A program made the translations under genes and the position numbers. From Phycisphaeraceae bacterium (GTDB lineage: Bacteria; Planctomycetota; Phycisphaerae; Phycisphaerales; Phycisphaeraceae), in the NCBI GenBank assembly GCA_029260635.1, contig JAJDCW010000070.1, forward strand, positions 1 through 43,462: a stretch of DNA of 43,462 nt, in the 5' to 3' direction. Below are positions 1-43,462 of this stretch, piece after piece. Position 1 is the first letter of the stretch. Each line of letters begins with the position of its first letter. The notes under the pieces are model-generated. The model ran no database searches, was not told where the DNA came from, and saw nothing but the letters and a program-made list of their open reading frames with translations.

Positions 1-151
1 CCCCGTTGCACCGATCATCCCCCCAGCCAGCCGAGCCACACCGCCGGCGGTTTAGCGTAGAGATGAGACAGCAGGTGGGCCAACCGCGTCACCTGTTGTC
101 AGCAAATCAACTCAGACGATGCGGGTGGCACTACCAGAATAGAATGCCGCC

Positions 152-1597
152 ATGCCTCGACCGAATGAACAAACGAATGAATCTGACGCGGCAGCCATGA
201 CTGTTGCAGTAGACCCGGCGCAGCCCAAGGCCCTGGGCGGGAAGCTCGCGGGGATGTCGCTGCGCAGGCAGGTCTGGGTGCTGGCGATCTGGCCTCTGCT
301 CGAACAGGTGATGGCGTTTCTGGTCGGCACCATCGACATGCTGCTCGCGGCACGGCTCAAGCCCGAGGCGCTGGCGGTCGCGGCGAACGACGCGCTGGGT
401 GTCGCCGGTTACGTCGGCTGGCTGATGGGTCTGATGATGGGCGCGGTGGGCGTCGGGGCGTCGGCGTTGGTCGCCCGCGCGATCGGTGGCCGACACAAGA
501 GGCTTGCCAACGCGGCGCTTGGGCAGGCGATCCTGCTGGCGATCATCGTCGGTTGTGCGATCGGTCTTGCCCTCTTCGTCCTCGCCGGGGGGATCATGCA
601 GGTGTCAAGTGTCCGGGGGATGGCGCACGGCCTTGGTGAAATGTACCTGCGGATTATCTCATTGGCCGCCCCGATGAGCGCGCTGTTGTTCGTCGGCGGG
701 GCGTGCCTCCGCGCGGCAGGCGACACGCGCACGCCTTTCCTGGTCGTCGTCCTGGTCAACATCGTCAACATCGCCGCCAGTCTGTTGTTCGTCTACGGCC
801 CGGACCCGATCGGCGGGCACGGGGTCGCGGGGATCGCGGCGGGCACGGCTGTCGCCTGGAGCGTCGGCGCGGTGCTCATCGCGGGTGTCTTGTTCCGTGG
901 TAAACGCCTGATCCGGCTTCGGCCCGCGCGGCTCCGGCCGCACTGGAACACCGCACGCAGGATCATCCGCGTCTCGGCCCCCCAACTCGCAGAGGGCCTG
1001 GGCATCTGGGGCGGCAACTTCCTGGTCATCATCATGATCGGCCAACTGAACCTCACGGGCGGGCTCCAGGGCACGCATATGTGGGCGGTTCGGATCGAAT
1101 CCGCCAGCTTCCTCCCCGGCCTCGCGCTGGCAGGCGCAGCGTCGATCCTCGTCGGCCAGTACCTGGGCGCTAACAACCCGGCGATGGCGAAACGCTCGGC
1201 GGTCTACTGCTGCTGCGTCGCGGTCGTGGCGATGTCGCTCACCGGGCTGGTGTTCATCACCATGGGCGACAAACTCGTCGCGCTGTTGACCCCGGTGCCT
1301 CTGCATCAGGAAATTGCGCCGCGGTTGTTGTGGGTCTGCGGATGGGTCCAGCCTTTCTTTGCCATGTCGATCGTGTTAAGCCACGCGATCAAGGGGGCCG
1401 GCGACACACGATCGACCATGGTGATCGGTTATCTGAGCCTCTTCATGGTCCGCCTGCCTCTGGTGTACCTGCTGGGTATGCATCTGGAGCTTGGACTGGT
1501 CGGTGTGTGGTACGGGCTGTGCGGCGAGATGGTCGTGCGCGGTCTTCTGTTCGCCGGGCGGTTTGCCCAGGGAAGCTGGCTGAAGACAGAGGTCTGA
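152..1597 (+). CDS. MATE family efflux transporter
   Basis: 481-aa ORF with many TM segments; MATE-like motifs such as CLRAAGDTRTPF and AIKGAGDTRSTM. Confidence 0.88.
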   Translation: MPRPNEQTNESDAAAMTVAVDPAQPKALGGKLAGMSLRRQVWVLAIWPLLEQVMAFLVGTIDMLLAARLKPEALAVAANDALGVAGYVGWLMGLMMGAVGVGASALVARAIGGRHKRLANAALGQAILLAIIVGCAIGLALFVLAGGIMQVSSVRGMAHGLGEMYLRIISLAAPMSALLFVGGACLRAAGDTRTPFLVVVLVNIVNIAASLLFVYGPDPIGGHGVAGIAAGTAVAWSVGAVLIAGVLFRGKRLIRLRPARLRPHWNTARRIIRVSAPQLAEGLGIWGGNFLVIIMIGQLNLTGGLQGTHMWAVRIESASFLPGLALAGAASILVGQYLGANNPAMAKRSAVYCCCVAVVAMSLTGLVFITMGDKLVALLTPVPLHQEIAPRLLWVCGWVQPFFAMSIVLSHAIKGAGDTRSTMVIGYLSLFMVRLPLVYLLGMHLELGLVGVWYGLCGEMVVRGLLFAGRFAQGSWLKTEV

Positions 1598-1702
1598 TTC
1601 AACCCGGATACGGATAGCCGCGCACGCAGATAGGGCGTCGCGGATAGATATCGCGTCGCCACACCACATCATCAATCAAATTTGGATCGCCCCGGGTACG
1701 GC

Positions 1703-2107
1703 TCACACACCAAACAGCCGCGGCTGATGGAGGCCCCGAGACTCGAAGTCGAACGCCCCGCCGATGCGGTAGGTCTTGCTCATCATCTGCATCACATAAC
1801 ACACCCGGATCGGCAATAGCATCTCTTCACCCGCGACCGACTCAAGATTGACCGTCAGCATCGCGTTCATCGGGACATCGTGCTCGGTCAGCAGGCCCAG
1901 CCCGTTCAGCGACAGGTCCGTCACCCACCCGCGGTACAACGGCTTGTACCCGCCCGCGATCACGCCCAGCGTCACCGGCGCATGTACCGCCCGACGCATC
2001 GACGACCGCAGGCCCATGTCAAAGACCGACTCGTCATCCATACGGTCCAGCAACTCGGTCAGCGTCTGACAAGGGCTTACGTCCGGTTGTATGAGTTGAT
2101 CGGGCAC
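1703..2107 (-). CDS. PilZ domain-containing protein
   Basis: 134 aa; RRAVHAPVTLG...DLSLNGLGLLTE pattern typical of PilZ (RxxxR...DxSxxG). Confidence 0.7.
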   Translation of the reverse strand: MPDQLIQPDVSPCQTLTELLDRMDDESVFDMGLRSSMRRAVHAPVTLGVIAGGYKPLYRGWVTDLSLNGLGLLTEHDVPMNAMLTVNLESVAGEEMLLPIRVCYVMQMMSKTYRIGGAFDFESRGLHQPRLFGV

Positions 2108-2303
2108 GGAATCAATATCGGCAGGTCCAGACTCCGGCTTAGCCCGGCTGGCCCGTTCTGCTAAATATTGACTCGAGCCGGACTAACCAATCGCGCGTAA
2201 TCCGCACGGCCCACCTAAAACCCCGGGCCGGTTCCCCTGTACTCCCGTTCCAGATCCCCCATCCCCCTCGACCCGCACAGCCCCGGACGGCTACACTCTG
2301 GCG

Positions 2304-3170
2304 ATGCCCAAGACCGACCCCGCCCAATCCCGGCCCGACCGCCCCCGGATCATGGGGGTCCTCAACCTGACCCCCGACAGCTTCAGCGATGGCGGGCAGC
2401 ACAACGACCCCCGGCAGGCGGTTCGGCACGCCTTAACCATGGCTTCCCGGGGCGCGGACATCATCGACGTCGGCGGGGAATCGACCCGACCCGGTGCCCA
2501 GCGCATCAAGAGCGCAGAACAGATCGCCCGGGTGCTGCCGGTCATCAAGCCGTTGGCCGAGCAGCTCGGTGAGGCCCACCCCCACGTCCGGATCAGCATC
2601 GACACGACCCGCGCCGACGTGGCCGCCGCCGCCATCGACGCCGGGGCCACGATCCTCAACGACATCAGCGCGGGGACGGAAGACCCCGAAATCCTTGCCC
2701 TGGCCGCCGAAACCGGTCTGCCCGTCGTCCTCATGCACATGCAGGGCAAGCCCGGGCATATGCAGGACAACCCGAGCTATACCGATGTCGCCGCCGAGGT
2801 CCGGGAATACCTGCTTGAAAGGGCGCGAGCCGCCCAAGACGCCGGCGTCGGCTCCCACCAGATCATCCTGGACCCGGGCATCGGTTTCGGCAAGACCACC
2901 GAGCACAACCTGACGCTCCTCCGCGAGTTGCCCGACCTGGTCGCCCGGGGCTACCCGGTCATGGTCGGCGCCAGCCGGAAACGCTTCATAGGCGAGTTCG
3001 GCGGTGGGGGGGCTGGCGAAGCAGACCGATTGGGCGGGACCTGTGCGGTCACCGCTCATTGCGTTGCCGTGGGCGTGAGGTGGCTGCGTGTCCACGATGT
3101 CGCCCCCAACCGTCAGGCCGCGGACCTCGCATGGGCCCTTTTAGGGTGTCAGGACGAAAAAACTTCGTAA
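2304..3170 (+). CDS. folP: dihydropteroate synthase
   Basis: IMGVLNLTPDSFSDGG, DVGGESTRPGA, LDPGIGFGKTTEHN, GASRKRFIG motifs. Confidence 0.95.
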   Translation: MPKTDPAQSRPDRPRIMGVLNLTPDSFSDGGQHNDPRQAVRHALTMASRGADIIDVGGESTRPGAQRIKSAEQIARVLPVIKPLAEQLGEAHPHVRISIDTTRADVAAAAIDAGATILNDISAGTEDPEILALAAETGLPVVLMHMQGKPGHMQDNPSYTDVAAEVREYLLERARAAQDAGVGSHQIILDPGIGFGKTTEHNLTLLRELPDLVARGYPVMVGASRKRFIGEFGGGGAGEADRLGGTCAVTAHCVAVGVRWLRVHDVAPNRQAADLAWALLGCQDEKTS

Positions 3171-3495
3171 ATTTTCTATTTGGGTAAATTTCGTTAGGGA
3201 AATGTTCAGAGTGTGGATAAACTGTGAATAACCATGTAGTTGGGTGCGGTCCCGCCAGTACAGGCGGACTACTGATTATCAGACCAAAGGCCGTCAATAT
3301 GGCTCCTAACCACTTTGTCAACAATCATTAAGGTGAAAACTACACGGCCTATTCATAACTTCAAGTAGAAACGAGGGCTTTGGCGATAATATGCATGTGA
3401 GGGGACACCCCCCGCGCCGACCGGCGCGATCGTGATCCCGGTAGGCCCGGCATCAGACAAGAACCGTTGGGCCAAGGTTTGTTCAGGAGACAGCT

Positions 3496-3771
3496 ATGAG
3501 TGAAGTATCCCCCATCCACCGACCCGCCGCAGCGACGCTTGATCCGCAGACGCGATCCAGCCGGACGCAGACCCAGGCCGACACCACATCGCGCGGTGAA
3601 GACCAGGTCGAACTATCCAACACCGCGCAGCTGCTGAGCAAGATCGGCGACCTGCCCGACGTCCGCCAGGACCTGGTCGACCGCGTCAAGGCTTCGATCG
3701 CTGAGGACACCTACGAGTCCGACGACAAGACCGATGCCGCCATCGACAGCCTGCTCGAAGACATCGCGTAA
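3496..3771 (+). CDS. FlgM-like anti-sigma-28 family protein
   Basis: 91 aa; DQVELSNTAQLLSKIGDLPDVRQDLVDRVKASIAEDTYESDDKTDAAIDSLLEDIA matches the FlgM C-terminal pattern. Confidence 0.7.
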   Translation: MSEVSPIHRPAAATLDPQTRSSRTQTQADTTSRGEDQVELSNTAQLLSKIGDLPDVRQDLVDRVKASIAEDTYESDDKTDAAIDSLLEDIA

Positions 3772-3803
3772 GCATCCGCGGTCAAAAATTAAAACACAAA
3801 GAG

Positions 3804-3831
3804 CCGCCCTGTCACGGGGCGGTTTTTTTTT
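3804..3831 (+). terminator. Rho-independent terminator after the FlgM-like gene
   Basis: Stem ccgccct/ggggcgg followed by nine T. Confidence 0.8.
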
Positions 3832-3992
3832 GAAGAATGTAGCTCGGGCGGATCGGATGCAAGCGGATTCAAATCATCTGAAAACAGAATACTTCAATAC
3901 TACACGCATCAACGTACAACAACCTTAATGACCAAACCATTCTCATCTTATCGCGCATCCGCTTGAATCCGATTCATCCTAGCTTATTCTTC
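3832..3992. repeat. Long imperfect inverted repeat (MITE-like or large hairpin)
   Basis: Left arm gaagaatgtagctcgggcggatcggatgcaagcggattc (3832-3870); reverse complement of 3955-3992 is gaagaataagctaggatgaatcggattcaagcggatgc; about 31/38 match by hand alignment. Confidence 0.6.
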
Positions 3993-4005
3993 ATATCAAG
4001 AAGCA

Positions 4006-4776
4006 TCACGCCCCCAGCTCGATCCGCTTGCGTACCGCGCGGAACATCGCGGTCTGGTCGCGTGTCGGCTCGAGTGTCACCGTGCCGATCGTCATCTTCA
4101 CCTGGATCGCCCGCGCGAGTTGGCGTAACAGTTCCGTATCAACCTCGATCGTCAGTGTCTCATCGTCCTTGCGCATCGTGCGCTTGCCGGCCACGCGGAT
4201 CTTGCGCGACACCCTGTCGTAGTCCGTGATAAGGACCTCGACCTGTTCCCCGTCGATGTCGAAGATGGCGACCTCTTGATCCCGGTAAACCCCGCCGGAG
4301 AACTTCGCCTGGATAAACATCGTGACAACCTCGGGTGGCGATTGCATCTGCCCGCCCTCAAAAGAATAAGCCAGCGACAACCGGTGATCGGCCGCGCTCC
4401 CTATCACGACCTTCAATTCTTCGATGCCACTGCGCACAGTAGTGCGCCCACTGGCTTCATCGAAACTAGACGTAAACCTCGCGTTCGCCGACTCGACCCG
4501 GTCACCGGTGGGGGTCAGCCCGGCCAACTCGGTCAACTCGCGGGCCTGTACCGCCAGGTCTTCGTTGTTTACACGCATGGCCGCCAGTTCGGCACGCAGC
4601 CTGCCCGTCTCCGCTTCCAGCCTGTCATACGCGGTCTTAACGCGCTCGAGCTCGCCGCGCAGCTCTACGTTTTCCTGTGTCAATGCGGCAATCTCGTCCG
4701 CGGTTTCTTCGGCGAAACAAACAGAAGCCGACACTACAACCAACACCGCAAACACGTTCATCTTCAACACATTCAT
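4006..4776 (-). CDS. Exported coiled-coil protein of unknown function
   Basis: 256 aa; N-terminal signal peptide (MNVFAVLVVVSASVCFAEE) then heptad-rich segment. Confidence 0.6.
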   Translation of the reverse strand: MNVLKMNVFAVLVVVSASVCFAEETADEIAALTQENVELRGELERVKTAYDRLEAETGRLRAELAAMRVNNEDLAVQARELTELAGLTPTGDRVESANARFTSSFDEASGRTTVRSGIEELKVVIGSAADHRLSLAYSFEGGQMQSPPEVVTMFIQAKFSGGVYRDQEVAIFDIDGEQVEVLITDYDRVSRKIRVAGKRTMRKDDETLTIEVDTELLRQLARAIQVKMTIGTVTLEPTRDQTAMFRAVRKRIELGA

Positions 4777-4816
4777 TACGGGCTCCCTGTTTCAAAAGCC
4801 ACAAGCCAATCACATC

Positions 4817-5254
4817 CTAACCTGATTCGCCCGCCTCCGGCAGTTCGGTCAATCCGAGTGGGTCCGAAGGCACCGCAAACATGCTCGGCTTCACCTTCGC
4901 GCCCTTCTGCATCTCGACCGCCGGCGCCGTCAGGTCGCCGTGGTAATCACACTTAGGCCCGAGCGTTACGGTCGTGCCACTCAACACCTTCTTGGCATCG
5001 ATGATCCCCTGGCAGTCGATACCCCCGTGCGCTTCGATCGTCTCGGCGATCAGTCGGCCACGTTTGCTCACGGTGATCCGCCCGCAGGTTCTCAGCTCCT
5101 TGAGGGGACCGCGCAGCTTGGTGATGTGTTCGTCCCCGACCATCAGGGCTTTATTACAGCCCGGGCAAGACGTGGACTGGGCGCGGCTGCTGACCTCGAA
5201 TCGGTGTCGGCAGTGGTAACACTGGACCAGGCGTGGGCCTAGGTGTCGCGCCAT
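4817..5254 (-). CDS. Zinc-ribbon plus bactofilin-like (polymer-forming) protein
   Basis: CYHC...CPGC zinc ribbon followed by bactofilin-like repeats (ITVSKRGRLIAETIEAHGGIDCQGIIDAKKVLSGTTVTLG). Confidence 0.65.
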   Translation of the reverse strand: MARHLGPRLVQCYHCRHRFEVSSRAQSTSCPGCNKALMVGDEHITKLRGPLKELRTCGRITVSKRGRLIAETIEAHGGIDCQGIIDAKKVLSGTTVTLGPKCDYHGDLTAPAVEMQKGAKVKPSMFAVPSDPLGLTELPEAGESG

Positions 5255-5452
5255 AGAGACAAACCGGGAAAGGTCCTTAGGTTTTCTTAAGCGTCCGGGT
5301 GAATCCGTAAGACCGATGAGGCCGTGATGGATTCAGGGTCCGGGGCCGAAGAAACCGGGACAGACCTTGGGTAAATAAGTTGTGTAAGGCCAAAGCGCAG
5401 CAAAACTCACCGCCCATCGGACGGCCGAGCGCTTAAGCCGAACCCATGACAC

Positions 5453-5866
5453 TTATTTTTTAGGTGGCTGCCCCTGTCCGCCGGTTGGTCCGCCGCCCGG
5501 CGCGGGCTGACTCGGCGCGGACGATGAAGCCCGGCCGCTGTCCGGCCCGACCGCACACATCCCGTGGAAGCTGGCGCCCTCGGTCATCACCATCTTCGCC
5601 GCGGTGATGTCGCCACGGACCACGCCCGAGCCGTTGAGCTTGACGGTGTCCTTGGCGTTGAGGTTGCCCTCGATCAGCCCGTCGACCTGAACGCCCGTCG
5701 CGTCGACGTCCGCCTTGCACTGCGCGTTCTGGCTGACCTGAAGCTCACCCTTGCCGGTGATCTTCCCGTCAAACTTCCCATTGATCTTCGCAACCCGTTC
5801 GAAGGAAAGCTCACCCTTAAAGTGGCTGTCCGCACCGACTACCGTTGTGTCGCCTGATTCGGCCAT
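5453..5866 (-). CDS. Bactofilin family protein
   Basis: GADSHFKGELSFERVAKINGKFDGKITGKGELQVSQNAQCKADVDATGVQVDGLIEGNLNAKDTVKLNGSGVVRGDI; start placed at MAESGDTTVV (5866) rather than the 5947 ORF start. Confidence 0.85.
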   Translation of the reverse strand: MAESGDTTVVGADSHFKGELSFERVAKINGKFDGKITGKGELQVSQNAQCKADVDATGVQVDGLIEGNLNAKDTVKLNGSGVVRGDITAAKMVMTEGASFHGMCAVGPDSGRASSSAPSQPAPGGGPTGGQGQPPKK

Positions 5867-6190
5867 GTCTAACTCCTTGACTGTTGGGGAAACACTTTGA
5901 CGACCGCCCACCGCGTTCGCCGTAAAGTGCCAGTGTAAGTTACACATGGGGGTTTGGGTAGAGTCCCCACCTCATCCACACTCCCAAACTTAAGGCGCCG
6001 TTTAGCGGGCTATCGCAGATCGCCGGAATAGCCCTGGCCACCTGTTTAAATCCACAATTAGCTTAAATATGGACTGTTGTGATGAGCGATAACCCCCAGA
6101 CGGTTAGGTAGATCTGATGGCATGACAGGCCGACCAGACTGATTGGAATACGAGGGGATGGGGAAGCGACCCGTCCGCGGTCCGTCCTGC

Positions 6191-7078
6191 TTAAAGCACC
6201 ACCTGCACCATCAGCATCAGGCAGAAGCCAAGCGTAAATGCCCAGGCGATCCGCCTGGGACTTTCCGTCTCTAACGCCGCGGGAATCAGCTCGAGGATCA
6301 CCAGAAACACCATCGCCCCGGCGGCGAAGCCCATCAGCACCGGCATCAGGGGCGTGAAGAACCAGGCCAGCAGGACCGCCGGGATCGTCGCCAGGGGCTG
6401 GGTCAGGCTCGTCGCCGTGGCCGCCAGGAAACAGCGGAAGATCGATGCCCCGGCGCTGCGCAGCGGGATCGCCACCGCCAGACCCTCGGGGATATTATGG
6501 ATCGCAATCGCCAGCGCCAGCGTAGGCCCGACCCCTGCCGATTCCCCTTGGCCGTCCGCCGCATACCCCACACCGACCGCGACCCCCTCGGGGATGCTGT
6601 GGATCGTCATCGCGATGAAAACCAAAAACCCCACACGCCCGCCCCAGTGCTTCCACTGATCGGGCTGGTCCGGCTTATCGTCGTGTACCAGCGTCTCCGC
6701 CACCTGCAGAAACATCGCCCCCAGTAAGACCCCCCCGATGATCGGCAACACCTTAGCCAACGTCCACCCGCCACCACCCAAATCCAGCGCGGGAAGCAGC
6801 AGGTTATAGACACTCGCGGCAAACATCAGCCCACCGGCAAACCCGTACCCAAGCCCCCGCTGCTTGATCGGGTCCAGCCCACGTATCATCAGGGGCAGCG
6901 CCCCCAGCCCGCAGGCCAGGCTCGCTAAGACCCCGGCGACAAACGCGGTAATGATCGTGGTCCAGAGCAAGACGGTGACTCCACCACAGATCGGGAAACC
7001 GCCCGACCCGTGAAGCCATAGTCTAACCATCCATGTCTCAAGCCGCTTGCGGCTTAGCGAAACAACCCGGGTCCGCAA
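6191..7078 (-). CDS. ZIP family metal transporter
   Basis: HSIPEGVAVGVG and HNIPEGLAVAIPL motifs in a multi-TM protein. Confidence 0.85.
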   Translation of the reverse strand: MRTRVVSLSRKRLETWMVRLWLHGSGGFPICGGVTVLLWTTIITAFVAGVLASLACGLGALPLMIRGLDPIKQRGLGYGFAGGLMFAASVYNLLLPALDLGGGGWTLAKVLPIIGGVLLGAMFLQVAETLVHDDKPDQPDQWKHWGGRVGFLVFIAMTIHSIPEGVAVGVGYAADGQGESAGVGPTLALAIAIHNIPEGLAVAIPLRSAGASIFRCFLAATATSLTQPLATIPAVLLAWFFTPLMPVLMGFAAGAMVFLVILELIPAALETESPRRIAWAFTLGFCLMLMVQVVL

Positions 7079-7103
7079 TCAGAATAAACGACCGGGCAAT
7101 GGG

Positions 7104-7445
7104 TCAGATCGCCGACCCGCCGCTTTCGCCGGTGCGGATGCGGATGCAGTCGTCCATCGGCACGACGAAGATCTTGCCGTCACCGATCACGCCACCGTTG
7201 TGTTTGGCACTTTTAAGAATCGCATCGACCGTCGGCTGAACGAACGCGTCGTTCACCGCGATCTCGAGCCGCACCTTCGGCAGCAGGCTCGGCCTGACCT
7301 CCTGACCACGGTACAGGTCAGGGTCCTCCGCCTGCCCGTGCCCGGTACACCGGCTGACCGTGATACGCAGGATCTCCGCGTCCACCAGCGCGTGGTGGAC
7401 CTCCTCGAGCTTGTCCGGCTGGATAATCGCAATTACAAGTTTCAT
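7104..7445 (-). CDS. P-II family nitrogen regulatory protein (GlnB/GlnK-like)
   Basis: MKLVIAIIQPDKLEEV..., LYRGQEVRPSLLPKVRLEIAV, IGDGKIFVVPMDDCIRIRTGE. Confidence 0.93.
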   Translation of the reverse strand: MKLVIAIIQPDKLEEVHHALVDAEILRITVSRCTGHGQAEDPDLYRGQEVRPSLLPKVRLEIAVNDAFVQPTVDAILKSAKHNGGVIGDGKIFVVPMDDCIRIRTGESGGSAI

Positions 7446-7499
7446 CGTGGTCTATCCTTCCACGCGTCACGCTGCGGTGCCGCGGTATGTGTGTAATGT

Positions 7500-8834
7500 T
7501 TAGTTCAGGTTCAGCAGGCCAAAGCCGTGCTCGCCGTGCAACGCGTGGTCCATGCCCGCCATCTCATCCTTGTCGCCCAGCCGAAGACCAATCGTCTTAT
7601 CAACCAGCACGACCAGCAGCAGCGTGACGACTCCGGCGTAGATAATGCTGACCAGCACGCCCTCGGCCTGGTACCACAGCTGCGTGGTAAAACCATGCTC
7701 GGGGATCGAACGCAGCACGAACGTCAGGCCGATCGCGCCGACGATGCCAGCGATGCCATGGATACCAAACACGTCCAGCGTGTCGTCGTAGCCCAGCTTG
7801 CCCTTGATAACGACCGCGCCGTAGCAGAACAACGCGCCAACAATACCTAGCGCGACCGCGCCGTAAGGCGGCACGTCACCCGCGGCCGGCGTGATCGCCA
7901 CCAGACCCGCGAGGATGCCCGACATCAGCCCCAGGCTCGTCGCCTTCTTTAAGTGGAACGACTCGATGATGATCCAGGTCAAAGCGCCCGTCGCCGCGGC
8001 GATCTGTGTCACCGTCAGCGCCTGCGCCGTCTGCAACCCGCTGGCGACCGAGCTGCCCGCGTTAAATCCGAACCAGCCGACCCATAGAAGGCCCGCGCCC
8101 ATCATAGTCATCACCAGGTTGTTCGGGTGCATCGCCGTCTTCGGGTAGCCGCGACGAGCGCCCAGGTAGAACGCACAAACAAGCCCGGCCACACCGGCGG
8201 AGATATGGATCACGGTCCCGCCCGCAAAGTCGATTGCCTTGCCGGTCAGGAAGCCGCCGCCCCAGACCCAGTAACACAACGGGCAGTAGATCAACAAGCT
8301 CCACAACGCGATGAACACGCAGTACCCACGGAAGCGTACTCGCTCCGCAAACGCGCCCGCGATCAGCGCCGGCGTGATGATCGCGAACTTGCCCTGGAAC
8401 ATGGCGAAGACCAAATGCGGGATCACCGTGTCCCCGGCGTAATAGTACATGTCTGACCCCGAGTCGAGCCCGCGGAGCATGACAAAGTCCCAATCCCAAC
8501 CGACCCACCAGCCACCCTCAGCGCCGAAGCACATTGAGTACCCGCACAGGGCCCAGACCACGCCGATGATCGCCATCGCCGCGAAGCTGTGCATCATCGT
8601 GCCCAGCACGTTCTTGGTCCGCACCAGCCCGCCGTAAAACATCGCCAGCCCGGGGATCATCAGCAGCACCAGCGTCGTCGAGACCAGCATCCAAGCGGTG
8701 GTCCCCGTGTCGATCACGGGTTCGGGATCGTCGGCAACCGCCATATCCTGTGCCAGGACCGAGCCGGTACAGACCAGCAGCCCGACCAGCCCCAGGCAAT
8801 ACGTCATCATTGTTCGTGTTTTCATCAGCCACAA
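7500..8834 (-). CDS. amt: Ammonium transporter
   Basis: MLVSTTLVLLMIPGLAMFYGGLVRTKN, DFAGGTVIHISAG, GWFGFNAGS, IHGIAGIVGAIG; next to the PII gene. Confidence 0.95.
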   Translation of the reverse strand: MWLMKTRTMMTYCLGLVGLLVCTGSVLAQDMAVADDPEPVIDTGTTAWMLVSTTLVLLMIPGLAMFYGGLVRTKNVLGTMMHSFAAMAIIGVVWALCGYSMCFGAEGGWWVGWDWDFVMLRGLDSGSDMYYYAGDTVIPHLVFAMFQGKFAIITPALIAGAFAERVRFRGYCVFIALWSLLIYCPLCYWVWGGGFLTGKAIDFAGGTVIHISAGVAGLVCAFYLGARRGYPKTAMHPNNLVMTMMGAGLLWVGWFGFNAGSSVASGLQTAQALTVTQIAAATGALTWIIIESFHLKKATSLGLMSGILAGLVAITPAAGDVPPYGAVALGIVGALFCYGAVVIKGKLGYDDTLDVFGIHGIAGIVGAIGLTFVLRSIPEHGFTTQLWYQAEGVLVSIIYAGVVTLLLVVLVDKTIGLRLGDKDEMAGMDHALHGEHGFGLLNLN

Positions 8835-9041
8835 GCCTCCAAGTGTTCTTCTACGATCAAAGTGCGCGCATGAAACAGCGAGCTCCTACCTGGCTAAAAC
8901 AAATACGGTGCCACTGAATTATTTAAACGTAAAGCTCTTACAGAAAACGGATTAGACTGAAATGGGGGCGCCGGACGGGCGCGCAATATCTAAGCGTTGA
9001 CCGAATTAACGCCCGTGGTTGCTTAAATATTATGCAGGTGT

Positions 9042-10418
9042 CTACCGCGCCAGCGAGCCCATCGGGTCCCAGGCGGGCAGCTCGATCGGGTCCTGCTTCG
9101 ACGCCTCGATCTGGTCGTCAGATAAATGGTCCCGGTGGACCGCCACCTCGAACATGTGCTCATCGAACCACGAGTCGTTCATCACATAAAAACCCTTACG
9201 GCCGCCTTCTTCGCCCCAGCTGTTCTCCACCCGCCAGCGACGCGGCGTCTTGTCGTCCGCGATGTCCACGCCCGTGAACAGCATCGCGTGGGTCATCAGG
9301 GTCTGGTGATAGATCAACCGCTCAGCCTTGCTATGTGCAAACTTCGTCTGATACACCCCCTCGTAATCGAACAGCTCCGCGTCCCACAACCCAAGCCCGC
9401 GGTGCATCATCTTCCCGACATCACAGCCCATCCATACCGGCTCGCCACCCATCAGCGTCTTCATCGTCAGCGTCTTCATCGTCTCGATATCGACGTTCAA
9501 GTACTTCACCGGGTCGCCCCCGATCACGTTACCCAGATGTGCCACGGTAAACGTCTTGCCCATCGGGCTGCTCGGCCGGGGGTCGTTCACCAGACAGATG
9601 TATTCCTCCAACGGGATCGTGCAGTAGGTATCTGCAAACTCCTTAGGCGTCATCTCCCCGTCCCGATGAAAACGCTTTTCTTCATCCTGCCACTGCCAAT
9701 CAAACGTCTCCGGCGGCGTCCCCAGATGGATACTCAACACCCGGTACGCCGTCGCTACAATGTCGTCCTTCGCCTGCCTAACCTTATCCGCTCCCGCACC
9801 CTTGGCAACGCGCTCGCGCAGCGTCGCCGCGCCCTCGCGCAGCAAGTTCAGCAGGATGCTGTTCATCCGCCTCGTGTTCGACGAGCTCTGCGACTCGGGC
9901 ATCACCGCCTGAGGCACAAGCCCGTGCTTGCGTACCACGCTTACGAACATGTTCCACTGCCCGCCGTCATCGATCGGCCGACCCAGCAGGTGCGCCACAA
10001 GCCGGTCGTCCACGTCCCGGTCGGCGGTCAGAATGATCTGCTCAAGGAAATAATTCGCCCGCTCCAGCTTGTCCCAGAACAGCGTGTGGTTCTGGCTGAA
10101 CTCAAACTCTTTGAGCTTCATCTTCTTCATCGCGCCGACCCGGATCAGGTTCAGCCCCGCGAACATCCAGCAACGCCCGGAACTCTTCTGGTTCGTCACC
10201 TTCCAGTCGTCCAGGTGATGGCTGAACGTATGATCCGTCGAGGTCACGACCTCCCGGTTCAACGCCACCTCATCCACCGCCGTCTGCGTCACCGCGTTCT
10301 GCATCAGCCTGTTACGCGCATCGGATGCAAACCCTTCGCGCAGCTGCGCAAGCGCTGCCTCACTAAGCCCGCCCTCTTCAACCCGCCCGTCTGTCTGTCT
10401 CGGTGAAATCGTAGACAA
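9042..10418 (-). CDS. C1B peptidase, bleomycin hydrolase / aminopeptidase C family
   Basis: KSSGRCWMFAGLNLIR active-site Cys region; THAMLFTGVDI His region; VENSWGEEGGRKGFYVMND Asn region. Confidence 0.9.
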   Translation of the reverse strand: MSTISPRQTDGRVEEGGLSEAALAQLREGFASDARNRLMQNAVTQTAVDEVALNREVVTSTDHTFSHHLDDWKVTNQKSSGRCWMFAGLNLIRVGAMKKMKLKEFEFSQNHTLFWDKLERANYFLEQIILTADRDVDDRLVAHLLGRPIDDGGQWNMFVSVVRKHGLVPQAVMPESQSSSNTRRMNSILLNLLREGAATLRERVAKGAGADKVRQAKDDIVATAYRVLSIHLGTPPETFDWQWQDEEKRFHRDGEMTPKEFADTYCTIPLEEYICLVNDPRPSSPMGKTFTVAHLGNVIGGDPVKYLNVDIETMKTLTMKTLMGGEPVWMGCDVGKMMHRGLGLWDAELFDYEGVYQTKFAHSKAERLIYHQTLMTHAMLFTGVDIADDKTPRRWRVENSWGEEGGRKGFYVMNDSWFDEHMFEVAVHRDHLSDDQIEASKQDPIELPAWDPMGSLAR

Positions 10419-10508
10419 AACTCAACCTCCATAACCTATTAGATGACTGTAAACCCATACTATATCCGCCAAACCGCCCCTCAACACCCCACCCCCAAAA
10501 AAACACCC

Positions 10509-10537
10509 GAAACCCACGTTTTCAAAACGTGGGCTTC
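10509..10537. repeat. Palindrome copy 1 (REP-like)
   Basis: gaaacccacgtttt-c-aaaacgtgggcttc; one mismatch in the 14-bp arms. Confidence 0.85.
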
Positions 10538-10556
10538 CTGACGCGCCCACATCCTC

Positions 10557-10775
10557 CATCAACGACCCCGTCCGACACCTCATCGGGATCGCCATGAAAG
10601 AGTCTTCCAAAGCCTTAACCCGCGCAGGCCTAGCCACCCCCGGCGGCGTCTGGGCGCGGCGTGGGAAGATCGTCCCGATCAAGGACTAGGCACATCAGGT
10701 CAATGTCTACAAGTACATCCTCGAACACGCACGCAGAGAACAAGCCGCGATCTGGTCGTTTCAGGATGAAAAGTA
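10557..10775 (+). pseudogene. Remnant of a RAYT/IS200-like (Y1_Tnp) transposase C-terminus
   Basis: Frame reads NDPVRHLIGIAMKESSKALTRAGLATPGGVWARRGKIVPIKD*AHQVNVYKYILEHARREQAAIWSFQDEK*; in-frame stop and no catalytic HUH part. Confidence 0.55.
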
Positions 10776-10791
10776 ACAGAACCAAAATAAA

Positions 10792-10820
10792 GAAGCCCAC
10801 GTTTTGAAAACGTGGGCTTC
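10792..10820. repeat. Palindrome copy 2 (REP-like), just downstream of atpD
   Basis: gaagcccacgtttt-g-aaaacgtgggcttc; perfect 14-bp arms, near-identical to copy 1. Confidence 0.88.
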
Positions 10821-10853
10821 CGGTGAATTCATTTTATCTGGTGATCTCTCGTC

Positions 10854-12302
<1,449 letters not shown>

Positions 12303-12521
12303 TTATCCTCTTGTTTTCAAGCAACTTAGCGGCGTCACGCCCCACGCGCGACCCCGCCGGGCCAAGTAGATTAGCGGGCCGTCGCCGGTTTGCCAAGTCC
12401 GTGATTTATCAGTCTTTCTGCCGGTAAAATCACCTGGGTCCTGTAAAAAGCTCGATCAAAACAATCAACGTGTTATACTCACCGCACATTCCGTCTTATA
12501 TAGACGCACGGAGGCGTCCGC

Positions 12522-13607
12522 GTGACCGCGACTAATACCCCCCACATCCCAGCCACTCCCACCGAAGACGTCCACCAAGACGCCCCGGATACCGCGCAGC
12601 AACCCACACCTGAGCCTCAAACGATTGATCCTGCCGGTCAAGACATCGCGCCGATCATCACGCCGGACATCCAACCGATCCAGACGCCGATCCCAGATCC
12701 GCCACAGATCAAACAAGATGGCCAGCCGGACGACGCCCCGGACGATGCGCCGATGCGCATCATCGCGCTGATGAACCAGAAGGGGGGTGTCGGCAAGACC
12801 ACCACCTGCACCAACCTCGGCGCGGCCCTGGCACGCATGGGCAAGCGCGTGCTCATGATCGACCTGGACCCCCAGGCCCATCTCACGCTCTCGCTGGGTG
12901 TGGACCCCGATCAACTCGACAAGAGCATGTACGAACTGCTGACCGACGCGGGTACCACCGCCGACCAGGTCGTCAAGCCGGTCACCGAGGACGGCCGACT
13001 CACGATCCTCCCCGCCGAGGTCAACCTCGCCGGCGTCGAAGCGGAACTGGCCGACAAGGTCGTCACCGGCATGGCACAGACCGTGCTCAAACAAAAAGTC
13101 GCGCCGCTCTTAGGCAACCCCGACCTGCCAAGGGACGCTAAGACCAACGACCGCCCCGACTACGTCCTGATCGACTGCCCGCCGAGCCTGGGCCTGCTCA
13201 CCGTCAACGCGCTGACACTCGCCGGCGAGGTCATCGTCCCCATGCAGGCGCACTTCCTGGCCCTGCAGGGTCTGGGCAAGCTCTTCGAAACTATCGCCAT
13301 GATGAAGCAGGGGATCAACCCGACACTCAAAGTCGCCGGCGTCGTCCTGTGCATGCACGAGGGCAACACCATCCTCGCCAACGAGGTCATCAACGACGTA
13401 AACAGCTTCCTCACCGAAGCCCGCGGCACCGACGCCCCCTGGTCTAACGCGGTGGTTTACCACCCCCCGATCCGCCGAAATATCAAGCTCGCCGAGTCCC
13501 CCAGCTTCGGCCAAAGCATCTTCGACTACGCCCCGGACTGCCACGGCGCCAAAGACTACGCCAAGCTCGCCGAGTCCGTCGCGACACAGCGGGTTAACGC
13601 GGGTTGA
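12522..13607 (+). CDS. ParA family ATPase with a Pro-rich N-terminal extension
   Basis: GTG start; MNQKGGVGKTTTCTNLGAAL, LMIDLDPQAHLT, VLIDCPPSLGLLTVNAL. Confidence 0.9.
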   Translation: MTATNTPHIPATPTEDVHQDAPDTAQQPTPEPQTIDPAGQDIAPIITPDIQPIQTPIPDPPQIKQDGQPDDAPDDAPMRIIALMNQKGGVGKTTTCTNLGAALARMGKRVLMIDLDPQAHLTLSLGVDPDQLDKSMYELLTDAGTTADQVVKPVTEDGRLTILPAEVNLAGVEAELADKVVTGMAQTVLKQKVAPLLGNPDLPRDAKTNDRPDYVLIDCPPSLGLLTVNALTLAGEVIVPMQAHFLALQGLGKLFETIAMMKQGINPTLKVAGVVLCMHEGNTILANEVINDVNSFLTEARGTDAPWSNAVVYHPPIRRNIKLAESPSFGQSIFDYAPDCHGAKDYAKLAESVATQRVNAG

Positions 13608-13622
13608 TTCTGACCGGGATTT

Positions 13623-13767
13623 AACCACAGAGGCGCAGAGATAAAGACAAGAGCGGAAGTATCCGCTGGTTACACAGATTGCACAGATTTATAAATTGTG
13701 AGGAACACAATCCCAATCTGTGAAGTCTGCGAAATCTGTGGATAACTCCTGATGCTTCTCTGTGGTT
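13623..13767. repeat. Nested inverted repeat between convergent parA and polX
   Basis: aaccacagag (13623) / ctctgtggtt (13758-13767) enclosing cacagattgcacagattt / aatctgtgaagtctgcgaaatctgtgg. Confidence 0.7.
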
Positions 13768-13773
13768 CACTTC

Positions 13774-15570
13774 TCAAGTTCTAGTAGACTTCAACCACTT
13801 CGCCAGCGCGGCCTTCGTCATGCAGTTCACGACGTTTTTCTTGGTTGCCCCTGCGCGTCGTGCGGTGAGGACGCCGTATTGGAGATGATCCAGGTTGGCC
13901 AGGCGGTGGGCGTCGGTGTTGATGGCCAACTTCACACCGGCGGCGATGGCGGCTTTGGCGTGGGTGTCGCGCAGGTCAAGCCGCCAGTGGTTGGCGTTGA
14001 TCTCCATCGCGATGCCGCGCTCGGCCGCGGCCTTAAACAGGGCACCCATATCGGGGCTCAGCCCCTCGCGACGGCCGATCAGTCGGCCGGTCGGGTGGCC
14101 CATGATCGTGACGTAGGGACTCTCGATCGCTTTAAGAAATCGGGTGGTACACTTCGCGGGCTCCTGCGACAGCGCCGCGTGAGGCGACGCGACTACGACG
14201 TCCAGTTCTTTCAGCAGGCTGTCCGGGTAATCCAGTCGGCCGTCGGCAAGGATGTCGACCTCGCTGCCAGCCAGGACGATGATCTTGCCCTTGAGTTTCT
14301 CCGCGACCTTGCGGATCGCGACGATGTGTTTTTCCAGCCGTTCGTCGCTGAGCCCGTTGGCCTGCACCTGCCCCTTGGAGTGGTCGGTGATCGCGACCGT
14401 GTGGAACCCGCGCTCCGCAGCAGCCAGAGCAAGTTCTTCGATCGACCACATCCCGTCGCTGGCGGTCGTGTGCGTGTGCAGCTCGGCCTTGATATCCGAG
14501 ACTTCGATCAGCGGGGGACCGGCGATGGCATCGCCGGCTTTGTGGGATGATTCCGCTAGCGCGACCTCGCCCCGATCCTCGCGCAGCTCCGGGGGGACCC
14601 ACGCGAGCTTCAGTGCCTTGAATACCTCTTCCTCCGTCTTACCCGCGACAACCTTCTCGCTGTCGGTCTTGATTAAGCCCCACTCGTTGAGCTTCATCCC
14701 CATCGAGACCGCACGCTCACGCAGCCGGACATTGTGTTCCTTGCTCCCGGTGAAGTACATCAGCGCCGCCCCGTAGCTCGCCGTGGGCACGACACGCAGG
14801 TCCACCTGCATCCCCCCGCCCCCGGATATTACCCCGGATTTCCCCCCGGAATCCTCATTCGTGCGGATCGAGCTTTTTGTCTCTCCCCTGGCGATCACGT
14901 CCGCGACGACTTCCAAGCCTACGAACGCGTCCATAATGGCCCCGGCGTCCTTCTCGTTGGCGGCCACCAGCAGGTCCAGGTCCCCGATCGTCTCCTTGCC
15001 CCGCCTCAAGCTCCCGGCGTACTGGATCTGCTTGACCTGCTTCAATTGTTTGAGTTGCTCAACAAACCATAGTGCCAACGGCATCGCCTCGCCGATCTTC
15101 GCGCGCTTGCCGGCCTGCTCGGCGAACGCCAGGTTCTTCTTGATATTCTCGATCTTCTTCTTGCCGAAGCCGGGAAGTTCCTCCAGTTCACCGGTATCCA
15201 GCGCGGCGGTGAGCTGTGCCATATCTTCCAGCCCCGCATCACGCCAGAGGATCGACACGGTCTTAGGCCCGAGCCCGGGGATATCCAGCATCTTCACCAC
15301 GCCCGGCGGGACCTTGTCGAACAGCTCGATCGCCTCGGGTAGTCCGCCGGTCTCGGCAAACTCTTCGATCCGGTCCGCCATCCCCTTGCCGATCCCCTCG
15401 ATCGAGCGCAGCTCCTTGCTGTCCATCCCCGCGACGTCATCGGTCAACTCGCCCAATACCCGCGCCGCCTTCTGAAAAGCGATCACCTTGAACCGGTTGG
15501 CTCCCAGGACTTCCAGCACGTCCGCCATCTGCTGAAATATCCGCGACAGTTTCGCATTGGTCTGTGACAT
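13774..15570 (-). CDS. polX: DNA polymerase X family / PHP domain protein
   Basis: HhH motifs (LPGFGKKKIENIKKNL), YAGSLRRGKETIGDLDLLV nucleotidyltransferase motif, C-terminal PHP (ELHTHTTASDGMWSIEELA); start set at MSQTNAKLS. Confidence 0.92.
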   Translation of the reverse strand: MSQTNAKLSRIFQQMADVLEVLGANRFKVIAFQKAARVLGELTDDVAGMDSKELRSIEGIGKGMADRIEEFAETGGLPEAIELFDKVPPGVVKMLDIPGLGPKTVSILWRDAGLEDMAQLTAALDTGELEELPGFGKKKIENIKKNLAFAEQAGKRAKIGEAMPLALWFVEQLKQLKQVKQIQYAGSLRRGKETIGDLDLLVAANEKDAGAIMDAFVGLEVVADVIARGETKSSIRTNEDSGGKSGVISGGGGMQVDLRVVPTASYGAALMYFTGSKEHNVRLRERAVSMGMKLNEWGLIKTDSEKVVAGKTEEEVFKALKLAWVPPELREDRGEVALAESSHKAGDAIAGPPLIEVSDIKAELHTHTTASDGMWSIEELALAAAERGFHTVAITDHSKGQVQANGLSDERLEKHIVAIRKVAEKLKGKIIVLAGSEVDILADGRLDYPDSLLKELDVVVASPHAALSQEPAKCTTRFLKAIESPYVTIMGHPTGRLIGRREGLSPDMGALFKAAAERGIAMEINANHWRLDLRDTHAKAAIAAGVKLAINTDAHRLANLDHLQYGVLTARRAGATKKNVVNCMTKAALAKWLKSTRT

Positions 15571-15648
15571 AAGCCCTAGCTTACACCGACCAACACAGGT
15601 CTGGAAGCCCGCGTAGCCCCGATGGGTCACGCGGGTTATCCTCTTGCC

Positions 15649-16167
15649 ATGCGGCTGATCGGTTGCGATAAACGGCACACGGGCGCGATCCGAAGCATCT
15701 TCAACGATGTGATCGCGTCTTCCACCGCTTTATACGATTACCAGCCGCGGTCGATCGACAAGGTACAGGCCTGGTTTAAGTCCAAGCGGCAGGGGGGCTA
15801 CCCCGTCATCGGCGCGGTGAACGAGTCTGGCGAGCTGATGGGGTTCGCAAGCTACGGCCGTTTCCGAGACGCACCCGCGTACAAGTATACCGTCGAGCAT
15901 TCGCTTTATGTCGCCGAGCCTTTTCGGGGCAGGGGGGTCGGCCGAAGCCTACTCAATGAAGTCATCTCTCGCGCCGGGGATCAGGATATCCACACGCTGG
16001 TCGGAGGTATTGATTCACAGAACACCGCAAGCATCCGCCTGCACGAGGGTGTTGGGTTCCGTTGCGTGGGCACGCTGCCCCAGGTCGGGTTCAAGTTCGG
16101 GCGATGGCTGGACCTCTGCCTGTATCAACACACATTAGATACGCCTGCCAAGCCAGTCGATGGCTGA
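15649..16167 (+). CDS. GNAT N-acetyltransferase (phosphinothricin acetyltransferase-like)
   Basis: AYKYTVEHSLYVAEPFRGRGVGRSLLNEVI and IDSQNTASIRLHEGVGFRCVGTLPQVGFKFGRWLD. Confidence 0.85.
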   Translation: MRLIGCDKRHTGAIRSIFNDVIASSTALYDYQPRSIDKVQAWFKSKRQGGYPVIGAVNESGELMGFASYGRFRDAPAYKYTVEHSLYVAEPFRGRGVGRSLLNEVISRAGDQDIHTLVGGIDSQNTASIRLHEGVGFRCVGTLPQVGFKFGRWLDLCLYQHTLDTPAKPVDG

Positions 16168-16215
16168 ACAGCATCGACCCGGTTCCAGCTACCCCCGAAG
16201 ACCTGAACCGACCCA

Positions 16216-19200
16216 TTGCCCACGGCGGGCGTCCGACCTAGACTGCCCACAGGCAGACAACATCCACCACCCCACGATCAGGCAGCCCACTCCATGAGCC
16301 CCACCATGACGCCCATGAGCCCAAAGCCAACCCACACCGATCAACCTGCAACCGACGCGCCTTTCGCACGGCGACACGTCGGCCCCTCGCCGCAAGACCT
16401 CCCCGACATGCTTGCGCTGGTCGGCTGTGCTTCGCTGGATGAACTGATCGACCAGACCGTCCCGGTCGACATCCGGCTCAAGCAGCCTTTGACTCTCGAC
16501 AACCCGCAGAGCGAACACGAAACGCTTCAACGGCTTCAGACAATCGCCGACAAGAACAGCGTCGCTCGTTCCATGATCGGCATGGGTTATCACGGCACGA
16601 TCACCCCCGCGCCGATCCTCCGGAACATCCTCGAGAATCCGCTGTGGTATACCGCCTACACCCCGTACCAGGCGGAGATCAGTCAGGGCCGGCTCGAAGC
16701 GATCCTAAATTTCCAGACCATGGTCGCCGACCTCACGGGTTTGCCGTTGGCCAACGGGTCGCTGCTGGATGAAGCCACCGCCGCCGCGGAAGCGATGGCG
16801 ATGTGTTATTCGATCGCGCGGCAGAAGAGGAAGGTCTTCCTGGTCGCCAAGGATTGTCACCCGCAGACGATCGCGGTGGTGAAGACGCGGGCGAAAACGA
16901 TGGGGATTGATGTTCAGTTGTTTACACCGTCCCACGGGCGGCAGCCCGCGGACTTGGGGGATGCTTGTGGCGTGTTGGTGCAATACCCAACGACCGACGG
17001 GCGTATCGAAGACTACGCGGCGCTCGCCGACCAGACACACGAAGCGGGCGGGCTGCTCGTTGCGGCCTGTGACATCCTCGCGCTGGTGCTGCTCAAGCCG
17101 CCGGGCGAGTGGGGGGCCGACATCGCCGTCGGCAGCACCCAACGCTTCGGCGTCCCCATGGGCTTCGGCGGGCCGCACGCCGCCTACATGTCCACCCACG
17201 AGAAACACGCACGCAAGATGCCCGGCCGGATCGTCGGTGTCTCCAAAGACGCCCACGGCAACCCCGCCTACCGCCTCGCCATCCAGACCCGCGAACAACA
17301 CATCAAACGCGACCGCGCCACCAGCAACATCTGCACCGCTCAGGTCCTCCTCGCCGTCGTCGCGGGGATGTACGCCGTGTATCACGGGCCGGCGGGGCTT
17401 AAGCGCATCGCTCTACGTGTACACAACCGGGCCGACGAGGTGGCGCGTGCCCTGAAGCTAAAGGGAGTGAACGTCTGCGACGCACCATTCTTCGACACCA
17501 TCCGTATCGATGTGAGTAACTCTGACACGGTGATCGCCCAGGCATCGAAAGTAGGTATCAATCTCAGAAAACTCGATGATAAAACGGTCTGTGTCAGCGT
17601 GGATGAAACCTCAAACGATGACGACCTGACTAATCTTTTTTCATCCTTCGATGGCACAATCACGTCAGAACCCGGTGCCTACACACCGATCCCGGAACAG
17701 TACGCCCGGACCGACTCGATCCTCACCCACCCCGTCTTCAACCAGTACCACAGCGAGCACGAGTTCCTGAGGTACACCACGCACTTGGCAAGCAAAGACA
17801 TCACGCTCGCTAACAGCATGATCCCGCTGGGATCGTGCACGATGAAACTCAACGCCGCGAGTGAGATGCTGCCGATCTCCTGGCCGGAGTTTGCGCAGAT
17901 GCACCCCTACGCACCCGCCGACCAGACGAAGGGCTATCAGCAACTGTTCGCCGAGTTGGAGGCCTGGCTCGCCGAGATCACCGGGTTCGCCGCCGTGTCA
18001 TTGCAACCCAACGCCGGATCGCAGGGTGAGTACGCCGGACTGCTAGCGATCAAGCGTTACCACGAGTCGCGCAACGACTCGCAACGCGACGCCTGCCTGA
18101 TCCCCGTCAGCGCGCACGGCACAAACCCCGCCTCCGCAGTCATCGCCGGGATGCGAGTCGTACCGGTCGCCTGCAAAGACAACGGCGACATCGACACCGA
18201 CGACCTATCCACCAAAGCGGCGCAACACAAAGACACCCTCGCCGCGCTGATGGTCACCTACCCCTCGACCCACGGCGTCTTCGAGACCACCATCCGGCAG
18301 GTCTGCCAGATCGTCCACGTCCACGGCGGGATGGTCTACATGGACGGCGCGAACATGAACGCGCAGGTCGGGCTCTGCCGGCCCGTGGATATCGGCGCGG
18401 ACGTCTGCCACTTGAATCTGCACAAAACATTCTGCATCCCCCACGGCGGCGGCGGCCCGGGCATGGGGCCTATTGCGTGCAATGAAACACTCGCGCCGTT
18501 CCTGCCCGGCGACCCGGTTGGGATGGGCGATGGCAGATGGCAGATGGGGGATGGGGGGGGATGCACGAACGCACGGTTGAGGGAGAAGTCGGCCAATGCC
18601 GGCGGCACGTCTGATCCATCCGCCATCGCCCATCCCACATCCGCCATGACTTATCCCGTCAGCGCCGCGCCCTACGGCAGCCCGTCGATCCTGCCGATCT
18701 CGTGGATGTACATCGCCATGATGGGTGCCGACGGTTTGAAGCACGCCACCGAGGCCGCGATCCTCAACGCCAACTACATGGCCGCCCGGTTATCCGGCCA
18801 TTACAACATCCTCTACACCGGCGACAACAACCGTGTCGCCCACGAGTTCATCATCGACTGCCGGCCCTTCGAGAAATCCGCTGGTGTACGTGTCGAAGAC
18901 ATCGCCAAGCGCCTCATAGACTTCGGGTTCCACAGCCCGACGATGAGTTGGCCGGTCGCAGGCACTTTGATGATCGAGCCGACCGAGAGCGAATCCAAGG
19001 CCGAACTGGATCGGTTGTGTGACGCGTTGATTACGATCCGCAGGGAGATCGCACGCATCGAGTCGGGCGATCTGGATAAAGATGACAACCCCCTGAAGCA
19101 CGCGCCGCACACGGCCGCCGCGGTCAGCGACGACCACTGGCCACACACCTACCCGCGCAGCCTCGCGGCCTACCCCGACCCGCGCCTGCGTGACAACAAG

Positions 19201-19296
19201 TACTGGCCCCCGGTCGGCCGCGTCGACAACCCCTACGGCGACCGCAACCTCCAGTGCACCTGCCCGACGGTCGACGAGCTGACCGCCGGCGCATAA
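16216..19296 (+). CDS. gcvP: Glycine dehydrogenase (aminomethyl-transferring), single-chain P-protein
   Basis: RHVGPS N-terminus, [21 protein letters not shown]-lysine motif, [23 protein letters not shown]; true start may be 16294. Confidence 0.95.
18520..18636. repeat. Inverted-repeat element inside gcvP
   Basis: gggatgggcgatggcagatgg (18520-18540) vs reverse complement of 18616-18636 gggatgggcgatggcggatgg: 20/21; span 117 bp = 39 codons. Confidence 0.75.
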
Positions 19297-19348
19297 GCCC
19301 AACCATCACAACGCCGGCTCACCCCTCACACGATGATCCGCCCGTTTA

Positions 19349-19472
19349 GAGCGTCTTGCGTGATTCTCTTCCGTTATTCCCGCGCAGGCGGGAATCCACA
19401 TGATTTAACTGACCTAAACATGGACCCCCGCATGCGCGGGGGTGACGGGGATAATAACCACGCAATCTGCTC
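19349..19472. mobile_element. MITE-like element with imperfect terminal inverted repeats, flanked by TA
   Basis: Left GAGCgtcTTGCGTG..., right ...CACGCAAtctGCTC, inner cccgcgcaggcggg / cccgcatgcgcggg; TA at 19347-19348 and 19473-19474. Confidence 0.6.
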
Positions 19473-19565
19473 TAATACTCAATATTAAATATGGTCTATG
19501 AACCTGTCGGTTCAATACTGCCGTAAGGCTCGGAGGTAAAGTGCCTGTGCTTCGGTAAAAAAAAA

Positions 19566-19585
19566 CACCCCGACTGATCGGGGCG
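19566..19585 (-). terminator. Rho-independent terminator of the PhnD-like gene
   Basis: ccccga-ctga-tcgggg stem; on the minus strand followed by a long T run (aaaaaaaaa on plus strand upstream). Confidence 0.75.
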
Positions 19586-19621
19586 TTTTCTGACTGTGTT
19601 TTTTGGAACGTTACCTGAGGC

Positions 19622-20695
19622 TTAACCCGCGCCGGCCGGGGCCTTCGTGGCGGGCCCGACGTTCGAGTCGATCCGGCGGACCAGCGCCCAGTCGTCTTTG
19701 TAAGACACCGGCGCGAACCCGTCGATACCCTCAGCCACCAGGGCCTCGGCGTCTGCGCTGTCATCAACCTTAAAGCTGAGCAGCCCCTCGCGGATCTTTT
19801 CTGCCAATTCGGGCTTGAGGTTGTAGATATAACCGATCGCGGCAGAGGGGAAGCGCTCCGACTCATAGATGCTGGCCACGCTGCCTTCTTCGATATCGCC
19901 CCGGGCTACCGCGCGGGCGAGCATGTCGCTGGCGGTCGCCGCCGCCTGGTATTTCCCGGCCGCGACCCCCGCGATCGACTCCTCGTGACCGCGTGAGAAC
20001 ACGAAGTGGTAGTCCTGGTCGTACATCAGGTTGAAGTCGCCAAGCAACACCATCGGGGCCTTGCAGCCCGAGTTCGACCCGGGGTCGGTGAACGCGATGT
20101 TGCCACCCTTAAGGTCCTTCGGGGATTTGATGTCGCTGCCCTTAGGGACAATGATGTTCATCGTGTAGCCGTGCCTACCCTCGGCGTCCGCCGGGGAAGC
20201 CACCGGCACGAACCCGTAGAGGTTCACCGCCTCGGGCACGTTCCCCGTGTTCACCGCCGTGACGTGCAGCCGGCCCTCACGCATCGCCAGAAGCTGGTCA
20301 CGCGCCGACTCGTAGCGCACGTACTGAACGGGCTTACCGGTCGCTGCCGACAAATGATCGGCCAACGGCTTCCACGTCTTCTCATATGACTCCGAGTTCG
20401 GGGCCGCGACGTAGGAGAACAGGATCGCCTCTGGATCGACCCAGCGATCCGCTTCCTGTGGCGGGTCGGCCACGCTGTCGCCGTCCGCGTCGTTGTAGAT
20501 ATCCGCCAGCAGCATCGACTTAGGCTTATCCAGCCCGAAGATCTTGGTCGTCCGTGTCGGATCGTTCTTGGGGACCTGATCCAGACCGTACTGATACGCG
20601 ACGATCGCGATCAGGATCACAATCAGGATAGTTACCATCAGACGTGCCATTGAAAACTTCAGCCCTTTTGCGTCGCCCTGTTCCGTACCACTCAT
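19622..20695 (-). CDS. PhnD-like phosphate/phosphonate substrate-binding protein with N-terminal TM
   Basis: SYEKTWKPLADHLSAATGKPVQYVRYESARDQLLAMREGRLHVTAVNTG, DPGSNSGCKAPM. Confidence 0.82.
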   Translation of the reverse strand: MSGTEQGDAKGLKFSMARLMVTILIVILIAIVAYQYGLDQVPKNDPTRTTKIFGLDKPKSMLLADIYNDADGDSVADPPQEADRWVDPEAILFSYVAAPNSESYEKTWKPLADHLSAATGKPVQYVRYESARDQLLAMREGRLHVTAVNTGNVPEAVNLYGFVPVASPADAEGRHGYTMNIIVPKGSDIKSPKDLKGGNIAFTDPGSNSGCKAPMVLLGDFNLMYDQDYHFVFSRGHEESIAGVAAGKYQAAATASDMLARAVARGDIEEGSVASIYESERFPSAAIGYIYNLKPELAEKIREGLLSFKVDDSADAEALVAEGIDGFAPVSYKDDWALVRRIDSNVGPATKAPAGAG

Positions 20696-20892
20696 AAGTT
20701 ACCCACCAATCTAGAAGTGCCCACGATCGATCATACCCCGACCAAGAAGCGGCGGGGCGTTACCCCTAACAGTGTCCGCCTTTCATGCGTCGGGTCAACC
20801 CCAAGGGGTCGCTCAAGCCCGATACGCCGAGCAGAATACCGTTGTAATCTATTTATTTATATGTGCTTACAAATATACGGCCGGGTGAATAA

Positions 20893-22203
20893 TCACGTCT
20901 TAATCAGCCCCATCGGCTTGTCGTTGGCGTCGTATTCGGGGAAGAACTGGTGGTCGTCCGCCTGGAAGCCGTAGAGCCCGGCGAGCACCTCGGCGAAGAC
21001 GTCGCGGAAGTCGGTGTACACCGGCATGTCGCGCCCCTCGTACAACGACCGGCTGGAGAGGCCGGTCCACTTCCCGTAGAACCGCCCGCCGTTGACCGGC
21101 CCGCCGACCGCGAGCATGTACCCGCCGTGCCCGTGGTCCGACCCGCTGTTGCCGTTCTCGCGCGCGGTCCGTCCGAACTCACTCATGGTCAGCACGACCG
21201 TCCGGTCGATCTTCGATCCCAGGTCATCTACAAACGCCTCGATCGTGTTCGAGACGTTCCCCATCATCTGCTGGAAGACGCCGTAGCTGCCGCCCTGCAT
21301 CGCGTGGTGGTCCCAGCCGTTGTAGTCGATCGCCGCGACCTCGAGCCCCGCGTCGGCCTTGATGAGCTTAGCGATGTCACGGAACTGCCCGCCCAGTGTC
21401 GTCTTGGGATAATCAACCGCCGACTTATTCTTGCCGTCGTTAAGCACTTCGTTCAGGCGGTTCAGCCTCGCGATCCCCTGCGCGCCCGCCTCGATGATGC
21501 GCCCGCGCCCGGTGGTCGGCGATTCTTTGTCCGCGGGCTTGTCGGCGTCTGGTCCTTCCTGCGACTTCGCGGTCTGCTTGGCGTCGTCACAGCCGTACAA
21601 CCCCGCGAACACCGAAGCCGCCGACTGTGCATCCTTATCCGGCACCGCCAACGCCGGGTACTGCCCGCGCAGTGACCTGGGCAGCACCGGCTGAAACGAC
21701 ACCGCCCGCAGGTCCGAGTCGTCCCCGGTCTTGGTCATGTAGAGGTACCGGTTCAGCCAGCCCTCGGTCACCGACTTCACCCCCGGTGCCGCACGCTCCA
21801 TGAAGTCCTGGGCGTCGAAGTGGCTGCGCGTCGGGTGGGTCGACCCCGCGTTCACGATCGGCGCCATCAGACCCTTCTTATAAAGCCGGGCCAACCCCGC
21901 CATCGACGGGTGGAAACCAAAGTAATCGTTCAACGCGATCACACCGGCCCGGGGGTTCTCCCCACTGGGCGCGGGCACCGCGATCGTCGGCCGAAGGTTG
22001 TAGTACGTCCGGTCCCCGTATGGGATTAACGCGCTCAGCGGGTCAGACCCGCCACGCAGATACAGCACCACCACCGTCGGCTTGCTGGGCGTAGCGCCAC
22101 CCGCCGCGCCGAACACCGTCTTGGGTCCAAGTGCGCCGACCCCGGCCGCGCCCAACGCGATCGTGCCGGTCTGCTTGATAAACTCTCGCCGGGTCGTCGC
22201 CAT
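20893..22203 (-). CDS. DUF1501 domain-containing protein (Tat signal)
   Basis: TTRREFIKQTG twin-arginine signal; YLRGGSDPLSALIPYGD, TMSEFGRTARENGNSGSDHGHGGYMLAVGGPVNGG. Confidence 0.92.
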   Translation of the reverse strand: MATTRREFIKQTGTIALGAAGVGALGPKTVFGAAGGATPSKPTVVVLYLRGGSDPLSALIPYGDRTYYNLRPTIAVPAPSGENPRAGVIALNDYFGFHPSMAGLARLYKKGLMAPIVNAGSTHPTRSHFDAQDFMERAAPGVKSVTEGWLNRYLYMTKTGDDSDLRAVSFQPVLPRSLRGQYPALAVPDKDAQSAASVFAGLYGCDDAKQTAKSQEGPDADKPADKESPTTGRGRIIEAGAQGIARLNRLNEVLNDGKNKSAVDYPKTTLGGQFRDIAKLIKADAGLEVAAIDYNGWDHHAMQGGSYGVFQQMMGNVSNTIEAFVDDLGSKIDRTVVLTMSEFGRTARENGNSGSDHGHGGYMLAVGGPVNGGRFYGKWTGLSSRSLYEGRDMPVYTDFRDVFAEVLAGLYGFQADDHQFFPEYDANDKPMGLIKT

Positions 22204-22266
22204 CCCAAGCCGCCTTTCTATGAATCTCTGCAAACCCTACCAACCGCAAAGCGTGAAAAGAAGTTG

Positions 22267-22361
22267 GCCGCGAATGAACGCCAAATGTACGCGAATAAAA
22301 TGAAATCGCCGCCATCCAAAATCGTCTTTATCATTTGCGTTGATTCGCGTTCATTCGCGGC
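22267..22361. repeat. Inverted repeat upstream of the DUF1501 gene
   Basis: gccgcgaatgaacgc (22267-22281) and gcgttcattcgcggc (22347-22361), perfect 15-bp arms. Confidence 0.8.
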
Positions 22362-22420
22362 TAATCACCCGTCTTGATTTTCTTCGCGCCCTCAGCGCCT
22401 TCGCGGTTCGTCTTCTTGCC

Positions 22421-24046
22421 TCACTGCTCCTGAAACATCGGCGAGCCCAGCACCATCCCCGCCGCCTGTTTGGGTTCGGGCTTCTTGCCCAGCGCACTTT
22501 CGATCGTGTCCCAGCCCTCGGTCTGCGTCCCCTCCGCCAGCAGCGCCTCCGCGAGGGCCTGTTTCAGCTTGGCCGGGTCATCCTTAGGCATGTCTTTCCA
22601 GAATGTGCCGGGCACCTTCACGCCCCCGACCTTCCCCTGCGCCAGCCGCAACGCGAAGTCCCAGCGGTACACCAGCACGCCCGGGTCCAGCCAGGCCTCC
22701 GCCGTGTCGCTGTAACCCGTCGGGTCGACACACCCATACACCGGCTGGCCCATCCGACGCAACGCCTCACGTGTCCCGTTAAAACTCGTCATGTGCGCGT
22801 TGGTCGCCCGCAGCGACGCGACCACAAACTCGAACGGCGTGCGGAATTTCGCCCGGTAATTCGCCGAATCCATAAACGCATCGCTAAACAGGATCGCCTC
22901 GTACACGGCGGCGAGGTCCCCGTCCGTGTCCTCAAACACCTGCGCCACCTCGTCGATCAACTCGGTCGGCGGGTCGTCACACACCAGGTACCGGCACAGC
23001 TTGGTCGAGATAAACCGGGCCGTCTGTTTGTGCTCCGCCAGCGCCTTGATAAACCGCACGCCACCGGCCTCGCCCTCATTCCCCCGGAAACTCATCCCCA
23101 ACACGCGCTTGGGCTCATCGTCGTGCACACTCTCGCGGAACCTGAAGCCGTAGCCGTCGCCCCCGCCCATCATCGAGTCCCCGGACCGCCCGGCGGTCCA
23201 CCCGGTCAAGAGACGCGCCAGCTCGGTCACGTCCCGCTGGGTGTACCCGCCCTTGCGGTTCTCGTTGGCTACGCCCAGTGTGTGAAGCTCCATCAGCTCA
23301 CGCGCGTAGTTCTCGTTCAGCCCGCGCTGTCTGCCCAGCGCCATCACGGACCTTGGCTGATACTTCTTGTTCTCAAACCGCACCAGCATCCGCTGCTCGC
23401 GGTCGCTCAAGGGTTTCTGGCTGACATCGTTGTCGAGATAGATCAGCATCGCGGGGTGACGCGCCGACGCCATCAGCATATCGGCGAAGTCCCCGAACAT
23501 GTATTTTCGGATCACCGCCTGCTCGTAGTGCGCCGCGAGGTACTGGACCTGGTCCTTGCCCTGGTCGATGTTGAAGTGGTTCCGCCAGAACTCCGCCATC
23601 ACCTCCTCGAACCGGCGCTCGCTGTAAACAGCCCGGTAGATCACCGACCCGGTCAGTTCCTTGTTCAGGTCGTACCGCAGCTTGTTGCGGTTCTTGATCT
23701 CTTCCTGCGTCGGCGGTTCGTTCTCATATCGCGGGTAGTACTCGGCCCACACCTGCTCCATCGTCATCGCCAGCGAGGGGAAATGTTCGAGCACATACTT
23801 GTTCGTCTTGTCGTTATCGATCTCGCGCGATGCCATCTGCTGACGGACCCACGCCTCCCAGCCCATCTCGGCGACGCGATCCACCTCGCCTGGCCCTGGA
23901 CCGAAACCAAGCCGGTCCAGCACGTGCCGCGCCGCCTGGCGGTCCGTCATGGGTTCAGCGCTTAATCCACCCGGACACAACCACAGCAAAGCCAGAACCA
24001 TCAGCCCCAGGCCTAACCCCGTTGTATTCATGCCGCGTGTAATCAT
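22421..24046 (-). CDS. DUF1800 domain-containing protein
   Basis: ARHVLDRLGFGPGPGEVDRVAEMGWEAWVRQQM; MAEFWRNHFNIDQGK; NENYARELMELHTLG; paired with DUF1501. Confidence 0.92.
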   Translation of the reverse strand: MITRGMNTTGLGLGLMVLALLWLCPGGLSAEPMTDRQAARHVLDRLGFGPGPGEVDRVAEMGWEAWVRQQMASREIDNDKTNKYVLEHFPSLAMTMEQVWAEYYPRYENEPPTQEEIKNRNKLRYDLNKELTGSVIYRAVYSERRFEEVMAEFWRNHFNIDQGKDQVQYLAAHYEQAVIRKYMFGDFADMLMASARHPAMLIYLDNDVSQKPLSDREQRMLVRFENKKYQPRSVMALGRQRGLNENYARELMELHTLGVANENRKGGYTQRDVTELARLLTGWTAGRSGDSMMGGGDGYGFRFRESVHDDEPKRVLGMSFRGNEGEAGGVRFIKALAEHKQTARFISTKLCRYLVCDDPPTELIDEVAQVFEDTDGDLAAVYEAILFSDAFMDSANYRAKFRTPFEFVVASLRATNAHMTSFNGTREALRRMGQPVYGCVDPTGYSDTAEAWLDPGVLVYRWDFALRLAQGKVGGVKVPGTFWKDMPKDDPAKLKQALAEALLAEGTQTEGWDTIESALGKKPEPKQAAGMVLGSPMFQEQ

Positions 24047-24163
24047 CCGCTCTCCAGATAGATTGACCCCTATCGATGGTAAGGATCAAGCCCCCTCAAG
24101 TAAAGAGATATCCGCCCCCGGCTAGAGATACGGCAAATCGGCTCGAGGCGTAACACGGACTCG

Positions 24164-25228
24164 TTATCCCCCATACACCCCCGTCTCGGGATGAAACGCG
24201 TACCAGGCAAACCAGAACGTGTGCAGCACCTCCGCACCGGTCGGCACCTCAACCACCCGTACACCGCCGACCCCGCTCGCCTCCAGGACCACGCGCCCAC
24301 CACCCAGCGCATCATCGATCCGGCCACCCGGCGCAGCGGCGATCCGGTCGATCGGGTAGGCACGGGCCTCGCCTTCCACCCGCACCCCGACCACCGGGTA
24401 CTTATTCGCAAACCGCCCGTCGGTCGTCTCGACAGGAAACATGACCCGGTCGTTCTCAAAATAGGACGCATACGCCACCGTGTTGTATCGCTCCGGCCCG
24501 TAGTGCCCAGTCTCCAGCGACGCCACCGTCGAATCCGGGTGTGCTTCACGCCAGTCTGAAAACGTCGTGATCTCCCACCCGCTGAGGTGTGTCAGCGACT
24601 TCCCCGCGTTAGGCCCGCTGACCGCGATCAGTCCGGCCTGTGACCACAGCGCATTGTCGGTCCGGTCGTACAGCAGCACGTTCGAGTTATACAGCAACCC
24701 CGAGATGCCGAACTCATACGTCTGATCGCCCAACCGACGGTCCACCACACTCACCGAATCGCACAGCGGGCAGAAGATCACCGCGATCGGCACGCCGCCG
24801 AGTACATCGTTGTAGCACTCGTGCCAGTTGAGCACCTTAATCGGGTACGCCCGGCCCTCGCCGTTGACCGTCACGCCCACCACCCGGTCGTCGTCAAACA
24901 TAAATTCCGCATCGGACACCGGCGCCGTCTCCGGATCGGTCAACGATGGGATGCCGTCTTTCGGGGGTCCACCGCTTCGGATGCGCTCCCGCGCGACTTG
25001 CATATTCTCTAGATCAAACGCGGGTTCCGAGTCATACTCGGGATACACAAACCCGGGGTGTCCGTCCGTGTCACCCCCGCTCGTGATCCGTTCGATCTCA
25101 TCCCACTGCACGACCGCCACCACACCCAGCGCAACCACCCCCATCAACACCCCAGCCAGTACTTTTTTGGGTGTCCAATAGACCGTGTCGGGTTCAGACA
25201 TGCTTGCACTCCTGGAGTAGAAGCTCAA
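24164..25228 (-). CDS. DUF3179 domain-containing protein
   Basis: GEGRAYPIKVLNWHECYNDVLGGVPIAVIFCPLCDSVSVVDRR; SGLLYNSNVLLYDRTDNALWSQ. Confidence 0.85.
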   Translation of the reverse strand: MSFYSRSASMSEPDTVYWTPKKVLAGVLMGVVALGVVAVVQWDEIERITSGGDTDGHPGFVYPEYDSEPAFDLENMQVARERIRSGGPPKDGIPSLTDPETAPVSDAEFMFDDDRVVGVTVNGEGRAYPIKVLNWHECYNDVLGGVPIAVIFCPLCDSVSVVDRRLGDQTYEFGISGLLYNSNVLLYDRTDNALWSQAGLIAVSGPNAGKSLTHLSGWEITTFSDWREAHPDSTVASLETGHYGPERYNTVAYASYFENDRVMFPVETTDGRFANKYPVVGVRVEGEARAYPIDRIAAAPGGRIDDALGGGRVVLEASGVGGVRVVEVPTGAEVLHTFWFAWYAFHPETGVYGG

Positions 25229-25311
25229 CCCCAGGCATGCTCAGATTATTCCCTCGGGCGAGGACGGTTCACCGCCCGCTCTTCACAATGAGTCCTTGGC
25301 ACCCCCGCCGC

Positions 25312-26331
25312 TCACCCCTTGAGCCCGCTCGCCGCCGTGCTCTGCACGAAGTACCGCTGGGCGGCGAAGAACAGCAGGATACAGGGCAGCATCGTCACAA
25401 AGCTCGCCGCCATGAGTAGCTGCACGTCGCTGACCCCGTAGTTCCCGTTAAAGGCGTTGAGCGCCAGCGTCAGCGTCCGGTTCTCCGGGCTGTTCAGGTA
25501 GATCAGCGGGCCCAGGAAGTCGTTCCACACGAACATGAACGTGTAGATCGCCACGATCGCGATCACCGGGCCACTTAGCGGCAGCATCAGCCGCCAGTAG
25601 ATCATCGTGTTGCCCGCGCCGTCGATCCGTGCCGCCTCTACTAATTCCTCGGGCACCTGCGTGAAGAACTGGCGGAACATGAACACGTAGAACGGCGAGC
25701 CCAGCCACATCGGGATCACCAGCGGCCAGATCGTGTCGATCATCCCCAGATTTCTAAACAGGATAAACAGCGGGATCATGCTCACCTGCGGCGGGAGCAT
25801 CATCGTCGACAGCATCAGCATGAACAGGAAGTTCCGCCCCCGGAAGCGGAACCGTGCGAAGCCGAAGCCGACCAGGCTTGACGACAGGATCTGCCCGATC
25901 ACGCAGAGCACCGTGATCACGGTCGTGTTCGCCAACGCGCCCATGAAGTCCATCCGCTCAAGGGCCCTGGGGTAATTCTCCCAACGCGGTGTGAGGTTGC
26001 GATGTATGTCTGCTTGAGCAACGACGTGCTCTTCCCCGTTGCGTGGGTGGTCCGCGCCGACCTTGATTGTCACCCGGATCGTCTGGTTCGTGTCATCCTT
26101 CTCGCCCAGCGAGACCTCTAGCGATTCGCCTTCAAGCTCGACATACGACGCCATCGGCAGCAGCGTCGGCGGGTTCGCCATCGCCTCCGCCTCGGTCTTC
26201 AGGCTGTTGGTCAGCATCCAGTAGAACGGGATCAGCAGCAGGAACGCGCCGAGGAACAACAGCGAATACACCAGCACCGCGTGCCCGTCGATCGGCTTAC
26301 GTTTTTTAAGGGGGTTTGAGGTAGCCATCAT
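25312..26331 (-). CDS. Carbohydrate ABC transporter permease (MalG-like)
   Basis: EELVEAARIDGAGNTMIYWRLMLPLSGP EAA motif; C-terminal AAQRYFVQSTAASGLKG. Confidence 0.92.
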   Translation of the reverse strand: MMATSNPLKKRKPIDGHAVLVYSLLFLGAFLLLIPFYWMLTNSLKTEAEAMANPPTLLPMASYVELEGESLEVSLGEKDDTNQTIRVTIKVGADHPRNGEEHVVAQADIHRNLTPRWENYPRALERMDFMGALANTTVITVLCVIGQILSSSLVGFGFARFRFRGRNFLFMLMLSTMMLPPQVSMIPLFILFRNLGMIDTIWPLVIPMWLGSPFYVFMFRQFFTQVPEELVEAARIDGAGNTMIYWRLMLPLSGPVIAIVAIYTFMFVWNDFLGPLIYLNSPENRTLTLALNAFNGNYGVSDVQLLMAASFVTMLPCILLFFAAQRYFVQSTAASGLKG

Positions 26332-28754
26332 TTAAGCCCCTCGTAATGCACCCAGCTCTTGCTGGACTTCACCACGATGCCCGTGAGGATCAGCAGCACG
26401 ATGAACAACACCCACGCCATCGCGGACGCGTAGCCCATCTTGTGGTACTCGAACGCTTCGCGGTACAGCTTCAAGACATACACCAGCGTCGCGTTGCCCG
26501 GCCCGCCGTTGGTCATGACGTATACCTGCGTGAATACCTGGAACGAGCCGATGATCCCCATCACCAGGTTGAAGAAGATCAGCGGCGAAAGCTGCGGCAG
26601 CGTCACGCTGAAGAACGCACGCATCCGCCCGGCCCCGTCGATCTTCGCCGCCTCGTACAGCGACTCGGAGATACCTTTAAGCCCGGCCAGGTAGATCACC
26701 ATCCCCGCGCCCACGCCCCACAACGCCATCACGACGTAGGCGGGGATCGCGAACAGCTCCGCGTCCACACCGAACCAGTCGGGGGGGCGGTTTAACAGCA
26801 CGTGATCTGAACCCAGCGCGATCAACAACTCATTAACCCGGTCGATCGCGGGGGCTAACAATTGGTACCCCCAACCCAGCACCCGGTTGATGATCCCGCG
26901 CTTGTTGTCGAACATCATCACCCAGAGCGTCGCCAACGCGACCCCGGACACGACCGAGGGCACGAAGAACACCGTCCGGTAGATCGCGATCCCCTTGACC
27001 TTCTGGTTCATCAGGACCGCCACCAACAACGCAAGTACCTGCCCGAACGGCACCGCCAGCAGCGCGTAGTACGTCGTCACCCACACGCTCTTCATGAAGC
27101 TCGCGTCGTAGCTGACCATGTGCCCGAAGTTGCCTAAGCCCACAAACTCCGCTTCGCCCAACGGCTGCATACTCGTCCAGCGTGACATCGCCAACAGCAG
27201 CGACAACCCCATCGGCCCGAACGTCAGCACGAGAAACCCCACGATCCAAGGCGAGATAAAGACCCACCCCGCACGCTCCTGCGCCCGATCGATTGCCCCC
27301 AGCTTCTCCCGACGCAGCCAGAGGAACAGCCCCCCGACCACCAGCACCAGCAACACACCCGACGAACCCACGATCACGCCCCAGGCCATCCGCGGGAAAG
27401 AGCGGTTACGCAACGGCGAACCTAACTCAGCAAGCCAACGCGCCTCCGTGTTTTTTCCCGTGACTTCCGCGGACTGCTTGCCGTACTGGATCGTCTGCGC
27501 GACCTCTTCCTCGAAAATGCGTGCGAACTCCGGCTCCGGGGGCATCTGCCCGATCCTTGCCGTGTCGATCAGGTCGATAAACAGCTTCGCGTTCGCGGGC
27601 TTCTGACCCGGCTGAAGGAAATCATCCGACTCGGCTACGGGTTTCGTGCAAGGCACCGCAAGCCCCGATCTCGCCGTCAGCTTCTGCCCCTGCGTGCCAC
27701 ACAAAAACTTCATCAGCTTGAACGATTCTTCGGGATGCTTAGTCGTAGAGGACATCCCCCAGGCGACCACCGCGACGACGCTCGCCGGGTCCTTGCCTTC
27801 AAGGTGCGGGAAGGGCACGACGTCCCAGTCGAACGTATCGATCGAACGGAACCTCGGCGTCCGCCATCGGCCGATCGGCCCGACCACCCCGATACGCCCG
27901 GTGTAGAACTCCTGCTCCCCAAGCCCCTGCGCGTCGCCGCCGGTCGCGTTATAGGCCGTCTTGTCGTCGAACCGCATGCGACGGACGTGTTCCAACGCCG
28001 CGATGGCTTCAGGTTCATCAAGCGTCACGTCCGTGAAGTCCGTCCCATTGAAGTAGTCCCCGCCGTAGGACCAGACCATGTTCCGCAAGACGGCAGGCCA
28101 GGACGCGATCACCGACCCGTAGACCTCGCCGTTGGGGTCTTCCAGCGCGCTGATCTTCGCCATTGCGTCATCGAACTGGGCCCACGTCCATCCGTCGTAA
28201 GGCACGTCCACACCCGCACGCTGGAACAGTTGCAAGTTCGCGTACATCAGCATCGGTGTGAAGTCTTTGGGGATGCCGTACAACGGTCCCGCGCCCAGTT
28301 TCTGCCCGTCGTACTTGAACGCGTCCAGCAGCACCGGGTAGAACTCGCCGATCCAGTCCTCGCCCGTCGCCTTCACGTCCCGGGCCACCGGCGTGTCGAT
28401 CGGCTCGAGCAGCCCCATCCCCGCGAGCTTGGGCACGTCCTCGTAGCGCAGATAAAATAGGTCCGGCGGATCGCCGGCGGCGAACATCGTGTTCAGCTTC
28501 GTGTCGTAGTCCGACGCGTGCAACCGATTAATCCGGATATCCGGGTGTTCGGCCTCGAACGCGGCGACCAATTCTTCAACAATGCGTATCTCGTCGTTGT
28601 CCCCCCAGTGCAGGATCGTCAGCTCGGTGCGCGTGTCTTTGCGGGCGGAGTCCCAGCGCTGATACGCGCGCAGCCCCACATCAAAGAATGACCAGAGCAC
28701 CACCAGCGCCGCCGCCAGCGCCAACAGCCACCGGGCTACCCGCGCCAGTGTCAT
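26328..28754 (-). CDS. Fusion protein: extracellular solute-binding domain plus ABC permease domain (MalE-MalF type)
   Basis: N-terminal TM then SBP (LTILHWGDNDEIRIVEELVAAFEAEHPDIRI, AAGDPPDLFYLRYEDVPKLAGMGLLEPID), then TM and permease (ERAGWVFISPWIVGFLVLTFGPM, ESLYEAAKIDGAGRMRAFFSVTLPQLSP); ATGA overlaps with both neighbours. Confidence 0.92.
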   Translation of the reverse strand: MTLARVARWLLALAAALVVLWSFFDVGLRAYQRWDSARKDTRTELTILHWGDNDEIRIVEELVAAFEAEHPDIRINRLHASDYDTKLNTMFAAGDPPDLFYLRYEDVPKLAGMGLLEPIDTPVARDVKATGEDWIGEFYPVLLDAFKYDGQKLGAGPLYGIPKDFTPMLMYANLQLFQRAGVDVPYDGWTWAQFDDAMAKISALEDPNGEVYGSVIASWPAVLRNMVWSYGGDYFNGTDFTDVTLDEPEAIAALEHVRRMRFDDKTAYNATGGDAQGLGEQEFYTGRIGVVGPIGRWRTPRFRSIDTFDWDVVPFPHLEGKDPASVVAVVAWGMSSTTKHPEESFKLMKFLCGTQGQKLTARSGLAVPCTKPVAESDDFLQPGQKPANAKLFIDLIDTARIGQMPPEPEFARIFEEEVAQTIQYGKQSAEVTGKNTEARWLAELGSPLRNRSFPRMAWGVIVGSSGVLLVLVVGGLFLWLRREKLGAIDRAQERAGWVFISPWIVGFLVLTFGPMGLSLLLAMSRWTSMQPLGEAEFVGLGNFGHMVSYDASFMKSVWVTTYYALLAVPFGQVLALLVAVLMNQKVKGIAIYRTVFFVPSVVSGVALATLWVMMFDNKRGIINRVLGWGYQLLAPAIDRVNELLIALGSDHVLLNRPPDWFGVDAELFAIPAYVVMALWGVGAGMVIYLAGLKGISESLYEAAKIDGAGRMRAFFSVTLPQLSPLIFFNLVMGIIGSFQVFTQVYVMTNGGPGNATLVYVLKLYREAFEYHKMGYASAMAWVLFIVLLILTGIVVKSSKSWVHYEGLK

Positions 28755-30736
28755 CGCATCTGCCCCCTGTCGGACAGGACCGCGGAGCCATAAGGCTCAA
28801 GCTCGATCGTCATCACCGGCCCCGTGACCCTCCCTGCGCCTGCGACCGGCATTAGCCTCGGCCGACCGGCCGCTTCATCAACAGCGTCAACACGGACCGC
28901 CGCCTGCTTCGCATCTAACCAATCAATCATCTTCGCGCCATGATCCCCCTGCGCCAATTCGATCTCAACCACGCGCGTCTCTGCGCTCCGATTAATCACG
29001 ACATACACGTGCCGGTTGTCCAGGTCCCGGGCATACGCCAAGACGCCCGTCTCGTCGTCCGCGATCAGTGTCCTGAAGAATCCGTGCTGCAACGCCGGCA
29101 ATCCGCGCCGCAACGCGATCAGGCGCTGATACCAGCTAAACAGGTCTTCATCGAACACCACCTCGGGGTCGTCGTAAGGCATCAGGTCGCGCCAGATCAT
29201 GGGCATCCGGTTGCTCGGATCGTCCGGGCTCCACATCCCCGCCTCGTTGCCGTAGTAGATCATCGGAGCGCCGACGAACGTCATCTGGCAGACCACCGCC
29301 TGCTTCATCCGCTGTTTCTGCTTCGCGTTGGGCATATCCAGCTTGTAGTCGGGCCCCGTGTCCTGGAGGCGGTTGCTGGTGTCGTATCCCAGGTCCGGGT
29401 TGACGAACATCGACGCCAGCCGATCGGTGTCGTGGCTGTCGAAGAGGTTCTGCATCACCAGCGCGGATTGCAGCGGGTACGCGTACACCAGTTGATTTAA
29501 TATGGTTGAAAACTCGCTTGGTGTGGTCGCCGTCTTTACATCCACAAAGAAGTCCTGGGCGGGGATCGCGAACTGGTAGTTCATCACCCCGTCGAATTGA
29601 TCGCCCTCGAGCCAGGGTTGCGCCCAAGTCCAGACCTCACCGCTGATGTACGCGTCCGGGTTGATCGACTTCACAAGCCTGCGCCACTCAATCCAGAAGG
29701 GGTGGGGGATATCCGGCGCGACGTCCAGCCGCCAGCCGTCGACGCCGGCGCTCACGTCCCCGTTTGGCGCCATCCATCGGCGGGTGATATCGAAGATGTG
29801 TTGACGCGGGCCGTCGGCCAGCCCGTGCACGGGGTCTTTTTTCAGTAGCGGCAGATGACCGTTGTCGCGGTCCCAGCCGCTCCACTGCAGCCCGCCGGGC
29901 CGGCCGGGCTTGTCGCCGGTACCCCAGTCAGTAATCTCGAACCAGTCGGCATATTTCGAGTCGCGGCCGTGCTTGATGACATCCTGAAAAGCGTAGTGCC
30001 CCTCGCCGACGTGGTTAAACACCCCATCAATCACGATCTTGAACCCCTGACGGTGCGCCTCCTGGATGAACTCAAGGAATACCAGGTCGCTCTCGGACCA
30101 CTGCCACGTCGAAGGGTCGTCCGTCTCGCCCACGAGTTGTTCAAGGTCCCCCTTCACGCCGAAATTGTCATCGATGTGTCGGAAGTCGCTCGCTTCGTAC
30201 TTGTGCATGCTCCGGGCTTCGAACAGCGGATTGAAGTAGATCGCGTTGACGCCCAGCTCGCGCAGGTAGGGCAGCGCCTCGCGCGCGCCCTGGATATCTC
30301 CGCCGAAGCGCCGATGCCAGACGTTGCCCGCGCCGTTGTGAAAATTCTCTTCGCCCGCCGCCTCGCCCGGGAGCGTCGCCCACCAGTCCGATTGCCAGCG
30401 GTGTGTGCCATCGGGGTCGTTCGATGTGTCCCCGTTGCGGAACCGCTCGGGGAAGACCTGGTACCACACCGCCGACTTCGCCCAGTCAGGCGTCACGAAC
30501 GCGGGCCGCATGTCACAGGCATACGCCGACGATTGTGCTTCCTCCAGCGAATCGACTAACCCGCCCGCGGATTGAAAGACCCGCGCATCGCCGTCGATCA
30601 GCTCGAACAGGTAACGCACCGGCTCGCCCGGCAGCTGGATCAGTGCGCCGTAACGCCCCAGCCCGACCGCCTCGCCGCAAGGCTCCAGCGCGTAGCGCAT
30701 CCAGCCGCCACCGCCTTGCGCTCCGGCGAGCAACAC
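28751..30736 (-). CDS. Glycoside hydrolase family 13, neopullulanase/cyclomaltodextrinase-like
   Basis: GTG start; VWYQVFPERFRNGDTSND, VFNHVGEGH, DGWRLDVAPD, ISGEVW, DSHDTDRL. Confidence 0.9.
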   Translation of the reverse strand: MLLAGAQGGGGWMRYALEPCGEAVGLGRYGALIQLPGEPVRYLFELIDGDARVFQSAGGLVDSLEEAQSSAYACDMRPAFVTPDWAKSAVWYQVFPERFRNGDTSNDPDGTHRWQSDWWATLPGEAAGEENFHNGAGNVWHRRFGGDIQGAREALPYLRELGVNAIYFNPLFEARSMHKYEASDFRHIDDNFGVKGDLEQLVGETDDPSTWQWSESDLVFLEFIQEAHRQGFKIVIDGVFNHVGEGHYAFQDVIKHGRDSKYADWFEITDWGTGDKPGRPGGLQWSGWDRDNGHLPLLKKDPVHGLADGPRQHIFDITRRWMAPNGDVSAGVDGWRLDVAPDIPHPFWIEWRRLVKSINPDAYISGEVWTWAQPWLEGDQFDGVMNYQFAIPAQDFFVDVKTATTPSEFSTILNQLVYAYPLQSALVMQNLFDSHDTDRLASMFVNPDLGYDTSNRLQDTGPDYKLDMPNAKQKQRMKQAVVCQMTFVGAPMIYYGNEAGMWSPDDPSNRMPMIWRDLMPYDDPEVVFDEDLFSWYQRLIALRRGLPALQHGFFRTLIADDETGVLAYARDLDNRHVYVVINRSAETRVVEIELAQGDHGAKMIDWLDAKQAAVRVDAVDEAAGRPRLMPVAGAGRVTGPVMTIELEPYGSAVLSDRGQMR

Positions 30737-31321
30737 CTACACCCGCTGCTCGTCCCCCGCCTGCACGCGGATGCTCAACCGCAACAACGAGCCCGACGCC
30801 ACCGTCATGTCCGGCACGTCGCCCGGGTCGTGGATCACCGCGGAAGGCTCGATGTAATCAGGCTTAGGCGTCGGCAGCCCCCGGGCATCGACCCCGACCA
30901 GCACGGCGGAGTTGACCCCGTAGTTCCCGTCGGGCCTTTCAAACTCTTTGTCGCTCGCCGGGTCGTTGACCCAGGTATCGCCATTCACCACAAACTTGTA
31001 CCAGTGCACGCCATCGGGCAGCTCGACCGATACCCGGTAGGTACCGTCGCCCCGGTTTTGCATCGGCAACGCGTGCATCGACCAGCCGTTAAAGGAACCG
31101 GCCAGGTGGACCGTCTGAACTTTCACACCCTCTACTTCATCACCGGGCGTGTATTCAAACTGATGCCCGGCCCCCGGCACAGGCCTGATGATGTGCGTCG
31201 TCGCGTCTGATCCGCCCGCCGGCGCGTCCGCCACGGCGCACGCACCTAGCAAGAGCAAACCCGTTATAACGGTTAACCGTCCGAACCAACGCGCGCCTCT
31301 ATGGGTGATCTCACATTTCAA
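30737..31321 (-). CDS. Lipoprotein with glycogen-binding domain (CBM48/AMPK1-like)
   Basis: LLLLGACAVAD lipobox-like signal; VHLAGSFNGWSMHALPMQNRGDGTYRVSVELPDGVHWYKFVVNGDTWVNDP. Confidence 0.82.
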   Translation of the reverse strand: MKCEITHRGARWFGRLTVITGLLLLGACAVADAPAGGSDATTHIIRPVPGAGHQFEYTPGDEVEGVKVQTVHLAGSFNGWSMHALPMQNRGDGTYRVSVELPDGVHWYKFVVNGDTWVNDPASDKEFERPDGNYGVNSAVLVGVDARGLPTPKPDYIEPSAVIHDPGDVPDMTVASGSLLRLSIRVQAGDEQRV

Positions 31322-31364
31322 TCAGACAACTCCATAGACACGGTCAATAACCAACACCAGAAAA

Positions 31365-34300
31365 TCAGTCACGACAAAGCACCATCATCGAGTAGGGCGG
31401 CAGCAGAAGCTCGCCCGATGCCTCTCCGAGTTTTTTGACGCCGGCGTGTTCGTGATTCACGACGATGTTCCAGGCGCCTTCGGGCAGGTCGATCGATCGC
31501 TGCTCCGCGTCACCGTTGTAGACCACGAGGATCGTGTTCCAGCTGTCGCCGACCGCGCTCCCGTCGAGTTCGTACCACACCGGCCCGGGCTCGTCGTGGA
31601 AAGAGAGGTGGTTGCGTACCTGCTTGCGCGTCCGCAGGCGGAACGCCGGGTGCTCCCTGCGGAGCTGGATGAGCCCGCGGGTGTAATCAAACACATCCCG
31701 GTACGCGGCTTTCCGTGGCCAATCAAACTTATTGACCTCGTCCCCGGCGTTGTAGGAGTTGTGGTTGCCCAGCTTCGTCCGGGCGAAGTCGCTGCCGCCG
31801 TGCAGGAACGCGACGCCTTGTGACGTCAGCACGATCCCCAGTGACAGCTTGTGCATCGCGCGCCTGGTCGCGTCGTCGCCATTCGGCAGTGTGTGGATCA
31901 GCTTGTCCCAGAGGGTCCGGTTGTCGTGGGCCGAGGCGTAGTTGATCGACTCGGTGGGGTGCTCGGCGAAGTCATCGATCGCGCCCGCCACCCCGTCACG
32001 GATTTCCTTGTTGTGCCCGCCACCCATCGCGAAGCCGAGGGCCATCCCGTCCAAGTCGCCGCGGATCGCGTTGCGCAGGTGGTCGTTAAACACCGCGACA
32101 CCCATCTTTTTCTGCGCGCCCTTGGGGAAGTGGGTCGGCCCGCCGCCGGTCCAGGGCTCGCCGTAGATCAACAGGTCCGGGCGGATCGCGTGCAGTTCCC
32201 TGGCCACCAGCGCCACCGACTCCTTGTGCATCATCCCCAGCAGGTCGAAGCGGAAGCCATCGATGTGGTATTCCTGGACCCAGTACTTCAGCGAGTCCAC
32301 GATGTACTTGCGCGCCATTGGCCGCTCGTCCGCGATGGCGTTGCCGGTCCCCGACTCGTTCCGAAGCCGACCGCCGGGCGTCGTCCGGAAGTAGTACCAG
32401 GGCACCGCCTGATCGAAGGGGGATGCGCCGAACGACGTACTCGTGTGGTTATAAACCACGTCCATTACCACGCGGATATCCGCCTCGTGCAGCGCCTTGA
32501 TCGTGGCCTTGAGGTCCTTGATCGCCTGCGCCGGGTCGTCGGGGTTGGTCGAGTACTGCGCCTCGGGTACATTGAATAACGCCGTCCAGTAGCCCCAGTT
32601 GTATTCATTCATCCCCGCGCTGTAGTCCTGGATCGGCAGCAGGTGCACGGTCGTGACACCAAGCTCCTTGAGGTGCGACACGCCCGTGGCGATGTCGCCG
32701 GTGTTCTCGTGCGCCAGTCCCAGGTACTTGCCCCGGTGTGCGGGCGGGCAAGAAAGGTCCTCGATCGAGTAGTCCCGGACGTGGATCTCGTAGATCACCT
32801 CGTCCACCGGGCTCGCGCTCATGGGCGGGGCGTCGTTCTCCCAGCCCGCCGGGTCGGTCTGGTCAAGGTCCACCACCATTGACCTAGCGCTGTCCCTGGT
32901 CGCGGCGTAACAATAAATGTCGGCTACGATTCTCACTTCGCCGTAGGAGGTGAACTTGTACTGGTAGTAGAGCCCGTGCAGGTCGCCCTCGACGCGTGCC
33001 CGCCAGACCCCGCCGTGGCCACGCGACATCGTGACCGTGTCGTAAGGCTCGGCCTCGTCCGCCGTCTTATATAGAAGCAACTCCACCGATTCAGACACGG
33101 GCGACCAGGTCGCGAACGCCGTCGCCACCGATGTGTGATCCGCGCCCAACTCGGCACCCAGGTCGTGGAACCTATCGTCGGTCAGCACCTCACGGGCGTA
33201 CACCGTCGCAGGCCCGGTCCCCGGCAGGCTCAGCGTCATCCCCGACACGATCGAATCCAGGTCCACCGGCTTATCGAGTTTCAGCATCAGGTCGCGCGAC
33301 CCGGCATCGCCGTGCCCCTTGGTCTTGACCTCGGCCACCGGGTACCGGTCATCGCCGACCTGTACCCAGCCTGCCGGTTCGCTGAGTTGTGCCGCGGTCG
33401 CCGGCTGATTCAGCCTCACGTGCAACAGGCCCGGCTCATCTAAAAACGCTCGTTGTATCTGCAAGGCAAAATCCAGTTTCGCAGGGTCCATAAACACACG
33501 TTCCTCGCCGGCTACCAACCACGCCTCGGCCACCCCCGCCTCGCTGGGCGACACAAATCGATCCACATCCCCGTCCCGCTCGAGCCAATCGCCCCGGCGG
33601 ACTATAAAGCCTACACGATCCGTCGGCTGGGCAAACTCGAGTTGGGCATACACCCCGTACCCGTCTTTCTTATCAAACGGGTACGCCTTGCCCTCCTGGC
33701 CATCCGCCCAGGCCCAGACCGCCCAGCCATCGTACTTCCCGTCGGGACGATGATAGTGCAACACCGCCACCGCGCCCGCGCCCACCGCCCGGGCTGACGC
33801 CGGCGCGGCCGAGACATAGCCCTCGCCCCCGGGCATGCTCCCTGGCTCCGCCCCGCCGTCCATGGGTACCGCGTCCTGTGCCTCGTCCACGATCGGCGGG
33901 GTCGTATCAAACGCCAGCCGCCCCTCACGGACCCAGACCTCCGCGATGCCGCCGGCCCCGACTTCTATCATCCGGTCCCGGTCACCATCCTTCTGTTCCC
34001 AGTCGCCCCGACGCAGGAGGAAGCCCAGCTTTGGGTGTGCTTCATCAAGCACCACCACAGCATACAAGCCAAACGCGTCCGACCCGGCCAGCGCATATTC
34101 AGACCCTTCCGCGTTCACCGGCCAGGCCCACACGTTCCACCCCGCGTAGTCCGCCGCGTCCCGACGGTAATGCACAATCAATATGGTTTGCCCCCCAAAG
34201 TCCGACGCCGACTTGCCATCGGCGAGCGCCTCGACCCGTATCCCCTCTCCCGCCCCCGATTCATTAACCCCGACCTCCCCCCAAGCGCTCGCCACCCCCG

Positions 34301-34397
34301 TCATTCCGGGGGTGCCGGGGGTGCCGGGGATTCCGGGGGCGCAGCACAACACACACACACCCAACCACACCAGGAGTGCCCATCGCCTCATCAACAA
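31365..34397 (-). CDS. pulA: Secreted type I pullulanase with two CBM41-like modules
   Basis: VIYEIHVRDYSIEDLS, VVYNHTSTSFGASPFD, GFRFDLLGMMHKES, YGEPWTGGG; two VHYRR/LHYHRPDGKYDGWAVWAWADG segments. Confidence 0.92.
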   Translation of the reverse strand: MLMRRWALLVWLGVCVLCCAPGIPGTPGTPGMTGVASAWGEVGVNESGAGEGIRVEALADGKSASDFGGQTILIVHYRRDAADYAGWNVWAWPVNAEGSEYALAGSDAFGLYAVVVLDEAHPKLGFLLRRGDWEQKDGDRDRMIEVGAGGIAEVWVREGRLAFDTTPPIVDEAQDAVPMDGGAEPGSMPGGEGYVSAAPASARAVGAGAVAVLHYHRPDGKYDGWAVWAWADGQEGKAYPFDKKDGYGVYAQLEFAQPTDRVGFIVRRGDWLERDGDVDRFVSPSEAGVAEAWLVAGEERVFMDPAKLDFALQIQRAFLDEPGLLHVRLNQPATAAQLSEPAGWVQVGDDRYPVAEVKTKGHGDAGSRDLMLKLDKPVDLDSIVSGMTLSLPGTGPATVYAREVLTDDRFHDLGAELGADHTSVATAFATWSPVSESVELLLYKTADEAEPYDTVTMSRGHGGVWRARVEGDLHGLYYQYKFTSYGEVRIVADIYCYAATRDSARSMVVDLDQTDPAGWENDAPPMSASPVDEVIYEIHVRDYSIEDLSCPPAHRGKYLGLAHENTGDIATGVSHLKELGVTTVHLLPIQDYSAGMNEYNWGYWTALFNVPEAQYSTNPDDPAQAIKDLKATIKALHEADIRVVMDVVYNHTSTSFGASPFDQAVPWYYFRTTPGGRLRNESGTGNAIADERPMARKYIVDSLKYWVQEYHIDGFRFDLLGMMHKESVALVARELHAIRPDLLIYGEPWTGGGPTHFPKGAQKKMGVAVFNDHLRNAIRGDLDGMALGFAMGGGHNKEIRDGVAGAIDDFAEHPTESINYASAHDNRTLWDKLIHTLPNGDDATRRAMHKLSLGIVLTSQGVAFLHGGSDFARTKLGNHNSYNAGDEVNKFDWPRKAAYRDVFDYTRGLIQLRREHPAFRLRTRKQVRNHLSFHDEPGPVWYELDGSAVGDSWNTILVVYNGDAEQRSIDLPEGAWNIVVNHEHAGVKKLGEASGELLLPPYSMMVLCRD

Positions 34398-34511
34398 CCT
34401 TGCCTTTCCCTGAATCGGATCAACCGGAGCCTGTTATCCCGGCCGCAAAGCCCGGGCCGAATATGTAATACAAAGGTTTACCCGGAACCACACTTACTTC
34501 AAACAGATCAC

Positions 34512-35627
34512 TCAGCCCCGGTCGGACACGATCGAGGTCGAGTCGCGCAGCACCAGGTGGGCGGGCATCCGCTCAGCTATCTTCTGCGTCTTGCCACGCA
34601 CGCGCTGGACCAGCATCTCACACGCCCGCGTCCCCACCTCGTACAACGGCAGGTGCACGGTCGTCAGGCTCGGATTCACGAACGCCATCTGCTGGATATC
34701 ATCAAACCCGACCACCGAGACGTCCTGTGGCACGCGCTTGCCCATATCCATGAGCCGGTGCATCGCGCCCAGCGCCATCTTGTCGTTACACGCGAAGATC
34801 GCCGTGGTATCCGGGTGCCGCTTAAGGACTTCATCCGTCGCGGCAGCGCCGCCTTCTTCGGTGAATCGCCCGTCGGCCGTCCAGCTCTCATCCGCATCAA
34901 ACCCCGCGTCGTGCATCCGGGCAAAATACACGCCCATGATGTCGCGGACCGTCTGGGCCTCCGAAGCACCCGCGATCAACGCGACCTTCTTATGCCCAAG
35001 CTGCAATAGCACGTTCATCACCTGCTCGGCGCCCGAGCGGTAATCCGCCACGACGTAATCCAGGTTCAGATCGGGGAAGTAGTTATTCACACACACCATC
35101 GGGAACCCAGCCGCCGCGAAGTCTTTCACAAACGGGTGCCGGTCGTTAACCCCCAGGCAGAACATCCCGTCCACGAACCGCCGTTCGAACAACTCCATGT
35201 GCTTGCGTTCACGCAGGAAATCCGGCTTCGCTGACTCCAGCATCACTTTATGGCCCAGCCGGTCGGCCCGGTCGCAGATCCCGCTTAACAGTTCCCCGAA
35301 ATACGGGTCGCTGAACGCGTGACGCAAAGGCGGCAAAAGCACCGCCAACACCCGCGTGTACTGGCTGGACAGGCTCTGAGCCAGACGATTGGGCCGATAC
35401 CCCAGCTTCTCAATAATCCGCCTGACCTTGATCTGAGTCGCCTTGCTGATCCGTGGGTTGTCATTCAGGACCATGGAGACCGTCGCCACTGATACACTGG
35501 CCTGTTGCGCGACCTCGCGCATCGATACCCGCCGAGTACCGCCATTGCGCCGGCTGGACGGCTGGCGCGTCTTGGTCGTGGTGGACGCCGCTGGCGCGTC
35601 CGCGATCTCACTGGATGGTTCAGACAT
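34512..35627 (-). CDS. LacI family transcriptional regulator
   Basis: SMREVAQQASVSVATVSMVLNDNPRISKATQIKVRRIIEKLGYRPNRLAQSL HTH plus periplasmic-binding-like C-terminal domain. Confidence 0.95.
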   Translation of the reverse strand: MSEPSSEIADAPAASTTTKTRQPSSRRNGGTRRVSMREVAQQASVSVATVSMVLNDNPRISKATQIKVRRIIEKLGYRPNRLAQSLSSQYTRVLAVLLPPLRHAFSDPYFGELLSGICDRADRLGHKVMLESAKPDFLRERKHMELFERRFVDGMFCLGVNDRHPFVKDFAAAGFPMVCVNNYFPDLNLDYVVADYRSGAEQVMNVLLQLGHKKVALIAGASEAQTVRDIMGVYFARMHDAGFDADESWTADGRFTEEGGAAATDEVLKRHPDTTAIFACNDKMALGAMHRLMDMGKRVPQDVSVVGFDDIQQMAFVNPSLTTVHLPLYEVGTRACEMLVQRVRGKTQKIAERMPAHLVLRDSTSIVSDRG

Positions 35628-35689
35628 CGGCCTGGTCCTGAGAGGGTAAACCCGTTATTGGAGTGCTCATGAATCTCAGACGCACGGAT

Positions 35690-35722
35690 TGGTAAAACGT
35701 TAACTGCTTAAACAGTTTACCA
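35690..35722. promoter_or_regulatory. Candidate LacI-family operator in the lacI upstream region
   Basis: tggtaaaacgtt-N9-aacagtttacca; 10/12 matched arms. Confidence 0.55.
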
Positions 35723-35933
35723 GATCATTAAACACCGTCAAGTATCAACCCGCAGAACGGGGCAGAAAATACATAATCACGGCTGCGGCAGTTAACCCTG
35801 CCCCTGAAAAGGTTTGCGGCCCAACAGCCCCGGCCATGGGGCGAGAAAGACGCTTGTGATGCCTATTAAAATACTAACAAAATACCGGCCTCGGCCACGG
35901 ATACACCGGCAAGCAAGTCGTGAAATTTATCGT

Positions 35934-35959
35934 GTTTACCGCGATAATGGCCGGTAAAC
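35934..35959. promoter_or_regulatory. Candidate operator GTTTACCG-N10-CGGTAAAC
   Basis: Perfect 8-bp inverted repeat directly upstream of the -35 box. Confidence 0.6.
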
Positions 35960-35961
35960 CC

Positions 35962-35989
35962 TTGACATCAACCAATCCGGGGTTATATT
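35962..35989 (+). promoter_or_regulatory. Sigma70-type promoter for the PEP-CTERM gene
   Basis: TTGACA (35962-35967), 16-nt spacer, TATATT (35984-35989). Confidence 0.7.
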
Positions 35990-36129
35990 CGTGTGTGGAG
36001 GAGAGCCATACCCGCCCGTTCTGGCGGCTCAGGCCACGGAGAAGACGAGACTAACCCCTGTCCCCGTCAAACCTCTTCCAAGCCGAAAGGCCGGTTGTTC
36101 GATTGTTTTTTGGGATTAAGGTTAAAACG

Positions 36130-36166
36130 GTTAAGCATTAAACGGGGCAAAAGCCCACCGCTTAAC
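36130..36166 (+). promoter_or_regulatory. Structured element in the long 5' leader
   Basis: GTTAAGC (36130-36136) ... GCTTAAC (36160-36166) enclosing GGGC-AAAA-GCCC (36145-36156). Confidence 0.45.
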
Positions 36167-36243
36167 AGGAACACGTTGTGAATGTTTAAGAGACATCCGA
36201 GCTCTGCAAAGTTTGATTTTTATTTTCACTAAAGGAGGAAGGT

Positions 36244-37131
36244 ATGAAAGGCTTAGTAACAGGAATTTCGACCGCTGCCCTGCTGGTAGCGGCCGGAAAC
36301 GCTCAGGCCATCACTGTCGATGGCACGCGTGACGCGGGTTACGGCTCAGCCCTGGCGCTGCAGACCGTCGAAACCCAGTTCGGTGACAACGAGTCTGAAT
36401 GGAACGGCGGCTACGCCACCATCGACGGCGGCAAGCTGTACATCATGCTTACCGGCAACCTGTCGGGTAACTTCAACAAGCTCGAGGTCTTTATCGACTC
36501 CAAGGCCGGTGGCCAATCGGTGTTTGATTCCTCGGGGAACGACGATGCCGACCGCATGGACGGCATGGTCTTCGACGTCGGCTTCACCGCCGACTACCAC
36601 ATCATCTCGCGCCGTGGCAACGCAGGCAGCGATAAATTCGATGTGGATTTCGCCGACCTCGGAGCACAAACATTCAGTGCCTATGCTGACGTCTTCGGCG
36701 GTACACAAACCGGCAGCGGGGCGACCGGCACCGGCGTAAACGCATCGGCCATCGGCGTCGCCTACGACAACTCCAACGTCGCTGGCGTCCTCGGCGGTAC
36801 CGCAGCGGCAGACCAGGTAGCCGCAGCCGCGGTCACCACCGGTCTGGAATTGGAGATCGACCTGGCAGACATCGGCTACGTCGGCGGGCCCATCAACATC
36901 ATGGTCGGACAGAACGGTGATGGACACCACTTCTGGTCCAACCAGTTCCTCGGCGGCCTTGCAGCCCCGCAGGGCAACCTCGGTGGTGATGGTGCCGGCA
37001 ACTTTGACGGCTTCGGTGATATCGACCTGACCGCCTTCGCTGGCGACCAGTTCTTCACCCTGGTCCCCGAACCTGCCAGCCTCGCGCTGCTGGGCCTCGG
37101 TGGTCTGGCGATGCTCCGTCGTCGCGCCTGA
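36244..37131 (+). CDS. PEP-CTERM sorting domain-containing protein
   Basis: Signal peptide at N-terminus; C-terminus LVPEPASLALLGLGGLAMLRRRA; strong SD aaaggagg just upstream. Confidence 0.9.
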   Translation: MKGLVTGISTAALLVAAGNAQAITVDGTRDAGYGSALALQTVETQFGDNESEWNGGYATIDGGKLYIMLTGNLSGNFNKLEVFIDSKAGGQSVFDSSGNDDADRMDGMVFDVGFTADYHIISRRGNAGSDKFDVDFADLGAQTFSAYADVFGGTQTGSGATGTGVNASAIGVAYDNSNVAGVLGGTAAADQVAAAAVTTGLELEIDLADIGYVGGPINIMVGQNGDGHHFWSNQFLGGLAAPQGNLGGDGAGNFDGFGDIDLTAFAGDQFFTLVPEPASLALLGLGGLAMLRRRA

Positions 37132-37142
37132 TCGAACACAAC

Positions 37143-37207
37143 GACGAACCCAGGTTCGTCTTGTAATCAGAAACCTCCCACGGCGTGGCCTGACCGCCAC
37201 GCCGTGG
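37143..37207 (+). terminator. Tandem hairpins downstream of the PEP-CTERM gene
   Basis: gacgaacc-ca-ggttcgtc (37143-37160) and ccacggcgtggc-N6-gccacgccgtgg (37178-37207); no strong T tract. Confidence 0.55.
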
Positions 37208-37240
37208 ATTTAGAAAGCCGACGCGTCGTTCTCCCACACC

Positions 37241-40200
37241 GTGCCGGCTCTACTACGAACGACCGATCCAGGAGCGAAGCGCATGCATCACGCAGCTGAG
37301 CCAATATCTATCCGTCTAATCACAAAAAGCCGGCCTGGCATCGCCCTCGCCCGGCCCGCGCTCGTCGCCACGCTGCTCGCTATCACTTCCACCGCCGCGC
37401 TCGCTCAGGACACCTCCAACCCCGCCACGCTCCAGATCTTCGAGGCGAGGTGGGACACCATCGAGGACCGCGCCGTCGATATGTTCTACGCCGGCTACGG
37501 CGCCCTCTGGCTGCCCCCGCCGGCCCGCGCCGACTCGGGCGACCAGTCCGTCGGCTACGACGTCTACGACCGCTTCGACCTGGGCGATGAAAACCGCGCC
37601 ACAGCCTACGGCACGAAGACCGGCCTGCAGACCGCGATCGGGCAGTCGCACAACGCCGGCATCAGCGTCTACACCGACCTGATCCTCAACCACAACGGGT
37701 TCACCGAACTGGGCCAGACCGACGGCGGCGGCAACTCATTCGAAGACGCCGGCGGCTACCCTGGCTTCGCCATCACACTCCCCTCCGACATCGACGGCGA
37801 CTTCCACGGCGCTTTCGAGTCAGGCGACCTGAACGGCCGACTCTCCGGGCTCATCGATATCGCGCAGGAAAAGACCGGGCCGAACAATCAGTTCATACGT
37901 ACACCCGTAACCGTAGGCGACCCAAACAACATCCCCGCGGGCACCACGCCCGCCTTCGGCCGGATCGCCAACGTCCCCACGCCAACCAACGCGCAGTTCT
38001 ACCCCGACCAGGGCATCGCGGGCACGCAGATCGACGTCGACCCCGGCCCTGGCGTCTCGCTGGTCACCCGCTACAACTTCAACAACGCCGACCCCATGGC
38101 CGGCGACGCCACCATCGAGACCGCCGAAGACCTCCTGATGCGCAACGTCCAGTGGATGGTCCAGGTGGTGGGTGTTGATGGCTTCCGCATCGACGCCGCC
38201 AAGCACTTCCCCGCCTCCACACTCGAACGCCTAGACGAGGCTGTATTCGCCGCAAGCAACCAGGTCCAGCACGACGGGTCGATCAAGCCGATCTTCTCGT
38301 TCAGCGAAATCCTCGACGGCAACAAGGGATTCCTCCAGACCCGCATCGAGCGCAACCTCCCGAACAACCACGCCATCGACCCGCTGGATAACCAGGTCCA
38401 GGGCAACCGCGACGCGCTGGACTTCCCCCTGTTCTTCGCCATGCGCGACAACCTCACCGGTAACGGCCTTGCCAACAACTGGCACGGCATCCGAAACGCC
38501 ACGCAAGACACACAGGACGACGGTCTGCGCAACGGCACGCAGGGCGTCTCCTTCGTCGACAGCCACGACCACCTCCCCGGCGGATTCGCTTTCCTTAAGG
38601 ACGTCGCCTACGCATACACCCTCATGCGCCCCGGCGATGCCGTCGTCTACCACAACGCCAAAGAGTTCGGCGGCGGACGCTCCTTCCCCAACGACGGCCG
38701 CGACGATGCGCTCGGCGGCTTCAGCTCCGATACCGTCACCACGCTGCTTGATATCCGCAACACCCATGGCCGGGGCAGCTTCCACGAACGCTGGATCGAC
38801 GACGCTTTCAACCCCAACGGCTTCTCCAACATCTACATCTACGAACGCGGCAACTCCGCCGTCGTCGGGCTCAACAGCCGTGTCGATAACTTCGTCGAGA
38901 CACGTAACGGCGTGCAGACCGAGTTCGCCCCCGGCACGCACCTGGTCGAACTCACCGGCAACGCCGACGACCCGATCGTCGATCCCGGGGGCAATATCCC
39001 CAACACCGTCGTCGTCGACGGCTCCGGGCAGATCAGCGTCAGCATCCCGTCCAACAGCACGCACGGCAAGGGCTACGTCATCTACGGCCTGGCGACCCCC
39101 GACGCCGCCATGAGCCTGACCAATATCGACTCCGTGATCGCAGGTGCCGGCACAACCTCCATCAGCGCCACCGCCAACGTCAACGACGTCGATGTCATCA
39201 CCGCCGACAGCTTCACGATCCGCATCGACACCAGCCCCGTCACCCTCCCCGACAGCTTCCGGGACTTCGATGCCGACGGCGACTTCGCCGCCTTCAAGAT
39301 CGACGAGGGCTACGACGCCAACAACACCGGCGGCATCGACTTCGTCACCCCCGGCTCGGTGACCTACGGCTTCGAGAACTTCGTCACCACCAACGCCCCC
39401 GGCTACATCGACAACGGCTCGGGTACGAACATCGGGTCTGGCACCGGCGTCTTCGAGCAGACCATCGACACCACGCAGCTCGCCGAGGGCTACCACTTCA
39501 TCACCGGGCGCACCTTCCGCCACCGCGACTCCGGACCCGCCATCTACGACGACCGGCGGCGCGCCATCTACATCGACCGCCTCCCGCCCGACTCCGCCGT
39601 CGACACGTTCGAGCTTAACGGCTCGGGCACCGGGAACATGGACCTGCTGATGCGCTCCGTGGACAAGACCGCGCAGGCCGTCTTCGTCTACCTGGACCTG
39701 CCCGCCAACGCGACCGAGGCCGAGATACTCGACGTCGATCCGAGCCTGAACACCACGCTCAAGATCGACCGCGACCTCTTCAGGCGTTCCTACCTCAACG
39801 TCCGCGATGGCAACCACGTCGTCACGCTCCTGACGATCGAATCCACCGGCAGGATCAATATCCAACGCTTCGCCGGCCTTAACACCGACGGCGCCAACGG
39901 CGCGGGCATCGGCGACCTGAACTCCGACGACGCCTTCTCACCCAGTGACCTCACCGGCGTGCCCGGCGGCTTCGAGGACATCCTCTACAGCCAGAACGAC
40001 AAGTTCCACGCCGCCGCCGACGCCAACGCCGACGGCCTGATCGACAACCGTGATCTGTTCCTGCTGGAAGCAGCGCTCACCAACGGCGGGGCCGATGCCG
40101 CAACCCTGCTCGCGCTTACGGGCGTCCTGAACCGACGCGCCGACCTGAACGAAGACACCTTCACCAACGCCGCAGACATCGACTTCCTCTACACCCAGTT

Positions 40201-40714
40201 CGGCTCGTCCGACTGGCTGGTTGACCTGGATGTTTCCGGCAACACCGACGCCGACGACGTCACCACACTCATCCAGTCGCTATTGCAAACAAACTTCGGC
40301 GACCTGGACCTCGATGGCACCGTCTCCTACGCCGACCGCAACACCCTCGAAGCCAACCTTGGCCAATCCGGCCTGGGCTGGGCCGGCGGCGACATCAATG
40401 GCAGCGGACTCATCGACCAGGACGACCTGAACCTCCTGCTCGCCAATCTTCTTGAAGGCGACCTCGACGGCGACGGCTTCGTCGGCATCGACGACCTGAA
40501 CATCGTGCTCGCCAACTGGAACCAGAACGTCACCACTGGTGACCCACTTGTCGGCGATCCCTCCGGCGACGGCTTCGTCGGCATCGACGACCTCAACGCC
40601 GTCCTCGGCGACTGGAATGCCGGCAGCCCACCCAACTCCACCGCCAATATCCCCGAACCCACCAGCCTGTTGCTGCTGAGCCTGGGCCTATTCTCGCTAA
40701 ACCGCCGTGCTTAA
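37241..40714 (+). CDS. Secreted GH13 alpha-amylase-like enzyme with dockerin-like EF-hand repeats and PEP-CTERM anchor
   Basis: YGALWLPPPARADSGDQSVGYDVYDRFDLGDE, GFRIDAAKHFP, FSEILDGN, VDSHDHLPGG; repeats DLDGDGFVGIDDLNIVLANWN / DPSGDGFVGIDDLNAVLGDWN; C-term NIPEPTSLLLLSLGLFSLNRRA; start may be 37262 or 37283. Confidence 0.9.
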   Translation: MPALLRTTDPGAKRMHHAAEPISIRLITKSRPGIALARPALVATLLAITSTAALAQDTSNPATLQIFEARWDTIEDRAVDMFYAGYGALWLPPPARADSGDQSVGYDVYDRFDLGDENRATAYGTKTGLQTAIGQSHNAGISVYTDLILNHNGFTELGQTDGGGNSFEDAGGYPGFAITLPSDIDGDFHGAFESGDLNGRLSGLIDIAQEKTGPNNQFIRTPVTVGDPNNIPAGTTPAFGRIANVPTPTNAQFYPDQGIAGTQIDVDPGPGVSLVTRYNFNNADPMAGDATIETAEDLLMRNVQWMVQVVGVDGFRIDAAKHFPASTLERLDEAVFAASNQVQHDGSIKPIFSFSEILDGNKGFLQTRIERNLPNNHAIDPLDNQVQGNRDALDFPLFFAMRDNLTGNGLANNWHGIRNATQDTQDDGLRNGTQGVSFVDSHDHLPGGFAFLKDVAYAYTLMRPGDAVVYHNAKEFGGGRSFPNDGRDDALGGFSSDTVTTLLDIRNTHGRGSFHERWIDDAFNPNGFSNIYIYERGNSAVVGLNSRVDNFVETRNGVQTEFAPGTHLVELTGNADDPIVDPGGNIPNTVVVDGSGQISVSIPSNSTHGKGYVIYGLATPDAAMSLTNIDSVIAGAGTTSISATANVNDVDVITADSFTIRIDTSPVTLPDSFRDFDADGDFAAFKIDEGYDANNTGGIDFVTPGSVTYGFENFVTTNAPGYIDNGSGTNIGSGTGVFEQTIDTTQLAEGYHFITGRTFRHRDSGPAIYDDRRRAIYIDRLPPDSAVDTFELNGSGTGNMDLLMRSVDKTAQAVFVYLDLPANATEAEILDVDPSLNTTLKIDRDLFRRSYLNVRDGNHVVTLLTIESTGRINIQRFAGLNTDGANGAGIGDLNSDDAFSPSDLTGVPGGFEDILYSQNDKFHAAADANADGLIDNRDLFLLEAALTNGGADAATLLALTGVLNRRADLNEDTFTNAADIDFLYTQFGSSDWLVDLDVSGNTDADDVTTLIQSLLQTNFGDLDLDGTVSYADRNTLEANLGQSGLGWAGGDINGSGLIDQDDLNLLLANLLEGDLDGDGFVGIDDLNIVLANWNQNVTTGDPLVGDPSGDGFVGIDDLNAVLGDWNAGSPPNSTANIPEPTSLLLLSLGLFSLNRRA

Positions 40715-40890
40715 CCTCATCGACAGGCTTAAAACCGGCTAACTCAGCAATTTTCCTAGATAACAGGCCCTTAATCCCGCATAATATCTGTTAACACCTC
40801 CACGGGCGGGGACATCGCTGTGCTGCGCAGGGCCCCGAGGTTCAACTTTCTAATGCCCCCTCGGCGGGCGGATTTAAGGGCGGGTCAGCC

Positions 40891-43462
40891 ATGCATCATC
40901 TTCGGTTCAAGCGGATCGTCTGTGCCGGTATTGGATTATGCGCGTTGTCTCTGGCATGCCCGGCTCATGCCGCCATCCTCACCTGGGACGGCAGCACCGG
41001 CAACTGGGACACCGATGCAAGCTGGCTGCCCGGCGGTACCGAACCCACGGCACTTGATGACGCGATCATCGATGCCGGCACGGTGTCGGTCACGCAGACG
41101 GGGGAGGTGGCCGACCAGCTAATCGTCGCCGATACCGGGTCCGCCGCGCTCAGCGTCCAGGCCGGCGGGAGCGTGACCAGCATCGACGGCTTCATCGGCA
41201 ACTTTGCCACCGGCACCGCAACCGTCACAGGCCCCGGCTCGACGTGGGCGAACTCGAACCGTTTTAGTGTGGGCCGGGGGGGCGACGGCACGCTGAACAT
41301 CGAGGACGGCGGGAGCGTGACCAGTCCCATCAGCCGCATCGGTGTGTTCACTCTCTCAACCGGCATTGCGACCGTCACCGACCCCGGATCGACGTGGACC
41401 AACACCACCGGCCTGTACATCGGCGGTAACGAGTTCGGTGAAGGGGGCACGGGCACGCTCAACATCTTGAACGCCGGCACGGTGAATGTCGCAGGCCTGT
41501 TCAAAATCTGGAGCCAAGGCACCCTGACCCTCGACGGCGGCACCCTCAACACCGCGTCGTTCGACAACTCAGATGGCGGCACCTTCAACTTCGTCTCCGG
41601 CACGTTCGGGCTGACGTCGGACAACCTGACGGTTGGGGCCGCCGGCCAGTTCGGGGCCACGCTGGATGTCACGGCGGGCCAGGCCTACGACGTGACCAAC
41701 GACGTCCAGATTTTGGATGGTGGGACGCTGAACATCCAGGACGGCGGCAGCGTGACCAACAACTCTTTCGGCAATGTGGGTACATCGACCGGTGCATCCG
41801 GAACGGTCACCGTCACCGGCGCGGGATCTATCTGGACTAGCGTGTTTGGCTTGACTGTGGGCGATAACGGCGGCACTGGCGTGCTGAACGTCGAGGCCGG
41901 CGGGAGTGTGACGGGTCCCCATGGCCGTATAGCTAGTAACTCCGGTTCAACCGGCGTGGCCACCGTCACGGGCGCGGGCTCGACCTGGACCAATTCGATA
42001 ACCTTGACGGTGGGCAGCGCTGGCGGCAACGGTACTTTGAACGTCGAGGCCGGCGGCAGCGTGACCAGCAATTCTTTAGTCTACATCGGTGATACCGGCA
42101 CCAGCACAACCGGTTCGGTCACCGTCACGGGCGCGGGCTCGACCTTGGCCAGCTCGGGCAGCTTGCATGTGGGCCACGGCACCTTTGGTAACGGTGGTGC
42201 CGGTTCACTAAACATCGAAGCCGGCGGGAGCGTGACTAGCTTAAGCGGCTCCATCGGTTTTGGCACCGCTTCCATCGGTACGGCCACCGTCACCGGCGCG
42301 GGCTCGACCTGGACCAACACGGGGGGCCTGGCGGTTGGCTCGACCGGCACCGGCACCCTCAACATTGAGACCGGCGGCCTGGTGACCGTCGGCGGCACGA
42401 CCACCATCGGCACGCTAGGCACGATCAATATGTTGGGCGGCACGCTCGACTTCGGCACCATCAGCCTAGCCGACCTGGACCGCATCGACGGCACCAGCGG
42501 CTCGCTCGTTGGGACGTTCGCCCCGCTCACCGGCCTGACCAACGCCGCGACCCTCCCCGCATTGCCCAATCTCAGCCCGCTGCTGGACCGCAGCGGCATC
42601 GTCATGGAGAACCAGGGACTGCTATTTGGTGAAGGCACCTCGGGGTTGCCCCTGACCAACACCGCCACCGGCGAGGTCGAGGTCCTCACCGGCGAGCGGA
42701 TGCGCTTCACGGCCGGCGGCAACACCAACGCCGGGCAGGTCTCCCTGATCGGCGGGCAGGTCCACTTCACCGGCGACTTCACCAATAACGCCGCCGGACT
42801 GATCATCGGCAACGGCACGCTCCGCGCCGACGCCGGGACGACCAACGACGGCACGATGGCCTTCAGCGCTACCGCCAACATCATCGGCGACTTCACCAAC
42901 AACCCCACCGGCCTGGTCAGTTTGTCCGGCGGGACCACCACCTTCTTCGACGATGTCGTCAACAACGGCGAGATACACACCAACGACAACAGCTTCACCG
43001 TCTACTTCGGCAGCTACAGCGGCAACGGCGACACCGGCGCGGGCACCGTTATCATGCAGGGCGACCTCAAGCCCGGCTCCAGCCCCGGCGCGATGACCTT
43101 CGCCGGCGATCTTTCCTTTGGCAATCTAGCGGTTCTTGAGATTGAATTAGCCGGCCTGCTTGCAGGTACCGAGTTCGACCAGATCACCGTAGCAGGAACC
43201 GTGTCACTGAACGGCACGCTTGACGTCTCCCTACTCAACGCCTTCACCCCCAACGCCGGAGACAGCTTCGACATCCTGGATTGGGGATCATTGACCGGCA
43301 GCTTCAGCGCCACCAACCTGCCCGCGCTCGCCAGCGGACTTGATTGGGACACCAGCAACCTGCTCATCGACGGCACCCTGTCCGTGTTCTCCACCACACT
43401 CCCCGGCGACCTCGACGGTGACGGCTTTGTCGGCATCAACGACCTGAACATCGTATTGGGCA
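40891..43462 (+). CDS. Partial: autotransporter-like repeat surface protein with dockerin-like module, open at window end
   Basis: Frame from ATG 40891 read by hand to 43462 without a stop; signal peptide MHHLRFKRIVCAGIGLCALSLACPAHAAILTWDG; repeated TVTGxGSTWxN...GTLNIExGGSVTS; ends LPGDLDGDGFVGINDLNIVLG; absent from the ORF track because no stop lies in the window. Confidence 0.88.
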   Translation, partial: MHHLRFKRIVCAGIGLCALSLACPAHAAILTWDGSTGNWDTDASWLPGGTEPTALDDAIIDAGTVSVTQTGEVADQLIVADTGSAALSVQAGGSVTSIDGFIGNFATGTATVTGPGSTWANSNRFSVGRGGDGTLNIEDGGSVTSPISRIGVFTLSTGIATVTDPGSTWTNTTGLYIGGNEFGEGGTGTLNILNAGTVNVAGLFKIWSQGTLTLDGGTLNTASFDNSDGGTFNFVSGTFGLTSDNLTVGAAGQFGATLDVTAGQAYDVTNDVQILDGGTLNIQDGGSVTNNSFGNVGTSTGASGTVTVTGAGSIWTSVFGLTVGDNGGTGVLNVEAGGSVTGPHGRIASNSGSTGVATVTGAGSTWTNSITLTVGSAGGNGTLNVEAGGSVTSNSLVYIGDTGTSTTGSVTVTGAGSTLASSGSLHVGHGTFGNGGAGSLNIEAGGSVTSLSGSIGFGTASIGTATVTGAGSTWTNTGGLAVGSTGTGTLNIETGGLVTVGGTTTIGTLGTINMLGGTLDFGTISLADLDRIDGTSGSLVGTFAPLTGLTNAATLPALPNLSPLLDRSGIVMENQGLLFGEGTSGLPLTNTATGEVEVLTGERMRFTAGGNTNAGQVSLIGGQVHFTGDFTNNAAGLIIGNGTLRADAGTTNDGTMAFSATANIIGDFTNNPTGLVSLSGGTTTFFDDVVNNGEIHTNDNSFTVYFGSYSGNGDTGAGTVIMQGDLKPGSSPGAMTFAGDLSFGNLAVLEIELAGLLAGTEFDQITVAGTVSLNGTLDVSLLNAFTPNAGDSFDILDWGSLTGSFSATNLPALASGLDWDTSNLLIDGTLSVFSTTLPGDLDGDGFVGINDLNIVLG

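Follow-up and report, generated by a model that had tools for sequence, protein, structure and literature searches.

A carbohydrate-binding domain fused to a MalF-type permease in a Phycisphaeraceae bacterium and its relatives in Planctomycetota and other phyla

Described systems with tethered binding domains or shared ATPases

The closest described counterpart of the transporter analyzed here is the MalE-MalF fusion of the maltose/maltodextrin ABC transporter of Bdellovibrio bacteriovorus (Licht et al. 2019, Res Microbiol 170:1-12, as cited in PMC7756565), and the account given in PMC7756565 presents fusions of the MalE-MalF type as transport-competent. Like the planctomycete protein, it belongs to the carbohydrate class and has a single binding domain fused to MalF, one per complex. 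A direct literature search for MalE-MalF or other permease-fused binding proteins returned no reports, and the Bdellovibrio study was known through reference lists; a search for planctomycete SBP-permease fusions likewise found none.

The E. coli MalFGK2-MalE and UgpAEBC systems share their domain content and a heterodimeric permease with the system described below, whose predicted ATPase partner is, like theirs, of the OB_MalK type. In these systems the binding protein is free in the periplasm, and E. coli carries the MalK gene alongside those of the other components. Covalent linkage of a binding domain to a permease is also a property of GlnPQ and OpuA, but these belong to other transporter families (amino acid and osmolyte, respectively), and the OpuA complex carries two binding domains (PMC11065425), versus one predicted for the planctomycete fusion. 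MsmX-type ATPases (Leisico et al. 2020, PMC7658222), finally, exemplify one ATPase acting with several sugar permeases, as is predicted here.

The fusion gene and its operon

The analyzed window (43,462 nt) is the whole of contig C70 of a draft genome assembly of a Phycisphaeraceae bacterium (344 contigs, 92% complete). The initial annotation described a single 808-aa ORF at positions 26328-28754, encoding an N-terminal TM helix, an SBP domain, a second TM helix and a MalF/UgpA-like permease. This ORF is present on the minus strand (28754..26328), with an ATG start codon at 28754, a TGA stop codon at 26328 and no internal stops, and the order of its parts is the one indicated by Pfam, hydropathy analysis and AlphaFold2 modelling alike. 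The Pfam search placed a family-1 SBP, as found in CUT1 importers, at residues ~58-379 (SBP_bac_8 and SBP_bac_1, E 4e-32 and 7e-30; the SBP_bac_8 match spans residues 61-379) and BPD_transp_1 at residues 573-795 (E 2e-15) of the same ORF, i.e. the SBP is N-terminal to MalF in one chain. Hydropathy analysis located TM segments at residues 10-28 (about 8-28) and 460-478, followed by the six of the permease. In the AlphaFold2 model, obtained with a 16-sequence input (mean pLDDT 81, pTM 0.73), the predicted tethered topology comprises long helices at residues 2-39 and 458-481 on both sides of the SBP fold. The protein can thus be divided into a TM helix (~8-28), the SBP (~42-445), a TM helix (458-481) and a six-TM permease (~490-800), whose EAA motif is intact (EAAKIDG, residues 701-707). 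Since no lipobox cysteine was found at the N-terminus and the basic residues RREK follow the second helix, the protein fits a topology with the N-terminus inside, the SBP outside and the N-terminus of the permease inside.

The possibility that two separate genes had been joined by a sequencing or assembly error, raised in the initial annotation, deserved attention given the draft state of the assembly, with its 344 contigs, and the fact that another CUT1 system of the same genome, on contig C295, is split. However, when 61 related genomes were searched with the protein, colinear fusion matches, full-length or nearly so, were found within the genus, the family and the order. Fifteen relatives from other genomes were aligned with the window protein (42-87% identity); all are colinear over the junction, and all 16 sequences can be aligned along the linker that leads from the SBP through W458 and R494. 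Several of the fifteen come from near-complete genomes, and among their assemblies are ones of one, six and two contigs (G010, G013 and G052, respectively). Since 15 colinear full-length homologues exist in other genomes, chance and a missing stop codon are excluded, an assembly error is ruled out as the source of the fusion, and the probability that two genes were artificially joined is negligible. The SBP-MalF fusion is genuine and conserved.

The fusion gene is part of a cluster of genes on the same strand, in the order LacI-family regulator, pullulanase, CBM48-GH13 enzyme, fusion and MalG. The regulator (34512..35627, minus strand; identified by Pfam and the loci of relatives) is the first gene of the conserved cluster. 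It is followed by a type I pullulanase with PUD and CBM48 domains (31365..34397, minus strand; TIGR02104, 646 bits versus a cut-off of 504.5). The last gene encodes a MalG/UgpE-type second permease of 339 aa (25312..26331, minus strand; Pfam, NCBIfam and hydropathy). Direct reading of the sequence confirmed ATGA overlaps on both sides of the fusion gene, with the GH13 stop codon at 28754-28751 and with the MalG start codon at 26331-26328, which supports the earlier proposal of one coupled operon. Most relatives within the family have the LacI and GH13 genes upstream of the fusion, and a GH13 gene lies beside it in most relatives examined; in a more distant lineage, the GH13 gene is divergent and upstream.

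The CBM48-GH13 gene is divided by an in-frame TAG codon (30739-30737, minus strand). This codon ends the CBM48/AMPK1_CBM glycogen-binding N-terminal part (31321..30737; Pfam) and precedes the neopullulanase/maltodextrin glucosidase-like GH13 catalytic part (30736..28751; Pfam, NCBIfam and relatives). In two sister genomes (loci L152 and L153) the gene is one continuous frame of 924 aa, and the TAG is due to a nonsense mutation of recent date or else to an error in base calling. A search for LacI operators with GNAANCGNTTNC, allowing one mismatch, yielded 15 matches versus 16.5 expected by chance, and no operator is claimed.

Compared with most relatives, the window MalG is longer between TM1 and TM2, where residues ~60-125 form an insertion that measures ~150 aa in the sister genomes (L152/L153) and is absent in L156/L157. 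Downstream of MalG lies a DUF3179 gene (24164-25228), which is also found near the operon in both sister genomes. A DUF1501 and a DUF1800 gene lie next to each other at 20893-24046; this gene pair is common in planctomycetes. A PhnD-type phosphonate/phosphite SBP is encoded at 19622-20695, and the matching permease and ATPase are absent from the contig.

Predicted cargo and ATPase partner

The best NCBIfam relatives of the two permeases are UgpA/GlcT/MalF (fusion) and UgpE/GlcU/MalG (second permease), all below the equivalog cut-offs. Similarity is nevertheless clear, and two different BPD_transp_1 permeases, one of the MalF/UgpA type and one of the MalG/UgpE type, are present, as CUT1 requires. 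A MalF/MalG heterodimer would therefore carry a single binding domain per complex. The locus very probably encodes a CUT1-family (MalFGK2-type) importer of alpha-glucan oligosaccharides whose MalF subunit permanently carries one tethered binding domain.

The PDB sequence closest to the SBP part is AbnE, an arabino-oligosaccharide binder (E 5e-42), followed by the cycloalternan binder Lmo0181 (E 7e-30). The best structural matches of the SBP part are 5f7v (Lmo0181, cycloalternan) and 6rjy (AbnE), and further ones include 9xf5, with cycloisomaltooctaose, and 6dtq (Thermotoga MalE3), with maltose; apart from AbnE, these proteins bind alpha-glucans. With AbnE as the top match by sequence, the substrate assignment is based mainly on operon context. 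The ranking of AbnE and Lmo0181 would suit the import of another oligosaccharide (arabino-oligosaccharides, or branched or cyclic alpha-glucans) in place of linear maltodextrin, but the adjacent pullulanase and CBM48-GH13 genes, which are kept near the fusion in relatives, point to alpha-glucans and render this alternative unlikely as a whole, even if they do not decide between linear and branched or cyclic alpha-glucans. An alpha-glucan oligosaccharide is thus the most likely cargo.

In the proposed mode of action, alpha-glucans would be broken down by the pullulanase, and possibly also by the CBM48-GH13 enzyme. The SBP domain, held between two TM helices on the outer face of the inner membrane, would close on a maltodextrin-like ligand and dock onto the pore formed beneath it by the MalF domain and MalG. 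Translocation would be driven by two copies of the only MalK-type ATPase of the genome, whose gene lies on a different contig and which would also serve other sugar permeases.

As noted in the initial annotation, no ATPase is encoded nearby: a profile search of contig C70 gave no PF00005 match. The source genome contains exactly one OB_MalK ATPase, on contig C184. Its domains are ABC_tran, OB_MalK and TOBE_2, and its Walker A, LSGGQ and Walker B motifs are intact. With the genome 92% complete a second MalK could be missing from the assembly, but near-complete relatives also have one, and the count is one in each of 15 genomes (the source and 14 relatives). In G010, MalK is encoded ~3 kb from the fusion operon. 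Moreover, fusion, MalG and MalK genes are contiguous in ten sampled related loci (L038, L040-L045, L161, L162 and L166), of which L041 and L161 represent the same G043-like sequence. The single MalK per genome and these contiguous loci lend good support to the prediction that the importer depends on a shared MalK/MsmX-type ATPase, for which the C184 protein is the candidate partner.

The lack of an ATPase on the window contig might also suggest that the fusion is a sugar sensor or a non-transporting receptor. This is highly improbable in view of the intact EAA motif, the presence of a MalG partner, the MalK gene directly downstream in many relatives and the single MalK in every genome checked.

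Orphan MalKs fall into one clade and operon-linked MalKs into another (99 SH-aLRT). The ATPase may therefore be a replacement, as opposed to the same gene relocated, and the orphan may represent a multitask housekeeping copy. Four residues have been tested in MsmX, a multitask ATPase (D77, R104, E110 and K154; Leisico et al. 2020, PMC7658222). The orphan MalK, whose sharing is predicted here, keeps D77, R104 and E110 and has Ala in place of K154; D77 and R104 also occur in operon-linked MalKs, so the comparison discriminates little.

Distribution and origin of the fused architecture

The source genome encodes at least three further SBP-permease fusions, on contigs C202, C294 and C297 (loci L031, L032 and L033, respectively). 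Each is followed by a MalG-type permease, in which a stretch of 320-380 aa between TM1 and TM2 has no match to a Pfam family. A profile search for ABC_tran on these three contigs and on C295, which carries the split CUT1 system, gave no match.

When 392 Planctomycetota genomes were sampled evenly, 34 matched the fusion protein at E 1e-60, and both halves were found in one ORF in 26 of them, so that at least 26 of the 392 carry such a fusion. A GTDB scan also identified fused ORFs in Armatimonadota, Fermentibacterota, Calditrichota, Gemmatimonadota, Nitrospirota, Sumerlaeota and other MAGs, and many relatives in Bacillota and Chloroflexota are split. The architecture had been considered unusual for the carbohydrate class, a view contradicted by these surveys and by the Bdellovibrio report of Licht et al. 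(2019), which together show it to be largely both widespread and already described. The window gene itself is ordinary and well supported, in a lineage where such fusions are common.

Among the profile and structure matches of the window SBP was PDB 6ffl, assigned to Bdellovibrio by its PDB title. We take it to be the binding domain of the Bdellovibrio fusion. It superimposes on the window model with a TM-score of 0.81 on target, but the two binding domains are only 18% identical, and a single-sequence search with the window SBP at E 0.001 did not find 6ffl. Because of this low identity and the missing single-sequence match, the window fusion, judged by its binding domain, is probably separate in origin from that of Bdellovibrio.

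Mapped on a tree of 116 permease rows, the fused state requires five changes, at least four of them forced by the starred branches. The view that all fused CUT1 permeases go back to one origin was rejected, the AU test excluding one fused clade (p-AU 0.0018) on a quick tree, for a fused group named after the first tree was seen and with gain and loss indistinguishable; of the rows cut by contig ends in the tested tree, one was counted as fused and two were left out. The group containing the window protein (~40 rows, including a Fermentibacteria sequence; support 93 in the first tree) is entirely fused once contig-end-cut rows are corrected. Rejection of a single fused clade suggests that repeated fusion or fission of SBP and permease is likely.

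A broader reading, that fusion arose several times and that at least four tethered importers as well as split ones in this planctomycete family all depend on the single orphan MalK, is put forward tentatively, as somewhat short of probable. If true, a whole class of CUT1 uptake in this family would be tethered and hubbed on one ATPase. The MalE-MalF design of Bdellovibrio is in any case no curiosity, being common in Planctomycetota and recurring in several other phyla. Tethering holds each transporter to one binding domain, whereas in E. coli the periplasm contains a large excess of the binding protein, and the recurring fused and split states provide natural pairs for testing the effect of tethering on affinity and rate.
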